Source: Chromobacterium haemolyticum DSM 19808 | GTDB taxonomy: Bacteria; Pseudomonadota; Gammaproteobacteria; Burkholderiales; Chromobacteriaceae | Length of the DNA stretch: 64,000 nucleotides | Direction: 5' to 3' | NCBI RefSeq assembly: GCF_000711885.1 | Contig: NZ_JONK01000004.1 | Coordinates: 62,001 to 126,000, forward strand | Shown here: piece by piece, positions 1 through 64,000 of the stretch | Layout: the number at the start of each line of letters is the position of its first letter | Numbering within the stretch: position 1 is the first letter of the stretch | The notes under the pieces: model-generated | What the model was told of the DNA's origin: nothing | The model's input: the letters and a program-made list of their open reading frames with translations, nothing else | Databases searched by the model: none | Position numbers and translations under genes: made by a program

Positions 1-792
1 GTGCTGGCGTTCCTGCCAAGGCTTGCGCGGCGCCTGTTCGGCGTCGTCCCGGCGGAAGCGCTGCTCACGGTCTGCGGACGGATTGAACGGCTTGCGCGGC
101 TGATCCACATGGCGTTCGCCGTCGCGCTGTTGCCAGCGGGGCTTGCCTTGCGGCGCGCCTTGTTCGCCGTCCCGTTCCAGGTGCAGCGGTTTGCGGCCGG
201 ACGGGCCGCGGTCGCGGCTGTAAGGCTTGCGTTCTTGTTCCACGTCCGCCGTGGCGTTCAGCGGTTTGCGGCCGGATGGGCCTCGGTCGCGGCTGTAATC
301 GCGCGGCTCGCGGTCTTCGCGGTGATGGAAGGGCTTCTTGGGGCCGCTGCCTTGCGGGCGTTCTTCGCCGTCACGGGCGAAGCTGCGCGGTTGCCAGTTG
401 TTGCCGCGCTCTTTATTGAAGCGGTCCTGCTTGAAATTATCTTGGCCTTCGTTGCGTTCAAAGCGCTGCTGGCCTTGCGGGCGGCGTTCGTTGCCATACG
501 GCTTGTCGCGCCCGGCTTGTTGGTCGCGTCCTTGGTAGGGGCCGCGCTTGCCGCCGTCTCGCGGGGTTTGTCCCTGTCCTGCGCCGCGGTCCTGCCAGTT
601 TGGCTTGGCATTGCCTGGGCGCGGGCCGGAATAGGGCGCGCGCGGCGAGGCGTCCGCCGAAGGCGCTTTCTTCTGGATCACGGGGCTTTTGCCGGCCGGG
701 CTGTCTCCGCCTGCCGGCGAACTGGCCTCATTGTCGCGGCTATTGAAATCGCGGCGCATATTGGCACGCTGGCGGGAACGGAAACTGGACAT
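1..792 (-). CDS. Low-complexity R/Q/G/P-rich protein, N-terminal part (gene continues beyond window)
   Basis: On the minus strand an ATG at 792 preceded by AAGGAAG opens a frame that stays open for 264 codons to the window edge. The product is extremely rich in Arg, Gln, Gly, Pro, Asp and Lys, with almost no hydrophobic stretches, so it should be disordered and probably binds RNA. A 13-residue motif (YSRDRGPSGRKPL) occurs at residues 166-178 and 191-203, a 25-residue spacing. No folded domain is reached. Long basic N-terminal extensions of this kind are known on RluB-type 23S rRNA pseudouridine synthases of betaproteobacteria, which is my best guess; an RNA helicase is the alternative. A plus-strand frame that is also open here is a shadow produced by the high G+C. 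Confidence 0.6.
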   Translation of the reverse strand, partial: MSSFRSRQRANMRRDFNSRDNEASSPAGGDSPAGKSPVIQKKAPSADASPRAPYSGPRPGNAKPNWQDRGAGQGQTPRDGGKRGPYQGRDQQAGRDKPYGNERRPQGQQRFERNEGQDNFKQDRFNKERGNNWQPRSFARDGEERPQGSGPKKPFHHREDREPRDYSRDRGPSGRKPLNATADVEQERKPYSRDRGPSGRKPLHLERDGEQGAPQGKPRWQQRDGERHVDQPRKPFNPSADREQRFRRDDAEQAPRKPWQERQH

Positions 793-912
793 GGAACTTC
801 CTTGAGTAAGCAGACTTTTAAGCAATTCTTTGATTTTAACTTATTTGTCCGGAGGCTGCTTGGTGACTGCAAGGGTTTCCGCTACCATATCCGGTTCGAT
901 TCAAGATGATAA

Positions 913-1959
913 ATGATGTTGCACAGCTCATTCGCCGCGCGGCTGACCGCCTGGCAAAAAATGCATGGACGCCATGATTTGCCATGGCAAGTCAGCGACC
1001 CGTACCGGATTTGGCTGTCCGAGATCATGCTGCAGCAGACCCAGGTCAAAAGCGTGCTGGAATATTACCCGCGCTTTCTCGCCCGCTTTCCGGACGTGGC
1101 GGCTTTGGCCGCCGCGCCGCAGGAGGATGTGCTGACACTGTGGAGCGGCCTGGGTTATTACAGCCGGGCGCGCAATCTGCACAAGGCGGCGCAGATGGTG
1201 ATGGCCGAATTTGGCGGCAGCTTCCCGGCCGAGCGCCAGCAACTGGAGCGTCTGCCCGGCGTGGGGCGTTCCACCGCGGCGGCGATTGCTTCTTTTGCTT
1301 TTGGCCGGCGGGAAACCATTCTGGACGGCAACGTCAAGCGCGTGCTGACCCGCTGTTTCGGCGTTGCCGGTTTCCCCGGCGAGAAGGCGGTGGAGCAGCG
1401 TTTGTGGTGCTTGGCCGAAACATTGTTGCCGCAGGATGAGGCGCTGATGAGCGCCTACACTCAAGGTTTGATGGACTTGGGCGCCACGGTGTGCAGCCGC
1501 GGCAAGCCGGCTTGTACCGTCTGTCCGATGGTGGACGGCTGCGTGGCGGCGCGCGAGGGGCGCACCGGAGAGCTGCCGACGCCGCGGCCCAAAAAGGCCG
1601 TGCCCACGCGCCATACGGTGATGCTGCTGGCCACGCACCAGGACAAGGTGTGGCTGCAGCGGCGGCCGCCTTCCGGCATTTGGGGCGGACTGTTGTCGTT
1701 GCCGGAGTTCGAGACCTCGACGCAGGCCGAGGACTGGCTGCAGCGCGCGGGGCAGGGCGACGCTTTGCCGGCCTGGCCGGAGTTGGAACATGTATTCACG
1801 CATTATCGTTTGATCATTACGCCGTTGCCGGCGCGCCTGGATGGCTTGAACGGCGGCGCGGTGATGGAAGACAACGGCCAGTGGCTGCCGTTGGCGGAAG
1901 CGCCGGACGCCGGTGTGCCCGCGCCGGTGCGCCGGTTGTTGTTGCGCTTGGCCGAGTAG
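913..1959 (+). CDS. mutY: A/G-specific adenine DNA glycosylase MutY
   Basis: MutY removes adenine mispaired with 8-oxoguanine or guanine in base excision repair. The 348-residue product has catalytic Glu37 in SEIMLQQTQV, the helix-hairpin-helix LPGVGRSTAAAI followed by the conserved Asp in LDGNVKRV, and the C-terminal iron-sulfur ligands in CSRGKPACTVCPMVDGC. A NUDIX-like 8-oxoG recognition domain follows from about residue 228. Two ATGs lie in tandem at 913 and 916; the first gives Glu37 the Escherichia coli numbering. It is divergent from the gene at the window edge and 44 bp upstream of relA. Confidence 0.96.
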   Translation: MMLHSSFAARLTAWQKMHGRHDLPWQVSDPYRIWLSEIMLQQTQVKSVLEYYPRFLARFPDVAALAAAPQEDVLTLWSGLGYYSRARNLHKAAQMVMAEFGGSFPAERQQLERLPGVGRSTAAAIASFAFGRRETILDGNVKRVLTRCFGVAGFPGEKAVEQRLWCLAETLLPQDEALMSAYTQGLMDLGATVCSRGKPACTVCPMVDGCVAAREGRTGELPTPRPKKAVPTRHTVMLLATHQDKVWLQRRPPSGIWGGLLSLPEFETSTQAEDWLQRAGQGDALPAWPELEHVFTHYRLIITPLPARLDGLNGGAVMEDNGQWLPLAEAPDAGVPAPVRRLLLRLAE

Positions 1960-2003
1960 CCGGGCGCTGTCGAAACACGATTTGATTGAGTTACTGGGTT
2001 GAT

Positions 2004-4208
2004 ATGGTTTCCGTAGTTCGTTCGATGGCTGACACCCTGGCAGACGCGGCTAATCCGCAGCGCTGGCTGGAGGGCTTGTCTTCTTCGCTGAGCGGCGAAG
2101 AGCAGGCGATGATCACCCGCGCCTTTGACGAGGCGCGCGCCCTGTACTGCGGCAAGACCATGGCCCAGACCGGCGAGGATTTGTTCAACCACGCGGTGGC
2201 CGCGGCCGCTATCGTGGCGGATCTGAATCTGTTGCCGGACGCCATCGTCGCCACCTTGATGTTCGCCGCTTCGGATTACCGCGATGACTGGCAGGCCTGG
2301 CTCTCCGAAACCTTTAATCCGACGGTGGCGGTGTTGGTGGAGGGGGTCAACGGCGTGCGCCGCATCACCGAGCTGGCGCGCATAGACAAGCTCTCCACGC
2401 CGGAGGAGCGCGCGCGTCAGGCGGAAACCATGCGCAAGATGCTGCTGGCCATGGTGGCGGACATCCGCGTGGTGCTGATCAAGCTGGCCTGGCGCACCCA
2501 GACCATGCACTACCTGGCGGAAGTGGCCGACGAGACGGTGCGCCGCCGCATCGCCACGGAAACTCTGGACCTGTTCGCGCCCTTGGCCAACCGCCTGGGG
2601 GTGTGGCAGATCAAGTGGGAGCTGGAGGACCTGGGCTTCCGTCATACCGAGCCGGACAGCTATAAGCGCATCGCCAAACTATTGGACGAGCGCCGGCTGG
2701 AGCGCATCGATTATATCGACCGGCTGCTGGACACCTTGCGCACGGAACTGAAGAACGCCGGCGTGAAGGCGGAGGTGGCCGGCCGGCCCAAGCACATCTT
2801 CTCCATCTGGAAAAAGATGAAGAAGAAAAAGCTGGATTTCTGCGAGCTTTACGACATCCGCGCGGTGCGTATTCTGGTGGAGCGGCTGCCGGACTGCTAC
2901 ACGGCGCTGGGCATTATTCACGGGACCTGGCAGCCGATTCCCGGCGAGTTCGACGACTACATCTCCCACCCCAAGGCCAATAATTACCGCAGCTTGCACA
3001 CCGCGGTGATCGGTCCGGAGGACAAGGCGGTGGAGGTGCAGATCCGCACTTTCGAAATGCACGAGCACGCCGAGTTCGGCGTGGCCGCGCACTGGCGCTA
3101 TAAGGAGGGCGGCAAGGGCGACGCCGCCTACGAGGAGAAAATCTCCTGGCTGCGCCAATTGCTGGACTGGCGCGAGGAGATGTCGGACCGCGAAGGTCTG
3201 GCCGAGGCGTTCAAGACCGAGCTGTTCGCCGACACCATCTATGTGTTGACGCCGCAAGGCCGGGTGATAGCCTTGCCCTTTGGCGCCACCCCCATCGACT
3301 TCGCCTATTCGGTGCACACCAATCTGGGTCACCGTTGCCGCGGGGCCAAGGTGGAGGGGCAGATCGTGCCCTTGTCCACGCCGCTGCAAAACGGCCAGCG
3401 GGTGGAAATCCTCACCGCCAAGGAGGGCGGGCCCTCGGTGAACTGGCTGCACGACGGCTGGGTGAAGAGCCATCGCGCCATTTCCAAGATCCGCCAGCAC
3501 ATCCGCCTGCTCAACGCGGACACCGTGCGCGAAACCGGCAAGATGCTGTTTGAGCGCGAGCTGGCACGCCACAGCCATATGCAACCCAATCTGGGCGCGC
3601 TGGCGGAGAAGCTGGGCTACGACAAACTGGAAGAAGTGTACGGCGCGCTGGGTCACGGCGAGTTGACCACGCGCGTGGTGTCCAACGCCATCGTCAGCTT
3701 CGCGCCTCCACCGCCGACGGACGTGGCGCCGGAAAGCCTGGTCAAGGCCAGTAAAGGCGGTCACGACGCCGGCGGTGTGCTGATCGAGGGCGTGGACAAT
3801 CTGATGACGGTGCTGGCCAAGTGCTGCAAGCCGGCGCCGCCTGACGGGGTGATGGGCTTCGTCACCAAGGGGCGCGGCATTTCCATTCACCGTACCAATT
3901 GCCTGACTCTGAAGAAACTGTCTGTGGCCGCGCCGGAGCGGCTGATCGCCGCGGAATGGGGCGATCAGCGCAGCAGCGTGTTCCCCATCGACATTGAAAT
4001 CATCGCAATGGACCGCCCCGGCCTGCTGCGCGACCTGTCGGATGTGCTGTCGCGCGAGAAGTTGAACCTGATCGGCGTCAACACCCTGTCGCGCGACACC
4101 CGCGCCCGCATGCGCTTTACCGTGGAGGTGCGCCAGGTGCAGGACATCAGCCGGGTGTTGTCGCGGATGATGGAGTTGAGCGGGGTGCAGGAGGCGCGGC
4201 GTTTGTAA
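2004..4208 (+). CDS. relA: GTP pyrophosphokinase RelA, (p)ppGpp synthetase I
   Basis: RelA makes (p)ppGpp on stalled ribosomes during the stringent response. ATG 2004 gives 734 residues; an upstream in-frame TTG at 1986 is less likely. The N-terminal hydrolase-like region lacks the HD metal-binding pair of SpoT (it reads FNHAVAAAAIV), so hydrolysis is presumably lost. The synthetase domain carries the RelA-type acidic motif EFDD near residue 315, where bifunctional SpoT enzymes have a basic one. A TGS domain (about 408-470), a Cys-rich CKPAPPDGVMGF segment and a C-terminal ACT domain follow. The stop codon TAA shares its last base with a dispersed repeat element. Confidence 0.97.
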   Translation: MVSVVRSMADTLADAANPQRWLEGLSSSLSGEEQAMITRAFDEARALYCGKTMAQTGEDLFNHAVAAAAIVADLNLLPDAIVATLMFAASDYRDDWQAWLSETFNPTVAVLVEGVNGVRRITELARIDKLSTPEERARQAETMRKMLLAMVADIRVVLIKLAWRTQTMHYLAEVADETVRRRIATETLDLFAPLANRLGVWQIKWELEDLGFRHTEPDSYKRIAKLLDERRLERIDYIDRLLDTLRTELKNAGVKAEVAGRPKHIFSIWKKMKKKKLDFCELYDIRAVRILVERLPDCYTALGIIHGTWQPIPGEFDDYISHPKANNYRSLHTAVIGPEDKAVEVQIRTFEMHEHAEFGVAAHWRYKEGGKGDAAYEEKISWLRQLLDWREEMSDREGLAEAFKTELFADTIYVLTPQGRVIALPFGATPIDFAYSVHTNLGHRCRGAKVEGQIVPLSTPLQNGQRVEILTAKEGGPSVNWLHDGWVKSHRAISKIRQHIRLLNADTVRETGKMLFERELARHSHMQPNLGALAEKLGYDKLEEVYGALGHGELTTRVVSNAIVSFAPPPPTDVAPESLVKASKGGHDAGGVLIEGVDNLMTVLAKCCKPAPPDGVMGFVTKGRGISIHRTNCLTLKKLSVAAPERLIAAEWGDQRSSVFPIDIEIIAMDRPGLLRDLSDVLSREKLNLIGVNTLSRDTRARMRFTVEVRQVQDISRVLSRMMELSGVQEARRL

Positions 4209-4349
4209 GAACCTGTTTACGATCGGCTGCGCGTCGGCGATACGGCGTTGAAACCGTGCTCAAAATGCTCATGTACCACTCGTACATTCCGCTTTTTCGC
4301 CCGTTTTCGCCTTGTCTCGCCTTAGTTCGCGAGATCGTAAACACGTTCT
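4208..4349 (-). repeat. Dispersed 142-bp inverted-repeat element, copy A
   Basis: The ends are AGAACCTGTTTACGATC (4208-4224) and GATCGTAAACACGTTCT (4333-4349), which are inverted copies matching at 16 of 17 positions. Read on the minus strand, the body carries the blocks GAGACAAGGCGAAAACG and GCGGAATG shared with copies near 5394, 12948 and 50513. It begins on the last base of the relA stop codon. It has no coding capacity, which fits a non-autonomous MITE-like element or a structured 3' untranslated repeat. Confidence 0.85.
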
Positions 4350-4396
4350 AAGGCGCGGCCGAGTTTGCGTTGGCACAAGTTCCCTGACGCTGTGCA

Positions 4397-4425
4397 TTGC
4401 TTTGACTTGAAGAAATTTTCATAAT
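4397..4425 (+). promoter_or_regulatory. Putative sigma-70 promoter of deoC
   Basis: TTGCTT (4397-4402), a 17-bp spacer and CATAAT (4420-4425), close to consensus and in an AT-rich stretch. The predicted start near 4432 is about 88 nt upstream of the deoC ATG. Confidence 0.55.
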
Positions 4426-4434
4426 GGTTTTTTT

Positions 4435-4457
4435 GCGCCGCCGCCAACCGGCGGCGC
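4435..4457 (+). other. Strong stem-loop at the predicted 5' end of the deoC mRNA
   Basis: GCGCCGCCG, a CCAAC loop and CGGCGGCGC form a perfect 9-bp G+C stem. It starts within about 3 nt of the predicted transcription start and has no U-tract after it, so it is not a terminator. It may protect the mRNA 5' end. Confidence 0.5.
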
Positions 4458-4519
4458 TGAAGCTTTGGAACGGCTGGCGAGTGCGTCTGGCCGTTTCTCA
4501 TTGAAAGGTTTGTTAGCCC

Positions 4520-5287
4520 ATGTCCGAATTGATCGCCGCGGCGCGCCGCGCTCTGTCCCTGATGGACCTCACCACGCTGAACGACGACGACACTCACGAC
4601 AAAGTCGCCGCGCTGTGCCGCAAGGCCAAGAGCGAAGCCGGAACCGTGGCCGCGGTTTGCGTCTATCCGCGCTTCGTGCCCATTGCCAAGAAGACCCTGC
4701 GCGAGGCGGGCTGCCCCGAGGTGAAAGTAGCCACCGTCACCAACTTCCCGGCCGGCGACGACGATATCGCCATTGCGGTGGCGGAAACCCGCGCCGCGAT
4801 CGCCTACGGCGCGGACGAGGTCGACGTGGTGTTCCCGTACCGGGCGCTGATGGCCGGCAACCGCGAGGTGGGGGCGCAACTGGTGGCGGCCTGCAAGGAC
4901 GCTTGCGACGGCAAGACCTTGAAAGTCATCATCGAAAGCGGCGAGCTCAAGGATGAGGCGTTGATCCGCGAGGCCAGCCTGATTTCCATCCAGGCCGGCG
5001 CCGATTTCATCAAGACCTCCACCGGCAAGGTGCCGGTGAACGCCACGCTGGAAGCGGCCGGCGTGATGTTGTCCGCCATCCGCGAAACCGGCGGCGCTTG
5101 TGGCTTCAAGGCGGCCGGCGGCGTGCGCACCGCAGCCGAGGCGGTGGAATATCTGGACCTGGCCGAGCATCTGCTGGGCGCGGAATGGGTGAGCGCGGAG
5201 CGCTTCCGCTTCGGCGCCTCCGGCCTGTTGGGCAATTTGCAGGCGGAAATTCAAGGGGGCGAGATCAAGCCGATCAGCGGCTACTGA
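4520..5287 (+). CDS. deoC: Deoxyribose-phosphate aldolase DeoC
   Basis: DeoC cleaves 2-deoxyribose 5-phosphate to acetaldehyde and glyceraldehyde 3-phosphate, the last step of deoxynucleoside catabolism. The 255-residue TIM-barrel protein has the Schiff-base lysine in FIKTSTGKV (about residue 165) and the second active-site lysine in [10 protein letters not shown], and matches the long gamma/betaproteobacterial DeoC type. It precedes deoA, deoB and deoD but is separated from them by 340 bp containing repeat copy B. Copy A lies upstream in the opposite orientation, so deoC is bracketed by inverted copies. Confidence 0.96.
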
Positions 5288-5393
5288 TCGCTCGCCGTTT
5301 CATCGCCGCTGACAAACCCCCTGATGCCGCGTTGCACCGACTTATCGGCGCGCCTTGCCTCAGGTGCTCTACGCGGTTTTGCCAGTGGCTCTT

Positions 5394-5538
5394 GGAACGT
5401 GTTTACGATCTCGCGAGCAAGAGCGAGACAAGGTGAAAACGGCTGAGAAAGCGGAATGGTCAAGTGGTGAATGAGCATTTCGAAGGGGGGCTCACCGTGT
5501 AACGCCCCTCTACGCGCAGCAGATCGTAAACAGGTTCT
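5394..5538 (+). repeat. Dispersed inverted-repeat element, copy B (145 bp)
   Basis: The ends are GGAACGTGTTTACGATC (5394-5410) and GATCGTAAACAGGTTCT (5522-5538). The body contains GCGAGACAAGGTGAAAACGG, GCGGAATGG and ATGAGCATT as in the other copies. It lies between deoC and deoA in the opposite orientation to copy A. The flanking 5288-5393 and 5539-5627 show no gene; a weak TTGGCC-N18-CATTAT promoter for deoA is possible near 5546-5575. Confidence 0.85.
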
Positions 5539-5627
5539 TAAATCCTTGGCCGTGGCGTTGGGGCCCGGCCATTATTTATTGCTTGCGGCGCGCTGCGCCG
5601 CGGCAGGCGCAAGGCAGGGAGAATGCC

Positions 5628-6953
5628 ATGTTTTTGCCTCAGGAAATCATTCGCAAGAAACGCGACGGCCAGGCGTTGTCGCAACAGGATATCCAACAGT
5701 TCGTCGCCGGCATCACCGACGGCAGCGTGGCCGATAGTCAAATCTCCGCGCTGACCATGGCGGTGTACTTCAACGGCATGGCCCTGGAAGAAAACGTGCA
5801 TATGGCGTTGGCGATGCGCGACTCCGGCCGCCGCATGCAGTGGAGCGACCTTAATCTGCCCGGCCCTGTGGTGGACAAGCACTCCACCGGCGGCGTCGGC
5901 GACGTGGTGTCGCTGATGCTGGGGCCGATGGTGGCCGCCTGCGGCGGCTTCGTGCCCATGATTTCCGGCCGCGGCCTGGGCCATACCGGCGGCACGCTGG
6001 ACAAGCTGTCGGCGATTCCCGGCTACAATCCTTTCCCCAGCCCGGACGAGTTCCGCCGCGTGGTCAAGGAAGTGGGCGTGGCCATCATCGGCCAGACTTC
6101 GGACCTGGCACCGGCCGACCGCCGCGTTTACGCGGTGCGCGACGTGACTGCGACGGTGGAGTCGGTGGCGATGATCACCGCGTCGATTCTGTCCAAAAAA
6201 CTGGCCGCCGGCCTGGACGCCCTGGTGATGGACGTGAAGGCAGGCACCGGCGCTTTCATGCCGACGATGGAGAAATCCGTGGAACTGGCGGAACGCATCG
6301 TCAAGGTGGGCAACGGCGCCGGCGTGGCCACCAGCGCGCTGATCACCGAAATGAGCCAGCCGCTGGCCTGGACCGCCGGCAATAGCATAGAAACCCGCGA
6401 GGCGGTGCGTTACCTGAAGGGCGACGAGCGCAATCCGAGGCTGCATGAAGTCACCATGGCGCTGTGCGCCGAGATGCTGGTGGTGGGCAAATTGGCCAAG
6501 GACGAGGCCGAGGCGCGCGACAAGCTGCAGACCGCGCTGGATTCCGGCCGCGCCGCCGAGATCTTCGGCCGCATGGTGGCCGCGCTGGGCGGCCCGGCCG
6601 ACTTCATGGAGAACTATGATTCCCATATGGCGCCGGCTCCCATCGTGCGCCCGGTGCTGGCCGAGCGCGCCGGCTTCGTCGGCGGCATGGACACCCGAGG
6701 CATCGGCATGGCGGTGTGCGCGCTGGGCGGCGGGCGCCGCCTGCCCAGCGACGAGCTGGATTTCCGAGTCGGCCTGTCCCGCTTTGTCGAGCTGGGGCAG
6801 CGCATCGACGCCGGCGCGCCGCTGGCTTATATTCACGCGGCAGACGAAAACAGCTTCGCCGACGCGGAGCGCCGCCTCAAGGCGGCGATCCAACTGGCGG
6901 ACGCGGCACCTTCCGCGTTGCCGTTGGTCTATCAGAAGATTCGCCAGCAGTAA
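5628..6953 (+). CDS. deoA: Thymidine phosphorylase DeoA
   Basis: DeoA phosphorolyses thymidine to thymine and 2-deoxyribose 1-phosphate. The 441-residue product begins [14 protein letters not shown], very close to E. coli DeoA, and carries the phosphate-binding signature KHSTGGVGD and the glycine-rich [18 protein letters not shown] 5628 is chosen over an upstream in-frame TTG because GGCAGGGAGAA precedes it and homology starts there. deoB follows after 15 bp, so deoA-deoB-deoD probably form one transcript. Confidence 0.97.
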
Positions 6954-6968
6954 TCCCGGAGCGGCAAT

Positions 6969-8183
6969 ATGAAACGAGCCATCATTCTCATTCTGGATTC
7001 GCTGGGCATCGGCGCCGCCGCCGACGCCCCGCAGTTCGGAGACGCCGGCAGCAACACGCTGGGCCACATCGCCATGGAGGCGGCCGCCGGCCGCGCCAAC
7101 ATCGGCCGCAACGGCGCGCTGACCCTGCCCAATCTATCCCGCATGGGTCTTGGGCACGCCTGCCGCTTGTCCTCCGGCTATTTTCCGGAGGGCATGGACC
7201 CGGCGGAGCCCGTGGCGGCCTACGGCTACGCGCGCGAGCTGTCCAGCGGCAAGGACACACCCTCTGGTCACTGGGAAATCGCCGGCGTGCCGGTATTGTT
7301 CGACTGGGGCTATTTCAGCGACCACGACAACAGCTTCCCGCAAGAACTGCTGGACGCCATCGTCGCCAAGGCGGAACTGCCCGGCTATCTGGGCAACTGT
7401 CACGCCTCCGGTACCGAGATTCTGGACCGGCTCGGCGAGGAGCATATGAAGAGCGGCAAGCCCATCTTCTACACCTCGGCGGATTCGGTGTTTCAGATCG
7501 CCTGTCATGAAGAAACCTTCGGCCTGGAGCGTTTGTACCAGCTGTGCAAGATCACCCGCGAACTGCTGGAGCCGTACAATATCGGCCGCGTCATCGCCCG
7601 TCCCTTCGTCGGCGAAGGCAAAGGCCAGTTTGTGCGCACCGGCAATCGCAAGGACTTGGCGGTGGAGCCGCCGGCGGCTACGGTGCTGGAAAAACTGGCC
7701 AAGGCCGGCGGCGACGTGGTGTCCATCGGCAAGATCGCCGACATCTACGCCCATGTCGGCATTACCCACAAGCACAAGGCCACCGGCTTTGACCAATTGT
7801 GGGACGCCACCCTGGGCGCGATGCGCGATCACCGCGAGCGGCCGGCCATCATCATGGCCAACTTCGTCGACTTCGACTCCAGTTACGGCCACCGCCGCGA
7901 CACCGCCGGCTACGCCCGCGCGCTGGAGGAGTTCGACGCGCGTCTGCCTGAGGTGATGGCGGCGCTTGGCGACGACGATATTCTGATCCTGTCCGCGGAC
8001 CATGGCTGCGATCCCACCTGGGAGGGCACGGACCATACCCGCGAACATATCCCGGTGCTGTGCTACGGCAAGAACGTGCCGGCCGGCTCCCTGGGCGAAC
8101 GCGCCACCTTTGCCGACATCGGCCAGACCGTGGCGGCTCACCTGGGCCTGAGCCCCATGGATTACGGCCAGTCCTTCCTGTGA
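6969..8183 (+). CDS. deoB: Phosphopentomutase DeoB
   Basis: DeoB interconverts (deoxy)ribose 1-phosphate and 5-phosphate, linking the phosphorylases DeoA and DeoD to the aldolase DeoC. The 404-residue alkaline-phosphatase-superfamily protein has the metal ligands in [15 protein letters not shown] at the N-terminus, the phospho-acceptor segment [10 protein letters not shown], and the distal ligand clusters [13 protein letters not shown] and [20 protein letters not shown]. Its length is close to the approximately 407 residues of E. coli DeoB. Confidence 0.97.
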
Positions 8184-8253
8184 GACGCGGCTGAATGCAA
8201 TACGCCTCGGCGTTGACGCGCCGGGGCTCTTTTGAATTTGGAGACTAAAGACG

Positions 8254-8964
8254 ATGGCGACCCCACATATCAACGCCCAACCGGGCGATTTTGCCGAAAC
8301 CGTGCTGATGCCGGGCGACCCGCTGCGCGCGAAGATGATCGCGGAAACCTTTCTGGAAGACGCCAAGCTGGTGACTACGGTGCGCAATGTGTTCGGCTAC
8401 ACCGGCACCTACCAGGGCAAACGCCTGTCGGTGATGGCTCACGGCATGGGTATTCCGTCCGCCAGCATCTACACCACCGAGCTGATCAAGGACTACGGCG
8501 TCAAGAACATCATCCGCATCGGCTCTTGCGGCGCGGTGACGCCTGACATCAAATTGCGCGAGCTCTTCGTCGCCATGGGCGCGTCTACCGACAGCAAGGT
8601 CAACCGCATGCGCTTTAACGACCACGACTACGCCGCCATCGCCGATTACGGCCTGCTGCGCGCCGTGGTGGACACCGCGGCGGAGCAGGGCAAGCCGGTG
8701 ACGGTGGGCAATGTGTTCTCCGCCGATCTGTTCTACGGCGTGCAGCCCAATATGCTGGAAGTGCTGGACAAAATGCAGGTCAAGGTCATCGAAATGGAGC
8801 TGGCCGGCATCTACAGCGTGGCCGCGCAATACGGCGCGCGCGCGGTGGGCATTCTGACGGTGTCCGACATTATCCCCACCGGCGAGGCCACCAGCGCCGA
8901 AGAGCGTCAAACCACCTTCCGCGACATGATGGAAGTGGCTCTGGCCGCGGCGATCAAGCTGTAA
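8254..8964 (+). CDS. deoD: Purine-nucleoside phosphorylase DeoD
   Basis: This 236-residue hexameric-type phosphorylase cleaves purine (deoxy)nucleosides to base and pentose 1-phosphate. It shows the N-terminal MATPHINA, phosphate-binding GDPLRAK, RIGSCGA and the base-site region EMELAGIY...VSDII. E. coli DeoD has EMEAAGIY and VSDHI in these places, so two positions differ slightly. It is last in the deoABD cluster, 70 bp after deoB, and is followed by a strong terminator. Confidence 0.96.
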
Positions 8965-8989
8965 GCGTTTGCCGATTGTCTGACAGCGC

Positions 8990-9013
8990 AACGGGGCCTT
9001 TAGGCCCCGTTTT
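8990..9013 (+). terminator. Rho-independent terminator of the deo genes
   Basis: ACGGGGCC, a TTTA loop, GGCCCCGT and then TTT: a perfect 8-bp stem 25 bp after deoD. Confidence 0.85.
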
Positions 9014-9116
9014 GGCGCCTGGAAGGGCAAAAATCGAGATAAAAGACAAGGCCGCTCCCAGTTTGCCTTGCAGTGCGGTGGTGATTTTGTCATTGATTTA
9101 ATAGTGGTTTTTGTGT

Positions 9117-9145
9117 TTGTGACGTAAAAAGCCACGTTTTATAGT
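9117..9145 (+). promoter_or_regulatory. Putative promoter of the small RNA at 9152
   Basis: TTGTGA (9117-9122), a 17-bp spacer and TATAGT (9140-9145), inside an AT-rich part of the 499-bp deoD-rplM gap. A transcript would start near 9152. Confidence 0.5.
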
Positions 9146-9151
9146 GCGATG

Positions 9152-9304
9152 CACAAAAAGCCTTGCAATGAAGCAAGTCTCTGCAGATAATGAAACCTGC
9201 ATCAGGACGTGGCATGCAAAGTGTGCGTTTTGGTGTTGTCTCCTCCATCCTCCTTCTTTAGGTGGAACTTGGCGCAACAAAGCTAGATGTTGCGCTTTTT
9301 TTTT
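9152..9304 (+). ncRNA. Candidate trans-acting small RNA with a CU-rich loop
   Basis: Between a promoter-like sequence and a perfect terminator the DNA has no convincing ORF but folds into successive hairpins. CTTGC-AATGAA-GCAAG lies at 9162-9177, TGCAG...CTGCA at 9182-9201, and a weaker CCA-TCCT/AGG-TGG stem exposes CCUUCUUU. A single-stranded run rich in CCUCC (about 9238-9255) is complementary to Shine-Dalgarno sequences. The terminator is GCGCAACA / TGTTGCGC (9272-9295) followed by nine T. Anti-Shine-Dalgarno loops of this kind occur in several proteobacterial sRNA families. I do not recognise a named family. Confidence 0.55.
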
Positions 9305-9399
9305 GCCCCGCCTCCGCCAAACCCTTCATTCCAACCGCATTTTTCCCTCCGCGGGAGCATCGCCGCCCGGTAGCCGGATTTCTGTTGTCTCACAAGGGT

Positions 9400-9429
9400 T
9401 TGACAGCTGGATCGGGGCTGTAATAGAAT
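9400..9429 (+). promoter_or_regulatory. Promoter of rplM-rpsI
   Basis: Consensus TTGACA (9400-9405), an 18-bp spacer and TAGAAT (9424-9429), 35 bp upstream of the rplM start. Confidence 0.75.
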
Positions 9430-9463
9430 CCGTAACTTTCAAGAATTACGATGGAAGAGTTCC

Positions 9464-9892
9464 ATGAAGACCTTTTCTGCCAAGCCGCATGAGGTTAAAC
9501 GCGACTGGTTTGTGGTCGATGCCAACGACAAGGTTTTGGGCCGCCTCGCTGCTGAGATCGCCCGTCGCCTGCGTGGCAAACACAAGCCGGAATACACCCC
9601 GCACGTAGATACCGGCGATTTCATCGTCGTGGTCAACGTCGAGAAGCTGCGCGTTACCGGTGCCAAGGCACAAGACAAGAAGTACTACCGTCACTCCGGC
9701 TACCCGGGTGGTATCTACGAGCGCAGCTTCACCGAACTGCAAGACAAGTTCCCGGAGCGCGTTCTGGAAAAAGCCGTAAAAGGCATGCTGCCGAAGGGTC
9801 CGCTGGGCTACGCCATGATCAAGAAACTCAAGGTGTACTCCGGTTCCGAGCATCCGCACACTGCTCAACAGCCGAAAGTGCTGGAAATCTGA
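9464..9892 (+). CDS. rplM: 50S ribosomal protein L13
   Basis: The 142-residue product matches L13 throughout ([20 protein letters not shown], then [20 protein letters not shown] and [18 protein letters not shown]). L13 is an early-assembling protein of the large subunit. The start is preceded by GGAAGAG. It forms the universal rplM-rpsI pair, 15 bp apart, under a consensus promoter. Confidence 0.98.
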
Positions 9893-9907
9893 TTTTAAGG
9901 CGTAGAA

Positions 9908-10300
9908 ATGAACGGTAAATACTACTACGGCACCGGCCGTCGCAAGAGCTCCGTAGCTCGCGTGTTCATGCAAAAGGGCTCGGGCCAGATCATCGTCAAC
10001 GGCAAGCCGGTTGATGAATATTTCGCTCGTGAAACCGGTCGCATGGTAATCCGCCAGCCGCTGGCGCTGACCGAAAACCTCGAATCCTTCGACATCAAGG
10101 TGAATGTTGTCGGCGGCGGCGAAACCGGCCAAGCCGGCGCGATCCGTCACGGCATCACTCGCGCGCTGATCGACTTCGACACCGCGTTGAAGCCGGCTCT
10201 GTCCGCTGCTGGTTACGTGACCCGCGATGCTCGTGAAGTTGAGCGTAAAAAAGTCGGCCTGCGCAAAGCTCGCCGCGCCAAGCAGTTCTCCAAGCGTTAA
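9908..10300 (+). CDS. rpsI: 30S ribosomal protein S9
   Basis: This 130-residue protein has the S9 signature [32 protein letters not shown] and the basic C-terminal tail RRAKQFSKR, whose terminal Lys-Arg reaches the ribosomal P-site tRNA. It is co-transcribed with rplM and followed by a strong terminator. Confidence 0.98.
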
Positions 10301-10322
10301 TTCGCCGAATTCTGTTTTCAAG

Positions 10323-10353
10323 AAAACCGCCTGCGTTTGCCAGGCGGTTTTTT
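10323..10353 (+). terminator. Terminator of rplM-rpsI
   Basis: AAAACCGCCTG, a CGTTTGC loop, CAGGCGGTTTT and further T: an 11-bp stem starting 22 bp after the rpsI stop. Confidence 0.9.
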
Positions 10354-10389
10354 CTTTGTCTGTCGTTTTCCCGCTTCTCCCCTTTCATA

Positions 10390-10418
10390 TTGCAAGGCAG
10401 CATCGCAGTGCCTACACT
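10390..10418 (+). promoter_or_regulatory. Putative promoter of argC
   Basis: TTGCAA (10390-10395), a 17-bp spacer and TACACT (10413-10418), about 40 bp upstream of the argC start. Confidence 0.55.
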
Positions 10419-10456
10419 GTCGTTTTTGCGACGCTGTTTTATATAAAGGAATGGGC

Positions 10457-11485
10457 ATGATCAAGGTGGGAATCGTCGGGGGCACCGGTTACACGGGTGT
10501 CGAATTGCTCCGCTTGCTGGCAGGCCACCCGTCGGCGCGCGTGACCGCGGTCACCTCGCGCAAGGAGGCCGGCATGAAGGTGGCCGACTTGTTTCCCAGC
10601 TTGCGAGGTCGCATCGATCTGGCGTTTTCCACTCCCGACGAAGCCCGGCTGCAGGACTGCGATGTGGTGTTTTTCGCCACACCCAACGGTATTGCGATGA
10701 ACGAGGCGCGCGAACTGCTGGCCGCCGGCGTGCGGGTGGTGGACCTGGCCGCCGATTATCGGATCCAGGATGTCGCCGAGTGGGAAAAATGGTACGGCAT
10801 GAGCCACGGCTCGCCGGATCTGGTGGCCGAAGCGGTGTACGGGCTGCCGGAAATCAACCGCGAAGCCATACGCGGCGCGCGGCTGGTGGCGAATCCGGGC
10901 TGCTATCCGACCGCGGTGCAGCTGGGCTTCCTGCCCTTGATCGAAGCCGGCGCGGTGGAGCTGTCCAGCCTGATCGCCGACTGCAAGTCCGGCGTGTCCG
11001 GCGCCGGGCGCAAGGCGGAAGTGGGGGCCTTGCTGGCCGAGGCCGGAGACTCTTTCAAGGCTTACGGCGTGGCAGGTCACCGCCATCTGCCTGAAATCCG
11101 TCAGGGCCTGGGCCGTGCGGCTGCTCAGCCTGTGGGGCTAACCTTTGTGCCGCACCTGACGCCGATGATACGCGGCATCCACGCCACGCTGTACGCGCGG
11201 TTGAAGGCCGACGTTGATGTGCAGGCGCTCTTCGAGCGCCGCTACGAGGGCGAAGCCTTCGTCGACGTGCTGCCGGCCGGCAGCCATCCGGAGACGCGCT
11301 CGGTGCGAGGCGCCAATGTGTGCCGCATCGCCGCGCACAAGCCGCAGGGCGGTGACACCGTGGTGGTGTTGTCGGTGATAGACAATCTGGTCAAGGGCGC
11401 GGCGGGTCAGGCGGTACAGAACATGAACTTGATGTTTGGGCTGCCGGAACAGGCTGGGTTGGACATCGTTCCCTTGCTGCCATGA
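10457..11485 (+). CDS. argC: N-acetyl-gamma-glutamyl-phosphate reductase ArgC
   Basis: ArgC reduces N-acetylglutamyl 5-phosphate to the semialdehyde with NADPH in arginine biosynthesis. The 342-residue product has the Rossmann motif [18 protein letters not shown], catalytic Cys149 in NPGCYPTA, and the catalytic His region [14 protein letters not shown] 10457 is preferred over ATG 10451 because AAAGGA at 10445-10450 is correctly spaced only for the former. The gene is isolated from other arg genes. Confidence 0.96.
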
Positions 11486-11596
11486 GACACCCGCGCATGC
11501 GCGGAAAGAACTAGTTCGCTTGAAGACTCGCCATCGGCCCCAATATCCGACTAAAATAGTGGGTGAATGCCGCTCTGCCGGCTTGAGAAGGGGTTT

Positions 11597-11649
11597 GAGA
11601 AACCGCAGCGCGCGCAGCCAGGCCGCTGTGGACTGTTGGCGGGTTTCTC
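11597..11649 (+). other. Stem-loop in the erpA leader
   Basis: GAGAAACC (11597-11604) pairs with GGTTTCTC (11642-11649), enclosing about 37 nt of G+C-rich sequence and ending 31 nt before the erpA start. There is no U-tract, so this is not a terminator. A TAAAAT -10-like box lies upstream at 11552-11557. The argC-erpA gap also has a perfect palindrome, CCGCGCATGCGCGG, at 11491-11504. Confidence 0.4.
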
Positions 11650-11680
11650 GAGGCCCCGGAACTGAATTGCGAGGTTTGAC

Positions 11681-12034
11681 ATGACTAATGCTGCAACTGA
11701 AATGCCGTCCCCGATCAACTTCAGCCAAAGCGCTTGTTCCAAGGTGCAGGAGCTGATCGCCGAGGAAGGCAATCCCGATCTGAAACTGCGCGTCTTCGTG
11801 ACCGGCGGCGGCTGCTCCGGCTTCCAGTACGGTTTCACATTTGACGAAATCGCAAATGAAGACGATACCGCTATAGAGAGACAAGGCGTGACCTTCCTGG
11901 TGGATCCGATGAGCTACCAGTATCTGGTCGGCGCTGAAATCGATTACCAGGAAAGCCTGGAAGGCTCCCAGTTCGTGATCCGCAATCCGAACGCTACCAC
12001 CACCTGCGGTTGTGGTTCGTCGTTCTCGGTGTGA
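11681..12034 (+). CDS. erpA: Iron-sulfur cluster insertion protein ErpA (A-type carrier)
   Basis: A-type carriers deliver Fe-S clusters to apo-proteins. The 117-residue product has the three conserved cysteines in [12 protein letters not shown] and [11 protein letters not shown], with an N-terminal extension and the [25 protein letters not shown] core typical of ErpA rather than IscA. It is monocistronic between argC and cheR, with a long leader and a terminator 20 bp after its stop. IscA is the alternative, but no isc genes are adjacent. Confidence 0.93.
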
Positions 12035-12054
12035 TCCGGACGCGGTAGAATACA

Positions 12055-12082
12055 GGCTCGGGCTATTGCCCGGGCCTTTTTT
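12055..12082 (+). terminator. Terminator after erpA, directly abutting the cheR ribosome-binding site
   Basis: GGCTCGGGC, a TATT loop, GCCCGGGCC and six T. The cheR Shine-Dalgarno GGGGA starts only 3 bp after the T-run, so a cheR transcript must start inside the hairpin or read through it. Confidence 0.8.
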
Positions 12083-12096
12083 ATGGGGACAACAAA

Positions 12097-12948
12097 ATGA
12101 ATAAGCTGCCACCCGTCGTCTTGCCGAAGATCGAATTCACGCGTGAATTCGCGTTTAGCGATGCCGACTTCGAGCGCATTCGCAAACTGATCTACAAGGA
12201 AGCGGGCATTTCGTTGAACCCGTCGAAGAAAGACATGGTTTACGGCCGCTTGGTGCGTCGCATCCGCGAGCTGAAGCTTCCCGGCTTCGCCGCCTATGTC
12301 GATTTTCTGGAGTCGATCAGCGGCAAGCGCGAGTTTGAACAGTTCGTCAACGCGCTGACCACCAATCTGACTTTCTTCTTCCGCGAAGAACATCATTTCC
12401 CGCTGCTGGCCGAGCATCTGAAGAAGAAAGCGGCGGCAGGCGGAGAACTGGCGATCTGGTGCGCGGCGTCGTCCACCGGGGAGGAGCCGTACTCGCTGGC
12501 GATCACCGCCTTGGAGGCGGTGCCGGGCGCGCGCATCAGCGTGCTGGCCACCGACCTGGACACCAGCGTGCTGGAAACCGGGCGCAAGGGCATTTACGCC
12601 GCCGACAAAGTGGCGCGCCTGCCGCCCGGTTACGCCGCGAAGTATTTCGACAAGCAGCCGGACGGCAGCTTCCAGGCCAAGGCCCAGCTGCGCAATATGA
12701 TCACCTTCCAGCGTTTGAACCTTGTGGAGAGCAACTGGTCGGTTAAACGTCAGTTCGATGCCATTTTCTGCCGCAACGTCATGATTTACTTTGATCGCGA
12801 CACCCAGTTCGGCGTGCTAAAGCGCTTTGCGCCGCTTTTGAAGCCGGACGGCCTGCTGTTCGTTGGTCATTCCGAGAATTTCTATTTCGCGTCGGATTAT
12901 TTTCATCTGCGCGGCAAGACGGTTTACGAGCACGCGAAGAAGCCGTAA
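12097..12948 (+). CDS. cheR: Chemotaxis protein glutamate methyltransferase CheR
   Basis: CheR transfers methyl groups from S-adenosylmethionine to glutamates of chemoreceptors. The 283-residue protein has the all-alpha N-terminal domain (about 20-90; FSDADFERIRKLIYKEAGISL) and the SAM-binding domain with WCAASSTGEEPYSLA, FCRNVMIYFD and LFVGHSE. No cheB, cheA or receptor gene is adjacent, so it is an orphan here. GGGGA at 12085-12089 is the ribosome-binding site. A perfect 20-bp palindrome falls in codons 12-18. The stop codon abuts repeat copy C. Confidence 0.95.
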   Translation: MNKLPPVVLPKIEFTREFAFSDADFERIRKLIYKEAGISLNPSKKDMVYGRLVRRIRELKLPGFAAYVDFLESISGKREFEQFVNALTTNLTFFFREEHHFPLLAEHLKKKAAAGGELAIWCAASSTGEEPYSLAITALEAVPGARISVLATDLDTSVLETGRKGIYAADKVARLPPGYAAKYFDKQPDGSFQAKAQLRNMITFQRLNLVESNWSVKRQFDAIFCRNVMIYFDRDTQFGVLKRFAPLLKPDGLLFVGHSENFYFASDYFHLRGKTVYEHAKKP

Positions 12949-13089
12949 GAACCTGCTTCAAAGTCTCGCGAGCAAGGGTGAGACAAGGCGAAAACGGCTG
13001 AGAAAGCGGAATGTGCAAGCGGCGCATGAGCATTCGAAGCCGGTTTCAACGCGGTATCGCCGACGCGTAGCAGACCATGAGCAGGTTCT
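12948..13089 (+). repeat. Dispersed 142-bp inverted-repeat element, copy C
   Basis: It starts on the last base of the cheR stop codon with AGAACCTGCTTCAAAGTC and ends GACCATGAGCAGGTTCT. The body carries GTGAGACAAGGCGAAAACGG, GCGGAATG and ATGAGCATT as in copies A, B and D. Its terminal repeats have diverged more inward than those of copy A (10 outer bases still pair). Confidence 0.8.
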
Positions 13090-13115
13090 AACAGCGGATT
13101 GCGGCTGGCAAGGCT

Positions 13116-13140
13116 AATGGGCAAGCGGGTCTTGCCCATT
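13116..13140 (+). other. Stem-loop upstream of dadA
   Basis: AATGGGCAAG, a CGGGT loop and CTTGCCCATT form a perfect 10-bp stem, followed by GGCTTTTG. It could be a weak terminator for cheR read-through or a leader element of dadA, whose start is 19 bp downstream. Confidence 0.5.
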
Positions 13141-13158
13141 GGCTTTTGTGGAGAGTCG

Positions 13159-14415
13159 ATGAGAGTAGTTGTCCTGGGCGCCGGCGTCATCGGCGTGTCC
13201 ACCGCCTGGTTTTTGGCGGAGAGGGGCCACCAAGTGGTGGTGGTAGACCGCGCCAGCGGCGCGGCGAGAGAAACCAGTTTCGCCAATGGCGGCCAGATTT
13301 CGGTCAGTCAGTCCGAGCCTTGGGCTAATCCACGCGCGCCTTGGCGGGTATTGAGTTGGCTGTTGCGCGACGACGCGCCGCTGTTGTTCCGGCCCCGGCT
13401 GGATGCGAGGCAATGGCGCTGGGGTTTGGATTTCCTGCGTGAATGCATGCCGGGGCGCAGCGAGCGCAATATGCGCCAGATGGTGGCGCTTGGCCTGTAC
13501 AGCCGCGATACGCTGCGCGGCTTGCGCCGGGAACTGGGCATCGATTACCAGCAGTTGCAGCGTGGCATTCTGACTTTGCTGTTTTCGCCGGCGGAACTGG
13601 CGCAGGCCCGGAACGTCTGCGAACGGATGCGCGCGCTGGGTGTGGAAAAAAGCCTGCTGACGCCTCTGCAGGCGTTGGAGAGGGAGCCGGCCTTGGCGCG
13701 CATTCAGCCCGAGCTGAGCGGCGCGTGCTGGAGCCCGGACGACGAGTCCGGCAACGTGCATCTCTTCACCGTCGCTCTGGCCCAGGCCTGTGCGCTGCGT
13801 GGCGTGGAGTTCCGCTTTCAGACGCGGATCAATGCGCTGGAGTGCGCCGACGGCGCGGTGAGCGGAGTGTCCGTTACCGCCGCTGACGGCGCTTACGGGC
13901 GGATTGAGGCCGACGCCTATGTTTTGGCGCTGGGCTCTTATTCGCCATTGCTGGCGGCGCAGGCCGGTTTGCGCCTGCCGGTGTACCCGGCCAAGGGCTA
14001 TTCCGCCACTCTGCCGATTCTGGATGCGGCCGCCGCGCCGTTGACCAGCATTACAGACGAGGCCCACAAGGTGGTGGTGTCGCGGCTGGGCAACGAATTG
14101 CGCATCGCCGGCACTGCTGAGCTGTCCGGCTATTCCACCCACCTTGAGCCGCGGCGTTGCGATTTGTTGCTGCAGCGCGGCCGCGCCTTGTTCGGCGACG
14201 CTTGTGATTGGGAGCGCGCCCGTTTCTGGAGTGGCCTGCGGCCGGCCACGCCGGGCAATGTGCCGCTGATCGGCCCCAGCCGCTTGAGGCGTTTGTATCT
14301 GAATACCGGCCACGGCACCTTGGGTTGGACCGAAGGCGCAGGCTCCGGGCGCGCGCTGGCCGAGATCATCAGCGGCGAAACGCCAGCGTTGGATTTTGAG
14401 TTTTGCCGTGCTTGA
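13159..14415 (+). CDS. dadA: D-amino acid dehydrogenase, small-subunit type (DadA-like)
   Basis: DadA-type flavoproteins oxidatively deaminate D-amino acids, chiefly D-alanine, and pass electrons to the respiratory chain. The 418-residue product has the FAD-binding dinucleotide fold VVVLGAGVIGVSTAWFLAE followed by VVVVDR, then ETSFANGGQIS, and the C-terminal FAD contact NTGHGTLGWTEGAGSGRALAE. ATG 13159 is preceded by GGAGAG and starts the flavin fold; an upstream in-frame start adds 20 unlikely residues. No alanine racemase gene (dadX) is adjacent, so substrate identity is by family. Confidence 0.9.
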   Translation: MRVVVLGAGVIGVSTAWFLAERGHQVVVVDRASGAARETSFANGGQISVSQSEPWANPRAPWRVLSWLLRDDAPLLFRPRLDARQWRWGLDFLRECMPGRSERNMRQMVALGLYSRDTLRGLRRELGIDYQQLQRGILTLLFSPAELAQARNVCERMRALGVEKSLLTPLQALEREPALARIQPELSGACWSPDDESGNVHLFTVALAQACALRGVEFRFQTRINALECADGAVSGVSVTAADGAYGRIEADAYVLALGSYSPLLAAQAGLRLPVYPAKGYSATLPILDAAAAPLTSITDEAHKVVVSRLGNELRIAGTAELSGYSTHLEPRRCDLLLQRGRALFGDACDWERARFWSGLRPATPGNVPLIGPSRLRRLYLNTGHGTLGWTEGAGSGRALAEIISGETPALDFEFCRA

Positions 14416-14530
14416 GCGATAGGCTCAACTGAAGCGAGTCGATGCCCGACGCATGGTAAAATCGCGCCGATTCGGATTCCCATCGTCCGCCGCCGGCGGG
14501 CTAAGCCATTCATATCCAGGAAAGATCGTC

Positions 14531-15739
14531 ATGCGTATCGGAACGCCGCAAAGTCGCAGTGCCGTCAGGGTGATGTTGTTGGGCAGCGGGGAGCTGGGCA
14601 AGGAGGTGGTGATCGCCTTGCAGCGGCTGGGAGTGGAAACCGTCGCCGTGGATCGTTACGCCGGCGCGCCGGCGATGCAGGTGGCCCACGCCAGCCATGT
14701 GATCGACATGTCGGACGCCGCGGCCTTGCGCCGGCTGGTGGAGCAAGTGCGCCCGCATCTGATCGTGCCGGAGATCGAGGCCATCGCCACCGACGAGCTG
14801 CTGCGCATTGAGGCGGACGGCCTGGCCGAGGTGATTCCCACCGCGCGCGCCGCCCACTTGACGATGAACCGCGAAGGAATACGCAGACTGGCGGCGGAGG
14901 AGCTGGGGCTGCCCACCTCGCCGTACGCGTTCGCGTCCAGTTTGGAAGAGTTGCAAGCCGCGATAGACGACGGTATCGGCTACCCCTGCCTGGTGAAGCC
15001 GGTGATGTCGTCCAGCGGCAAGGGGCAATCCCTGTTGCGCGGGCCGGAGGACGTGGCCAAGGCCTGGCAGTACGCCGCCAGCAGCGGCCGAGTGGACAAG
15101 GGCAGGGTGATTGTCGAGGGCTTCATCGATTTCGATTATGAAATCACTCAGTTGACCGTGCGCGCGACGGACGAGGCAGGGGGCATCGCCACGCATTTCT
15201 GCGCGCCGGTCGGTCATTTGCAGCGCAGCGGCGATTACGTGGAAAGCTGGCAGCCACAGCCTATGAGCGAGTTGGCCTTATTGCGCGCGCGCGAGGTGGC
15301 CAAGGCGGTGACCGACGCGCTGGGCGGCCGAGGCTTGTTTGGCGTGGAGCTATTCATCAAGGGCGATCAGGTATGGTTCTCCGAAGTGAGCCCGCGGCCG
15401 CACGACACCGGTTTGGTGACGCTGGCGACTCAGCGTTGGTCCGAATTCGAACTGCACGCGCGGGCCATTCTGGGCCTGCCGGTGGACGCCGCGTTGTTTA
15501 GCGCCGGCGCGTCGGCGGTGATATATGGCGGCCTGGACGAGGCAGGCATCGTCTTTGACGGTGTGGATGCCGCCTTGCGAGTGCCGGGGGCGGACTTGCG
15601 TTTATTCGGCAAGCCGGAAAGTTATTTGAAGCGCCGCATGGGCGTGGCTCTGGCTACGGCGGAGACGGTGGAACAGGCCCGCGAGCGGGCCAGAACGGCG
15701 GCCGCGCTGGTGCGGCCGACGACGGGGAATAAAGCGTGA
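14531..15739 (+). CDS. purT: Formate-dependent phosphoribosylglycinamide formyltransferase PurT
   Basis: PurT is the ATP-grasp enzyme that formylates GAR with formate and ATP in purine synthesis, an alternative to folate-dependent PurN. The 402-residue protein shows [20 protein letters not shown] at the N-terminus, the ATP-grasp core ([36 protein letters not shown]) and [24 protein letters not shown] 14531 follows AGGAAAG; an upstream GTG at 14453 lacks homology. Its stop overlaps the GTG start of a truncated haemoglobin. Confidence 0.96.
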
Positions 15740-16128
15740 GCGATGAAGTGCGGGAAATGACGCCCTATCAATTGTTGGGCGGCGAAGGCGTGGTGTGTTG
15801 GTTGACTGACCGTTTTTACGACATCATGGATAGCGATCCGGCGGTCAAGCCGCTGCGCGATATGCACCCGCAGGACCTGAGCGGTTCGCGCCAGAAGCTG
15901 TTCATGTTCTTGTCCGGCTGGCTGGGAGGCCCTTCCTTGTACATGGAAGCCTTTGGCCATCCGCGGCTGCGCATGCGCCATATGCCGTTTGCGGTGGATG
16001 AGGCGGCGCGGGATCAGTGGATGTCCTGCATGAGCCGCGCGGTGGACGAACTGGTGGCCGAGGATTGGCTGAAACAAAAGCTGATCGAGGCTTTCCATAA
16101 CACCGCCGATTTCATGCGCAATCAATAA
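15736..16128 (+). CDS. Group II truncated haemoglobin (YjbI/TrHbO-like)
   Basis: The 130-residue product resembles group II truncated globins: [25 protein letters not shown] (helices A-B), then [40 protein letters not shown], with the proximal His in the RMRH segment and a conserved Trp in the G helix (RDQWMSCM). Such proteins bind O2 or NO and are linked to oxidative and nitrosative stress. It starts with GTG 15736, overlapping the purT stop as GTGA, so the two are translationally coupled. The functional link to purine synthesis is unclear. Confidence 0.9.
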
Positions 16129-16193
16129 AAAACTTGCAGCCGGCGCGCCAGTGTCCATGATGAGAGGAGGTTCTCGCATTTCATCTGGCGGAG

Positions 16194-16493
16194 ATGGAGC
16201 GCATGGCGTGCAAGTTGTTGATATTGTGGCTGGGCTTGTGGGGATGCGCGGGCGTTGCTGAGGCGTGTCTGCCGCAAGCCTGGGCTTGCGCCTCGCCGTC
16301 CGACGAGGGAGGCAAATCCGCTCCCCGGAGCGCTGGCAAGGACATCACCATTGGCGGCCTGCGCTTTGAGCGCGAAGCGGTCAGCAACCGTCTGTCGTTG
16401 TCCCCGGTGCTGGACTTGAACAAGCAAGCTCAGCTGTCCTTGCGTTTGACGCCCAAGCAGTTTGGCCTGCGTTTGAAAGTGAACACGGACTGA
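16194..16493 (+). CDS. Small predicted exported protein of unknown function
   Basis: The 99-codon frame begins with a hydrophobic signal-like segment (KLLILWLGLWGCAGVAEA) and then a short polar protein ending in a beta-prone stretch rich in Leu (LSLRLTPKQFGLRLKVNTD). ATG 16194 (after GGCGGAG) or ATG 16203 (after GGAG) could be used. A signal peptidase I site after AEA is plausible; LWGC is a poor lipobox. I recognise no family. It lies between the globin and a convergent thioesterase. Confidence 0.55.
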   Translation: MERMACKLLILWLGLWGCAGVAEACLPQAWACASPSDEGGKSAPRSAGKDITIGGLRFEREAVSNRLSLSPVLDLNKQAQLSLRLTPKQFGLRLKVNTD

Positions 16494-16507
16494 GGCCCGT
16501 AGCCGCC

Positions 16508-16933
16508 TCAGCTTCCTGACAGCGGCGGAATCGAGTAGGTGCCGGTGACATGGGCCACCGGTTCTTCCAGCTTGGCCGACAACAGCAAGACCTCTCCCAC
16601 CGCCAGCCGTTTGCCCAGTTTCAGGATGCGGCCTTCCGCAATCACGTCCGCCGGCGGCGGCTTACGCAGGAAGTTGATGTTGAGGCTGGTGGTGACGGCC
16701 AGTTCCACCCTGCCTATCATCCCCAGCACCACGGCGTACAGCGTGGCGTCGGCCAGCGCCATCAGGGCGGGGCCGGCGATGGTCCCGCCCGGCCGGATCA
16801 GGTCCGGGTTGAAGTGCATGCGCAATACCGCGCCGCCATCGGCAATGGACTCGGTCCGGATGCCGAACAGGCGGACCAAGGGCAGTTCCTGATCGATCAG
16901 GCTTTGGAATTCCGGGACGGATAGACGAGGCAT
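16508..16933 (-). CDS. PaaI-family hotdog-fold thioesterase
   Basis: The 141-residue protein has a single hotdog domain with the PaaI-type core HFNPDLIRPGGTIAGPALMALADATLYAVVL and TTSLNINFLRKPPPADVIAEGRILKLGKRLAVGEV. Members hydrolyse acyl-CoA or related thioesters; the substrate cannot be read from sequence. It is convergent with the small exported protein and lies 72 bp downstream of folB on the same strand. Confidence 0.85.
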   Translation of the reverse strand: MPRLSVPEFQSLIDQELPLVRLFGIRTESIADGGAVLRMHFNPDLIRPGGTIAGPALMALADATLYAVVLGMIGRVELAVTTSLNINFLRKPPPADVIAEGRILKLGKRLAVGEVLLLSAKLEEPVAHVTGTYSIPPLSGS

Positions 16934-17005
16934 AGGGCGCTCCGGCGCGATGACCTAAACATCATCAAGCGCCGGGGCCCGGACGTCAATGCCAGGGGAC
17001 TGGAC

Positions 17006-17365
17006 TCAGCGCGGGCGGTGGCCGCGTTCGATCAGGACGCCGACGCGTTTGACGCCGGGCAGAATGCCCAGCTTGGTAACCGATACCCTGGCCCAAGGCG
17101 CGCCGAAGTCCTCGCGAATCACCTTGGCGATGTACTCCGCCAGCGCTTCCAGCAGCAGGAAATGCTGCTCCGCCAGCGCCTTGCGCAAGCGCTCCACCAC
17201 GACACCGTAATGTATGGTGTCGCCGATATTGTCGCTGTGACAGGGCGCTTCGCTGGGAATGCCGATTTCCAGGTCGATTTCAATGGTTTGCGGGGCTTTC
17301 CGCTCCCATTCGTAGACACCGATAATGGTGTCGGCGCGCACTTCGCGCAGGAATATGATGTCCAT
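17006..17365 (-). CDS. folB: Dihydroneopterin aldolase FolB
   Basis: FolB converts dihydroneopterin to 6-hydroxymethyl-dihydropterin in folate synthesis. The 119-residue product carries the family pattern MDIIFLREVRADTIIGVYEWERK, the conserved DTIHYGVVVERLR, FLLLEALAEYIA (catalytic Glu) and the late lysine in VSVTKLGILPGVKRVGV. It is divergent from plsY with a 73-bp shared promoter gap, an arrangement conserved in many proteobacteria. Confidence 0.95.
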   Translation of the reverse strand: MDIIFLREVRADTIIGVYEWERKAPQTIEIDLEIGIPSEAPCHSDNIGDTIHYGVVVERLRKALAEQHFLLLEALAEYIAKVIREDFGAPWARVSVTKLGILPGVKRVGVLIERGHRPR

Positions 17366-17438
17366 CAGTTTGTCTGGGAGTTGGGGTTTGCCGCCCGATA
17401 CCGTAAAATCCGAAGCCTTCTATTCTAATGGATACACC

Positions 17439-18068
17439 ATGACCACGACAGCTTTTGCCTTTGTTGTTGCGGCTTATCTGATTGGCTCGCTCTCGTTCGC
17501 GGTGATTGTCAGCAAGGCTATGGGCATGGCCGACCCGCGCAGTTACGGCTCCGGCAACCCGGGCGCCACCAATGTGTTGCGCAGCGGTAAAAAGCTGGCG
17601 GCGGTGCTGACCTTGCTCGGCGACGGGGTCAAGGGCTGGGTGGCGGTAGCGTTGACCGCCTGGTTCGGCCCGCAATACGGCCTGGGCGAGCAGGCTATCG
17701 CGATGTCGGCGCTGGCGGTGCTGATCGGCCACATGTGGCCGGTGTTCTTCGGTTTCAAGGGGGGCAAGGGCGTGGCCACCGCGGTGGGGGTATTGCTGGG
17801 CTTTAGCCCGTGGCTGGCGCTGGCGGCATTGGCCACCTGGTTGTTTGTCGCTTTCGTGCTGAAAATCTCCTCGCTGTCCGCCATCGTCGCCTGTGTGCTT
17901 ACACCGGTATACGCTTACTTCATCGTCGGGCCGCAAAGCGTTTATTTCGGCAGCTGCATCATCATCGCCATTCTGGTGGTGCATCGCCATAAGTCCAATC
18001 TGATCAAGCTCCTGACGGGGCAAGAGGACAAGATAGGCGGCAAGGGCACCGACAAGAGCTCCTCCTGA
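17439..18068 (+). CDS. plsY: Glycerol-3-phosphate acyltransferase PlsY
   Basis: PlsY is the membrane enzyme that acylates glycerol 3-phosphate with acyl phosphate, the first step of phospholipid synthesis. The 209-residue protein has about five membrane segments and the three loop motifs: SYGSGNPGATNVLR, GHMWPVFFGFKGGKGVATAVG and HRHKSNLIKLLTGQE. ATG 17439 fits the first membrane helix; an upstream in-frame GTG would add 38 non-homologous residues. Confidence 0.96.
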   Translation: MTTTAFAFVVAAYLIGSLSFAVIVSKAMGMADPRSYGSGNPGATNVLRSGKKLAAVLTLLGDGVKGWVAVALTAWFGPQYGLGEQAIAMSALAVLIGHMWPVFFGFKGGKGVATAVGVLLGFSPWLALAALATWLFVAFVLKISSLSAIVACVLTPVYAYFIVGPQSVYFGSCIIIAILVVHRHKSNLIKLLTGQEDKIGGKGTDKSSS

Positions 18069-18088
18069 ACTGTGTTCCGCCAAACATA

Positions 18089-18120
18089 AAGGCCGTCAAT
18101 TGCGACGGCCTTTTGTTTTT
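18089..18120 (+). terminator. Terminator after plsY
   Basis: AAAGGCCGTC, a 6-nt loop, GACGGCCTTT and a T-rich tail, between the convergent plsY and deacetylase genes. Confidence 0.85.
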
Positions 18121-18132
18121 GAGCAGCCAGGA

Positions 18133-19092
18133 TCAGCCGTCGGACAGCACCCGCAGGTGGGCGGCCACGCTGCGGCCCAGCGCCGACAGGTCGTAGCCGC
18201 CTTCCAGCACCGACACCACGCGGCCGTCGGCGTAGAGATCGGCAATCTGCATCAGGTGGCGGGTCACCCACTCGTAATCGGCCTCCACCAGCCCCAGAGA
18301 GCCCATATCATCTTCGCGGTGGGCGTCGAAGCCGGCGGAGATGAACAGGATCTGCGGCCGGAAGTCGTGCAAGATCGGCAGCCACACCGTCTCCACCGCT
18401 TCGCGGAATTCGCGTCCGCCGCTCCCGGCCTTGAGCGGCACGTTGTGCATGTTCGGGCCCAGCGGCGCATCGCCGCAATAGGGGTAGAACGGATGCTGGA
18501 AGATGGACACCATCAGCACTCTGGGGTCATCGCGCAGGATTTCCTCGGTGCCGTTGCCGTGATGGACGTCGAAGTCTATCACCGCCACTCGTTCGAATTG
18601 ATAGTGAGCCAGCGCGTGGGTGACGCCGATCGCGAGATTGTTGAAGAAGCAGAAACCCATCGCCTTGCCGCTTTCGGCGTGATGGCCGGGCGGGCGCACC
18701 GCGCAGAAGGCGTTGGGCGCTTTGTCCTCGGCCACTAGTTCCACCGCTTTGACCACGGCGCCGGCGGCGCGCCGGGCGGCTTGCAGCGTGCCGGCGGACA
18801 TCGCGGTGTCCGGATCCACGCGAAAAGTGCCTATGCTGGGAGAGCAGGACTCCAGATATTCGAGATAGTGCGGAGGATGCACGCGCGCCAGTTGTTGTTC
18901 GGTGACCTCCGGCGCTTCGATTTCCTGCAGCCCGTCCAGTATCTGCGAGGCCATGAGCTGGTCGCGGATGGCGATCAGGCGCTCCGGGCATTCCGGGTGG
19001 CCCACGCCCATATTGTGCTGCAGACAGTCCGGGTGGGTGATGTAGGCGGTGAGCCCAGAGCGTTGCAAGCGATTTTTCAGCCAGGTCAACAC
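18133..19092 (-). CDS. Histone deacetylase / acetoin utilisation-type amidohydrolase
   Basis: The 319-residue protein belongs to the arginase/deacetylase superfamily of zinc deacetylases. It has the catalytic His pair in RPPGHHAESGKAMGFCFFNN, the zinc ligands in VIDFDVHHGNGTEEI, SAGFDAHRED and the tyrosine region LEGGYDLSALG. Bacterial members act on acetylpolyamines, acetylated lysine or unknown amides. A GTG at 19092 preceded by AAGGA is chosen as start; an in-frame ATG at 19182 would overlap the divergent moxR gene. Confidence 0.9.
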   Translation of the reverse strand: MLTWLKNRLQRSGLTAYITHPDCLQHNMGVGHPECPERLIAIRDQLMASQILDGLQEIEAPEVTEQQLARVHPPHYLEYLESCSPSIGTFRVDPDTAMSAGTLQAARRAAGAVVKAVELVAEDKAPNAFCAVRPPGHHAESGKAMGFCFFNNLAIGVTHALAHYQFERVAVIDFDVHHGNGTEEILRDDPRVLMVSIFQHPFYPYCGDAPLGPNMHNVPLKAGSGGREFREAVETVWLPILHDFRPQILFISAGFDAHREDDMGSLGLVEADYEWVTRHLMQIADLYADGRVVSVLEGGYDLSALGRSVAAHLRVLSDG

Positions 19093-19165
19093 GTGCGATT
19101 CCTTGTTGCGTACAATGGGCGCGGGATATGTGATATCGATAAATAGTGCGCGTAAGCGGGTGCAA

Positions 19166-20062
19166 ATGCAATCTCTCTCCATTGCGTATCGTCAACTGAA
19201 TCAGCTGATCCTGGGTAAGCCACAGGCAATCCGCCTGGCCTTGACCTGCTTGATCGCTCGCGGCCATTTGCTGATCGAGGACGTTCCCGGCGTGGGCAAG
19301 ACCACGCTGGCGCACGGCCTGGCCGGGGTGCTGGGCCTGGAGTACCGTCGGGTACAGTTCACCAGCGATCTGCTGCCCTCGGACATTCTGGGCGTCAATA
19401 TCTACCAGCGAGATTCCGCCTCCTTCCACTTCCATCAGGGGCCGGTGTTTTCCCAGGTGCTGCTGGCCGACGAGATCAATCGCGCGTCGCCCAAGTTGCA
19501 ATCCGCCTTGCTGGAGGCGATGGAAGAGCGCCAGGTTTCGGTCGACGGCGCCACCTATCCCTTGCCCGAACCCTTCTTCGTCATTGCCACTCAGAACCCG
19601 GCGGAGCAAGCCGGCACCTTCCCTTTGCCGGAGTCGCAGCAGGACCGCTTCCTGATGCGCATTTCGCTGGGCTATCCGCCGCGCGAGGCCGAACTGGCCT
19701 TGCTGCAAGGCGAAGACCGCCGTCAACTGCTGGCTCAACTGGTGCCGGCCTTGCGTCCCGGCGACTTGGTCGCGCTGCAGCGTCAGGCCGCGCAGTTGAC
19801 CGTGAGCCCGGCCTTGGCCGGCTATGTGCTGGCTTTGGTGGAGGCCACGCGCCGGGACAGCCGCTTCGCCTCGGGACTGAGCCCGCGCGCGGGTTTGGCG
19901 CTGGCGGCCGCGGCGCGCGCCTGGGCTTTGCTGGAAGGGCGCGATCACGTGTTGCCGGAGGACGTAAAAGCGGTTTTTCCCAGCGTAGCCGGCCATCGCC
20001 TGTTAGGCGGCAATGGCGGCGACGCCGCCAGCGGCCTGCTCGCCCATGTTCCCATCCCTTGA
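19166..20062 (+). CDS. MoxR-family AAA+ ATPase
   Basis: MoxR ATPases act as chaperones that assemble or activate partner complexes. The 298-residue product has Walker A DVPGVGKTTLAHG, Walker B VLLADEINRASPK, sensor 1 ATQNPAEQAGTFPLPESQQDRF and the arginine-rich lid domain. It starts a three-gene operon with a DUF58 protein (17-bp overlap) and a transglutaminase-like membrane protein (14-bp overlap), the usual MoxR neighbourhood. Start ATG 19166 is chosen; GTG 19160 is possible. Confidence 0.93.
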   Translation: MQSLSIAYRQLNQLILGKPQAIRLALTCLIARGHLLIEDVPGVGKTTLAHGLAGVLGLEYRRVQFTSDLLPSDILGVNIYQRDSASFHFHQGPVFSQVLLADEINRASPKLQSALLEAMEERQVSVDGATYPLPEPFFVIATQNPAEQAGTFPLPESQQDRFLMRISLGYPPREAELALLQGEDRRQLLAQLVPALRPGDLVALQRQAAQLTVSPALAGYVLALVEATRRDSRFASGLSPRAGLALAAAARAWALLEGRDHVLPEDVKAVFPSVAGHRLLGGNGGDAASGLLAHVPIP

Positions 20063-21014
20063 TCCGCGCCGCCGTCTGCGGCAATGGATGCTGCGCCGCG
20101 CGCAGCCGCAGCCGCAGTGCCGGCTGGAACAAAACCGGATCTATCTGTTGCCCACCCGTTTTGGCCTGACGCTTGGCCTGGTGGCGCTGGCGGTGTGGAT
20201 AGGCGCATTGAACTACGACGTCAGCCTGGCCTACGCCTTATCGTTCTGGGTGGCCGGCTTGCTGCTGGTGGCGGTGCTGCTGGCTTACCGGCAATTGGCC
20301 GGTCTGCAGCTGCGCGCGCTGGACGCGGAGCCCGTCTTCGCTGGCGATGCCGCGCGTTTCCGCGTGTTGCTGCGGCATGAGGACGACGGCGAGCGTCAAC
20401 TGAGCTTGGCGCTTGAGGATGGCGTGGAGACCCGGATTGAACGGCTGCCCGGCGGCGCGGAGTTCGAGGTGGAACTGAGCGTCTGCGGCAGCCGGCGCGG
20501 TTATATGGCTTTGCCGGCCTGTCAGATCTGGAGCGAGGCGCCGTTTGGCCTGGTGCGCGCCAGCGCTTGGGTCAGGCTGAGGGCTCAGGCGCTGTTGTTT
20601 CCCGCCCCTCTGCAGGACGGCCAGCGCGGCCGCAGCCTGGGCGGCGGCGATCAGCCCAGCGATCAGCCGGGCGAGGAAGAGGACTTCTCTCATCTGGACG
20701 CGTATCGAGTCGGGGATTCGCCGCGCCGCATTGCCTGGAAAGTGCTGGCGCGCAGAGGCGCGTTGGTCAGCAAGCAATTTGCCGGGGAAGGGCGCGCCGG
20801 CTTGCTGGCCTTGGATTGGCAGGATTACGGCCGTGGCGGCGACGTGGAGCTCAAGCTGTCGCGCTTGGCTTGGCGCGTCGAGCAATGCGAGCGCCTGCGC
20901 CAACCTTATGTGCTGAAGCTGCCGACACGCAGCGTGGGCCCGCAACCGCAACAGCGTTTATTGGCGCTGACGGCCCTGGCTTTGTATCTGGAGCGCGGCG
21001 ATGAGCGTCCCTGA
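20046..21014 (+). CDS. DUF58 domain protein
   Basis: The 322-residue protein has two adjacent membrane helices near the N-terminus (FGLTLGLVALAVWIGALNY and a following Leu/Val-rich segment) and the DUF58 signature DFSHLDAYRVGDSPRRIAWKVLARRGALVSKQFAGEG. DUF58 proteins resemble von Willebrand factor A-like domains and co-occur with MoxR ATPases. The biochemical role is not established. ATG 20046 overlaps the end of moxR by 17 bp. Confidence 0.9.
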   Translation: MFPSLDPRRRLRQWMLRRAQPQPQCRLEQNRIYLLPTRFGLTLGLVALAVWIGALNYDVSLAYALSFWVAGLLLVAVLLAYRQLAGLQLRALDAEPVFAGDAARFRVLLRHEDDGERQLSLALEDGVETRIERLPGGAEFEVELSVCGSRRGYMALPACQIWSEAPFGLVRASAWVRLRAQALLFPAPLQDGQRGRSLGGGDQPSDQPGEEEDFSHLDAYRVGDSPRRIAWKVLARRGALVSKQFAGEGRAGLLALDWQDYGRGGDVELKLSRLAWRVEQCERLRQPYVLKLPTRSVGPQPQQRLLALTALALYLERGDERP

Positions 21015-22938
21015 TCGCGGCAGGGTGTGGCCGACGCTGGCGGCGGTGGCCCTGAGCGCCGCGCCGCTATGGTTGCATCTGCCGTTGTGGCTGGTCGCCT
21101 TGGCCTTTGCCTTATTGCTGGGCAAGGCGGTCTTGGTCTGGCGGCGCAGAGCGCCTCCTGCGTTCTGGTGGCTGTTGCCGCCGCTGCTTTTGGCCGCCTG
21201 GCTGTCCTGGCGCACGCTCGGCACCCTGGTGGGGCGGGAGGGCGGCGTTGGTATTTTGCTGCTGCTGCTGGGCTTCAAGGCGCAGGAGTGCGCTCAACTG
21301 CGGGATTGGCGGGTGTTGATCGCCCTGGGGGTGTTTCTGGCCGCCATGCCCTTGCTGTTTGATCAGTCGCCGGTGGCTGCGGTCTGGCTGGCTCTGAGCC
21401 TGTTGGCGCTGACCGGCGCGATGGCGGCGCTGGAGGGCGCGCCGTGGCGAGGCAGCCTGCGTTCGGCCGCGTCGGCCCTAGGCCTGGCGCTGCCCTTGAT
21501 GCTGGTCTTGTTCGTAGTCATGCCGCGGCTATCCGGGCCGCTGTGGAGCATGCCCAGCGAACCGGGCAGGCAGGCGGTCAGCGGCCTGGGCGACAGTTTG
21601 GCGCCGGGCAGCGTCAGTCAGCTGATTCTGAGCCGGGAGCCGGCGTTTTCCGTTGTGTTCCCGCAGCGGCCGCCGCAGCGGGCGCAGATGTACTGGCGGG
21701 TCTTGTTGCTGGATCGTTTCGACGGCAGCCGCTGGAGCGGCGGCGAGGCGCGCGGCGAGGCGGAGGAGAGCGTCAGCGGCGGCGAGGCGGTGGAGTACGC
21801 GATCACGCTGGAGCCGGACAAGGGACGCTTGCCGGCGCTGGATGTGCCGCAGCCGGGCGAAGGCGCGTCGAGCTTGCGATACGGCATGGTGTTGCGCGGA
21901 GACGGCAAGGACAGCAGGACGCAGCGGTTTCACGCCGTCAGTCGGCTGGGCGCGCGCTACCAGGCGGTTTTGTCCGACTCCGAGCGCGCGTTTTACCTGC
22001 GCTTGCCGCCCGGCAATTCCCGAGCTCGCGCTTGGGCGCGAGAGTTGGCGGCGCGCGGAGAGGGCGCTTTCGTGCCAGCCGCCTTGCAGGCGTTTCGCAG
22101 CCAGGGCTTTCGCTATACGCTGAATCCGCCGTTGTTGGACCAGCAAGACGAGATCGATCAATTCCTGTTTTCCAGCCGGCAAGGTTTTTGCGAGCATTAC
22201 GCGTCGGCATTGGCGTTTCTGGCGCGCGCCGCCGGCATGCCGGCGCGGATTGTCGTCGGTTATCAGGGCGGCGAATACAATCCGGTAGGGCGTTTCTGGC
22301 AAGTGAAGTCGTCCGACGCTCACGCTTGGGTGGAGATTTGGCAGGCGGGAAGCCAACAATGGCTGCGCGTCGATCCCACTGGCGCGGTGGCGCCGCTGCG
22401 TCTGGCGGACGGCGCGGAACAAGCTGTGCCGGCGCTGAAGGAAGGCGGGGTGACGGGTTTGCCGCCGGCCTGGTTGCGTAATTTACGTCAAAACTGGCAA
22501 GCGGCGGGCTTTGCCTGGCAGCAATGGGTGGTGGGTTATGACGCCGCTCGGCAGCGTAACGTGTTTCAACGCTTGGGGCTGGGGGAAAGCGTGAGCGCGA
22601 CCAGCGTGTTGCAGGCTTTGTTTGTCGGTGTCTTGCTGGCGGGCCTGCCCTTGGCCTGGTGGTGGCGGCGGGGCCGCGGGCGGGAGGAGCCGATGGCGCG
22701 GGGATGGCGGCTGCTGTTGGAGCAACTGCGCCGGCGCCGGATTGAGGCCAGCTCTTGCGATGGTCCTTTGGAGCTGCTGCGCCGCGCCAAGCCCGGTTTG
22801 GCGGATGCGGAATACCGACAGCTGAAGGCGCTGGTGCATGATTACGTGGCCTTGCGCTATCGCTCGCGCGCCGTAGACGCCGCTCGGCATATGGACTGGC
22901 TGCGCCGCTGCCGCCGTTTTCGTCTGGCGCGCAAATAA
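21001..22938 (+). CDS. TgpA-like transglutaminase-domain membrane protein
   Basis: The 645-residue product has several N-terminal membrane helices (about residues 10-185, DUF3488 region), then a periplasmic transglutaminase-like domain with a complete Cys-His-Asp triad: Cys397 in GFCEHYASALAFLARAAGMPAR, His441 in DAHAWVEIW and Asp458 in RVDPTG. A last membrane helix (near 545-560) and a C-terminal DUF4129-like cytoplasmic tail follow. Pseudomonas TgpA is an essential periplasmic protein of this architecture. It is the third gene of the moxR operon. Confidence 0.92.
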   Translation: MSVPDRGRVWPTLAAVALSAAPLWLHLPLWLVALAFALLLGKAVLVWRRRAPPAFWWLLPPLLLAAWLSWRTLGTLVGREGGVGILLLLLGFKAQECAQLRDWRVLIALGVFLAAMPLLFDQSPVAAVWLALSLLALTGAMAALEGAPWRGSLRSAASALGLALPLMLVLFVVMPRLSGPLWSMPSEPGRQAVSGLGDSLAPGSVSQLILSREPAFSVVFPQRPPQRAQMYWRVLLLDRFDGSRWSGGEARGEAEESVSGGEAVEYAITLEPDKGRLPALDVPQPGEGASSLRYGMVLRGDGKDSRTQRFHAVSRLGARYQAVLSDSERAFYLRLPPGNSRARAWARELAARGEGAFVPAALQAFRSQGFRYTLNPPLLDQQDEIDQFLFSSRQGFCEHYASALAFLARAAGMPARIVVGYQGGEYNPVGRFWQVKSSDAHAWVEIWQAGSQQWLRVDPTGAVAPLRLADGAEQAVPALKEGGVTGLPPAWLRNLRQNWQAAGFAWQQWVVGYDAARQRNVFQRLGLGESVSATSVLQALFVGVLLAGLPLAWWWRRGRGREEPMARGWRLLLEQLRRRRIEASSCDGPLELLRRAKPGLADAEYRQLKALVHDYVALRYRSRAVDAARHMDWLRRCRRFRLARK

Positions 22939-22941
22939 CGA

Positions 22942-22963
22942 AGCCCCCGGGAAACCGGGGGCT
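22942..22963. terminator. Hairpin between convergent tgpA-like gene and rpoS
   Basis: AGCCCCCGG, a GAAA loop and CCGGGGGCT form a perfect 9-bp stem 3 bp after one stop and 27 bp from the other. No clear T-run follows on either strand, so termination strength is uncertain. Confidence 0.6.
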
Positions 22964-22990
22964 GCTGGCGGCGACTGACGCTGTCGCGAG

Positions 22991-23938
22991 CTACAACAGA
23001 AAGTCCTTGGAGATGCCCTTGCGGCGCAGGATGCGGCGTAGTTGTTCCAGGCCTTCAATCTGGATCTGGCGCACGCGTTCGCGGGTCAGGCTCAGTGCGG
23101 CGGCCAACTCTTCCAGCGTGCAGATTTCGTAGCCGTTGAGGCCGTAGCGGCGCTCGATCACCAGTTTTTGCTTCTCGTTCAGTTGGCCCAGCCATTCATG
23201 GACGAAGTGTTCCAACTGGCTGTTGTGCAACTGGATTTCCGGCTCGTCATGCTGTTCGTCCGGAATGGACTCGCCGATCGACAGCATCGGGTCGATATCC
23301 AGCGGCGCGTCCAGCGAGGCCATGCGCTCGTTGAGGTTCATCACCTTGCGCACATCGTCCACCGGCTTGCCCACCAGATGGGCGATTTCATCCAGCGTCG
23401 GCTCGCGGCCGATCTGGCTTTCCAGATGGCGCGAGGCGCGTAGATAAACGTTGAGCTCCTTGATCACATGCACCGGCAGGCGGATGGTGCGAGATTGATT
23501 CATGATGGCGCGTTCTATGCTCTGGCGAATCCACCAGGTGGCATAGGTGGAGAAGCGGAAGCCGCGCTCCGGGTCGAACTTCTCCAGCGCGTGCATCAGA
23601 CCGATATTGCCTTCCTCGATCAGATCCAGCAGCGCCAGGCCGCGGTTGATGTAATGCTTGGCGATGTTCACCACCAGCCGCAGATTGTGTTCGATCATCT
23701 TTTGCCGCGCTTCGAACTCGCCGGCCACCACGCGGCGGGCCAGAGCCAGTTCTTCCTGCGGCGTCAACAGAGCGTTGTTGCCGATATCGTTGAGGTAGAT
23801 TTGGGTGACGTCGGCAACTTCTTCGTATACCGGCTGCGCTTCGCCGACTTCCTCTGCCTCCACTTCAGCAACGGCTTCCTCATTGCTTTCCTCGTCGAGA
23901 ATTTCTTGCTCTTCGAGAATGTCGAGTTCGCTACTCAT
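22991..23938 (-). CDS. rpoS: RNA polymerase sigma factor RpoS
   Basis: RpoS directs transcription in stationary phase and general stress. The 315-residue protein has an acidic N-terminal extension, region 1.2 ([19 protein letters not shown]), region 2 ([43 protein letters not shown]), region 3, and region 4 with [22 protein letters not shown]. The surE-pcm-nlpD-rpoS order separates it from RpoD and RpoH. In relatives the main rpoS promoter lies inside nlpD. Confidence 0.96.
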
Positions 23939-23987
23939 GTTCTACCCCCGTCTCTTTCTGATCCTGGACGGGGGCCCCGGCCGCCCG

Positions 23988-25085
23988 TCAGGACTTATGG
24001 TCAAGGTACTGCATCGGATCCACCGGTTTACCGAGGCGGCGGATTTCAAAGTGCAGTTTCACTTGGTCGGCGTCGGAATTGCCCATTTCGGCAATCTTCT
24101 GCCCTCGCTTGACAGACTGGCCCTCCTTTACGAGCAACTGGCTATTGTGGGCGTAGGCCGACAGGAAGGATTTATTGTGCTTGATGATGATCAGCTTGCC
24201 GTAGCCGCGCAGGCCCGTGCCGCTGTACACCACTTTGCCGTCTCCCGCCGCCAACACCGGCTGGCCGCTACGGCCGCTGATGTCTATGCCCTTGCTGCTA
24301 TCGGAATACCCCCGGATCATCTTGCCTTCGGTAGGCCATAGCCACGGCACCGCGTCTTCGTCCGCTTTCGCCGCGGGCTTGCTGGCCTCGGGCTTGCTGG
24401 ACGGCGTCGCCGCCGGGGCTTCGGCCTTGGCCGGAGCGCTTGCCGCCGCCGGCGAGCCGGCGGAGCTGATCGGGGCTTGAGCGTTCTTGTTGTTGCCCGG
24501 TCCACCCTCGCTCTGGGCGGACAAGGTTTTTGCTGCTTCTGCGCTATAAGGCAGTTTCAGGGCTTTGGGGTAGGCCTTGACACCGCCAGCTTGGACAGTT
24601 GCGCTTTCCACCGGAGCGCTTGACTGGGCCGGCGCGGCCGCCGCCGTCGGCTGGCCGGCGCTGGCCGCCGGGGAGGCGTCTCCGCCGGGCGGGGTCAAGC
24701 GCAGCACTTGTCCTACTTTGATATTGTTGTCCGGCAGGTTGTTCCAGGCCGCGACATCCTTGTATTTCAGGCCGTTGTTCAGAGAGATGCGGAACAGATT
24801 CTCCCCCGGCTGAACCACATGGGTCTTTTCTCTTGTTGTCGCGCCCGCCGCTGAGACGGAGCCTATCGGCGCGGCGGACACTCCTCCGTTATCCTGATAC
24901 GGCGTTGTTACCGCCGCATTGCTGCCGGTTGTTGCGGCGGGCGCCGGAGGCGGCGCGTTGCGAGCGGCTGCCGGCGTTGCGCTTTCCACGGGGGCCGGCT
25001 GCTGGGCGATGCTACTGCATCCGCTCAGGGCGATGCCGATCGAGGCCGTGAATATATATGCATAGCTGCAATGCATTTTTAGCAT
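23988..25085 (-). CDS. nlpD: NlpD-like lipoprotein, LysM plus LytM/M23 domains
   Basis: NlpD activates the amidase AmiC during cell separation. From ATG 25085 the 365-residue product has a signal peptide with lipobox LSGC, a Pro/Ala-rich linker, a LysM peptidoglycan-binding domain (HVVQPGENLFRISLNNGLKYKDVAAWNN), an Ala/Pro-rich low-complexity stretch, and a C-terminal M23-type domain. The peptidase metal ligands are degenerate (KGIDISG where active enzymes have HxxxD), as expected of NlpD. The start lacks a clear Shine-Dalgarno; a second ATG lies at 25076. Confidence 0.93.
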   Translation of the reverse strand: MLKMHCSYAYIFTASIGIALSGCSSIAQQPAPVESATPAAARNAPPPAPAATTGSNAAVTTPYQDNGGVSAAPIGSVSAAGATTREKTHVVQPGENLFRISLNNGLKYKDVAAWNNLPDNNIKVGQVLRLTPPGGDASPAASAGQPTAAAAPAQSSAPVESATVQAGGVKAYPKALKLPYSAEAAKTLSAQSEGGPGNNKNAQAPISSAGSPAAASAPAKAEAPAATPSSKPEASKPAAKADEDAVPWLWPTEGKMIRGYSDSSKGIDISGRSGQPVLAAGDGKVVYSGTGLRGYGKLIIIKHNKSFLSAYAHNSQLLVKEGQSVKRGQKIAEMGNSDADQVKLHFEIRRLGKPVDPMQYLDHKS

Positions 25086-25159
25086 ACTTTTGTTTTTTAT
25101 AGTCTGTTTAAGTGATTTGATAAATTGTCGGACAAAGAAACTGTTGTGTTTTTGCAGTT

Positions 25160-25831
25160 CTAACTGCGTCCGGCAAGCAAGGGTACGAATTTCACCGGGT
25201 CCAGCCGGCTTTTCTGCAGGCCTTGCGCGGTTTTCTCTATCAGCCACAAGTACTGTTCCTCTTCGCCTATCGGCATGATCATGCGGCCGCCGTCGTTGAG
25301 CTGTTCAACCAGGGCCTGGGGGATATTGCGCGCGGCGGCGGTCATGATGATGCCGTCGAAGGGCGCGGCCTCGGCCAGGCCGAAGTGGCCGTCGCCGTGA
25401 ACCAGGCGGGCATGCACTAGCTTGGCGGCGCGCAAATTGCGTCTGGCTTTGTCAAGAATGGCGCCCAAGCGTTCAATGGAGTAGACCTCGGCGCCGGTCT
25501 TCAGCAGCACGGCGGTCTGGTATCCGCAGCCGGTGCCGATCTCCAGAACCTTGCCCGGCTTCTTGCCATTCAACAGGATTTCCGTCATCCGCGCCACGGT
25601 GAAGGGCTGGGATATCGTCTGGCCGTGGCCTATGGGCAGCGACACGTCGTCATAGGCGCGGGTGGCCAGCGCCTGGTCTACAAACAGGTGACGCGGCACG
25701 TCCGACATCGCGGTCAGCACGCGTTCGTCGGCCACGCCGTTTTGGCGCAATCGCTCGACCATGCGGCGTCGGGTGCGGTCGGAAAGCATGCCGTAGGCCG
25801 GCTGGCCCGGCGTCAGCTGTGGTGTAGCCAT
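25160..25831 (-). CDS. pcm: Protein-L-isoaspartate O-methyltransferase Pcm
   Basis: Pcm methylates isoaspartyl residues to start repair of damaged proteins. The 223-residue product has [37 protein letters not shown] and the SAM motif [15 protein letters not shown]. Its start overlaps the surE stop by 19 bp. It sits in the stationary-phase operon surE-pcm-nlpD-rpoS. Confidence 0.96.
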
Positions 25832-26559
25832 GTTTTGATTCCGTCTAGTTGGCCATAGGCGGTTAAATCCAGCATGAGCGGCGTCACTGAAATATCGTTG
25901 TTGGCCAGCGCGCCGAAATCCGTCCCCGCGCCGGCGTCTTGCACATTGCCGACCGGTCCTACCCAGTATATCGTCTCGCCGCGCGGATTCTGAGACTTGA
26001 TCACCGGCTGCGCGCAGTGGCGGCGGCCCAGGCGGGTGACGGTCAATTGACCCAGTGCTTCCGGGGCGATGTCGGGCACGTTGACGTTGAGCAGCACGGG
26101 CTCGCGGAACGGGGTCCGTTTGCAGCGTTCCACCAGTTGATCGACGACCAGCCCGGCGCTGGCGAAGTGCTGGCCGCTATAGCCCGCCAGCGACACCGCG
26201 ATGGAGGGGATGCCCAGCATGAAGCCTTCGGTGGCGGCGGCCACGGTGCCGGAGTACAAGGTATCGTCGCCCATATTGGGGCCGTGGTTGATGCCGCTGA
26301 ACACCATGTCCGGTTTGAAGTCCAGCATGCCGGTCACGGCGAGGTGCACGCAGTCGGTGGGGGTGCCGTTGACGTAGTGAAAGCCGTTGGCGGCCTTGCG
26401 CACGGTCAAGGGGCGATCCAGGGTCAGGGAGTTGCTGGCGCCGCTGCGGTCCCGCTCCGGCGCGACAATGACGACTTCGCCGTGGCGGGACAGGGTTTGC
26501 GCCAGCATGGCCAGTCCCGGAGCGAAATAACCGTCGTCGTTGCTGATGAGAAACTTCAT
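25813..26559 (-). CDS. surE: 5'/3'-nucleotidase SurE
   Basis: SurE hydrolyses nucleoside monophosphates and exopolyphosphate in stationary phase. The 248-residue product starts [19 protein letters not shown], containing the metal-binding DD, and has [15 protein letters not shown] and [27 protein letters not shown]. It is the first gene of the surE-pcm-nlpD-rpoS cluster. Confidence 0.97.
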
Positions 26560-26654
26560 GTTGTCTTTCTATTGTTTTGGCCGGCAAAGGTGGCCCGGCT
26601 GATTGTATCGCTCCAACGATGACGCGGAAAAGTCCGGCGTGGAAGACCGATAAA

Positions 26655-26680
26655 CAAAACCCGCCGGTGGGCGGGTTGGG
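26655..26680 (-). terminator. Terminator of nadA
   Basis: On the minus strand AACCCGCC, a CACC loop and GGCGGGTT are followed by TTGTTT, 10 bp after the nadA stop. Confidence 0.8.
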
Positions 26681-26689
26681 GAAGGCGGC

Positions 26690-27607
26690 TCAGGCGTAAT
26701 AACGCTGGCTGAATTCCAACATGCGCTCGATCGGCAGCCGCGCCGCGTCCATTTGCTCCCGGTTGAGGTAGTCGATGCGCAAGCCCACGCCCTGTTGCGC
26801 GCGCTTCACCGCTTCTATGGTGTTCATCTTCATGTACGGACAGGAGTTGCATTGGCAGCCGGCGTAGATCGGCGCCTGGCGCAGGTCCAGATCTGGGCGG
26901 GCCAGACCCATGTTGTAGAGGATGCCGTCTTCGGTAGCGACAAAGATCACCGCGTCGGAGCTGCCGGAGAATTGCTTGACCCAGTTGAGCATGCCGGAGG
27001 TGGAGCCTACGTAGTCGGCCTTCTTCAGCACCGGCAGCGGGCTTTCCGGGTGGGCGATCAGATATTTTTCCGAGCCGGCAACCGCGAAGGCCTCGTCCAG
27101 CGCCGCTTCGTTGAATTTGTCGTGCACTTCGCACACGGCCGACCACAGCGGCATGTTGTAGCCGTACTGGTAGTTGAGGTAGCCGCCCATATTGCGGTCC
27201 GGCGAGAAGATTACTTTTTTGCCTTCGGCGTACAGGTGGGCAATGATGTCGTCGACATTGCGGCTGGTGACGATCCAGTCGGACAGCGCTTTATGCTCGG
27301 CGCTGGAGTTGATGTAGGACACGTGCACGTGATCCGGGTGCTGCTTGCGCCATTTGGCCAAGGCGGCCACGTCGGTCTGGGTCACCAACGAGCAGGTGGA
27401 GCCCGCGTCGGGCAGAATCACTTCCGCCTGGGGATTGAGAATTTTCGCGGTTTCCGCCATGAAGCGCACGCCGGCAAAAACGATGATGTCGGCATTGGCT
27501 TCCTTGGCGTACAAAGAAAGCTCCAGGCTGTCGCCAACCTTGTCGGCCATTTGCTGGATTTCAGGCTGGGTATAGTAATGAGCAAGCGTGACGACGCGTT
27601 TCGTCAT
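26690..27607 (-). CDS. nadA: Quinolinate synthase NadA
   Basis: NadA condenses iminoaspartate with dihydroxyacetone phosphate to quinolinate in NAD synthesis, using a [4Fe-4S] cluster. The 305-residue product has the substrate histidine in LAHYYTQPEIQ and candidate cluster cysteines in GSTCSLVT, SAVCEVHDKF and GCQCNSCPYMKMN, with PDRNMGGY and ESPLPVLKKADYVGSTSGM between. No nadB or nadC is adjacent. It is divergent from the CDF exporter gene. Confidence 0.95.
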   Translation of the reverse strand: MTKRVVTLAHYYTQPEIQQMADKVGDSLELSLYAKEANADIIVFAGVRFMAETAKILNPQAEVILPDAGSTCSLVTQTDVAALAKWRKQHPDHVHVSYINSSAEHKALSDWIVTSRNVDDIIAHLYAEGKKVIFSPDRNMGGYLNYQYGYNMPLWSAVCEVHDKFNEAALDEAFAVAGSEKYLIAHPESPLPVLKKADYVGSTSGMLNWVKQFSGSSDAVIFVATEDGILYNMGLARPDLDLRQAPIYAGCQCNSCPYMKMNTIEAVKRAQQGVGLRIDYLNREQMDAARLPIERMLEFSQRYYA

Positions 27608-27673
27608 GATGGGTCGACTCCCGCCGCCATTCGGCCTCTGATGTAACCAGAGCGTGGGCGACTTTGTGCGGTG

Positions 27674-27703
27674 CAGTAAAGAGCTATTGCTAAACAGTAA
27701 AGA
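27674..27703. promoter_or_regulatory. Two direct repeats in the nadA/CDF intergenic region
   Basis: CAGTAAAGA occurs at 27674-27682 and 27695-27703, 21 bp apart (two helical turns), in the 188-bp AT-rich gap between divergent genes. The spacing suits a dimeric regulator bound on one DNA face. No known consensus is recognised. Confidence 0.35.
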
Positions 27704-27795
27704 TTAACAATATTGTAGTGTCCGCGCCAGTCCATTCTTGTTAGGCCGCTTGCGGCGGAGCGGAGCCAGATGGATTCGGCTTGCCGGAGGTCAAT

Positions 27796-28806
27796 ATGAC
27801 GTCAAGGTTCAGTCTGCATGATGATGGCTCGGCGGGCGGCGAGCACGACGACGAGCACGATTACAATCACCCGCATCGTCATCCCCATGGCGGGGTGACG
27901 GGGGCCGCGGCGCGCGCCGCCAGCATGCGCGCTTTGCGCTGGGTGGCGCTGCTGACGGTAGGTTTTGCCTGCGTGGAGGCGGTGGGCGGCTGGATGACGG
28001 GGTCCCTGGCCCTGCTGTCCGACGCCGGCCATATGCTGACAGACTCCATATCGCTGCTGCTGGCCTTGTGGGTTGCGCATATAGGCCGCCGTCCGGCGGA
28101 CGAGTCGCATTCCTTCGGTCATGGCCGCGCGGAGGTGATCGGCGCGTTTCTGAACAGCTTGTTCATGTTCGGCGTCATCGTCTTCATTTCGGTGGAGGCG
28201 GTGCGGCGTTTGCTGGAGCCGCATCCGGTCAACGGCCTGGGCGTGATGGGCATCGCGGTGGTGGGCTTGATGGTGAATGTGCTGGCCGCGTGGATTCTGA
28301 GCCGCGGCGCGCACAGTTTGAACAGCAAGGCGGCGCTGCTGCACGTCATGGGAGATTTGTTGGGCTCGCTGGCCGCGATCGCGTCCGGGGCCATTGTGTT
28401 TTGGACCGGCTGGACGCCGGCGGACCCGATCTTGTCCATGCTGGTGGCCTGCCTGATCCTGTCGTCGACTTGGAGGTTGTTGCGCAAGTCGTTGGCGGTG
28501 TTGATGGAAGAGGTGCCGGCGGAGCTGGATTTCAACCGCATCGGTCGCGCCTTGGGCGGCATCGCCGGGGTGAGGTCGGTGCATGATCTGCACATCTGGA
28601 CCATGGCTGCCGACCGCGTGGCCTTGTCTGCGCATTTGCAGGTGAGCGCGCCGCAGGATTGGCCGCGCATCCTGGCCGCCTGTCAGCGCATGCTGTCGCG
28701 CGAGTTCGGCATCGATCATGTGACTTTGCAGCCGGAGTGGCCCCTGCCGCCGCCGGCGGGGAAAACCGTGCCGGTTACCATTATTTCCGAGGATAAGCAT
28801 CAATGA
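27796..28806 (+). CDS. Cation diffusion facilitator (CzcD/ZitB-like metal exporter)
   Basis: CDF proteins export Zn2+ or related divalent metals in exchange for protons. The 336-residue product has a His/Asp-rich N-terminus (EHDDEHDYNHPHRHPHGG), six predicted membrane helices, the transport-site residues in ALLSDAGHMLTDSISLLLA and HVMGDLLGSLAAI, the loop HSFGHGRAEVIGAF, and a C-terminal domain with VHDLHIWTM. ATG 27796 follows GGAGGTCAAT. Its stop overlaps the start of the downstream acetyltransferase (ATGA). Confidence 0.93.
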   Translation: MTSRFSLHDDGSAGGEHDDEHDYNHPHRHPHGGVTGAAARAASMRALRWVALLTVGFACVEAVGGWMTGSLALLSDAGHMLTDSISLLLALWVAHIGRRPADESHSFGHGRAEVIGAFLNSLFMFGVIVFISVEAVRRLLEPHPVNGLGVMGIAVVGLMVNVLAAWILSRGAHSLNSKAALLHVMGDLLGSLAAIASGAIVFWTGWTPADPILSMLVACLILSSTWRLLRKSLAVLMEEVPAELDFNRIGRALGGIAGVRSVHDLHIWTMAADRVALSAHLQVSAPQDWPRILAACQRMLSREFGIDHVTLQPEWPLPPPAGKTVPVTIISEDKHQ

Positions 28807-31478
28807 GGCCGCATTACCTGACACCGTTGTTTTCGCCTCGCAGCGTAGCCGTGATCGGCGCCAGCGACACGCCGGGCTCGATCGGGCAGGCGGTGTTCGC
28901 CAATCTGCTGGCGGGCAACTTCCAGGGCAAGCTGTTTCCGGTCAACCTCAACCACAAGGTGGTGGCCGGGGTGCCCGCGGTGGCTTCGGTGCGCCAGATC
29001 AGCGAACCCGTGGACCTGGCGGTGGTGGTGACCGCCACGCGGACTTTGCCGGCAATCATGAAGGATTGCGGCAAGAAGGGCATCAAGGCGGTGCTGCTGG
29101 CCAAGGAGTTCGCGGACAGCGAGCAGCTGGAGCGGGAGATCATCAACGAGACGCTGTCGATCAGCCGTCATTTCGGCATCCGCATCCTAGGGCCCAACGT
29201 GCTGGGCCTGATGCGGCCGGTGGCGGGCTTCAATGCCAGCAACTACACCAGCAAGGTGAGGCCGGGCAATCTGGCGCTGGTGTCGCAGTCGTCGGCGTTG
29301 TGCACGGCGATGCTGGACTGGGCGGACAGCAAGGGCATCGGTTTTTCCAGCGTGATTTCGGTGGGCAACGCCTTGGACGTCGGCTTTGGCGAAATTCTGG
29401 ATTACCTGGTGGCGGACAACTTCACCCAGGGCATTCTGTTGCATGTCCACCACATTCACGACGCGCGCCGTTTCATGTCTGCCTTGCGCGCCGCGGCGAG
29501 GACCAAGCCGGTGGTGGTGATCAAATCCGGGCGTTACGAAGACGCGGTGACCGGGGTCACACACTCAAGCAATCTGGTGGAAAGCGGCGATGTGTTCGAC
29601 GCCGCGCTGGCGCGTGCAGGCGTGCTGCGCGTGGACACCATTGCCCAGTTGTTCACCGCCGCCAAAGTGCTTGCCGCCAACTACCGGGTGGGCGGCAAGC
29701 GGTTGGCCATCGTCACCAACGGCATCGGCCCCGGCGTGCTGGCCGCGGACAGCGCCTATTCCAACCGGGTGGAGCTGGCCAAGCTATCCGACGCCACCAT
29801 GGAACTGCTCAACGGCGTCTTGCCGCGCAATTGGTCGCGAGGCAATCCGCTGGACATCATCGGCGACGCCAGTCCCTCGCGTTTTCGCACCGCGGTGAAG
29901 GCCTGTTTGGACGATCCCAATGTGGACGGCGTGATGGTGGTGTTTACTCCACAGGCCGGCACGGATCACCTGACAACCGCGCAGTTGATGATTGGCTTGC
30001 AACGCGAATCCAGCAAGCCGCTGTTTTTGTCCTGGCTGGGCGACGCCAAGGTGTCGGAAAGCCGCGAACTGTTTTCCAAGGCCAAATGCGCGCACTTCCG
30101 CGCGCCGGAGTACGGCATTGAGGTATTCCGCAATCTGGCGGCCTACCAGCGCAACCAGCAGTTGCTGTTGCAGACCCCGGGGCCGCTGGAAGGCAAGCGC
30201 GCGGATCCGGATGTGGCCAAGGCGCGCAAGGTCATCGCCGCCGCGCTGAAGGATGGGCGGGATATCTTGTCCGAGCGGGAGTCAAAGGAAGTGCTGGCCG
30301 CTTTTCAGATCCCGGTCAATCCCACCCGGCTGGCGCGTACCGCCAACGAGGCGGTCAAGCAGGCCGACAAGATTGGTTACCCTGTGGTGCTGAAGATCGA
30401 TTCGCCGGACATTATTTATAAGTCCGACGTTGGCGGAGTGGAACTGAACATCAGCAACGAGGCGACGCTGCGCGAGGCATTCGACGCCATCATCAGCCGC
30501 ACGCGGCAGGCTAGACCGGAGGCGCGCATTGACGGGGTCTCGGTGCAGCCGATGCGCAAGCGCCGCTTCGCCCGCGAAGTGATGGTGGGCGTTACCCACG
30601 ACGAGGCCTTCGGTCCAGTGATCACTTTCGGCGCCGGGGGCATCGCGGTGGAGGTGATGCACGACCGCGCGCTGTCGCTGCCGCCGCTCAACGGTTATCT
30701 AGTGGCCAGCATGATCCGCCATACCCGCATCGGCCAGTTGCTGGGGGCGTTCAAGAACCTGCCGGCGGTGGATCAGGACGAATTAGAGGATGTGCTGCTG
30801 CATGTGTCGGAAATGGTGTGCGAACTGCCGGAACTGCGCGAAATGGACATTAATCCGTTGGTGGCCGACGAGCAGGGGGTGATCGCGCTCGACGCCCGCA
30901 TCATCGTGCGGCCGCGGCGGCCGGATTTGAAGCGCTACGGTCATATGGCGATCATGCCTTATCCCAGCCACATGGTGGTGTGCGCCAAACTGAACGACGG
31001 CACCAATGTAATGGTGCGGCCGGTGCGGCCGGAAGATGCGGATATGCAACAGGAGTTTGTGCGCAATCTGTCCGAGGAAAGCCGCTACAACCGCTACCTG
31101 TCCAGCATCAAGCAATTGTCGCAAAGCATGTTGGTGCGTTTCACCCAGCTGGATTACGACCGCGAAATGGCGTTGGCGATGACGCGGGAACACAAGGACG
31201 GCGAGGAAATGCTGGCGGTGGCCCGCTTCATCACCGATCCGGACAACGAAGGCTGCGAGTTCGCGCTGGAAGTGGCCGACCGTTGGCAGGGCAAGGGCAT
31301 AGGTTATTTATTGATGAGCGCCTTGTTCGACGCGGCGCGCGAGCAGGGCCTGAAAGTGATGCGCGGCGAGGTGTTGGCCGGCAACAAGGGTATGCTGAAA
31401 CTGATGCACAAGCTGGGGTTTTCCGTTGAGCCTCACCCGGAAGACCGGGCCCTGACCATGGTGTCCAAGAGCTTGTAA
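28803..31478 (+). CDS. Pat/PatZ-like protein acetyltransferase: NDP-forming acyl-CoA synthetase-like domains plus GNAT
   Basis: The 891-residue product combines a CoA-binding domain (SPRSVAVIGASDTPGSIGQAVF), succinyl-CoA-ligase-like domains (NLALVSQSSALCTAML; AIVTNGIGPGVLAAD), an ATP-grasp domain (GYPVVLKIDSPDIIYKSDVGGVELN; ELREMDINPLVA) and a C-terminal GNAT domain (about 745-891, with DRWQGKGIGYLLMSALFDAAREQG). This is the order of E. coli PatZ, which acetylates lysines of enzymes such as acetyl-CoA synthetase. It overlaps the CDF exporter gene by 4 bp, so translation is probably coupled. Confidence 0.9.
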   Translation: MRPHYLTPLFSPRSVAVIGASDTPGSIGQAVFANLLAGNFQGKLFPVNLNHKVVAGVPAVASVRQISEPVDLAVVVTATRTLPAIMKDCGKKGIKAVLLAKEFADSEQLEREIINETLSISRHFGIRILGPNVLGLMRPVAGFNASNYTSKVRPGNLALVSQSSALCTAMLDWADSKGIGFSSVISVGNALDVGFGEILDYLVADNFTQGILLHVHHIHDARRFMSALRAAARTKPVVVIKSGRYEDAVTGVTHSSNLVESGDVFDAALARAGVLRVDTIAQLFTAAKVLAANYRVGGKRLAIVTNGIGPGVLAADSAYSNRVELAKLSDATMELLNGVLPRNWSRGNPLDIIGDASPSRFRTAVKACLDDPNVDGVMVVFTPQAGTDHLTTAQLMIGLQRESSKPLFLSWLGDAKVSESRELFSKAKCAHFRAPEYGIEVFRNLAAYQRNQQLLLQTPGPLEGKRADPDVAKARKVIAAALKDGRDILSERESKEVLAAFQIPVNPTRLARTANEAVKQADKIGYPVVLKIDSPDIIYKSDVGGVELNISNEATLREAFDAIISRTRQARPEARIDGVSVQPMRKRRFAREVMVGVTHDEAFGPVITFGAGGIAVEVMHDRALSLPPLNGYLVASMIRHTRIGQLLGAFKNLPAVDQDELEDVLLHVSEMVCELPELREMDINPLVADEQGVIALDARIIVRPRRPDLKRYGHMAIMPYPSHMVVCAKLNDGTNVMVRPVRPEDADMQQEFVRNLSEESRYNRYLSSIKQLSQSMLVRFTQLDYDREMALAMTREHKDGEEMLAVARFITDPDNEGCEFALEVADRWQGKGIGYLLMSALFDAAREQGLKVMRGEVLAGNKGMLKLMHKLGFSVEPHPEDRALTMVSKSL

Positions 31479-31511
31479 CGGCGGGCTTGACAGCCGTCTT
31501 GCATTAAGCGC

Positions 31512-31541
31512 TTGCAAGATAAGGGAAAACTGACCTAAAAT
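31512..31541 (+). promoter_or_regulatory. Promoter of the rpsP-rimM-trmD-rplS operon
   Basis: TTGCAA (31512-31517), an 18-bp spacer and TAAAAT (31536-31541), about 45 bp upstream of rpsP. Confidence 0.6.
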
Positions 31542-31585
31542 CGTGGGCTTTTCTACATACCGTTTTTATTCAAGGACAATCGACA

Positions 31586-31834
31586 ATGGTAGTGATTCGT
31601 CTGGCACGTGGCGGCGCCAAGAACCGTCCGTTCTACAACATCGTGGTGACCGATTCCCGTAACCGTCGTGACGGTCGCTTCATCGAGCGCGTTGGCTTCT
31701 ACAACCCGGTTGCCAACGAGAAGCAAGAGCGCGTCCGTTTCACCATGGACCGCCTGAACCACTGGGTAGGCGTTGGCGCTCAAGTTTCCGACGCCGTTGC
31801 CAAGCTGCTGAAAGAGCAGAAGGCCGCTGCCTAA
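31586..31834 (+). CDS. rpsP: 30S ribosomal protein S16
   Basis: The 82-residue product begins [41 protein letters not shown], the S16 signature. It is the first gene of the conserved rpsP-rimM-trmD-rplS operon and is spaced 35 bp from rimM. Confidence 0.98.
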
Positions 31835-31869
31835 GCGTTCGTTGATACATCAACTGACGGACTAGGCGC

Positions 31870-32375
31870 ATGCGCAGCGAAGATCTCGTAGTGATGGGGT
31901 TTGTGCGTGGCGCCTTTGGTGTCAAGGGCTGGGTAAAAGTCCAGGCCGACACCGAATACGCTGACGGTCTGTTCGACTACCCGGTCTGGTGGCTGGGCAA
32001 GGAGAACGACTGGAGGCCGTACACATTTGAAAATGGCGCTCTCCAGCCCAAGGCGCTTGCCGCCAAGCTGGAAGGCGTGGAAGACCGCGATGCGGCCGAA
32101 GCCTTGCGCGGCATGCAGATCGCTGTGCCGCGCGCAGAGTTGCCGGCCGCTGAAGAAGGCGAATACTACTGGGCTGATCTGATCGGCCTGGAAGTCGTCA
32201 ATCAGCAAGGCGAAGTGCTGGGCAAAGTCAGTGAATTGATGGAAACCGGCGCCCATGATCTGTTGGTAGTGCAGGGCGCGGACGCTCAGCGCATGATTCC
32301 CTTTGTGGATCAGTATGTGCTGGAAGTCCAGCTTGCCGAAGGCAAGATCCAGGTGGACTGGGGTCTGGACTACTG

Positions 32376-32376
<1 letters not shown>
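31870..32376 (+). CDS. rimM: 16S rRNA processing protein RimM
   Basis: RimM helps assemble the 30S head domain and binds S19. The 168-residue product has the N-terminal RimM barrel ([24 protein letters not shown]) and the C-terminal PRC-barrel ([23 protein letters not shown]...MIPFVDQYV). Its stop and the trmD start overlap as TGATG. Confidence 0.97.
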
Positions 32377-33143
<767 letters not shown>

Positions 33144-33146
33144 ATC

Positions 33147-33515
33147 ATGGATCTGATCCAGAAACTCGAGCAAGAAGAAATCGCCCGCCTGGGCAAGACC
33201 CTGCCGGAATTCGCACCGGGCGACACCATCGTCGTTCAGGTGAAGGTTAAGGAAGGCAACCGCGAACGTCTGCAGGCTTACGAAGGCGTGGTTATCGCCA
33301 AGAAAAACGCTGGCCTGAACAGCGCTTTCACCGTGCGCAAGATGTCCGCCGGCGAAGGCGTAGAGCGTACTTTCCAAACCTACTCCCCGCTGGTGGCTTC
33401 CGTTGAAGTGAAGCGCCGCGGCGACGTGCGTCGCGCCAAGCTGTACTACCTGCGCGGCCGCACCGGCAAATCCGCACGCATCAAGGAAAAACTGCCGGCT
33501 CGCAAGCAAGGTTAA
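33147..33515 (+). CDS. rplS: 50S ribosomal protein L19
   Basis: The 122-residue protein shows the L19 pattern ([81 protein letters not shown]). It lies at the 30S/50S interface. It is last in the operon and followed by a strong terminator. Confidence 0.98.
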
Positions 33516-33551
33516 GCCTTGTCGAGTCAGGCTTAGGCTTGATGACGGTTC

Positions 33552-33581
33552 AAAGCGCAAGGCGATGCCTTGCGCTTTTTT
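33552..33581 (+). terminator. Terminator of the rpsP operon
   Basis: AAAGCGCAAGGC, a 3-nt GAT loop, GCCTTGCGCTTT and continuing T: a 12-bp stem 36 bp after rplS. Confidence 0.9.
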
Positions 33582-33606
33582 ATTGCCGGAGCGTCGGAGG
33601 CGGAAA

Positions 33607-34074
33607 ATGGAATACAGCGCGGTAATCGACGCGCCGTTCGGGCAGCTGGGCATTTTGTGTCTCGACGGCGCGCTTGTGAATCTGGAATTCTTGGCTGAGC
33701 GGCAAGCTCTCAGACCGCCGATGCCGCGCAGCCTGGAACAAGAGGTGGCGGAGCAACTGCGCGCTTATTTCGTTGATCCGCGTTTCGGCTTCAGCCTGCC
33801 CTACCGTTTGCAGGGCAGCGAACACCAACTGCGTGTTTGGGGCGAGATAGAGAGGATTCCTTGCGGGCAGATGAGGCGCTATCAGGATATCGCCACGGCG
33901 CTGGGTTCGTCGGCGCGGGCGGTGGGCAATGCCTGCGGACGCAATCCTGTGCCCATCATCGTGCCTTGCCACCGCGTGGTGGCTCGCAATAGCCTGGGCG
34001 GCTTTAATCGCTCATTGGGCCGGGAAACCGTCGACATCAAGCAGTGGCTGCTGGCGCATGAGTTTGGGTGTTGA
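33607..34074 (+). CDS. ogt: Methylated-DNA--protein-cysteine methyltransferase (Ogt-like)
   Basis: This suicide enzyme removes alkyl groups from O6-alkylguanine. The 155-residue product has the active site VPCHRVVARNSLGGF, the helix-turn-helix GQMRRYQDIATALGSSARAVGNACGRNPVPII and the N-terminal ribonuclease-like domain. It lacks the zinc-binding Ada N-terminus. ATG 33607 follows GGAGGCGGAAA. It is transcribed after the rplS terminator and in the same direction as xerD. Confidence 0.94.
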   Translation: MEYSAVIDAPFGQLGILCLDGALVNLEFLAERQALRPPMPRSLEQEVAEQLRAYFVDPRFGFSLPYRLQGSEHQLRVWGEIERIPCGQMRRYQDIATALGSSARAVGNACGRNPVPIIVPCHRVVARNSLGGFNRSLGRETVDIKQWLLAHEFGC

Positions 34075-34272
34075 GCAGCGCTAAGATAGGCGCAAGACGG
34101 ATGTTTTGCGCGCCGTTCTGGATATCTTTACGCTAGGCCCGGCTCGCGCGTGATGAAGAGGTAGGACTTGCGAGGGAATGTTTTGCCGGTGAGTCGGACA
34201 AAGACTGAAGATTATTCGGCATGGGTGTTCCGCGCGGGCGGCTTGACGCGCACTTCAGCGGACGACGACAAA

Positions 34273-35181
34273 ATGGATACGAGCAGCGAAGAGATGAAGG
34301 CGGCCGAGGAAGCCATCGATGCGTTTTTGGACCAGCTATGGCTGAGCGATGGTTTGTCCAAGAACACCCTGGCCGCGTATCGACGCGATCTTGGCAAGCT
34401 GGCCGCGCGTCTGGGAGATAGCGGCGCGCGTTTGACGGAGGCTGGCCCCGAGCAGCTGGAGCAGGCGTTATTGCTTGGGGTGGATCGCGAGAAACCGGCT
34501 ACCCGGGCGCGGATGGTGTCGGCGATGAAGCGCTTTTATCAATATCTGACGCAGGCGGGGTTGCGCGATGACGACCCTTGCGCCCGCTTACGCGCGCCCA
34601 AGCAAGGGCCGCGTTTGCCCAAGTCTCTGTCCGAGCGGCATGTGGAGGCCTTGCTGGAGGCGCCCGATGTGGCCACGCCCTTGGGCCTGCGCGACCGGGC
34701 GATGCTGGAGCTGCTTTACGCCAGCGGCCTGCGCGTGTCGGAGCTAGTGGGCCTGACGCTGCAGCAGGTGAACTTGCTGGACGGCTTGGTCAAGACCATG
34801 GGCAAGGGCAATAAGGAAAGATTGGTGCCCTTGGGCGAACTGGCTCAGGAGTGGCTGCAGCGCTATTTGGTAGAGGCGAGGCCGCTCTTGTTGGCGGGAG
34901 CGGTCTGCGACACCGTGTTCGTGACCCAGCGCAAGGCGGGCATGACGAGGCAGATGGCTTGGCATTTGATTTCGCAGTACGCCAAGCGGCAGGGCTTGCC
35001 GTCAGTGAGCCCGCATGTGTTGCGACATGCTTTCGCCACCCATCTGGTCAATCACGGCGCGGATTTGCGCGTGGTGCAGCTCTTGCTGGGGCATTCGGAC
35101 ATATCCACCACGCAGATTTATACCCATGTGGCGCGGGAGCGCTTGAAACAGCTGCACGCCAAGCATCATCCGCGCGGTTGA
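34273..35181 (+). CDS. xerD: Site-specific tyrosine recombinase XerD
   Basis: XerD with XerC resolves chromosome dimers at dif. From ATG 34273 the product has 302 residues: a SAM-like N-terminal domain (DQLWLSDGLSKNTLAAYRRDL) and a catalytic domain with Arg in YASGLRVSELVGL, Lys in GKGNKERLVPLG, HVLRHAFATHL, the second His in LLGHSDISTTQIYTH and the tyrosine nucleophile there. Upstream in-frame starts (from 34168) add residues unlike XerD; ATG 34294 is an alternative. XerC is less likely given the match to XerD at SDGLSKNTL. Confidence 0.93.
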   Translation: MDTSSEEMKAAEEAIDAFLDQLWLSDGLSKNTLAAYRRDLGKLAARLGDSGARLTEAGPEQLEQALLLGVDREKPATRARMVSAMKRFYQYLTQAGLRDDDPCARLRAPKQGPRLPKSLSERHVEALLEAPDVATPLGLRDRAMLELLYASGLRVSELVGLTLQQVNLLDGLVKTMGKGNKERLVPLGELAQEWLQRYLVEARPLLLAGAVCDTVFVTQRKAGMTRQMAWHLISQYAKRQGLPSVSPHVLRHAFATHLVNHGADLRVVQLLLGHSDISTTQIYTHVARERLKQLHAKHHPRG

Positions 35182-35184
35182 GAC

Positions 35185-35216
35185 GAAAAGAAAAACGCCC
35201 GCTTTAGCGGGCGTTG
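35185..35216 (-). terminator. Terminator between convergent xerD and clpA
   Basis: AACGCCCGC, a 4-nt loop and GCGGGCGTT. On the minus strand the stem is followed by a T-rich run, so it mainly serves clpSA. Confidence 0.8.
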
Positions 35217-35234
35217 CGTGTTGCGTAAGCAAAA

Positions 35235-37511
35235 TCAGGCGGGTTCGGGCGTCAGAGCCTGGTGGTCGAATTGCAGCTCTACCTTGTCGTCCACCACGGT
35301 GACGGTGACTTCACCGCCGGTGACCAGCCGGCCGAACAGCAACTCGTCTGCCAGCGCCTTGCGCAGCGTGTCTTGAATCAGACGCGCCATCGGGCGGGCG
35401 CCCATCAGCGGATCGAAACCGTTCTTAGCCAGGTAGCGGCGCAGTTCGTCGGTGAAGTGGATATCCACCCGCTTCTCGGCCAGCTGCTGTTCCAACTGCA
35501 TCAGGAACTTGTCCACCACTTGCAAGATGATCTGCTCGTCCAGCATCTTGAACGGGATGATGGCGTCCAGACGGTTGCGGAATTCCGGACTGAACTGCTT
35601 CTTGATGTCTCCCATCTCGTCGCCGGTCGCCTTGGTCTGAGTGAAGCCCAGAGTGGGCTTGGACAAAGACTCGGCGCCTGCGTTGGTGGTCATGATGATC
35701 ACCACGTTGCGGAAATCCGCCTTGCGGCCGTTGTTGTCGGTCAGCGTGCCGTGGTCCATCACCTGCAGCAGCACGTTGTAGATGTCAGGATGTGCTTTTT
35801 CGATCTCATCCAGCAACACGACCGCGTACGGATGCTTGTTGATCGCTTCCGTCAGTTGGCCGCCCTGTTCGAACCCGACATAGCCCGGAGGCGCGCCGAT
35901 CAGCCTGGACACCGCATGGCGTTCCATGTATTCGGACATGTCGAAGCGGATCAACTCCACGCCCAGAATATAGGCTAGCTGGCGCGCCACCTCCGTCTTG
36001 CCAACACCGGTGGGGCCGGAGAACAGGAAGGATCCGATTGGCTTTTGCGGATTGCCCAAGCCGGATCGCGTCATCTTGATGGCGCTGGCCAGTCCTTCGA
36101 TGGCCTTCTCCTGCCCGAACACCACGTTTTTCAGATCGCGCTCAAGGTTCTTCAGCACGTTCTTGTCATCGGACGATACGGTCTTGGGCGGAATGCGCGC
36201 GATCTTGGCGACGATGTCCTCGATCTCGGTCTTGTTGATGACCTTTTTCTGCTTGGACTTGGGCAGAATTTTCTGCGCGGCGCCGGCCTCGTCTATCACG
36301 TCGATGGCTTTGTCCGGCAGATGGCGATCGTTGATGAAGCGCGCCGACAGCTCTGCCGCGGTGGATAGCGCGGATTGCGTGTACTTGACGCCGTGGTGAG
36401 CCTCGAAGCGCGACTTCAGCCCCTTGAGGATTTCCACGGTTTGTTCCACCGTCGGTTCGTTGACGTCGATCTTCTGGAAACGGCGCGACAGCGCGTTGTC
36501 CTTTTCGAAGATGCTGCGGTACTCGTTGTAGGTGGTCGCCCCGATGCAGCGCAGGCTGCCGTTGGAGAGGGCGGGCTTGAGCAGATTGGACGCGTCCAGC
36601 GTGCCGCCCGAGGCCGCGCCGGCACCGATCAGGGTATGAATCTCATCGATGAACAGAATGGCGTTGCTGTCCTCGGTCAGTTGCTTGATCACCGCCTTCA
36701 GCCGCTGTTCGAAGTCGCCGCGGTATTTGGTGCCGGCCAGCAGCGCGCCCATGTCCAGTGCGTAAACGGTGGATTTGGCCAGAATCTCCGGCACTTCGCC
36801 GTTGACGATGCGGCGCGCCAAGCCTTCGGCGATGGCGGTTTTGCCCACGCCGGCTTCGCCCACCAGCAGCGGGTTGTTCTTGCGGCGGCGGCACAGGATC
36901 TGAACGGTGCGTTCCAACTCGGATTCGCGGCCGATCAGCGGATCTATCTTGCCTTCGCGCGCCTGCTGGTTGAGGTTCTGCGTGTAGTTTTCCAAGGCGC
37001 CGCCCGGACCGGTGGCCTGTTCCTCGCTCTCCGCTTCGCCGCTGCTGTCGCGCGGCTCTTGCGGTTGCTGCTGCGAGCGCTGCTTGGTGATTCCATGAGA
37101 AATGAAATTCACCACGTCCAGCCGCGAAATGCCTTGCTGGTGCAGGTAGTACACCGCGTGGGAGTCCTTCTCGCCAAAGATGGCCACCAGAATGTTAGCC
37201 CCGGTCACCTCTTTTTTGCCGGAAGACTGCACGTGCAGGATGGCGCGCTGAATCACGCGCTGGAAGCCGAGTGTGGGTTGAGTTTCCACCTCCGCCTCTC
37301 CAGGCACGGTGGGGGTGTGCTCATCGATAAAATCGCCCAGCTGTTTTTTCAGCTGGTCGATATTGGCTCCACATGCGCGCAGTACTTCGGCAGCCGACGG
37401 GTTGTCGGTCATCGCGAGTAACAGATGCTCCACGCTGATGAACTCGTGGCGCTTGCGCCTTGCGTCCATGAACGCCATGTGCAGGCTTACTTCAAGCTCC
37501 TGGGCAATCAT
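35235..37511 (-). CDS. clpA: ATP-dependent Clp protease ATP-binding subunit ClpA
   Basis: ClpA unfolds substrates for ClpP, including N-degron proteins delivered by ClpS. ATG 37511, preceded by GGAGGAAAACTG, gives 758 residues, the same length as E. coli ClpA. There is an N-terminal Clp repeat domain, AAA1 with [13 protein letters not shown] and [18 protein letters not shown], and AAA2 with [13 protein letters not shown] and [16 protein letters not shown]. The ClpP-binding loop is expected near LGF in AAA2. The start overlaps the clpS stop by 1 bp. Confidence 0.98.
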
Positions 37512-37819
37512 CAGTTTTCCTCCATAACGCACTGGAGCGGATGCTGGTGCGCTTTCGCATATTGCAACACCTGCTCGACCTTTGTTGCAGCCACGTCTTT
37601 GGTATAAACGCCACACACGCCGTGACCTTGCGTGTGGACTTGCAGCATGATGTGAGTGGCCTTTTCGCGGTTCATGTAGAAGAACTGCTGGAGAACCTGG
37701 ATCACAAAATCCATTGGGGTGAAATCATCGTTCAATAACAAGACCTTATACATCGGGGGTGGGTTTTCCCTAACCCGGGACGCCTCTTGTATGGCATCGT
37801 CCTTGAACTGCGTAGACAT
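37511..37819 (-). CDS. clpS: ClpS adaptor protein
   Basis: ClpS binds N-degrons and hands them to ClpA. The 102-residue product has the unstructured N-terminus, then [27 protein letters not shown] with the DD N-degron pocket, and [29 protein letters not shown] with the conserved His. It is upstream of clpA and divergent from cspA across a 231-bp gap. Confidence 0.97.
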
Positions 37820-38050
37820 GTCGGCTTTCGTGGAATCTGCGTCTTACTTCAATTTGGGTTCCCCGAGAGTTTTTTTCAAGGGGACTGGCACTTTTCCTCT
37901 TCGACTTGACGATGAGCGGCGGGTTGCGTAGAAATGCAGCTGGTGCTTGGCTTAACTGTTTGGCATTTTTTTGCGCTAGGCAAGCCAGACAACTCTTATT
38001 AAGCTCTAAGTTGGTCGGCTTCACCAGCCTTTTTTTGCAAGGAAGTAAGA

Positions 38051-38254
38051 ATGGCATTAGGTACCGTTAAGTGGTTCAATGACGCTAAAGGTTTTGGCTT
38101 CATTACTCCGGATGAAGGCGGCGAAGACTTGTTCGCTCACTTCTCGGCCATCAACATGCAAGGCTTCAAAACCCTGAAAGAAGGGCAGCGTGTAAGCTTT
38201 GAAGTGGTGTCCGGTCCGAAGGGCAAGCAAGCGTCTAATATTCAGAACGCGTAA
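38051..38254 (+). CDS. cspA: Cold-shock domain protein, CspA family
   Basis: The 67-residue protein is a single cold-shock domain with RNP1 KGFGFITP and RNP2 LFAHFSAI. It binds single-stranded RNA/DNA. The start follows AAGGAAGTAAGA. The 231-bp gap to clpS is AT-rich and likely holds both promoters and a long leader. Paralogues exist in most genomes, so the exact csp name is uncertain. Confidence 0.95.
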
Positions 38255-38305
38255 CACCGGTTTTACTGTCTGTCTGCCGTAAGGCAAACAGCCCAGCTGA
38301 TTGAT

Positions 38306-38333
38306 GAAAAGCCCGCCATCCGGCGGGCTTTTG
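38306..38333 (+). terminator. Terminator of the cold-shock gene
   Basis: AAAAGCCCGCC, an ATCC loop, GGCGGGC and TTTT. Confidence 0.85.
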
Positions 38334-38339
38334 TTGTTG

Positions 38340-39542
38340 TCAGACCGCTGCTTTGGCCGCTCTTGGCGCGGCTGGGCCAAATTGGCGCGCCAGCGCGATA
38401 AAGGTGAGCGCGCCCGCGGCGGCCAGCAGCAGCCAGGGCAGGCCGGCTTGATGCTGGTTCTGAGCAAAGTCGTACAGCCAGCCGCCGGCGAGAAAGCCTC
38501 CGCCGCCGCCCAAGGCCAGCCCCAGCCTGCTGGCGCCCATATAGCTTGCTCTGGCTTCCGGACGAGCCAGGCTGGCGACCAGGGTTTCCCGCGCAGGTTC
38601 GGTGATGAGGGTGCCGAGAAAGAACACCGCCAAGATGACGAAGGCGGCCAGCGGTTGCCGCACCGCGGCCATGCAGGCCAGGCTGAGGCTCATCAGCGCA
38701 ATGCCGGCCAGTACTCGGGTTTCCAGGCGGAAATGGCGTTCGCCCAGCCGCGCCAGCGGGTAAAGCAGGCTGAGCGACAAGGCGGTTTCCAGTCCGTACA
38801 TCCAGCCGACGGCCTGAGGGGTGCCGGTCAATTGCTTGATTGCGATGGGTAGCAGCAACATGATCTGCACGCTGAGCAGGTAGTAGCCGCTGAGCGTGAG
38901 CACCAGTTTCAGAAAGCGGCGGTCGTTCAGCACCGTGCGGATAGAGGCCAGCGCCGGCGCGCGCCGCGCGGCCACGCGATAATCCGGCAGCAGGCAGGCG
39001 TTTGCCGCCGCCGCGGCCAAGAACGCGGCAGCGCCGCCCAGACAGACCCAGCGGAAGTCGAACTGCAGCAGCCAGGAGCCGAACAGGGCGCCGCCTACTG
39101 CGCCGGCGCTGTCCTGCATCATCAGCAGGGAATAAAAGCGATTGCGCTCTCGGGGTCTTGTCAATTTGGCCACCAGCGCGGAGCGGGGCGGATCGAACAG
39201 CGTGCCGCCCAGGCCGGAGAGCAAGCAGGACAGCCAGAGCTGCCACGGCGAGTCCGCCAGCGCCATGGCGGCGAAGCCGGCGGCGCGCAGCAGCATGCCG
39301 GCCACAATCAGGGGTTTGGCGCCGAAACGGTCAGCCAAGGATCCGCCGAACAGGCCTAGCCCCTGCTGGGTGAATTGACGCAGGCCCAATCCAAAGCCCA
39401 CCGCGGCGGCGGTCCAGCCGAGTTGATCGACGAAATGAAGGCTGATCAAGGGAAAAACCATGAAGAAACCGAATACCACGATCAGGTTGTCCACCAGGAT
39501 GAAAGCTTTGCCCAAGGTCCGGGCCCGCTTTAGCAGTGCCAT
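38340..39542 (-). CDS. mdtH: MFS multidrug transporter MdtH
   Basis: The 400-residue 12-helix protein is very close to E. coli MdtH in length and motifs: [66 protein letters not shown] (MFS motif A), [21 protein letters not shown] and [23 protein letters not shown]. MdtH gives modest resistance to fluoroquinolones and other drugs when overproduced. It is divergent from a LysR gene across 87 bp, which suggests regulation by that LysR protein. Confidence 0.92.
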
Positions 39543-39590
39543 GAAATCTCCTTATTTTCATGTCATTCTATGAGTGCCCCTGATATTCTG

Positions 39591-39614
39591 TAACTGATTA
39601 ATCTGTAATAGTTA
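39591..39614. promoter_or_regulatory. Inverted repeat between mdtH and lysR
   Basis: TAACT (39591-39595) and AGTTA (39610-39614) form a 24-bp interrupted inverted repeat, 16 bp upstream of the LysR start and within the 87-bp divergent gap. Its position fits a LysR recognition site. Confidence 0.4.
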
Positions 39615-39629
39615 ATATTGGATTTTCTT

Positions 39630-40535
39630 ATGTCTATCGTCCTCTCGGATTTGAGCCTGCTGCTGGATATCGCTGAGTTGGGCAGCTTCAGTCAGGCTGC
39701 CGCCAAGCGTGGCTGGTCGCAGCCACAGGTCAGTCAGAGAGTGCAAGCGTTGGAGTTGGAACTGGGGGTATGTCTGTTTCATCGCCATCGGCGTGGCGCG
39801 GAACCCACAGCGGCCTGCCTGGCCTTTTTGCCATCGGCACAGCAGGCGGTGTCGGCTCTGGAGCAGGGGAGGGAAATCCTGCAGGGCACGCCGGCCTTAC
39901 CCTGCTTGCGGCTTTCTTGTCTGCCATCGCTGACATCGGCGGTTTTTGGCCCCTTGTTGTTGGATCTGGCCGAAGCGCCGCTGGAAATCCGCTGCGACAC
40001 CGACCATTCATCGCAGATCATGCAGAACCTGTTGTCCGGTTTGGTGCAGGTGGGTTTTGTGCTGCGTTGCCCGGCGATGGCGGGCATTCAGATGGAAACG
40101 CTGTGGCGCTCTCCCATCGTGGCGGTGGCAGCGGCCGGGCATCCCTTGGCGGAGCGCGAACAGCCGCTGTATCTGGAGGAGGCGGCGGCTTACCGGATTG
40201 CGCCCCAGTACTGGGGTGTGGAGTGTGACGAGTTGATACGACGGCTGCGTCTGGCTCGCACCGTCGCCCAGCCCATCCATGCGGTGCAGCCGGCGTCAGC
40301 GGCCAGGGAACTGGCTTTGCGCCACGGCTTTCTTTGCTTCATGCCGGAGTTGTCGATTCAGTCTGATCTGGCCGACGGTGTTTTGCGCCGGCTGAAAATT
40401 GCAGATCTACCTGCCTGGCAGTGGGAGGTGACAATGGCTTGGCGCGCAGGCAAACGCAGGGACGAGGGGAAGGAGTTGGTGTTGGACGCCGCCCGGGCCT
40501 TGGCCGGGCGGTGGGCGTCAATGGCGTCCGGCTAG
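39630..40535 (+). CDS. LysR-family transcriptional regulator
   Basis: The 301-residue protein has an N-terminal winged helix (LSLLLDIAELGSFSQAAAKRGWSQPQVSQRVQALELELGVCLFHR) and a periplasmic-binding-like effector domain. The divergent mdtH gene is the obvious target. ATG 39630 is chosen; an in-frame TTG precedes it. Its 3' end overlaps the convergent GntR gene by 18 bp. Confidence 0.88.
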   Translation: MSIVLSDLSLLLDIAELGSFSQAAAKRGWSQPQVSQRVQALELELGVCLFHRHRRGAEPTAACLAFLPSAQQAVSALEQGREILQGTPALPCLRLSCLPSLTSAVFGPLLLDLAEAPLEIRCDTDHSSQIMQNLLSGLVQVGFVLRCPAMAGIQMETLWRSPIVAVAAAGHPLAEREQPLYLEEAAAYRIAPQYWGVECDELIRRLRLARTVAQPIHAVQPASAARELALRHGFLCFMPELSIQSDLADGVLRRLKIADLPAWQWEVTMAWRAGKRRDEGKELVLDAARALAGRWASMASG

Positions 40536-41186
40536 CGACTCGGCTGCGCTCTGCGCCAGCTGGCTGTATTGTTGGCCGAATTCGGCCACCATCTGGCGTA
40601 ATTTGGCGGTGTCGCGGGCAATGATGGTCTTGAGCAGGTTTTCCAGGAAGAGTTGGGTCTGTTCCATTTGGCTCTTGCCGGCTCGCAAAATGGCGAACAG
40701 ACAACGCTGGGTCAGCGGCAGCAAATCCTTCAGGGTGTGCTCCAAGTAGCGGTTGCCGGCATAGAGGTACAGGGTGTCGAGGAAATCGACGCCGTGTTCG
40801 TAAAAGCCTTGCAAATCGTCTTTGCGGTTGCACTCGGCCAACTGGGTGGTGACTTCGAAGAAGTGGGCCAGGTCGTCGTTCTGCCAAGAGGTGGCGAGGT
40901 TACAGACGGCTTGATCCAGCAGTAGAAACCACAGTTCGAAGAAATGGCGCACATCCTGACCCGTGATGCTGGACACCACCGCGCCGCGGCGCGGGAAAAT
41001 CTCCACCAGATGGCGGCGTTGCAAAATCAATAAAGCTTCGCGCACGGACCCGCGGCTGACTTCCAGCTCCGACGCAATGCGCAATTCCTGAATGCGCTCC
41101 CCTGCTTGCATCGTGCCTTGTATGATTTGTTTGCCCAGGTATTGGGCGATTTGTTCGGTCAGTGAGTCGTTCGCTTTGAACGTCAT
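40518..41186 (-). CDS. GntR-family regulator, FCD (FadR) subfamily
   Basis: The 222-residue protein has a GntR winged helix (QIIQGTMQAGERIQELRIASELEVSRGSVREALLILQRRHLVEIFPRRGAVV) and an all-helical FCD domain with metal-ligand candidates in FLDTLYLYAGNRYLEHT. It overlaps the end of the LysR gene by 18 bp. No metabolic gene is adjacent, so the effector is unknown. Two operator-like repeats lie 69-95 bp upstream. Confidence 0.88.
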   Translation of the reverse strand: MTFKANDSLTEQIAQYLGKQIIQGTMQAGERIQELRIASELEVSRGSVREALLILQRRHLVEIFPRRGAVVSSITGQDVRHFFELWFLLLDQAVCNLATSWQNDDLAHFFEVTTQLAECNRKDDLQGFYEHGVDFLDTLYLYAGNRYLEHTLKDLLPLTQRCLFAILRAGKSQMEQTQLFLENLLKTIIARDTAKLRQMVAEFGQQYSQLAQSAAESLAGRH

Positions 41187-41254
41187 CTTGCTCTCCGGAA
41201 TAGAATATTATTATTTTCCTATGTTTGATATGCGAGGGCAATCAAACTGCAATG

Positions 41255-41281
41255 TTTGTCTGGCAGTAGTTTGTCCGACAG
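41255..41281. promoter_or_regulatory. Two operator-like repeats upstream of the GntR gene
   Basis: TTTGTCTGGCAG (41255-41266) and TTTGTCCGACAG (41270-41281) are direct repeats offset by 15 bp. Each resembles the TNGTNNNACNA pattern of FadR-subfamily regulators. Autoregulation is the simplest reading. Confidence 0.45.
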
Positions 41282-41401
41282 ATTGTTGTTATCAAAACAT
41301 TATCAGTGGTTTTGAGGCCAACTGTTGTCAACTTGCCGCACTAGACAAGCATTACTGAGGTTTTGCTTGCGCATTCATCATATCAATCATACGATTAAAA
41401 C

Positions 41402-41678
41402 GATTGTTTGAAATGGCTGACACGAGAGGGGCTATCAAAATAAGCGAGAGGCGTCGGAGAGGTATTTCCGCCGTCTCGCGGACTCGGCCGGCGGCCGGCC
41501 CGCGCGGGGAAAGCAGCCTAGCAGGCGACGAGCGGCACAAGCCGAATGTCGCCGTAAGCGGGCCGTCCCGCGAGGGCGTTGAAGCCGGCGCGGCGTTCGC
41601 GAACTTTAGCGGGTTGTGTCCGGTGTGGAACCGGGAGTGTGATTCAGGCCTTCGCCTTTGGCGAAGGCCTTTTTTCTT
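41402..41678 (+). ncRNA. Candidate structured non-coding RNA, about 270 nt
   Basis: In a 497-bp gap, a promoter-like TTGCGC-N17-TACGAT (41367-41395) precedes a G+C-rich segment with no convincing ORF that ends in a perfect terminator. Visible helices are GGCGAC/GTCGCC enclosing CGGC-ACAA-GCCG, GCGGG-CCGT-CCCGC, and palindromic GTTCGCGAAC. The outer ends GGCTGACAC and GTGTGATTCAGGCC can pair with small bulges. The terminator AGGCCTTCGCC-TTT-GGCGAAGGCCT plus T-run is at 41646-41675 and could also serve ubiG. I cannot match it to a named RNA; 6S-like is possible but unproven. Confidence 0.4.
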
Positions 41679-41683
41679 GCCGT

Positions 41684-42382
41684 TTATTCCGGGCGACGGC
41701 AGGCCATCAGATAGTTGACGGCGGTATCTTCGCCCAGCGAGTAGATGCGGGCCAGCGGGTTGTAGCTCATGCCGCGGACCGCGTCCATATCCAGACCGGC
41801 GTTGCGGGCCATGCGCGATAACTCCGAGGGCTTGAGGAAGCGCGCGTACTCATGGGTGCCGCGAGGCAGCATGTTCAGCACGTATTCGGCGCCGACCACC
41901 GCCAGCAGGTAGGATTTTGCATTGCGGTTGAGCGTGGAGAAGAACACCCAGCCGCCGGGTTTGACCAGGCTGGCGCAGCTGCGCACCACGCTTTGAGGGT
42001 CCGGCACGTGCTCCAGCATTTCCATGCAGGTGACCACGTCGAAGCTTGCCGGGGCTTCCTCCGCCAGTTCCTCTACCGCCACGCAGCGGTAATCCACCGC
42101 CACGCCGGACTCCAGGCTGTGTAGTTGGGCCACTTTCAGCGACTTTTTGGCTAGGTCTATGCCGGTGACGGCGGCGCCGCGCGCGGCCATGCTCTCCGCC
42201 AGGATGCCGCCGCCGCAACCCACGTCCAGCACTTGCTTGCCGGCAATGGCCGCGCGTTCGTCGATGAAGCCCAGGCGCAGCGGGTTGATTTCATGCAGCG
42301 GCTTGAATTCGCCGCTCATGTCCCACCATTTGTGCGCCAGTTGGCTGAATTTGTCGATTTCGGTTTCGTCTACATTGATCAT
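41684..42382 (-). CDS. ubiG: Ubiquinone biosynthesis O-methyltransferase UbiG
   Basis: UbiG performs both O-methylations in ubiquinone synthesis. The 232-residue product has the N-terminal [23 protein letters not shown] and SAM motif [16 protein letters not shown], then [11 protein letters not shown]. It is 2 bp downstream of an amidohydrolase gene on the same strand, so they are co-transcribed. Confidence 0.97.
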
Positions 42383-42384
42383 GA

Positions 42385-43704
42385 TTATTTCGCCAGGATG
42401 CGATGACGCCAGTCTTCGGCGCGAGCCTTGAGCGCGGCTTCGTCCAGGGTCTTGAGTTGGCGTTGCTCCAAAAGGGCCTGACCTTTGACCCAGACGTGGC
42501 TGACTTGTTCGCGGCCGGCCGCGTAGACCACATGGGAGATTGGATCGAAGGCCGGGGCGGTTTCGATGGCGGAGAGGTCGATGGCGATCAGGTCGGCCTG
42601 TTTGCCGGCCTTGATCGAGCCAACCTTGTCTGCGATGCCCAGCGCGCGAGCGCCGTTGAGCGTGGCCATGCGGATGGCCGCGGCGGCCGGCACCGAGGTG
42701 GGGTCCAGGGTGCCCACTTTGGCCAGCAGCGCCGCCAGCCGGGTTTCCGCCAGCATGTCCAGCTTGTTGTTGGAGGCGGCGCCGTCGGTGCCTATGCCCA
42801 CGGCGATGCCTGCCTGCAGCATTTTGGGAATGGGGGCGATGCCGGAGGCCAGTTTCATATTGGACGAGGGATTGTGCGCTACCGACACACCGTGCTTGGC
42901 GGCGATTTCGATTTCCTCGTCGTTCAAATGCACCATATGGGCGGCGATCAGACGCGGGGACAGCAAGCCTAATTGTTGCAGGCGGGCCAGCGGGCGCTGA
43001 TGGCGTTCCTTGACGCTGTTGTTCACCTCGTCCGCGGTTTCGTGGATGTGGCAGTGGATCAACATGTCTTCTTGCTCGGCTAGCGTCACCACTTTGGCGA
43101 AGGTGTCGTCCGACACCGTATAAGGCGCGTGCGGCGCCAGCGTGAAGGTGATCAGTTCTTCGCCCAGGAACTGGCGACGTTCGGCCAGCGATTTGCTGAT
43201 GTAGTCGTCGGCGTTGCTGGCGTAGTTGGTGGGGAACTCCAGGATGGAACAGCCCACAAAGGTGCGCATGCCGGAGGCCAGGCCGGCGCGAGCCATTGCG
43301 CCGTGATAGAAATACATGTCGTTGATGGTGGTGGTGCCGCCGCGGATCATTTCCCCCATTGCCAGCAGCGCGCCGTCAAACACGAAGTCGTCGCGGACAT
43401 GTTTGCCTTCGGCCGGCCAGATATGGTTGGTCAGCCAATCCATCAGCGCTTTGTCGTCGGCCAGGCCGCGCAAGAGCGTCATCGCGGAGTGGCCGTGAAG
43501 ATTGATCAGGCCGGGCATCAGTGCGTGGTTGGGCAATTCCACGCGTTGATCCGCCTCCAGCGCGCCGGCTTGGTCGGCTGGAATAATCGCGGCAATCCTG
43601 CCATTCTTCAAAGCAATGGCGTGGTTTTCCAGGATTTCACCGTCTTCCTCTACGGTAATGATCCAGCGGGCGGTGATAACTTTGTCATAACGGGACTGGG
43701 ACAT
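42385..43704 (-). CDS. mtaD: TRZ/ATZ-family hydrolase; probable 5-methylthioadenosine/S-adenosylhomocysteine deaminase
   Basis: The 439-residue amidohydrolase has metal ligands in [29 protein letters not shown] and [11 protein letters not shown]. This subgroup deaminates 5'-methylthioadenosine and S-adenosylhomocysteine; chlorohydrolase names are often transferred without evidence. Coupling with the SAM-dependent UbiG fits removal of S-adenosylhomocysteine. The gene symbol reflects family similarity only. Confidence 0.85.
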
Positions 43705-43958
43705 GGGGCAATCCTGGCGCGATTTTGAAGTGACGTGGATTGTAGGCCGAGGCTAAATTCAAGGCAATGACGGAAGGTGGGAGGAAGCGTCGGAGCGTGC
43801 CGGCGAAAGGCTTGCCGGATCCGAGCTTGACAAGGCGATGACTAGTGAATATTCCAGCATTTTGCCGGGATTATCCGGTGTATACTTTTGAAAATATGAA
43901 CAACTGACGCATGGGCTCAATTGCCTGCGGCTAATGGCGAGCGATAATAAACGCAAAC

Positions 43959-46769
43959 ATGGCACACCACGCTGACGATAAATCCACAGCCAGTACCGGC
44001 CTCTCCCTTAGGGCTGTCTTTCTCATCGCCGTAGTGCTGGGCTTGCTGATTCCCGCGTCCATCATCAGTTATCTGAGCTTCAATATTCAAAGGGACGCGC
44101 TGACCGCCCAGCTGGAAACCGATCAAAAACGCCTGCTGGACATCGTGGCCCTGGGCATGCAGGAGCCCCTGTGGAACCTGAGCCGCCAGGCAGGCAATCC
44201 CTTGATCGCTTCGGTGATGGAAGACGCGCGGGTGGTTTCCATCCGCGTCACGGATACCCAGTCCAATCAGATATTCCTGTCCTCGGTACGTGCGGAGCGT
44301 CGTATCGGCAGCGTGTCCTTTGTGGAAAAACCAGTGATTTATCGCGGCGAGGAAATCGGCCAGGTGACGCTGGAATTCGATAATGAGCATCTCGCCATCG
44401 CGCTTAATAACCAGATCAAGAACATCCTGATGATTCTGGCGGCGCAACTGGTGTTGTCCATTCTGCTGATCATGAGCATTTTGCATTCGCGTTTCCTCAG
44501 CCCGATGAAGGCGCTGACCGAGCAGGCGCGTTTGCTGGCCGAGCTCAAGCTGGACCGGCCGTTCGAATGGCAGCGCCGCGATGAGATCGGCCATCTCGGA
44601 AAGCATTTGGAATGGACTCGAGCCGAGCTTAAGCGCTTGCTGGACGAGCTGCGCGCCAAGACGCTGGCGCTGGAGGCGGATATTTCCCGGCGCCGCGAGG
44701 TGGAGGACGCGCTGCGTCGCTCCGAGAACAAATACCGCGAGTTGTTTTGGTCCAACCTCGACGGCATCGTGATCAGCTCGCTGGACGGCCAGGTGATAGA
44801 CGCCAACCCCGCCTTCCTCAACCTGATGTGCTACAGCCTGGATCAGCTCAAGCTGCAGAATTTCTGGACTTTGGTGGGGCCGGAGAGCGAGGCGCTGGAG
44901 CGCTTCAATCTGGACAACAAGGTGCTGCGTTTCGGTTATTGCGACGAGTTCGAGGCCACCTATATCAACCGCTTCGGCAATCCGGTGCCGGTCAGCGTCA
45001 AGACCGTGGCGATGCGCGACGCCTTCGGCCGCATCAACGCGGTATGGCGCATGGTGCGAGACATCTCCGAGAAACGCGCGGCGGAGGAGAGGGTGCAATT
45101 GGCGGCCAAGGTGTTCGAGAACACCGTGGAAGGCATCATGATCACAGACGCGGACAAGCGCATCCGCAGCGTCAACCGCGCCTTCACCGAAATCACCGGC
45201 TACACCCAGCATGAAGTGCTGGGCCAGAAGACCAGCGTGCTGTCCTCCGGCCGCCACGACCAGCCGTTCTACGAGCAGATGTGGCAGTCCATCGCCGACC
45301 ACGGCTCCTGGCAGGGCGAGCTGTGGAACCGGCGCAAGAACGGCGAGGTGTTCCCGGAATGGCTGGCGATCAACGCGGTGCGCAACAGCCTGGGCGAAAT
45401 TACCCATTATGTGGCGATCTTCAGCGACTTGACCGAACGCAAGGCGGCTGACGAGCGTATTCAGTTCCTCGCGCATTTCGACGTATTGACCAGCCTGCCC
45501 AACCGCGTGCACATGCAGGACCGGGTGGAGCTGGCGATCCACAATGCCGGCCGCGACAACGAGCGGCTGGCGCTGTTGCTGCTGGACCTGGACCGCTTCA
45601 AGACCGTGAACGAATCGCTGGGCCATACTGCCGGCGACACCCTGCTGCAAGTGGCGGCGGACCGCATCAAGGGCGTGCTGGGGCCGGGAGAGATGCTGGC
45701 GCGTCAGGGCGGCGACGAATTCATCGTCTTGCTGCCGGTGATTTCCGATCCCGGCGAAGCGGCGCTGGCGGCGGAGCGCATCCGCGATGCTTTCTCCGCC
45801 TCGATAGAACTGCACAACCATGTGATCACCATCACGCCGTCGATAGGCATCAGCGTTTATCCGGACGATGGCCGCGACTACGAAACTTTGGTGCGCAACG
45901 CCGACGCGGCGATGTACCACGCTAAATCTTCTGGCCGCAACAGTTACAAGTTCTACACCGCCGACCTCAACGCCCGCGCTCGCGAAATCCTGGCGATCGA
46001 AAGCCAGCTGCGTTTTGCGCTGGAGCGCGAGGAGTTCGTGCTGCACTATCAGCCGCAGGTGGAAATGGCCAGCGGCCGCATCATCGGCGCGGAGGCCTTG
46101 ATCCGCTGGAATCATCCGTCACTGGGCGTGCTGGGGCCGGTGCGCTTTATTGAAGTGGCGGAAGAACGCGGCTTCATCGTTCAGATCGGCAACTGGGTGA
46201 TAGGCGAGGCCACGCGCCAGTTGGCCGCCTGGCGCAGCCAGGGCCTGCCGGAATTGACTTTGGCCATCAATCTGTCCGCCTTGCAGTTCCGCCAGTCCGA
46301 TCTGGCCGAGCAGATCACCTCGGCGCTGGCCGCCAACGGCCTGCCCGGCCATGCGCTGGACATCGAGGTGACCGAGAGCGTGGTGATGGAGGACGCGATG
46401 GCCACCATCCAGGCCATCGACAATATGAAGAATATGGGGTTGAAGCTGTCCATCGACGACTTCGGCACCGGCTATTCCAGCCTGTCCTACCTGAAGCGCT
46501 TCAAAGCGGATAAATTGAAGATCGACCGCTCCTTCGTGCGCGACATCCCGCACGACGCCGACGACACCGCCATTGCCCGCGCCATCATCAATATGGCCAA
46601 GAACCTGAATATGAAGGTGGTGGCGGAAGGGGTGGAGACGATAGAGCAATGGCACTTCCTGCAACGCGAGGGCTGCGAGTACGTACAAGGCTACTTGATC
46701 GCCCGGCCGCTGCCGGCGGATGAGTTTGTCAAACTGCTGGCTCAGGACAGCCTGTTGCCGCAGGAGTGA
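43959..46769 (+). CDS. Membrane c-di-GMP protein: sensor, HAMP, two PAS, GGDEF and EAL
   Basis: The 936-residue protein has membrane helices at about 18-40 and 153-177 around a periplasmic sensor, then a HAMP-like linker and coiled coil, PAS domains near 250 and 380, a GGDEF domain (intact GGDEF near 584) and an EAL domain (intact EAL near 711, with DDFGTGYSSLSYLKRF and catalytic-site residues). Both synthesis and hydrolysis of c-di-GMP are possible. A second GGDEF gene starts 31 bp downstream. Confidence 0.95.
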   Translation: MAHHADDKSTASTGLSLRAVFLIAVVLGLLIPASIISYLSFNIQRDALTAQLETDQKRLLDIVALGMQEPLWNLSRQAGNPLIASVMEDARVVSIRVTDTQSNQIFLSSVRAERRIGSVSFVEKPVIYRGEEIGQVTLEFDNEHLAIALNNQIKNILMILAAQLVLSILLIMSILHSRFLSPMKALTEQARLLAELKLDRPFEWQRRDEIGHLGKHLEWTRAELKRLLDELRAKTLALEADISRRREVEDALRRSENKYRELFWSNLDGIVISSLDGQVIDANPAFLNLMCYSLDQLKLQNFWTLVGPESEALERFNLDNKVLRFGYCDEFEATYINRFGNPVPVSVKTVAMRDAFGRINAVWRMVRDISEKRAAEERVQLAAKVFENTVEGIMITDADKRIRSVNRAFTEITGYTQHEVLGQKTSVLSSGRHDQPFYEQMWQSIADHGSWQGELWNRRKNGEVFPEWLAINAVRNSLGEITHYVAIFSDLTERKAADERIQFLAHFDVLTSLPNRVHMQDRVELAIHNAGRDNERLALLLLDLDRFKTVNESLGHTAGDTLLQVAADRIKGVLGPGEMLARQGGDEFIVLLPVISDPGEAALAAERIRDAFSASIELHNHVITITPSIGISVYPDDGRDYETLVRNADAAMYHAKSSGRNSYKFYTADLNARAREILAIESQLRFALEREEFVLHYQPQVEMASGRIIGAEALIRWNHPSLGVLGPVRFIEVAEERGFIVQIGNWVIGEATRQLAAWRSQGLPELTLAINLSALQFRQSDLAEQITSALAANGLPGHALDIEVTESVVMEDAMATIQAIDNMKNMGLKLSIDDFGTGYSSLSYLKRFKADKLKIDRSFVRDIPHDADDTAIARAIINMAKNLNMKVVAEGVETIEQWHFLQREGCEYVQGYLIARPLPADEFVKLLAQDSLLPQE

Positions 46770-46800
46770 GATGGCCTAAGGCTGGGGCGGGAGTGCGCTG

Positions 46801-47742
46801 ATGACTTTCAAGATTGGCGACGATGCGGTAGATATCGGCAAGGAAGTGTTGTCGCGCAGCCTGGACTTCGTGCCTATTCCCATCCTGATTTCTGAGTCTG
46901 GCACCAAGCTGGACCAGCCCGGCCAGCGCATCCATCGCTATCTCAACCGAGCGTTCCTGCAACAGATAGGTTACACGCTGGAGCAGATGCCGGACATGGA
47001 GGCCTGGTTCCGCTTGGCTTATCCCGATCCGGTGTACCGATTGGAGGTGGAGCAAAGCTGGTTGCAGGCGGTGAAGGACAGTCTGGCGCTGGGCCGCAAC
47101 CTGGCGGAGATGACGGTGCATGTGTGCTGCGCCGACGGCCGGCTGCGTTGGTTCATCGTCACCGCCCAACTGCACGCCGACCTGCTGCCTAACTGGCACA
47201 TCGTCACCTTTCGCGATGTGGACGACCTCAAGTGCATGATGGACGATAACGCTCGTCTGTCGCGCACGGACTTTCTCACCGGATTGATCAATCGCCGCGA
47301 GGCGGTGCGCCAGTTGGAGTCCGCCTGGCTCCAATGGCTGCAGACGCGTCGGCCGTTCGCCGTGCTGCTGTGCGATATTGATCACTTTAAGCTGGTGAAC
47401 GACCGTTTTGGCCATGACGGCGGCGACTATGTGCTGGTGGAAGCGACGCGTTTGTTGCGCGAGGCGTTTCCGGACTTGATCTGTTCGCGCTGGGGCGGGG
47501 AGGAGTTCCTGCTGTTGGCCCCGGACGCCGATCATGCCAAGGCCGCTGCGCTGGCGGAGCGTGTCCGGCAGCGGCTCGCCAGCGCCAATCTGCAGTGGCA
47601 GCAACAGCCGGTGCCGTTGACGCTGAGCATAGGCCATGTCTGTGTTCAGCCCGGTCTGGAAGTGGAGGCCTTGCTCCAGCGAGCGGATGTCGCCTTGTAT
47701 CGGGCCAAGGCGGCGGGGCGCAATTGTTGCCGGGAGGGGTGA
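46801..47742 (+). CDS. PAS-like plus GGDEF diguanylate cyclase
   Basis: The 313-residue soluble protein has an N-terminal PAS-like sensor (SLDFVPIPILISE...RYLNRAFLQQIGYTLEQMPDMEAWFRLAYPDP) and a C-terminal GGDEF domain with the active variant GGEEF (about 231-235), DIDHFKLVNDRFGHDGGD and RADVALYRAKAAGRN. No clear RxxD inhibitory site precedes GGEEF. Lying 31 bp after the composite GGDEF-EAL gene, it is probably co-transcribed. Confidence 0.92.
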   Translation: MTFKIGDDAVDIGKEVLSRSLDFVPIPILISESGTKLDQPGQRIHRYLNRAFLQQIGYTLEQMPDMEAWFRLAYPDPVYRLEVEQSWLQAVKDSLALGRNLAEMTVHVCCADGRLRWFIVTAQLHADLLPNWHIVTFRDVDDLKCMMDDNARLSRTDFLTGLINRREAVRQLESAWLQWLQTRRPFAVLLCDIDHFKLVNDRFGHDGGDYVLVEATRLLREAFPDLICSRWGGEEFLLLAPDADHAKAAALAERVRQRLASANLQWQQQPVPLTLSIGHVCVQPGLEVEALLQRADVALYRAKAAGRNCCREG

Positions 47743-47755
47743 TGCCGGCGGGCTG

Positions 47756-48673
47756 TCAGTGAGCGGCTGTCGTGGGGCTGGCCATGGCCTGTCTCAAGTA
47801 GTCGATGAACACTCGCAGTTTTGCCGGCTGATGCAGGTGGTGGGGGTAGTACAGGTAAAAAGCCTCCGCAGGCGGCATCCAAGCCCCCAGCACGCTCACC
47901 AGGCTGCCGTCGGCCAGATGAGGCGCAGCCATCGCTTGCGGCAAATAAACAATACCGAGCCCGCCCAGCGCGACATGCAGCGCCGCCGCGGTGTCGTTGG
48001 CGGTTAGCGGGCCTTGCACCGAGACTTCGAATGGCCGCCCTGCGTCGACGAATTGCCAGCGGTAGATCTGGCCGCTGCTGGCGAAGCGATAGCGCAGGCA
48101 ATCATGCTGTCGCAATTGGGACGGATGCTCGGGCGTGCCGCGCGCCTGCAGGTAGCCAGCGCTTGCCGCCACGCAGAAGCGCAGCGGAGCGCTGACCGCC
48201 ACCGCCTGCATGTCTTGTTGCAGGCTCTCGCCAAAGCGCAGGCCGGCATCCAGGCCCCGCTCCACGATATCCACCAATTGATTGTTCACGTCCAGCTCCA
48301 GCCGCAGTTGCGGGTGCGCGCGCATGAAGCCGGGCAACAGCGGATACAGCAGCAGGCTGGCGGCGGTGTGAGGCAAGGTCAGCTTCAGCGTGCCGCTGAC
48401 CTGTCCTTGCCACTGGCGGGTGTCGTCCAGCGCGCTATCCAGCTGTTCCAGTAGCGGCGTTATCCGCGCCAGCAGCGCTTGGCCTGCCTCTGTGAGCCCA
48501 ACCTTGCGGGTGGTGCGGTTCAATAGGCGCACGCCCAATTGGGCCTCCAGCTGACGCAGAGTCTGGCTGAGGGCCGAGGGCGTGATTTCTTGCTGGGCGG
48601 CTGCGCGGGTGAAGCTGCCATGCCGGGCTATCAAGCGGAAAGCTTGCAGCGCATGCAGGGAGTTTTGCGTCAT
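47756..48673 (-). CDS. LysR-family transcriptional regulator
   Basis: The 305-residue product has the winged helix LQAFRLIARHGSFTRAAAQQEITPSALSQTLRQLEAQLGVRLLNRTTRKVGLTEAGQALL and a substrate-binding domain of the subgroup with SLQQDMQAVAVSAPLRFCVAASAGYL. It is divergent from an aldo/keto reductase gene across 94 bp, the usual LysR-target layout. Confidence 0.92.
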   Translation of the reverse strand: MTQNSLHALQAFRLIARHGSFTRAAAQQEITPSALSQTLRQLEAQLGVRLLNRTTRKVGLTEAGQALLARITPLLEQLDSALDDTRQWQGQVSGTLKLTLPHTAASLLLYPLLPGFMRAHPQLRLELDVNNQLVDIVERGLDAGLRFGESLQQDMQAVAVSAPLRFCVAASAGYLQARGTPEHPSQLRQHDCLRYRFASSGQIYRWQFVDAGRPFEVSVQGPLTANDTAAALHVALGGLGIVYLPQAMAAPHLADGSLVSVLGAWMPPAEAFYLYYPHHLHQPAKLRVFIDYLRQAMASPTTAAH

Positions 48674-48767
48674 TGTGAAGTTTTTCTACGTAATACATGC
48701 AGATTAAGCCTATTTTTCCGGTGGCGGCAAGCGCATATGCTTCAGGCATCTCAACCGATCACGAAAG

Positions 48768-49766
48768 ATGGCAGACATGAAGCAACGAACCCTGGGCCGT
48801 AATGGTCCTTCCGTTTCCGTACTGGGCTTGGGTTGCATGGGCATGAGCGCTTTTTACGGCGCGCATGACGATGCGGAATCGCTGCGCACGCTGAATCACG
48901 CGCTGGATCGCGGCGTCAATTTGCTAGACACCGCCGATATGTACGGCCCCTATCGCAATGAGGCGTTGTTGGCGCAAGTATTGAAGTCGCGTCGCCAGGA
49001 GGTTGTGTTGGCCACCAAGTTCGGCATCGTGATGGACGCGGCCAATCCCGCCGCGCGCGGCGTCAACGGCCGGCCGGAGTATGTGCGCAGCAGCTGCGAG
49101 GGCAGCCTCAAGCGGCTGGGGATCGACGTTATCGACCTTTACTACCTGCATCGCGTGGATCCACAGGTGCCGATCGAGGAAACCGTGGGGGCGATGGCGG
49201 AGTTAGTCTGCGCGGGCAAGGTTCGTTATCTGGGCTTGTCCGAAGCCGCGCCGGACACCTTGCGCCGCGCGCACGCCATTCATCCCATCCAAGCGCTGCA
49301 AAGCGAATATTCGTTGTGGACGCGGGACCCGGAGCAGCAAACGCTGGCTCTGTGCCGGGAGCTGGGCATCGGTTTCGTCGCCTACAGTCCCTTGGGCCGC
49401 GGATTCCTGACCGGAGCGATTCGAAGCCCGGACGACTTTGACGCAGACGACTACAGGCGGAGCAGTCCGCGTTTTCTCGGCGAGAATTTCCGCCGCAATC
49501 TGGCGCTTGTGGAGCGGGTGAAGGCCCTGGCCGAGGCCAAGGGCTGCAGTCCGGCGCAATTGGCGCTGGCCTGGGTATTGGCGCACGGCGAGCATATCGT
49601 CGCCATCCCCGGCGCGCGCCGCATTCGTAATCTGGATGACAACCTGGGCGCTTTGGCGTTGGAGTTGAGCCCAGCGGAAGTGGCGGAAATCGACGCGGTA
49701 TTCCCGCCGGAGGCTGTCAGCGGTTTGCGCTACGCGGCTGAGGTGATGGCGACAGTTCAGCGTTGA
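48768..49766 (+). CDS. Aldo/keto reductase
   Basis: The 332-residue TIM-barrel NADPH-dependent oxidoreductase has the catalytic tetrad: Asp in [10 protein letters not shown], Tyr in the same segment, Lys in VLATKFGIV and His in [16 protein letters not shown]. The NADP-binding end has [21 protein letters not shown]. The substrate is unknown. ATG 48768 is used; ATG 48777 three codons later is equally possible. It is probably controlled by the divergent LysR protein. Confidence 0.93.
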
Positions 49767-49774
49767 GCGTAGTG

Positions 49775-50236
49775 TTAGCGGTCTCGTTGCCAGTCGCGGC
49801 GGTCCCGCTCATGGTCGTGGCCATGGTCGTGATCGTCGTGCCAGTCACGGTGGTCGCGATCCTTCTGCCGATCCTGATCGCGTTCATGCTCGTGGCCGCG
49901 GTGGACTTCGTGGTAATGCGGCACGTAGACCTGGCGATACCATTCATCGCGGACAAAATACACCGGCCTGCCACAGGCGTTGTAGCGGCCGCAGTAGCGG
50001 CCCCAGTGCTTGGCATGCCCTGGCGGCACCCGCAAATAAATTGGAGCGATGGCCACCGGGACAGGCTGAATGATCACTGGCTGTGGCGAGATCAGCTCCG
50101 GCGCCGGGAAGCCGCCGATATTCAACTGACCGTAAAATCCGGGTTCTCCGACGCTGATGGATACGCCGGCCTGGGCCGGCGCGGCGCTGAGCCAGGCGGA
50201 GGCGCCAAGCGCAGCGAATACGAACAAGTGTTTCAT
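49775..50236 (-). CDS. Secreted His/Asp/Arg-rich protein, putative metal binder
   Basis: The 153-residue product has a signal peptide (MKHLFVFAALGASAWLSAAPAQA), a short domain with PVPVAIAPIYLRVPPGHAKHWGRYCGRYNACGRPVYFV carrying two Cys, and a tail rich in His, Asp, Arg and Glu (HRGHEHERDQDRQKDRDHRDWHDDHDHGHDHERDRRDW as a repeating pattern). Such tails often bind Zn, Ni or Cu, but no function is established. It ends 8 bp from the convergent aldo/keto reductase stop. Confidence 0.75.
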   Translation of the reverse strand: MKHLFVFAALGASAWLSAAPAQAGVSISVGEPGFYGQLNIGGFPAPELISPQPVIIQPVPVAIAPIYLRVPPGHAKHWGRYCGRYNACGRPVYFVRDEWYRQVYVPHYHEVHRGHEHERDQDRQKDRDHRDWHDDHDHGHDHERDRRDWQRDR

Positions 50237-50512
50237 GGCAGTGTCCTTTTATAGTACAAGCGAGTGTTGTACTGCCAATATCGGCCAGCACTATTGCGCA
50301 TGCGCGAATTTCAAGCGCTGAATTATGTGGATTGTTGGCGAAAAAGGGTTTTGCAAACAAAACGCACAGTTTGGAACTCGAGAGAGGCGACACCGCCGTT
50401 GCCTGCTTGAATATGGGATGCGGCAATAGCTCAAGGTTTGCCACGCTGCGGCGATGGAGGTTGAAACTCCTTTTGCAATAAGGGCTGTACCGTGGATACA
50501 TTCCGTTTTCTT

Positions 50513-50654
50513 AGAGCCTGTTCAAAGTCTGGCGAGCCAGGGTGAGACAAGGCGAAAACGAGCGAAACAGCGGAATGGTGGAGGGGGACATGAGTATTTT
50601 GAGCTTGTTTTTAACGCCGTGTCGCCGCAGCGCAGCAGATCGTAAACAGCTTCT
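50513..50654 (+). repeat. Dispersed 142-bp inverted-repeat element, copy D
   Basis: It starts AGAGCCTGTTCAAAGTC and ends GATCGTAAACAGCTTCT. The body has GGTGAGACAAGGCGAAAACG, GCGGAATGG and ATGAGTATT. It lies at the left border of the accessory region, 7 bp from the tail of a possible outer-membrane protein remnant. The 276 bp between it and the secreted-protein gene show no other feature. Confidence 0.8.
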
Positions 50655-50661
50655 TAAGCGG

Positions 50662-50706
50662 CTAGAAGGCCAGCTTCACGGCTGAGGCAAAGTAGTACGG
50701 GGCGGG
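50662..50706 (-). pseudogene. Possible C-terminal remnant of an outer-membrane beta-barrel protein
   Basis: On the minus strand the codons before TAG (50662-50664) read PAPYYFASAVKLAF. Alternating hydrophobic residues ending in Phe are the usual beta-barrel assembly signal. Upstream the frame enters a terminator hairpin and non-homologous sequence, so nothing else of such a gene remains. Chance resemblance cannot be excluded over 14 residues. Confidence 0.35.
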
Positions 50707-50709
50707 GAT

Positions 50710-50742
50710 AAAAAAAGCCGCGCACCATTCGGCGAGCGGCTT
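50710..50742 (-). terminator. Terminator on the minus strand
   Basis: On the minus strand AAGCCGC, a 14-nt loop, GCGGCTT and T-run. It would end transcripts from the truncated membrane protein gene at 51023-51367. Between 50743 and 51022 I see only lower-G+C DNA with no supported gene. Confidence 0.6.
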
Positions 50743-51022
50743 GGCCGTGTTGTTGGTTTACAGCGTTCGTGAAAAATATGGCCATTTATTTGTAATGGTT
50801 TTTCATCTCCGTGCTCATGTGCCAAGCCCGTGAGTGCGCCGGCTACATGAAAAGACCCTACAAAATTTGCGCTCTCCGTGAAAATTTTGTCGTCGGTTAC
50901 AGCAAATCAATCACTTACAGATATAGCGCCAATGAACTATCAGCAGCCCATCTACCCCAGGTTTTGGCCGCGGGTGGGCCGTTTTGGCGTGAGTTCTTCC
51001 TCTGCCGGCTTATGGGATGTCG

Positions 51023-51367
51023 TTAAATGATTGACTCGCCAAGTTTCTTCAGCCTGGCGAAGTACATGACAAAGGCCGCCACAAAGAATGCGTCACCAAT
51101 GACCACAAGTATGGCGAAGTCTGATGTCCATCCATTTTGAAGCATGTATAAGAGGTTCAGTGCAAACAGAGCCTTACCAATGCCGCCCATAAACACGATG
51201 CCGGTGTGGCGTATGGGGTTGGATGCGACCATCAAGAATCCGAATCCATATAGGAGCGCAGTGCCCCACGCTCCTCTATAGACAGCGACCAACACCGGAT
51301 CAGTCAATTCACGTCCAAATTCACGCGCAAACATGCCGGCGCTATCGAGCAGTCCGGGGATGGCCCC
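51023..51367 (-). pseudogene. Membrane protein gene truncated at its 5' end by an IS element
   Basis: An ATG-initiated frame of 103 codons (51334 to 51023) continues upstream without a stop for 11 more codons (GAIPGLLDSAG) up to the exact IS boundary at 51367, so the original start has been lost. The residue pattern shows three or four membrane helices (AWGTALLYGFGFLMVAS, GIVFMGGIGKALFALNLLYML, FAILVVIGDAFFVAAFVMYF). It resembles small DUF4345-like membrane proteins. Codon use is less G+C-biased than in flanking core genes. Confidence 0.65.
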
Positions 51368-51430
51368 TGAATCGCCCCTCCTTTCCTAGACACTTCAAGA
51401 GCCTCACACTAGGCCCAGCAAGGAGGTGTC

Positions 51431-51709
51431 ATGAGCAGGCAGCGTTTCCCCGAAGAGTTCAAGATTGAAGCCGTCAAACAGGTCACTGAACGCGGCTATC
51501 CCGTCGCCGAAGTAGCCAGCCGTCTCGGCGTATCTGCCCACAGCCTGTATCAATGGCTGAAACGCTACGACCCCACGCGCGCCAAACCGGCCGAATCAGT
51601 AGACCAGCAAGCCGAAATCCGCCATCTCAAGGCAGAGCTGAAACGGGTCACCGAGGAACGCGACATCCTAAAAAAGGCCGCCGCATACTTTGCCAAGGAG
51701 TCCGGGTAA
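51431..51709 (+). CDS. IS3-family transposase OrfA
   Basis: The 92-residue protein has the helix-turn-helix FPEEFKIEAVKQVTERGYPVAEVASRLGVSAHSLYQWLKRY and a leucine-zipper-like coiled coil (EIRHLKAELKRVTEERDILKKAAAYFAKE). It binds the IS ends. The programmed -1 frameshift heptamer near its 3' end would fuse it to OrfB. Confidence 0.92.
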   Translation: MSRQRFPEEFKIEAVKQVTERGYPVAEVASRLGVSAHSLYQWLKRYDPTRAKPAESVDQQAEIRHLKAELKRVTEERDILKKAAAYFAKESG

Positions 51710-52580
51710 GGTATGCCTTCATCCGGGCCCACGAGCAGCAGTTTCCAGTCCGACGACTGTGTCGTGTCATGTCAGTGCATCCCAGCGGCTACTACGCCTG
51801 GAAAGCGTCCCCGCATTCACTCCGCGCCCGCGAAGACCAACGCTTGCTGGGGCAAATCAAGCAGGCTTGGCTCGAGAGTGGCGGTGTCTATGGCTACCGC
51901 AAGGTGTATGACGACCTGCAGGCTCAGGGGGAGCGCTGCGGCAAACATCGTGTGGCACGGCTGATGAAGCAGGAGGGCCTGCGTTCGCAGACGGGCTACC
52001 ACCGGCGCCCTGGGCATTACAGTGGCCGCCCGGCAGTGGTGGCGCCGAACCACCTGCAGCGCCAGTTCACCGTCGATGCGCCGAATAAAGCCTGGGTGAC
52101 CGACATCACGTATATCCGCACGCATGAGGGGTGGCTGTACCTGGCGGTGGTGCTCGACCTGTTCTCGCGACAGGTCATTGGCTGGTCGATGCAGTCACGT
52201 ATCGATAGAGAGCTGGTGCTGAATGCCTTGTTGATGGCGGTGTGGCGACGTCAGCCCAAGCAGGAGGTGCTGGTGCATTCCGACAGGGGAGTCAGTTCAG
52301 TAGTTACGACTGGCAGGACTTCTTGAAGGCCCATCGCTTGGTACCCAGCATGAGCCGGCGAGGAAACTGCCACGACAATGCCGTGGCGGAGAGTTTCTTT
52401 CAGCTACTGAAGCGGGAGCGCATCAAGCGAAAAACCTATCACGACCGGGAAGAAGCCCGCCGTGACATCTTCGATTACATCGAGATGTTCTACAACCCGA
52501 AACGCCGGCATGGTTCCGCAAACGGGCTATCGCCGGTAGAGTTTGAGAAGCAATATTTCCAACGGCTCAAGAGTGTCTAG
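51670..52580 (+). pseudogene. IS3-family transposase OrfB, inactivated by a frameshift
   Basis: After the -1 shift site the frame encodes a DDE integrase: HTH_21-like region, then WVTDITYIRTHEGWLYLAVVLDLFSRQVIGW (first Asp) and VLVHSD (second Asp). At 52284/52285 one base is missing from the expected GAC-CAG junction: the frame derails just after HSD, and GSQFSSYDWQDFLKAHRL...NAVAESFFQLLKRE, with the catalytic Glu, continues in another frame to 52580. The catalytic triad is therefore split and the element is probably not autonomous. Confidence 0.88.
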
Positions 52581-54507
52581 AGAAGCCGGGGCGATTCAGT
52601 GAAAGGGTCTGCTGAACCGCTTTTGGAGACGCTGGCTCTGCATCTAGACTTGCTGTCTGAGCCTGCTGAGAGTTAATACCTGATAGCCTAGCCGACTGTT
52701 TTCGTTTTTTGAGCTTCTTGCTGGCAAGCTGCTCGCCGATTACCTGACGAATCTGTTCTTTGGCTTGGGCGCGTTTCAGGGGATCGGTTTCGGATAGGCC
52801 GGCTTCGCGCAACTCTTGGCAAATAAGCTGATGGACTTCCAGGCGAAGGCCCGAGGCGTAGTCGAATTCGACCGCCGGTACTTTGATTGCTTCCCCGGTG
52901 TCAGGATGGACCACGTAGATGTGGCCAAGGTCAGCCCGGTTGTATCGAACCTGTACGGTTACCTTTTCTCCATACTGGTGGCGGATCGGATAGACCTCCC
53001 GGCTGTTGTAACGCAGGTTGAACAGCTCGATGCCGTAGTGCCAAAGTACCCGTTCTTCCCCTTCGGTCAACGCAACATCCAGCACTTTCAGATTCGGTAA
53101 GGCGGGTGGGTTGTCATGGGTGCCGTCCTGCCACATTCCCAGAGGCGTACGCTTGAGGCCACGATGAAACTTGACCGAGTACACGTCGACAATCCAGATG
53201 TGTAGGGCATGCATGAGTTCGTCGAATGTGGCCACGGCGGTTTTCAGCGGATCGTATCCATGGCGTTCCATCCAGTTGGAGAGGCTGGTTCCTGCCTGTG
53301 CATGCAGAAAGTTGCGAGAGATTGAGCCAAAGGCCCGCTCGACCATCCCTTTGAAATACGGTTTTCGCTTGGGGCAGAACTGCAGGATGATGCCTAGCTC
53401 GAAGCACGCCTGCTCCAGGGCACGGCTATGAAATTCCAGGCCATTGTCGCAGACCAGTGTCTGCATGAGTCCGAAGCATGGCCAAGTACCCTCGACACGT
53501 GAGTAGTGTTCGCTAACGTAGGCCTTCGGCAGGATGGTATTCCGTAGGTAGCCGAACACCGCCTCAGTGTTTGGTCCGCCGAAGCTGACGTAGATGCCGA
53601 GAATCATCCGGCTCTTCCGGTCGATGATGACGGTTAGCCACGGGCGGCCAAATGGCATTCCATTTTTTTCGTCTACGACAAATAGATCTACTGGTGTGTG
53701 GTCGACTTCAGCGGTTTCCAATATGAACTTGGCTTTGGGGCTGCCCAAGCTAGTGCGGAAGCGGAGTGACGCTTCTTGCTTGCCAAATTTGGCCACAGCC
53801 TGTTCGTAAGCAGGGTAGGCAAGGACTGCCCGACGTACGGTGTCATAACTTGGTAGAAGCAAGGTGTTATCGGGTGCACGCACTTGGTTCAAGGCATGAA
53901 TACGGACACGTAAGGCGTCATGAAGATCCACAATGCTAAATCCCGGTACTTCCAGATAGCGGGTCTCGATCAGCTCAATGAGCGCTTCCTGAACCTCGGT
54001 CGGGAAGCGGCAGCCAAACCATCCACGGGAATAGGGCTTTTCCAGCAAAGCGAGTGGATGATCATCATGCTGCAGCTTTTTCTTGAACCATCGGTAGATA
54101 GTTACAGTCGAGGGTACCTCAGGGTCTTCAAGTTGCTGAGCGATGCGTTCGAGAAGTGGCCGGAGCTTGGCTGGAGTGAAGACGATCTTATTCCCCATGG
54201 CCGAGAGCGCATCCAGATATTTTTTCCTCCGTAACGCTTCATCAATCGCCTTTTGCGGATAATTGCACAAGGTATCCGGATGTATACGGTTCGGCCCGGC
54301 AGCGGACGGAAGGTCGGCGATCGGCTTGGATGTAATGCGCCCGGCTGCCCATAGTTCCAGAAGCTGCTGCTTGGTGTGCTGGTACACCACCAAAGAGGCG
54401 ATATCCTCCAGGGTCACAAGGTTGCCGTTGATCACCCGGACGACGCTGACTTCTCGCCCATCCAAAAGGAAGGTGCTGCCTTGGTTAAAGCGAATTGACG
54501 AAGACAT
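52567..54507 (-). CDS. TnsB-like DDE transposase of a Tn7-like element, 3' end replaced by IS sequence
   Basis: The 646-codon frame has an N-terminal DNA-binding half, an rve/DDE core with Asp in TAEVDHTPVDLFVVDE, Asp in TLVCDNGLEFHSRAL and Glu in YFKGMVERAFGSISRNF, and a Mu-transposase C-terminal barrel (EVYPIRHQYGEKVTVQVRYN). The last native residues are about ...AVQQTLS; the final 11 codons lie in the IS3 right end (from 52598). The C-terminal segment, which in Tn7 TnsB contacts TnsC, is therefore missing. tnsA lies upstream with a 23-bp overlap. No tnsC, tniQ/tnsD or tnsE is present. G+C is clearly below that of core genes. Confidence 0.85.
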   Translation of the reverse strand: MSSSIRFNQGSTFLLDGREVSVVRVINGNLVTLEDIASLVVYQHTKQQLLELWAAGRITSKPIADLPSAAGPNRIHPDTLCNYPQKAIDEALRRKKYLDALSAMGNKIVFTPAKLRPLLERIAQQLEDPEVPSTVTIYRWFKKKLQHDDHPLALLEKPYSRGWFGCRFPTEVQEALIELIETRYLEVPGFSIVDLHDALRVRIHALNQVRAPDNTLLLPSYDTVRRAVLAYPAYEQAVAKFGKQEASLRFRTSLGSPKAKFILETAEVDHTPVDLFVVDEKNGMPFGRPWLTVIIDRKSRMILGIYVSFGGPNTEAVFGYLRNTILPKAYVSEHYSRVEGTWPCFGLMQTLVCDNGLEFHSRALEQACFELGIILQFCPKRKPYFKGMVERAFGSISRNFLHAQAGTSLSNWMERHGYDPLKTAVATFDELMHALHIWIVDVYSVKFHRGLKRTPLGMWQDGTHDNPPALPNLKVLDVALTEGEERVLWHYGIELFNLRYNSREVYPIRHQYGEKVTVQVRYNRADLGHIYVVHPDTGEAIKVPAVEFDYASGLRLEVHQLICQELREAGLSETDPLKRAQAKEQIRQVIGEQLASKKLKKRKQSARLSGINSQQAQTASLDAEPASPKAVQQTLSLNRPGFSRHS

Positions 54508-55195
54508 AGTCGTCCTCCTGTTCTGTCAAAGTGATCACAGTGTCCGTGGTGATGGGCCGATCAAGATCACAGCTCACCAGTCCATGAGCGATCAGGCGCA
54601 TGATGGCCCCCAAGTTTCCAAGCTCCTGCGAAAGCTGGTTTATAGTTGCCCGGCCGCCATGGCTAAATTGGCTGAGTAGTTGCTGCCTTGCCAGCCGGTC
54701 CTCTAGTGAGAAAGGTTGACGCAAGTAACGGTGCAACTGCTTGAGGTTGTCTAGCCGATGCGGTGCTCGAATGGAGTCGCTTGAGAGCACGATGAACTCG
54801 TGGCCTTGGTGCTGCATGGCATCACGGATGTGTCGCAGCTTTTCGTTAACGTCCGGCCTGGCCAGGGAGCGCGCCGGTTTTACCTCAACGATCAAAATCG
54901 AGCCGTCCCTTATCGTCAGGGCGTAATCAGGGGTATAGCGCCGGACTTTATTGCCCATCGCGTATCGGAGCTTGAACGGCTGCTCCTTGATATCGACAAC
55001 TTGTGGAGTAAAGTCGAATAGGTATAACGCATCGCGTTCTAGTAACTGTTCGAACCCAACCATTCGTCTTGCTGTGACGGATGGGAAGCTGCCACGAATA
55101 ATGGTTCCTGTGGGTGCGACGATTTGACGAGCTGGCGAATGCGTTTCTCTCTGCCGACCTGGCCATGGGCCAGTAGCATGTATTAGATATGTCAT
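54485..55195 (-). CDS. TnsA-like endonuclease of a Tn7-like transposon
   Basis: The 236-residue product has a PD-(D/E)XK nuclease core: Glu in MVGFEQLLERDALYLFDF, Asp in RRYTPDYALTI and the EVKP lysine motif in ILIVEVKPARSLARPD, matching the E-D-K catalytic set of TnsA. A C-terminal winged-helix-like region (GGRATINQLSQELGNLGAIMRLIAHGLVSCDL) follows. TnsA makes the 5' cuts that allow cut-and-paste transposition with TnsB. GGAGAG precedes ATG 55195. Confidence 0.85.
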   Translation of the reverse strand: MTYLIHATGPWPGRQRETHSPARQIVAPTGTIIRGSFPSVTARRMVGFEQLLERDALYLFDFTPQVVDIKEQPFKLRYAMGNKVRRYTPDYALTIRDGSILIVEVKPARSLARPDVNEKLRHIRDAMQHQGHEFIVLSSDSIRAPHRLDNLKQLHRYLRQPFSLEDRLARQQLLSQFSHGGRATINQLSQELGNLGAIMRLIAHGLVSCDLDRPITTDTVITLTEQEDDYVFVNSL

Positions 55196-55312
55196 TGTTT
55201 CTCTCCGATTTCGTTAGCGAGAGGACGTGACTATGCCTCTCGACACAACGAGTTCGCTTTAAAAAGACAAACGGAGCTTGACCTTAGGGGGAGAGGGAAC
55301 GATACTTGGCTT

Positions 55313-55397
55313 GTCGAAGGCCCTTTATGTATCGAGTTCGGCTCGTATTCCTAAAGGATCAAGTGAGGGTAGGTGCGAAAGCACCTACCCTTTTCTT
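55313..55397 (+). ncRNA. Possible short transcript with a strong terminator, beside tnsA
   Basis: TTGACC (55278-55283), a 17-bp spacer and GATACT (55301-55306) form a promoter-like site. About 55 nt after the predicted start a perfect terminator follows: GGGTAGGTGC, GAAA loop, GCACCTACCC, TTTT. The intervening sequence has a CGAG-TTCGG-CTCG hairpin and no ORF. It could be a small RNA or an insulating terminator inside the transposon end. The rest of the 730-bp tnsA-lysS gap (55398-55698) is AT-rich with no gene seen. Confidence 0.35.
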
Positions 55398-55698
55398 GTT
55401 TGTCAGCTGGAAAGGCTTTGCAGATTCCTTTATTGCGCTAATGGATCTCCTCCGTTATTGATGCGTGGCTTCAAATTGTATAGTAGCTATATTCGGGGGT
55501 TTTTAGGTGGAATATATTAGACGCTACAGCAAAGATTTCCAATTAAAATATTTTAATTTCAACTGGCAGAGTGTATTTCCGACGATATTGTGAAATAAAA
55601 AAACTAGTATTGTGATACAAAAAATTCAGAAATTTGGCTAATATCCCTTTGGGCTAATTTGAATATGCCCGGAGTGATGGATAAGGAATAGTAGAAAT

Positions 55699-55900
55699 AA
55701 AAAAGCCCCGATTTAAAGTCGGGGCTTTTTTTGAGCAAACACTCTGTTTTTCACCTAAATGCTGAAAATTTGCATCAACTCTGCAAACCTACACGACGGG
55801 ACGTAAAAAAGCCCCGCACAGTGGCGGAGCTTTTTTAGAGCCGAGTAATATGGATTTCTCACTTTTTGCAAAAAAATCCCATTAACTCTGCAAACCTACA
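55699..55900. repeat. Imperfect tandem repeat of about 106 bp: terminator hairpin plus a conserved 17-mer
   Basis: Two units have the same layout. Unit 1 has hairpin GCCCCGA/TCGGGGC flanked by A6 and T7 (55699-55732) and ends in AACTCTGCAAACCTACA (55777-55793). Unit 2 has hairpin GCCCCGC/GCGGAGC (55805-55836) and ends in the identical 17-mer (55884-55900). The middles have diverged. On the minus strand each 17-mer reads TGTAGGTTTGCAGAGTT, beginning with TGT as Tn7-type ends do; the outer one lies 25 bp from lysS. It may be a transposon end or a duplicated lysS terminator. Confidence 0.6.
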
Positions 55901-55925
55901 GCCCTAATGTGGAGGCTTGGGACGC

Positions 55926-57431
55926 TTATTCCGGACGCATTTGCGGGAACAGAATGACATCGCGGATGGACGGCGCGTCGGTCAGCAGCATGACCAGACG
56001 GTCGATGCCGATGCCGCAGCCGCCGGTGGGCGGCAGACCGTATTCCATCGCGCGGATGTAGTCGGCGTCGTAGTGCATTGCCTCGTCGTCGCCGGCATCC
56101 TTCTGCGCCACTTGGGACAGGAAGCGCGCGGCTTGGTCTTCCGGGTCGTTCAACTCGGAGTAGCCGTTGGCGTGTTCGCGGCCGACGATGAACAGTTCGA
56201 AACGCTCGGTCAGGCCCGGCTTGCTGTCGGAGCCGCGCGCCAGCGGGGACACTTCCACCGGGTAGTCGATGATGAAGGTCGGGTTCCACAACAGGCTTTC
56301 GGCACATTCCTCAAACAGCGCCAATTGCAGGCTACCGAGGCCCGGCGCGGGAGGAAGCTTGCCGCCCAGGCGCTTGATCTCGCTGGCCACCCAGGCCGCG
56401 TCGGCCAGTTGAGCGTCGGTGTACTGCGGGTTGTAGTGTTTGATCGCGCCGACGATGGTGAAGCGGTCGAAGGGCTTGCCCAGGTCCACTTCCTTGCCTT
56501 GATAGCTGACGGTGGTGGAACCGCAGGATACCAGCGCGCATTCGCGGATGATGGTCTCGGTCATCTGCATCATGCGCTGGTAGTCGCTGTAAGCCTCGTA
56601 GAATTCGATCATGGTGAACTCGGGGTTGTGGCGCGTGCTCATCCCTTCGTTGCGGAAGTTGCGGTTGATCTCGAACACGCGTTCCAGGCCGCCCACCACC
56701 AGGCGCTTCAGATACAGCTCAGGCGCGATGCGCAGGTACAAGGGCATGTCCAGCGCATTGTGGTGGGTGACGAAAGGCTTGGCCGCGGCGCCGCCCGGGA
56801 TCGGGTGCATCATCGGGGTTTCCACTTCCAGATAGCCTTCGCCCACCATCACGTCGCGAACCTTCTGGATGATCTTGGACCGCTTGATGAAGGTCTGGCG
56901 GCTGTCTTCGTTCATGATCAGGTCGGCGTAGCGCTGACGGTACTTGGTTTCCTGATCGGTGATGCCGTGGAATTTCTCCGGCAGCGGGCGGATGTTCTTG
57001 GACAGCAGGCGCACTTCGCTGGCTTGTACCGTCAGTTCGCCGGTCTTGGTCTTGAACAGGGTGCCTTTGACGGCGACGATATCGCCCAAGTCCCAGTGCT
57101 TGAACTCGGCGTGCAGTTCTTCGCCCACGCCGTCATTGGAGATGTAGGCCTGAATGCGGCCGCTGCCGTCTTGCAGCGTGGCGAAGCTGGCCTTGCCCAT
57201 CACACGTTTCAACATCATGCGGCCGGCGACGGCAACCTCGATCTTTTCGGCTTCCAGCGCTTCTTTTTCCTTGCCTGCGTGAGCGTCCTGCAGGACTTGC
57301 GCGAAGTGGCTGCGCTTGAAGTCGTTGGGGAAGGCGATACGCTGTTCGCGGATGCTTTTCAGCTTTTGGCGGCGTTCCGCCATGATCTGGTTTTCGTCCT
57401 GGCTAGGCGATGTTTGCTCGTGTTCAGACAT
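55926..57431 (-). CDS. lysS: Lysyl-tRNA synthetase, class II
   Basis: LysS charges tRNA-Lys. The 501-residue product has the OB-fold anticodon-binding domain ([32 protein letters not shown]) and class II motifs: motif 1 around [20 protein letters not shown], motif 2 [20 protein letters not shown], motif 3 [16 protein letters not shown] 57431 follows GGAGTG; an in-frame ATG six codons upstream is less likely. It is 72 bp downstream of prfB on the same strand. Confidence 0.97.
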
Positions 57432-57503
57432 GTTCACTCCGTAATTCAATGCAATGGCTGTTGGCCGCCGCGCGGGCGGCGACCGGGTTAAGCGAGTTTA
57501 GGC

Positions 57504-58611
57504 TCAGACGCCTTGTTTCAGGCTGGCCTCGATGAAGCCGTCCAGGTCGCCGTCCATGACGCCCTTGATATTGCCCACTTCGTAGCTGGTGCGCAGGTCC
57601 TTGATTCGGGACTGGTCGAAGACGTAGGAGCGGATCTGATGACCCCAGCCCACATCGGTCTTGGTGTCTTCCAGCGCCTGCTTGGCCTCGTTGCGCTTTT
57701 TCAGTTCCAGTTCGTACAGCTTGGCACGCAGCATTTGCATCGCTTCGTCGCGGTTGCGGTGCTGGGAGCGGTCGTTCTGGCACTGCACCACGATCCCGGT
57801 GGGATTGTGGGTGATGCGCACGGCGGAGTCGGTTTTGTTGATGTGCTGACCGCCGGCGCCGGAGGCGCGGTAGGTGTCGACGCGCAAATCGGCCGGATTG
57901 ATGTCGATCTCGAAGCTGTCGTCCACTTCCGGATAGACGAAGACGGAGGAGAACGAAGTGTGGCGACGCGCGTTGGAGTCAAACGGGGACACTCGCACCA
58001 GGCGGTGCACGCCGACTTCGGAGCGCAGCAAGCCGTAGGCGTATTCACCGCTGATCTTCAGTGTGGCGCTGGTGATGCCGGCCACTTCGCCTTCGGATTC
58101 TTCCAGCACTTCCACGCTGAAGCCCTTGCGTTCGGCGTAGCGGATATACATGCGCAGCAGCATGCCGGCCCAGTCCTGGGCCTCGGTGCCGCCGGCGCCG
58201 GCCTGGATATCCAGGAAGCAGTTGTTCGGGTCCATCGGGTCGTGGAACATCCGGCGGAATTCCAGCTGCGCGAGCTTGGCTTCGGCGGTGTCCAGATCGG
58301 CCTGTACGGCCAGGATGGTGTCGTCGTCGTTTTCGGCGCGGCCCATCTCGAACAGTTCGGCGCTGTCGCTGACCATGGCGCTGATCTCGTCGATCACCAG
58401 CACCACGTCTTCCAGCTGTTTGCGCTCGCGGCCCAGTTCCTGAGCGCGCTTGGGGTCGTTCCAGATATCCGGGTCTTCGGTCAGGCGGGATACTTCTTCC
58501 AGACGGTCTTTTTTACCGTCGTAGTCAAAGATACCCCCGGATATCGGCGCCACGGGTGGCCAGGTCGTCGATCTTGGCCGCGATTTGGTTCAGTACTTCG
58601 ACTTCAATCAT
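57504..58611 (-). CDS. prfB: Peptide chain release factor 2, with programmed +1 frameshift
   Basis: RF2 releases peptides at UGA and UAA. The gene starts at ATG 58611 (GGAG upstream), reads 28 codons to an in-frame TGA (58527-58525), and continues in the +1 frame. The site is GGGGGTATCTTTGAC: an internal Shine-Dalgarno-like GGGGG, slippery CTT and stop TGA followed by C, as in E. coli prfB. The product is 368 residues with the SPF codon-recognition motif ([14 protein letters not shown]) and GGQ ([17 protein letters not shown]). RF2 autoregulates through this stop. Annotation of the long frame alone would miss the first 28 codons. Confidence 0.96.
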
Positions 58612-58675
58612 GCTCAACTCCAAATAGCAGTCTGTTAAATATAGGCAGTCGGGAAATCGGGTCTTGATCAAAGAC

Positions 58676-58704
58676 AAAAAAGCGCACCGTAAGGTGCGCT
58701 TTTG
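58676..58704. terminator. Terminator after mdh
   Basis: AAAAGCGCACC, a GTAA loop, GGTGCGCTTTT, with A- and T-runs on both sides, 21 bp beyond the mdh stop on the minus strand. Confidence 0.85.
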
Positions 58705-58724
58705 CTGAAAAGACTTGGGATGGA

Positions 58725-59705
58725 TCAGCCAAACAGGTGAGCGATGGCGGCGCGCTCTTCTTCCAGTTCGGCCAGGGTGAAGTTCATCCGCTCGCGGCTG
58801 AACTCGTCGATTTCCAGACCTTGCACAATCTTGTATTCGCCATTTTCGCATACAACCGGGAAGCCGTACATCACGCCTTCCGGGATGCCGTAGGAGCCGT
58901 CGGACGGAATGCCCATGGTCACCCACTTGCCGTTGCTGCCCAGCACCCAGTCGTGGACGTGGTCGATGGCGGCATTGGCTGCGGAAGCAGCGGAGGAAAG
59001 GCCTCGCGCTTCAATGATGGCGGCGCCGCGTTTGCCCACGGTGGGCAGGAATACGTCGCGGTTCCAGGCTTCGTCGTTGATCATGGCCTTGACCGGCTGA
59101 CCGGCGATGCTGGCGAAGCGGTAGTCGGCGTACATGGTCGGCGAGTGGTTGCCCCATACCGCCAGTTTCTCGATGGCGGCCACCGGCTTGCCGGTTTTGG
59201 CGGCGATCTGGGACAGCGCGCGGTTGTGGTCAAGACGCAACATGGCGGTGAAGTTTTTCGGATTCAGATCCGGAGCGGACTTCATCGCGATCCAGGCGTT
59301 GGTGTTGGCCGGGTTGCCCACAACCAGCACTTTCACGTCGCGAGCGGCGTGGTCGTTCAGCGCCTTGCCCTGCACCGTGAAGATGGCGCCGTTGGCTTCC
59401 AGCAGATCCTTGCGCTCCATGCCCTTGCTGCGCGGGCGGGCGCCTACCAGCAGCGCGACCTTGACGTCCTTGAAGGCCACGTTCGGATCGTCGGTAGCGA
59501 CCATGCCGGCCAGCAGGGGGAAGGCACAGTCTTCCAGTTCCATCATCACGCCCTTGAGGGCGGTTTGAGCTTGCGGCAGGTCCAGCAGTTGCAGGATGAC
59601 CGGTTGATCCTTGCCGAGCATTTCGCCGCTGGCAATGCGGAACAGCAGACTGTAGCCGATTTGGCCGGCTGCGCCGGTGACGGCGACGCGAACGGGAGCT
59701 TTCAT
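58725..59705 (-). CDS. mdh: Malate dehydrogenase
   Basis: Mdh oxidises malate to oxaloacetate with NAD in the TCA cycle. The 326-residue product has the betaproteobacterial MDH form: [45 protein letters not shown] with substrate arginines, [23 protein letters not shown] and the catalytic His in [16 protein letters not shown] 59705 is preceded by AAGGAGAG; upstream in-frame codons lack homology. It is divergent from a GntR gene next to sdhCDAB, another TCA-cycle operon. Confidence 0.97.
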
Positions 59706-59861
59706 TGGCGGACTCTCCTTTGATGTATCCGATAATGACGATATGCAGATGTTGCTCTGCAGCATTAAATGCTTTTGTGCGGCTGAGTGTAACACGGAGT
59801 ATAGCCAATGTGGGGGTGGATTCCTCATCAGAAAAGCTGATAGGGGCAGCAAAGTCTTGTA

Positions 59862-59873
59862 TCTTATATAAGA
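59862..59873. promoter_or_regulatory. Palindromic operator candidate between mdh and gntR
   Basis: TCTTATATAAGA is a perfect 12-bp palindrome in the 210-bp divergent gap. It is flanked by the direct repeats TCTTGTAT (before) and ACTTGTAT (after). It lies 42 bp upstream of the gntR start and is the best candidate site for the GntR product. Confidence 0.5.
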
Positions 59874-59915
59874 CTTGTATTTACGCTTGATTTGTTTGGT
59901 GATACAACAGAGAAC

Positions 59916-60650
59916 ATGACAGATCGACCGCTGCGTAGACAGCCGCTGTACAGCCAGATCAAACAGCAGTTGCTGCGACGGATCGGCGATGGCGAGTGGC
60001 AGGAAAACGATGCCTTGCCCAGCGAATGGGATTTGGCGGACGAGTTGGGCGCAAGCCAGGGCACGGTGCGCAAGGCTTTGAGCGAACTGGTGGCCGACGG
60101 TCTTTTGTATCGCGCGCAGGGCAGGGGCACTTTCGTGGCGCCGGCGCCCAGCGAATGGGGCGAAGGCCTGCTGCTGACGCCGGGGCTGTTCAACGAGCAG
60201 CCGGACGATCTGGCGAGGGAGTTCCTCGGTATTTCGCGAGGCAACGCCAGCGATGACATGGCCGCGGCATTGCAATTGCGGCGCGCTGCGCCTTTATTGA
60301 GAGTTCGGCAGTTGTGGCGCTGGCACGGCATCCCGGTCGCGGTGGATGAGGCCTTCTTGCCGGCCGACGAGTTTGAAGGGCTGGACGCGCGCTGGCTGCG
60401 CGGTTCGTCCGGGGTGTATCAGGCGCTGCAGCAGCGCTTCGGCATCCGTTTGAAGGTATTGTGCGAGCAGTTCCGCGCGCTGATGCTGCCGCGCGAGGAA
60501 AGCGCCTTGCTCGGCGTCACCGGCATGGTGGCCGAGGCGCCGGCCTTGAGCCTGATACGGATTTCAGGCTCGATGGAGGGCGTGCCGCTGGAGTGGCGGC
60601 AGCGTTACTGTTTGACGCACAACTGGGCTTATACCGCCCGCCGGGCTTGA
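59916..60650 (+). CDS. GntR-family regulator, HutC/UTRA subfamily
   Basis: The 244-residue protein has the GntR winged helix ([66 protein letters not shown]) and a UTRA ligand-binding domain. Located between mdh and sdhCDAB, it probably controls TCA-cycle genes in response to a dicarboxylate or related metabolite; that role is inferred from position. ATG 59916 is chosen over an earlier in-frame start at 59892. Confidence 0.9.
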
Positions 60651-60664
60651 CGCGGCGGGCTTTT
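60636..60664 (+). terminator. Terminator overlapping the end of the mdh-adjacent gntR
   Basis: GCCCGCC (60636-60642), an 11-nt loop, GGCGGGC (60654-60660) and TTTT. The stem starts inside the last codons of gntR. Confidence 0.7.
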
Positions 60665-60885
60665 GACGTGACGTGGACGGCTGGGCCGGCGGCGAAAGAC
60701 AGGCCGCGGCCAGCCAGTTTTGCTAGAATCCCCGGGTCATATTGCACCGCGATATTCCTGGTGCGGCATGAGCGGTAATGACGGGCATCCAGCCATAACA
60801 AAAACGGAGCCCTTCAGGCGGGCGGCCTCGTAGCGGGTCGTCTGTTGTGTAACCTCTTGGTTCTAAAAACATCCAAGGAAGCCAT

Positions 60886-61260
60886 ATGCAGAAGCAACGA
60901 CCAAAGCACCTGGATCTGGCCAAGATCAGATTGCCGATTCCCGGCATCGTCTCGATCTTGCACCGGATCAGCGGTGTTGCGCTGTTCTTTTCTCTCCCAC
61001 TGTTGATTTACCTGTTGCACGGTTCGCTGAGTTCGGCCGAATCGTTCGAAACCTACCGCGCCGTGGTGGGCAACCCGCTGATGAAGCTGGTGTTGCTCGG
61101 CCTGTTGTGGGCGTATATGCACCATTTCTGTGCCGGTATCCGTTTCCTCTTCCTCGATATTCATAAAGGTCTTGAACTGCAGACCGCCCGCGCCACCGCC
61201 AAGACCGTTGTGGCAGTCAGCCTGGCGCTGACCGTGGTTCTGGGAGTTGCTCTATGGTAA
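60886..61260 (+). CDS. sdhC: Succinate dehydrogenase cytochrome b556 subunit SdhC
   Basis: SdhC is a membrane anchor of complex II that helps bind haem b and ubiquinone. The 124-residue product has RPKHLDLAKIRLPIPGIVSILHRISGVALF with the quinone-site Ser/Arg region, three membrane helices, and the haem-ligand histidine region WAYMHHFCAGIRFLFLDIHKG. Its stop overlaps sdhD by 7 bp. Confidence 0.96.
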   Translation: MQKQRPKHLDLAKIRLPIPGIVSILHRISGVALFFSLPLLIYLLHGSLSSAESFETYRAVVGNPLMKLVLLGLLWAYMHHFCAGIRFLFLDIHKGLELQTARATAKTVVAVSLALTVVLGVALW

Positions 61261-61598
61261 ACCGCAATGTCGTCGGCGCCGGCTATGGCCTGCGCGATTG
61301 GATCATGCAGCGCGTCACCGCGGTGATCATGTTGATCTACACCGTGGCTTTGGCTTTGTTCCTGTTGACCATGCCGTCCGGCTACGAAGGTTGGAAGGCG
61401 TTCTTCGGCCAGTTCTGGGTGCAACTGCTGACCCAGGTAAGCTTGATCGCCCTGTTCCTCCACGTATGGGTGGGCATCCGCGATCTGTGGATGGACTATG
61501 TGAAGCCGGTGGGCGTTCGCCTGGCGCTGCACGTGTTCACCATCGTTTGGCTGGTTTCCTGTTTTATCTATTCCGTTAAAGTGGTCTGGGGGCTGTAA
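61254..61598 (+). CDS. sdhD: Succinate dehydrogenase hydrophobic anchor SdhD
   Basis: The 114-residue product has three membrane helices and the SdhD pattern GAGYGLRDWIMQRVTAVIMLIYTVALALFL, FLHVWVGIRDLWMDYVKP with the haem histidine. It overlaps sdhC (7 bp) and sdhA (1 bp, TAATG). Confidence 0.95.
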   Translation: MVNRNVVGAGYGLRDWIMQRVTAVIMLIYTVALALFLLTMPSGYEGWKAFFGQFWVQLLTQVSLIALFLHVWVGIRDLWMDYVKPVGVRLALHVFTIVWLVSCFIYSVKVVWGL

Positions 61599-63370
61599 TG
61601 GGTATTCCTGTTCGTCATTTCGACGCCGTTATCGTTGGGGCAGGCGGAGCAGGCATGCGCGCGGCCTTGCAATTGTCCGAGGCCGGCCTGAAGACAGCTG
61701 TGCTGTCCAAGGTATTCCCGACCCGCTCCCACACTGTTGCCGCCCAGGGCGGCGTGTCCGCTTCGCTCGGCAATTCCGAGGAAGATCATTGGCACTGGCA
61801 TATGTACGACACCGTCAAGGGGTCGGACTGGCTGGGTGATCAGGACGCCATCGAATTCATGTGCCGCGAAGCGCCCAAGGTGGTGGTGGAGCTGGAACAC
61901 TTCGGCATGCCGTTCGACCGCAACGCCGACGGTTCCATCTATCAGCGCCCGTTCGGCGGCCATATGTCGAACTTCGGCGAGAAGCCGGTGCGTCGCGCTT
62001 GCGCCGCGGCCGACCGGACCGGCCACGCCATGCTGCACGCGCTGTACCAGCGCAATGTGCGCGCCAACACTCACTTCTTCGTTGAGTGGATGGCGCTGGA
62101 CCTGATCCGCGATGCCGACGGCAATGTCCAGGGCGTGATCGCCATGGAAATGGAAACTTCGGAAATCGTCGTGTTCCAGGCCAAGGCCACCCTGTTCGCC
62201 ACCGGCGGCGCCGGCCGCATCTTCTCCTCGTCCACCAACGCCTTCATCAATACCGGCGACGGCCTGGGCATGGCCGCTCGCGCAGGCATTCCGCTGGAAG
62301 ACATGGAGTTCTGGCAGTTCCATCCGACCGGCGTGGCTGGCGCGGGCGTGTTGATCACCGAAGGCGTGCGCGGCGAAGGCGGCATTCTGCGCAATGCGCA
62401 GGGCGAGCGTTTCATGGAACGCTACGCGCCCAACGCCAAGGATCTGGCGTCCCGCGATGTGGTGTCGCGCGCGATGGTGACCGAGATCAACGAAGGCCGC
62501 GGCTGTGGCCCGAACAAGGATCACGTGCTGCTGGACATCACTCATCTGGATCCGGAAGTGATCATGTCCAAGCTGCCTGGCATCCGCGAGATCTCGATCA
62601 AGTTCGCCGGCGTGGACCCGATCAAGGCCCCGATTCCGGTGGTGCCGACCTGCCATTACCAGATGGGCGGCATTCCCACCAACTACCACGGCGAAGTGGT
62701 GGTGCATGGCGAAAAAGTGCAGGGCTTCTATGCCGCGGGCGAATGCGCGTGCGCGTCGGTGCACGGCGCCAACCGCCTGGGCACCAACTCGTTGCTGGAT
62801 TTGCTGGTGTTCGGCAAGAGCTCGGCCAATTCGATGATCGAGTTCATCAAGCAGCAGCCGGAAGATCTGCCGGAGCTGGCGCTGGCGGACGTCGAGCGCT
62901 CGCTGGCCCGCGTTGAGCGTCTGAACACCCAGACCGGCGGCGTGCAGGTCAACGATGCGCGTGAAGCCATGCAGCGCACCATGCAGGCGCACTGCGGCGT
63001 GTTCCGCTTCAAGGACATGCTGGCCGAAGGCGTGGAGAAGATTCTGGAAGTGGAGAAGATGGTGCAGCGCACCGAGATTTCCGACAAGTCCAATGTCTTC
63101 AATACCGCCCGCATCGAGGCGCTGGAGCTGGAAAACCTGATCGAAGTGGCCAAGGCCACGATGATCTCGGCCAATGCCCGCACCGAGAGCCGCGGCGCCC
63201 ATGTGCGCGACGACGCCAAGGACACCGAGGAAACCCCGAACGGCCGCGACGACAAGAACTGGCTGAAGCATACCCTGTGGTATCGCGAAGCCAACCGTCT
63301 GGACTACAAGCCGGTCACCCTGAAGCCGCTGTCGGTCGATACGATCGCGCTGAAGACCCGCTCCTACTAA
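61598..63370 (+). CDS. sdhA: Succinate dehydrogenase flavoprotein subunit SdhA
   Basis: SdhA oxidises succinate with covalently bound FAD. The 590-residue product has FAD-binding VIVGAGGAGMRAALQLSEAG, the flavinylated histidine in TRSHTVAAQGGVSA, substrate residues in FHPTGVAGAGVLITEGVRGEGG and RDVVSRAM, and GECACASVHGANRLGTNSLLDLLVFG. It sits in sdhCDAB and is followed 13 bp later by sdhB. Confidence 0.98.
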   Translation: MGIPVRHFDAVIVGAGGAGMRAALQLSEAGLKTAVLSKVFPTRSHTVAAQGGVSASLGNSEEDHWHWHMYDTVKGSDWLGDQDAIEFMCREAPKVVVELEHFGMPFDRNADGSIYQRPFGGHMSNFGEKPVRRACAAADRTGHAMLHALYQRNVRANTHFFVEWMALDLIRDADGNVQGVIAMEMETSEIVVFQAKATLFATGGAGRIFSSSTNAFINTGDGLGMAARAGIPLEDMEFWQFHPTGVAGAGVLITEGVRGEGGILRNAQGERFMERYAPNAKDLASRDVVSRAMVTEINEGRGCGPNKDHVLLDITHLDPEVIMSKLPGIREISIKFAGVDPIKAPIPVVPTCHYQMGGIPTNYHGEVVVHGEKVQGFYAAGECACASVHGANRLGTNSLLDLLVFGKSSANSMIEFIKQQPEDLPELALADVERSLARVERLNTQTGGVQVNDAREAMQRTMQAHCGVFRFKDMLAEGVEKILEVEKMVQRTEISDKSNVFNTARIEALELENLIEVAKATMISANARTESRGAHVRDDAKDTEETPNGRDDKNWLKHTLWYREANRLDYKPVTLKPLSVDTIALKTRSY

Positions 63371-63383
63371 GGGTGCAATCAAG

Positions 63384-64000
63384 ATGACTACCGAAACCGT
63401 CAAATTCCGCATCTACCGCTACAACCCGGAAACCGATGCCAAGCCGTACATGCAGGACATCAGCGTGGAGATGAGCTCCACCGAGCACAAGCTGTTGGAT
63501 GCGCTGGTGAAGCTGAAGGTGAAGGACGACACGCTGAGCTTCCGTCGCTCCTGTCGCGAAGGCGTCTGCGGTTCCGACGCGATGAACATCAACGGCAAGA
63601 ACGGCCTGGCCTGCCTGACCGACTTCCGCGACCTGAAACAGCCGATCGAGCTGCGTCCGCTGCCGGGTCTGCCGGTGATCCGCGATCTGATCGTGGACAT
63701 GACTCAGTTCTTCAAGCAGTACCACTCGATCAAGCCGTATGTGATCAACGACACGCCGCCGCCGGAGCGCGAACGCAAGCAGTCGCCGGAAGACCGCAAG
63801 GAACTGGACGGCCTGTACGAGTGCATTCTGTGCGCTTGCTGCTCGACGTCCTGCCCGTCCTTCTGGTGGAACCCGGACAAGTTCGTCGGCCCGGCCGGTC
63901 TGTTGGCCGCCTACCGCTTCATCGCGGACACGCGCGACGAAGCCACCAAGGAGCGTCTGGACAATCTGGAAGATCCGTACCGCTTGTTCCGTTGCCACAC
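63384..64000 (+). CDS. sdhB: Succinate dehydrogenase iron-sulfur subunit SdhB (3' end outside window)
   Basis: ATG 63384 opens a frame of at least 205 codons running off the window. It has the [2Fe-2S] plant-ferredoxin motif RRSCREGVCGSDAMNINGKNGLAC and the second-domain motif CILCACCSTSCPSFWWN that ligates the [4Fe-4S] and part of the [3Fe-4S] clusters. SdhB passes electrons from SdhA to the quinone site. About 30 C-terminal residues are missing relative to typical SdhB. Confidence 0.97.
   Translation, partial: MTTETVKFRIYRYNPETDAKPYMQDISVEMSSTEHKLLDALVKLKVKDDTLSFRRSCREGVCGSDAMNINGKNGLACLTDFRDLKQPIELRPLPGLPVIRDLIVDMTQFFKQYHSIKPYVINDTPPPERERKQSPEDRKELDGLYECILCACCSTSCPSFWWNPDKFVGPAGLLAAYRFIADTRDEATKERLDNLEDPYRLFRCH

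Follow-up and report, generated by a model that had tools for sequence, protein, structure and literature searches.

A decayed Tn7-like transposon behind lysS in Chromobacterium haemolyticum and its relatives at the same site

Introduction

In Tn7 the right end of the transposon lies nearest the target gene, and insertion leaves a 5-bp target-site duplication (TSD). Insertion takes place about 20 bp past the stop codon of a conserved gene (PMC2918618, in the part consulted). Other Tn7-like elements that home through TniQ/TnsD proteins use parE and tRNA genes, with yhiN and comM as additional sites (Table 1 in the consulted part of PMC11406308), and cargo with defence genes in such elements is a theme of PMC8649781, again from its consulted part. 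The family described here resembles Tn7 in its TnsD pathway at glmS by having TnsA, TnsB, TnsC and a large selector of the TniQ family, by inserting about 20 bp past a conserved gene's stop codon with the right end nearest the gene, and by leaving a 5-bp TSD. However, its target is lysS rather than glmS, which sets it apart from Tn7 in the strict sense, and its TnsB is only distantly related (64 bits). With the other TniQ/TnsD-homing elements, as the consulted parts of the sources portray them, it shares apparently protein-guided homing to an attachment site and cargo with defence genes. By sequence, the closest solved TnsB and TnsA belong to type I-F3 CAST elements (Tn6677, PseCAST), but here we found no CRISPR array, no Cas among the families listed, and one large TniQ.

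In the consulted portions of the literature on Tn7-like homing, lysS, gyrB and msrB are absent as natural sites; the main text of PMC10293859 and PMC8649781 contains neither 'lysS' nor 'lysyl', and in the portion of PMC10201428 consulted msrB comes up solely as a target engineered in E. coli. Streptococcus ICEs integrate into the lysS 3′ end by means of a tyrosine integrase (PMC4701971, in the part consulted). They share this gene end as a safe site, but use a different enzyme and insert inside the 3′ end of the gene. In our comparison, integrase genes begin 26-170 bp from lysS, an essential gene, in three genomes (G011, G050 and G052).

Results

We analysed a 64,000-nucleotide stretch of C. 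haemolyticum DSM 19808 (the window), in which the locus behind lysS very probably holds what is left, after decay, of a Tn7-like transposon from a family that homes to the site directly behind this chromosomal gene (Table 1). A reading made from the sequence alone had placed the remnant at 52567..55900, with tnsA proximal to lysS and the transposon end just past the lysS stop codon. The right end does start at 55900, 25 bp past the stop, and tnsAB lie within those bounds, but the remnant extends outside them to a degenerate left end. There are also two right tips rather than one (55886-55900 and 55779-55793). The outer right end is the remnant of a second insertion, with its terminator 69-92 nt from the tip, and the inner one aligns with the right end of the copy in G004. 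The window left end is 71-75% identical across 124-192 bp to left-end stretches of six relatives.

Table 1. Coordinates of the transposon remnant, its target gene and associated features in the window
Feature	Position	Strand	Evidence
lysS, target gene	55926..57449	-	Pfam tRNA-synt_2 and OB-fold; adjoins the element in 8/8 genomes
Outer right end: TIR TGTAGGTTTGCAGAG (55886-55900), then intrinsic terminator	55809..55900	-	TIR exact, 25 bp from lysS stop
Inner right end, the tnsAB element's own, with intrinsic terminator	55699..55793	-	Exact TIR 55779-55793; terminator 55731-55699
Candidate small RNA gene, divergent from tnsA	55278..55400	+	Promoter, two-hairpin transcript, terminator ~55365-55400
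tnsA	54485..55195	-	Pfam Tn7_TnsA-like_N, E=1.6e-12; PDB alignment
tnsB frame	52567..54507	-	Mu-transpos_C match; transposon part 52600-54507
IS3-type insertion sequence, inverted ends CTGAATCGCC	51367..52599	+	Pfam HTH_Tnp_1, HTH_21, rve; ends and flanks
103-aa ORF, presumed residual cargo	51023..51334	-	Between IS and left end
Left end of element	50751..50892 (about)	-	TIR 50751-50765, 3 mismatches vs family TIR
Displaced native lysS terminator, now beyond left end	50710..50742	-	Hairpin and T tract, by eye in joined flanks

The pair characteristic of Tn7-like elements, a TnsA endonuclease adjacent to a TnsB DDE transposase, is present in the window, and both proteins had been credited with complete catalytic residues. 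This stands for the catalytic core: acidic residues that we take to be those of the active sites align with solved TnsB of Tn6677 (the nearest, at 213.8 bits) and PseCAST, and with TnsA of PseCAST, and Pfam rve scores just under its gathering score in TnsB. It does not hold for TnsB as a whole, because the final ten residues and stop of its frame come from the IS3-type element, and its conserved C-terminal tail is missing. This tail reads PRQFKTS[ST]HPLGKG in six of the seven intact copies and PKQFKTSSHPLGKG in the seventh.

The window copy looks dead. As the same reading had noted, tnsA and tnsB survive with neither tnsC nor tniQ adjoining them, and the only match to a lysS-type TniQ in the genome at E<=1e-40 is a 34% relative on contig C15. 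The IS3-type element stands in place of the TnsB tail and everything up to the 103-aa ORF, which has no Pfam match and no tblastn match in the fetched relatives; the left ends of relatives match the flank on the far side of the IS. Comparison of its ends and flanks revealed no 3-bp direct repeat around the IS3-type element, which presumably marks the edge of a deletion that removed tnsC, tniQ and most of the cargo. An insertion of this kind with an adjacent deletion would have taken out those genes together with the TnsB tail, and given these losses the copy is probably immobile. Nor do the tips of the window copy share a TSD (AGGGC at the outer right tip, CGTCG at the inner one, ACACG at the left), which nested insertions and decay may explain.

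The attachment site is best seen in the relatives. Seven other genomes carry a TnsB at least 67% identical to that of the window (range 67-94%), and in all seven the order is prfB-lysS-tnsA-tnsB and, by gene order, an intact tnsABC-tniQ operon lies behind lysS. Intact members encode TnsA, TnsB, a TniB-type AAA+ TnsC and a single TniQ, some 640 aa long, that includes a helix-turn-helix region; TniB, TniQ and HTH_17 domains were detected in the G004 copy, the one on which Pfam was run. In 8/8 elements, the window included, the right tip lies 19-28 bp beyond the lysS stop, in a single orientation with the right end first. The 5-bp TSD, readable in six of the seven relatives (the left tip of G008 is not on the contig), is exact in G003, G004, G005, G022 and G058 and matches at 4/5 positions in G033, and the readable relatives have matching right and left TIRs with TGT...ACA ends. 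When joined, the flanks in G022 and G058 resemble the unoccupied sites in G015 and G056, and wherever an unoccupied site is comparable the insertion point falls between the lysS stop codon and the native terminator. These observations bear out the earlier suggestion that the 3′ side of lysS is an attachment site for a Tn7-like family, arranged as Tn7 is at glmS.

The lysS group forms one clade in the TnsB tree, with support of 100/100. Looking for the same tnsAB at unrelated sites, we found four relatives placed at other genes (gyrB or msrB), all with TnsB at most 52% identical; only a minority of the relatives under 52% were placed. No right end is present behind lysS in 44 of 57 readable cases, as expected of a homing element, and these cases supply the pre-insertion sequence. 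A single ancient insertion passed on vertically is very improbable, even though every close copy found belongs to one bacterial family and sits at one locus. TSDs differ between copies, which already contradicts it, sister species have unoccupied sites, the window genome has two right ends, and next to the left tip in G004 lies a scar that resembles a right end. Moreover, window TnsB is 94% identical to that of G004, from another genus, and 80% to that of G022, from its own, whereas LysS follows genus lines (91% and 99%, respectively); the element thus appears from sequence to have moved horizontally. A plasmid search gave, among the best 20 of at least 5000 records, only 26-34% identity. Counting against homing to lysS, left-end-like sequences are present elsewhere too, two on one G044 contig and one in G033; no transposase of the lysS clade was found with them.

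A candidate small RNA of 75-100 nt, with a promoter (TTGACC-17-GATACT at 55278-55306, plus strand, in the window) and an intrinsic terminator, diverges from tnsA. Rfam gave nothing at E<=1 overlapping 55278-55400. However, a covariance model from seven non-lysS loci detects the window candidate (E=8.3e-5) and matches elements at lysS, gyrB and msrB sites. The strong loci retrieved across 399 genomes number 16, of which 15 adjoin tnsA; six of the 16 overlap the training set, and outside that set the count is 9/10. RNAalifold on a MAFFT alignment of 18 RNAs recovered a weak terminator helix only and, since the arms were thought to be misaligned, single-sequence folds and the covariance model were used instead. 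In a consensus fold of the leader on the tnsA strand, the covariation energy was close to nil (-0.08), so we claim no structure on that strand; the idea that lysS leaders encode a leader peptide using rare start codons was weighed by eye and dropped. The model (R1) missed three loci: L020, which nonetheless has the promoter pattern and a hairpin; L155 (Pseudomonas putida), with a looser promoter match and a terminator; and L049 (G010), whose leader appears to be rearranged and does not show the RNA pattern. L154, L156 and L157 have no outward promoter and terminator pair. A phylum-wide search returned six matches outside the window's order, which we take to be Burkholderiales (GTDB), at E 4.7e-7 to 7.2e-6. 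These are taken as chance because none has tnsA in the fetched stretch, and weak matches inside the order may be chance too.

It is also conceivable, although unlikely, that the promoter-hairpin block is a set of inverted protein-binding sites, an operator rather than an RNA gene. In the lysS clade the block has two inverted CTTGA...GATAC arms, recognised by eye in an alignment, with five pairs in the outer and five in the inner set, and the RNA gene is a candidate transcript known from sequence signals. However, when the alignment is fitted to the model, 19 of the 21 hairpin pairs show covariation on both sides, the final hairpin is followed by a T-rich tail on one of the strands, and promoter spacing is constant at 17-18, all of which favor an RNA gene.

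Discussion

Site choice is most likely made by the TnsD-like TniQ. This protein would bind the conserved 3′ end of the lysS coding sequence and then recruit TnsC and, in turn, TnsAB; its domain make-up fits a TnsD-type selector, and lysS binding is predicted. Outside the family, 399 genomes of the order gave one TniQ match at E<=1e-40, a 41% relative at gyrB, and the sole match among 369 genomes of the class at E<=1e-50 was the 34% relative in the window genome itself, so that lysS specificity rests on one family. An AlphaFold model of TniQ from three sequences was discarded (pLDDT 33.9).

The sequence-only reading had also allowed that the family might be guide-RNA-directed. A CAST-like system in which the tnsA-divergent small RNA is the guide now seems most improbable, despite the conserved structured RNA candidate within the element and a nearest solved TnsB that belongs to a type I-F3 CAST. 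A CAST carries a Cas effector and a CRISPR array in the element, but neither the eight oriented loci nor the window yielded a CRISPR-like array (sought as three exact 21-mers), and no Cas is among the 25 families given in each of two lists (64 cargo ORFs). When the small RNA was compared with the final 160 nt of lysS and a further 45 nt, the longest shared or complementary runs were 6-9 nt, within the shuffle range in 8/8 (24-200 of 200 shuffles as long), and one RNA model serves elements at all three target genes alike. The family also has a single large TnsD-like TniQ.

Countertranscribed RNAs such as IS10 RNA-OUT and plasmid CopA/RNAI are short stem-loop transcripts whose promoter faces away from the controlled gene, near or overlapping its leader. 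The candidate small RNA, as predicted from sequence, resembles such antisense controllers in these respects; the transposase is of a different kind, and antisense action is putative. A small RNA transcribed in divergence from tnsA, over its leader, would probably hold down transposition in the wider clade, the candidate transcript's countertranscribed features being sequence signals, prediction across clades and covariation. We found no description of this control in Tn7-type elements, and no small RNA of Tn7 is mentioned in the consulted part of PMC7043111. Our tentative proposal, which we rate somewhat below an even chance, is that a whole branch of Tn7-like transposons in Burkholderiales, whatever its target gene, controls its transposase genes in this RNA-OUT/CopA style, and that the terminator brought by the right end does the work of the target gene's own displaced one, allowing solo right ends to outlast the transposon.

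If it controls tnsA, the small RNA would reveal how this branch keeps its transposase quiet, and it is a marker that already finds such transposons by RNA model alone. With lysS, and with gyrB and msrB from relatives, further gene ends join those that serve protein-guided Tn7-like elements as safe sites, and the specificity of the monophyletic lysS elements is open to study and to use in targeted insertion.

The right end of intact members carries its own terminator, and the existence of solo right ends equipped with terminators suggests that a host gene may grow reliant on a transposon end. Alternatively, these terminators may persist only because deletions happened to begin there and not through any need of lysS, a reading that we also rate somewhat below an even chance. 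Solo right ends are few, and a simple scan for terminators picks up the right-end hairpin in G035 and G045 and misses it in G036 and G047, although a dedicated script found it there too. However, all five solo right ends tested reach through the hairpin and T tract, and in G035 and G045 this hairpin is the sole terminator-like site on the lysS strand across 321 bp, the downstream hairpin of G045 lying on the opposite strand.

A transposon attachment site behind lysS

The sequence-only reading had proposed the 3′ side of lysS as a possible attachment site for a Tn7-like family, and comparison with related genomes bears this out. Among 61 genomes of the window's family, TnsB proteins of at least 67% identity occur in the window's genome (G000) and seven others, all remaining matches being at 47% or less. 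The order prfB-lysS-tnsA-tnsB is found in 7/7 of these relatives, whose named loci are from Aquitalea magnusonii, Aquitalea sp. LB_tupeE and a Neisseriaceae MAG. All eight elements share the right tip TGTAGGTTTGCAGAG, from which G022, G033 and G058 deviate at one or two positions, and it lies 19, 23, 24, 24, 24, 25, 27 or 28 bp past the lysS stop. The left tip is readable in six relatives, the contig of the seventh (G008) stopping before it. Exact target site duplications (GTTGC, CCAGC, AAACC, TCAAT and GCACC) flank five relatives, and an inexact one (GCTGT/GCCGT) flanks G033. Moreover, once joined, the flanks of G022 and G058 are very similar to the element-free lysS sites of G015 and G056, placing the entry point between the lysS stop codon and the native terminator.

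Downstream of tnsB the relatives carry tnsC (TniB family) and then tniQ (TniQ plus HTH_17), with an exonuclease-like gene resembling Rv2179c directly 3′ of tniQ in five of the seven intact elements (for example L036:11288-11785). Beyond these genes the cargo is variable, and the six elements with both tips readable span 17.3-23.1 kb. A family scan of 64 cargo ORFs included, among the best 25 of 315 and best 25 of 38 families, Septu- and Gabija-type ATPases, type I restriction, ABC-3C, GmrSD, AbiH and ubiquitin-like proteins. Tn7 is known for homing that is guided by protein to a site behind a conserved gene (as set out in parts of PMC2918618 and PMC11406308). Two large surveys of Tn7 (PMC10293859, PMC8649781) mention neither 'lysS' nor 'lysyl' in their main text, and a literature search made largely without subscription journals found Tn7-like elements nowhere together with lysS and an attachment site, nor together with Chromobacterium.

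A decayed copy in the window

Domain matches and residues aligned with solved TnsA and TnsB establish that the tnsA-tnsB pair adjoining lysS is genuine. The catalytic residues read as complete in TnsB are indeed in register, but the protein is not whole: its frame ends in an IS3-type element, and it is missing the C-terminal tail PRQFKTS[ST]HPLGKG, which six of the seven intact relatives have exactly and the seventh nearly so. No 3-bp repeat surrounds the inverted ends of the IS3-type element in the flanks checked, and this element may itself be inactive, because its orfB is spread across two frames. Past it lie a 103-aa ORF and then the left end, which is 71-75% identical to the left-end stretches of six relatives and has 3 mismatches within its terminal 15 bp. 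Beyond the left end, a displaced lysS terminator can be read by eye.

Features of the lysS-associated remnant (window coordinates)
Feature	Position	Strand	Remarks
Whole remnant	about 50751-55900		
IS3-type element	51367-52599		inverted ends
IS3 orfB	51553-52580		
tnsB	52567-54507	-	Mu-type domain; rve slightly below gathering score; acidic residues in register with solved TnsB
tnsA	54485-55195	-	TnsA-like endonuclease domain; acidic residues in register with solved TnsA
Candidate small RNA	55278-55400	+	diverges from tnsA
lysS	55926-57449	-	neighbour of tnsA

Apparent recurrent use of the lysS site

We located lysS in 59 of the 61 family genomes and could read the sequence 3′ of it in 57 (G041 and G043 lack the search motif used). 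A right end follows lysS in 13 of these 57, degenerate look-alikes such as that of G051 being left out of the count. Eight of the 13 have tnsAB; the other five (G035, G036, G045, G047 and G060) have no TnsB of the lysS clade. The contigs of G047 and G060 stop 0.3-0.6 kb past the right end, and no left tip with at most 3 mismatches lies within the 20 kb examined for G035, G036 or G045. Judging from these sequences, the same spot seems to have been hit repeatedly, because G000 has two right ends behind lysS and sequence resembling an old right end lies outside the left tip of G004.

By script, a terminator-like hairpin with a T tract was found in 13 of 14 right-end stretches, beginning 60-70 nt and finishing 86-99 nt into the stretch, and the same hairpin is visible by eye in the fourteenth (G033). 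A stricter terminator scan lists it in G035 and G045 and not in G036 or G047. We hypothesize that a terminator behind lysS is kept by selection.

Tyrosine-integrase islands probably also use this gene end, since phage-type integrase genes start 26-170 bp from lysS at three loci (L085, L112 and L139, from G011, G050 and G052); integration at lysS is described for Streptococcus tyrosine-integrase ICEs (in part of PMC4701971). At L089 (G025), two lysS 3′ ends, one copy with a stop, stand ~1.2 kb apart, as expected of an island bounded by duplicated gene ends. Defence-like ORFs (SIR2-like and DUF262-like by eye) lie just past the lysS terminator at L095 and L099, in two genomes with no right end at all (G028 and G027). 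This position may serve more broadly as a hotspot for defence genes.

Related elements at other genes

A tree of 24 TnsB sequences places all eight lysS elements in a single clade (100/100), whose sister is the gyrB element of G289, a 52% TnsB relative reached via its TniQ in an order-wide search. G010 falls outside and has a right-end-like sequence 3′ of gyrB. Both placed msrB elements belong to a separate clade, along with unplaced elements, and one of them is from G000 itself (contig C15). A search with the lysS-type TniQ (E≤1e-40) matched six places in 5 of 399 genomes of the order: the query, a single 64% copy, and four further places at 34-41%.

The C15 element (L048:7780-14252) is a second, intact-looking tnsABC-tniQ set with a 43% identical TnsB, directly behind msrB (SelR). 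On contig C12 of the same genome (L129), a third, distant TnsB-like ORF of 910 aa precedes ORFs of 340 and 426 aa, with a type I methylase-like gene nearby. Left-end-like sequences also occur away from lysS, at L124:10009 (G044:C1), at position 158055 of the same G044 contig C1, and at L125:10543 (G033:C1:674543); right-end partners with at most one mismatch were not among the matches listed for G044 and G033. The G044 contig also has ParA/ParB-like ORFs by eye.

A candidate small RNA diverging from tnsA

Upstream of tnsA, on the opposite strand, the pattern TTGACN-17/18-GATACT is present in 20 of the 21 different leaders (one locus being represented twice among the 22 stretches), followed by a hairpin and a T-rich tail that ends 75-100 nt on. 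Shuffled leaders contained the promoter pattern in 0/440 cases. Across 1.29 Mb (loci over 9 kb plus the window, both strands counted) it occurs 17 times: 16 within tnsA leaders, three being second copies of the same record, and once elsewhere, with no terminator. Folded one at a time, nearly all the sequences form a middle hairpin as well as a terminator hairpin. In an alignment that leans to the covariance model, 19 of 21 pairs vary on both sides, and the covariation score is 0.573; shuffling lowers it to 0.228, and slid alignments reach no more than 0.171.

A first covariance model, built on seven non-lysS loci, was run over 48 sources (659,651 bases) and matched 26 places at E≤1, 25 of them at E≤0.01. 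These 25 comprise the seven training loci, a second copy of one of them, and 17 others, among them all seven lysS relatives and the window (E=8.3e-5). Each of the 25 lies upstream of tnsB in the stretch where tnsA sits, the presence of tnsA in L021, L022 and L158 being taken from that location. At L015:4090-4206 a second match (E=4.2e-7) stands beside the first. All 26 matches then went into a second model, which found 39 places at E≤1e-3 in the 399 order genomes. Among fetched loci at E≤5.8e-6, 15 of 16 have a nearby diverging tnsA-like ORF (one weak, E=7e-4), as do 9 of the 10 outside model building; in the exception, G415, none was found even across 14 kb. Fetched loci at E from 4.1e-5 to 5.6e-4 yielded 0/14, and 398 phylum genomes gave no convincing match beyond the window's order.

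Antisense control of tnsA is most likely the role of this putative RNA, and a guide role is unlikely. A transcript of the tnsA strand crossing the RNA region is hinted at, because, among 30 leaders whose promoter could be read, 11 carry on that strand a ribosome-binding-like motif and then an ATG and stop near the RNA, a pattern spotted post hoc with no shuffle control. No small RNA of this tnsA-divergent kind was described in the literature searched, mostly outside subscription journals. At eight loci (L126, L019, L020, L167, L168, L169, L173 and L174), an ATG-TAA lies on the tnsA strand a few bases past the ribosome-binding-like motif, near the 3′ end of the small RNA.
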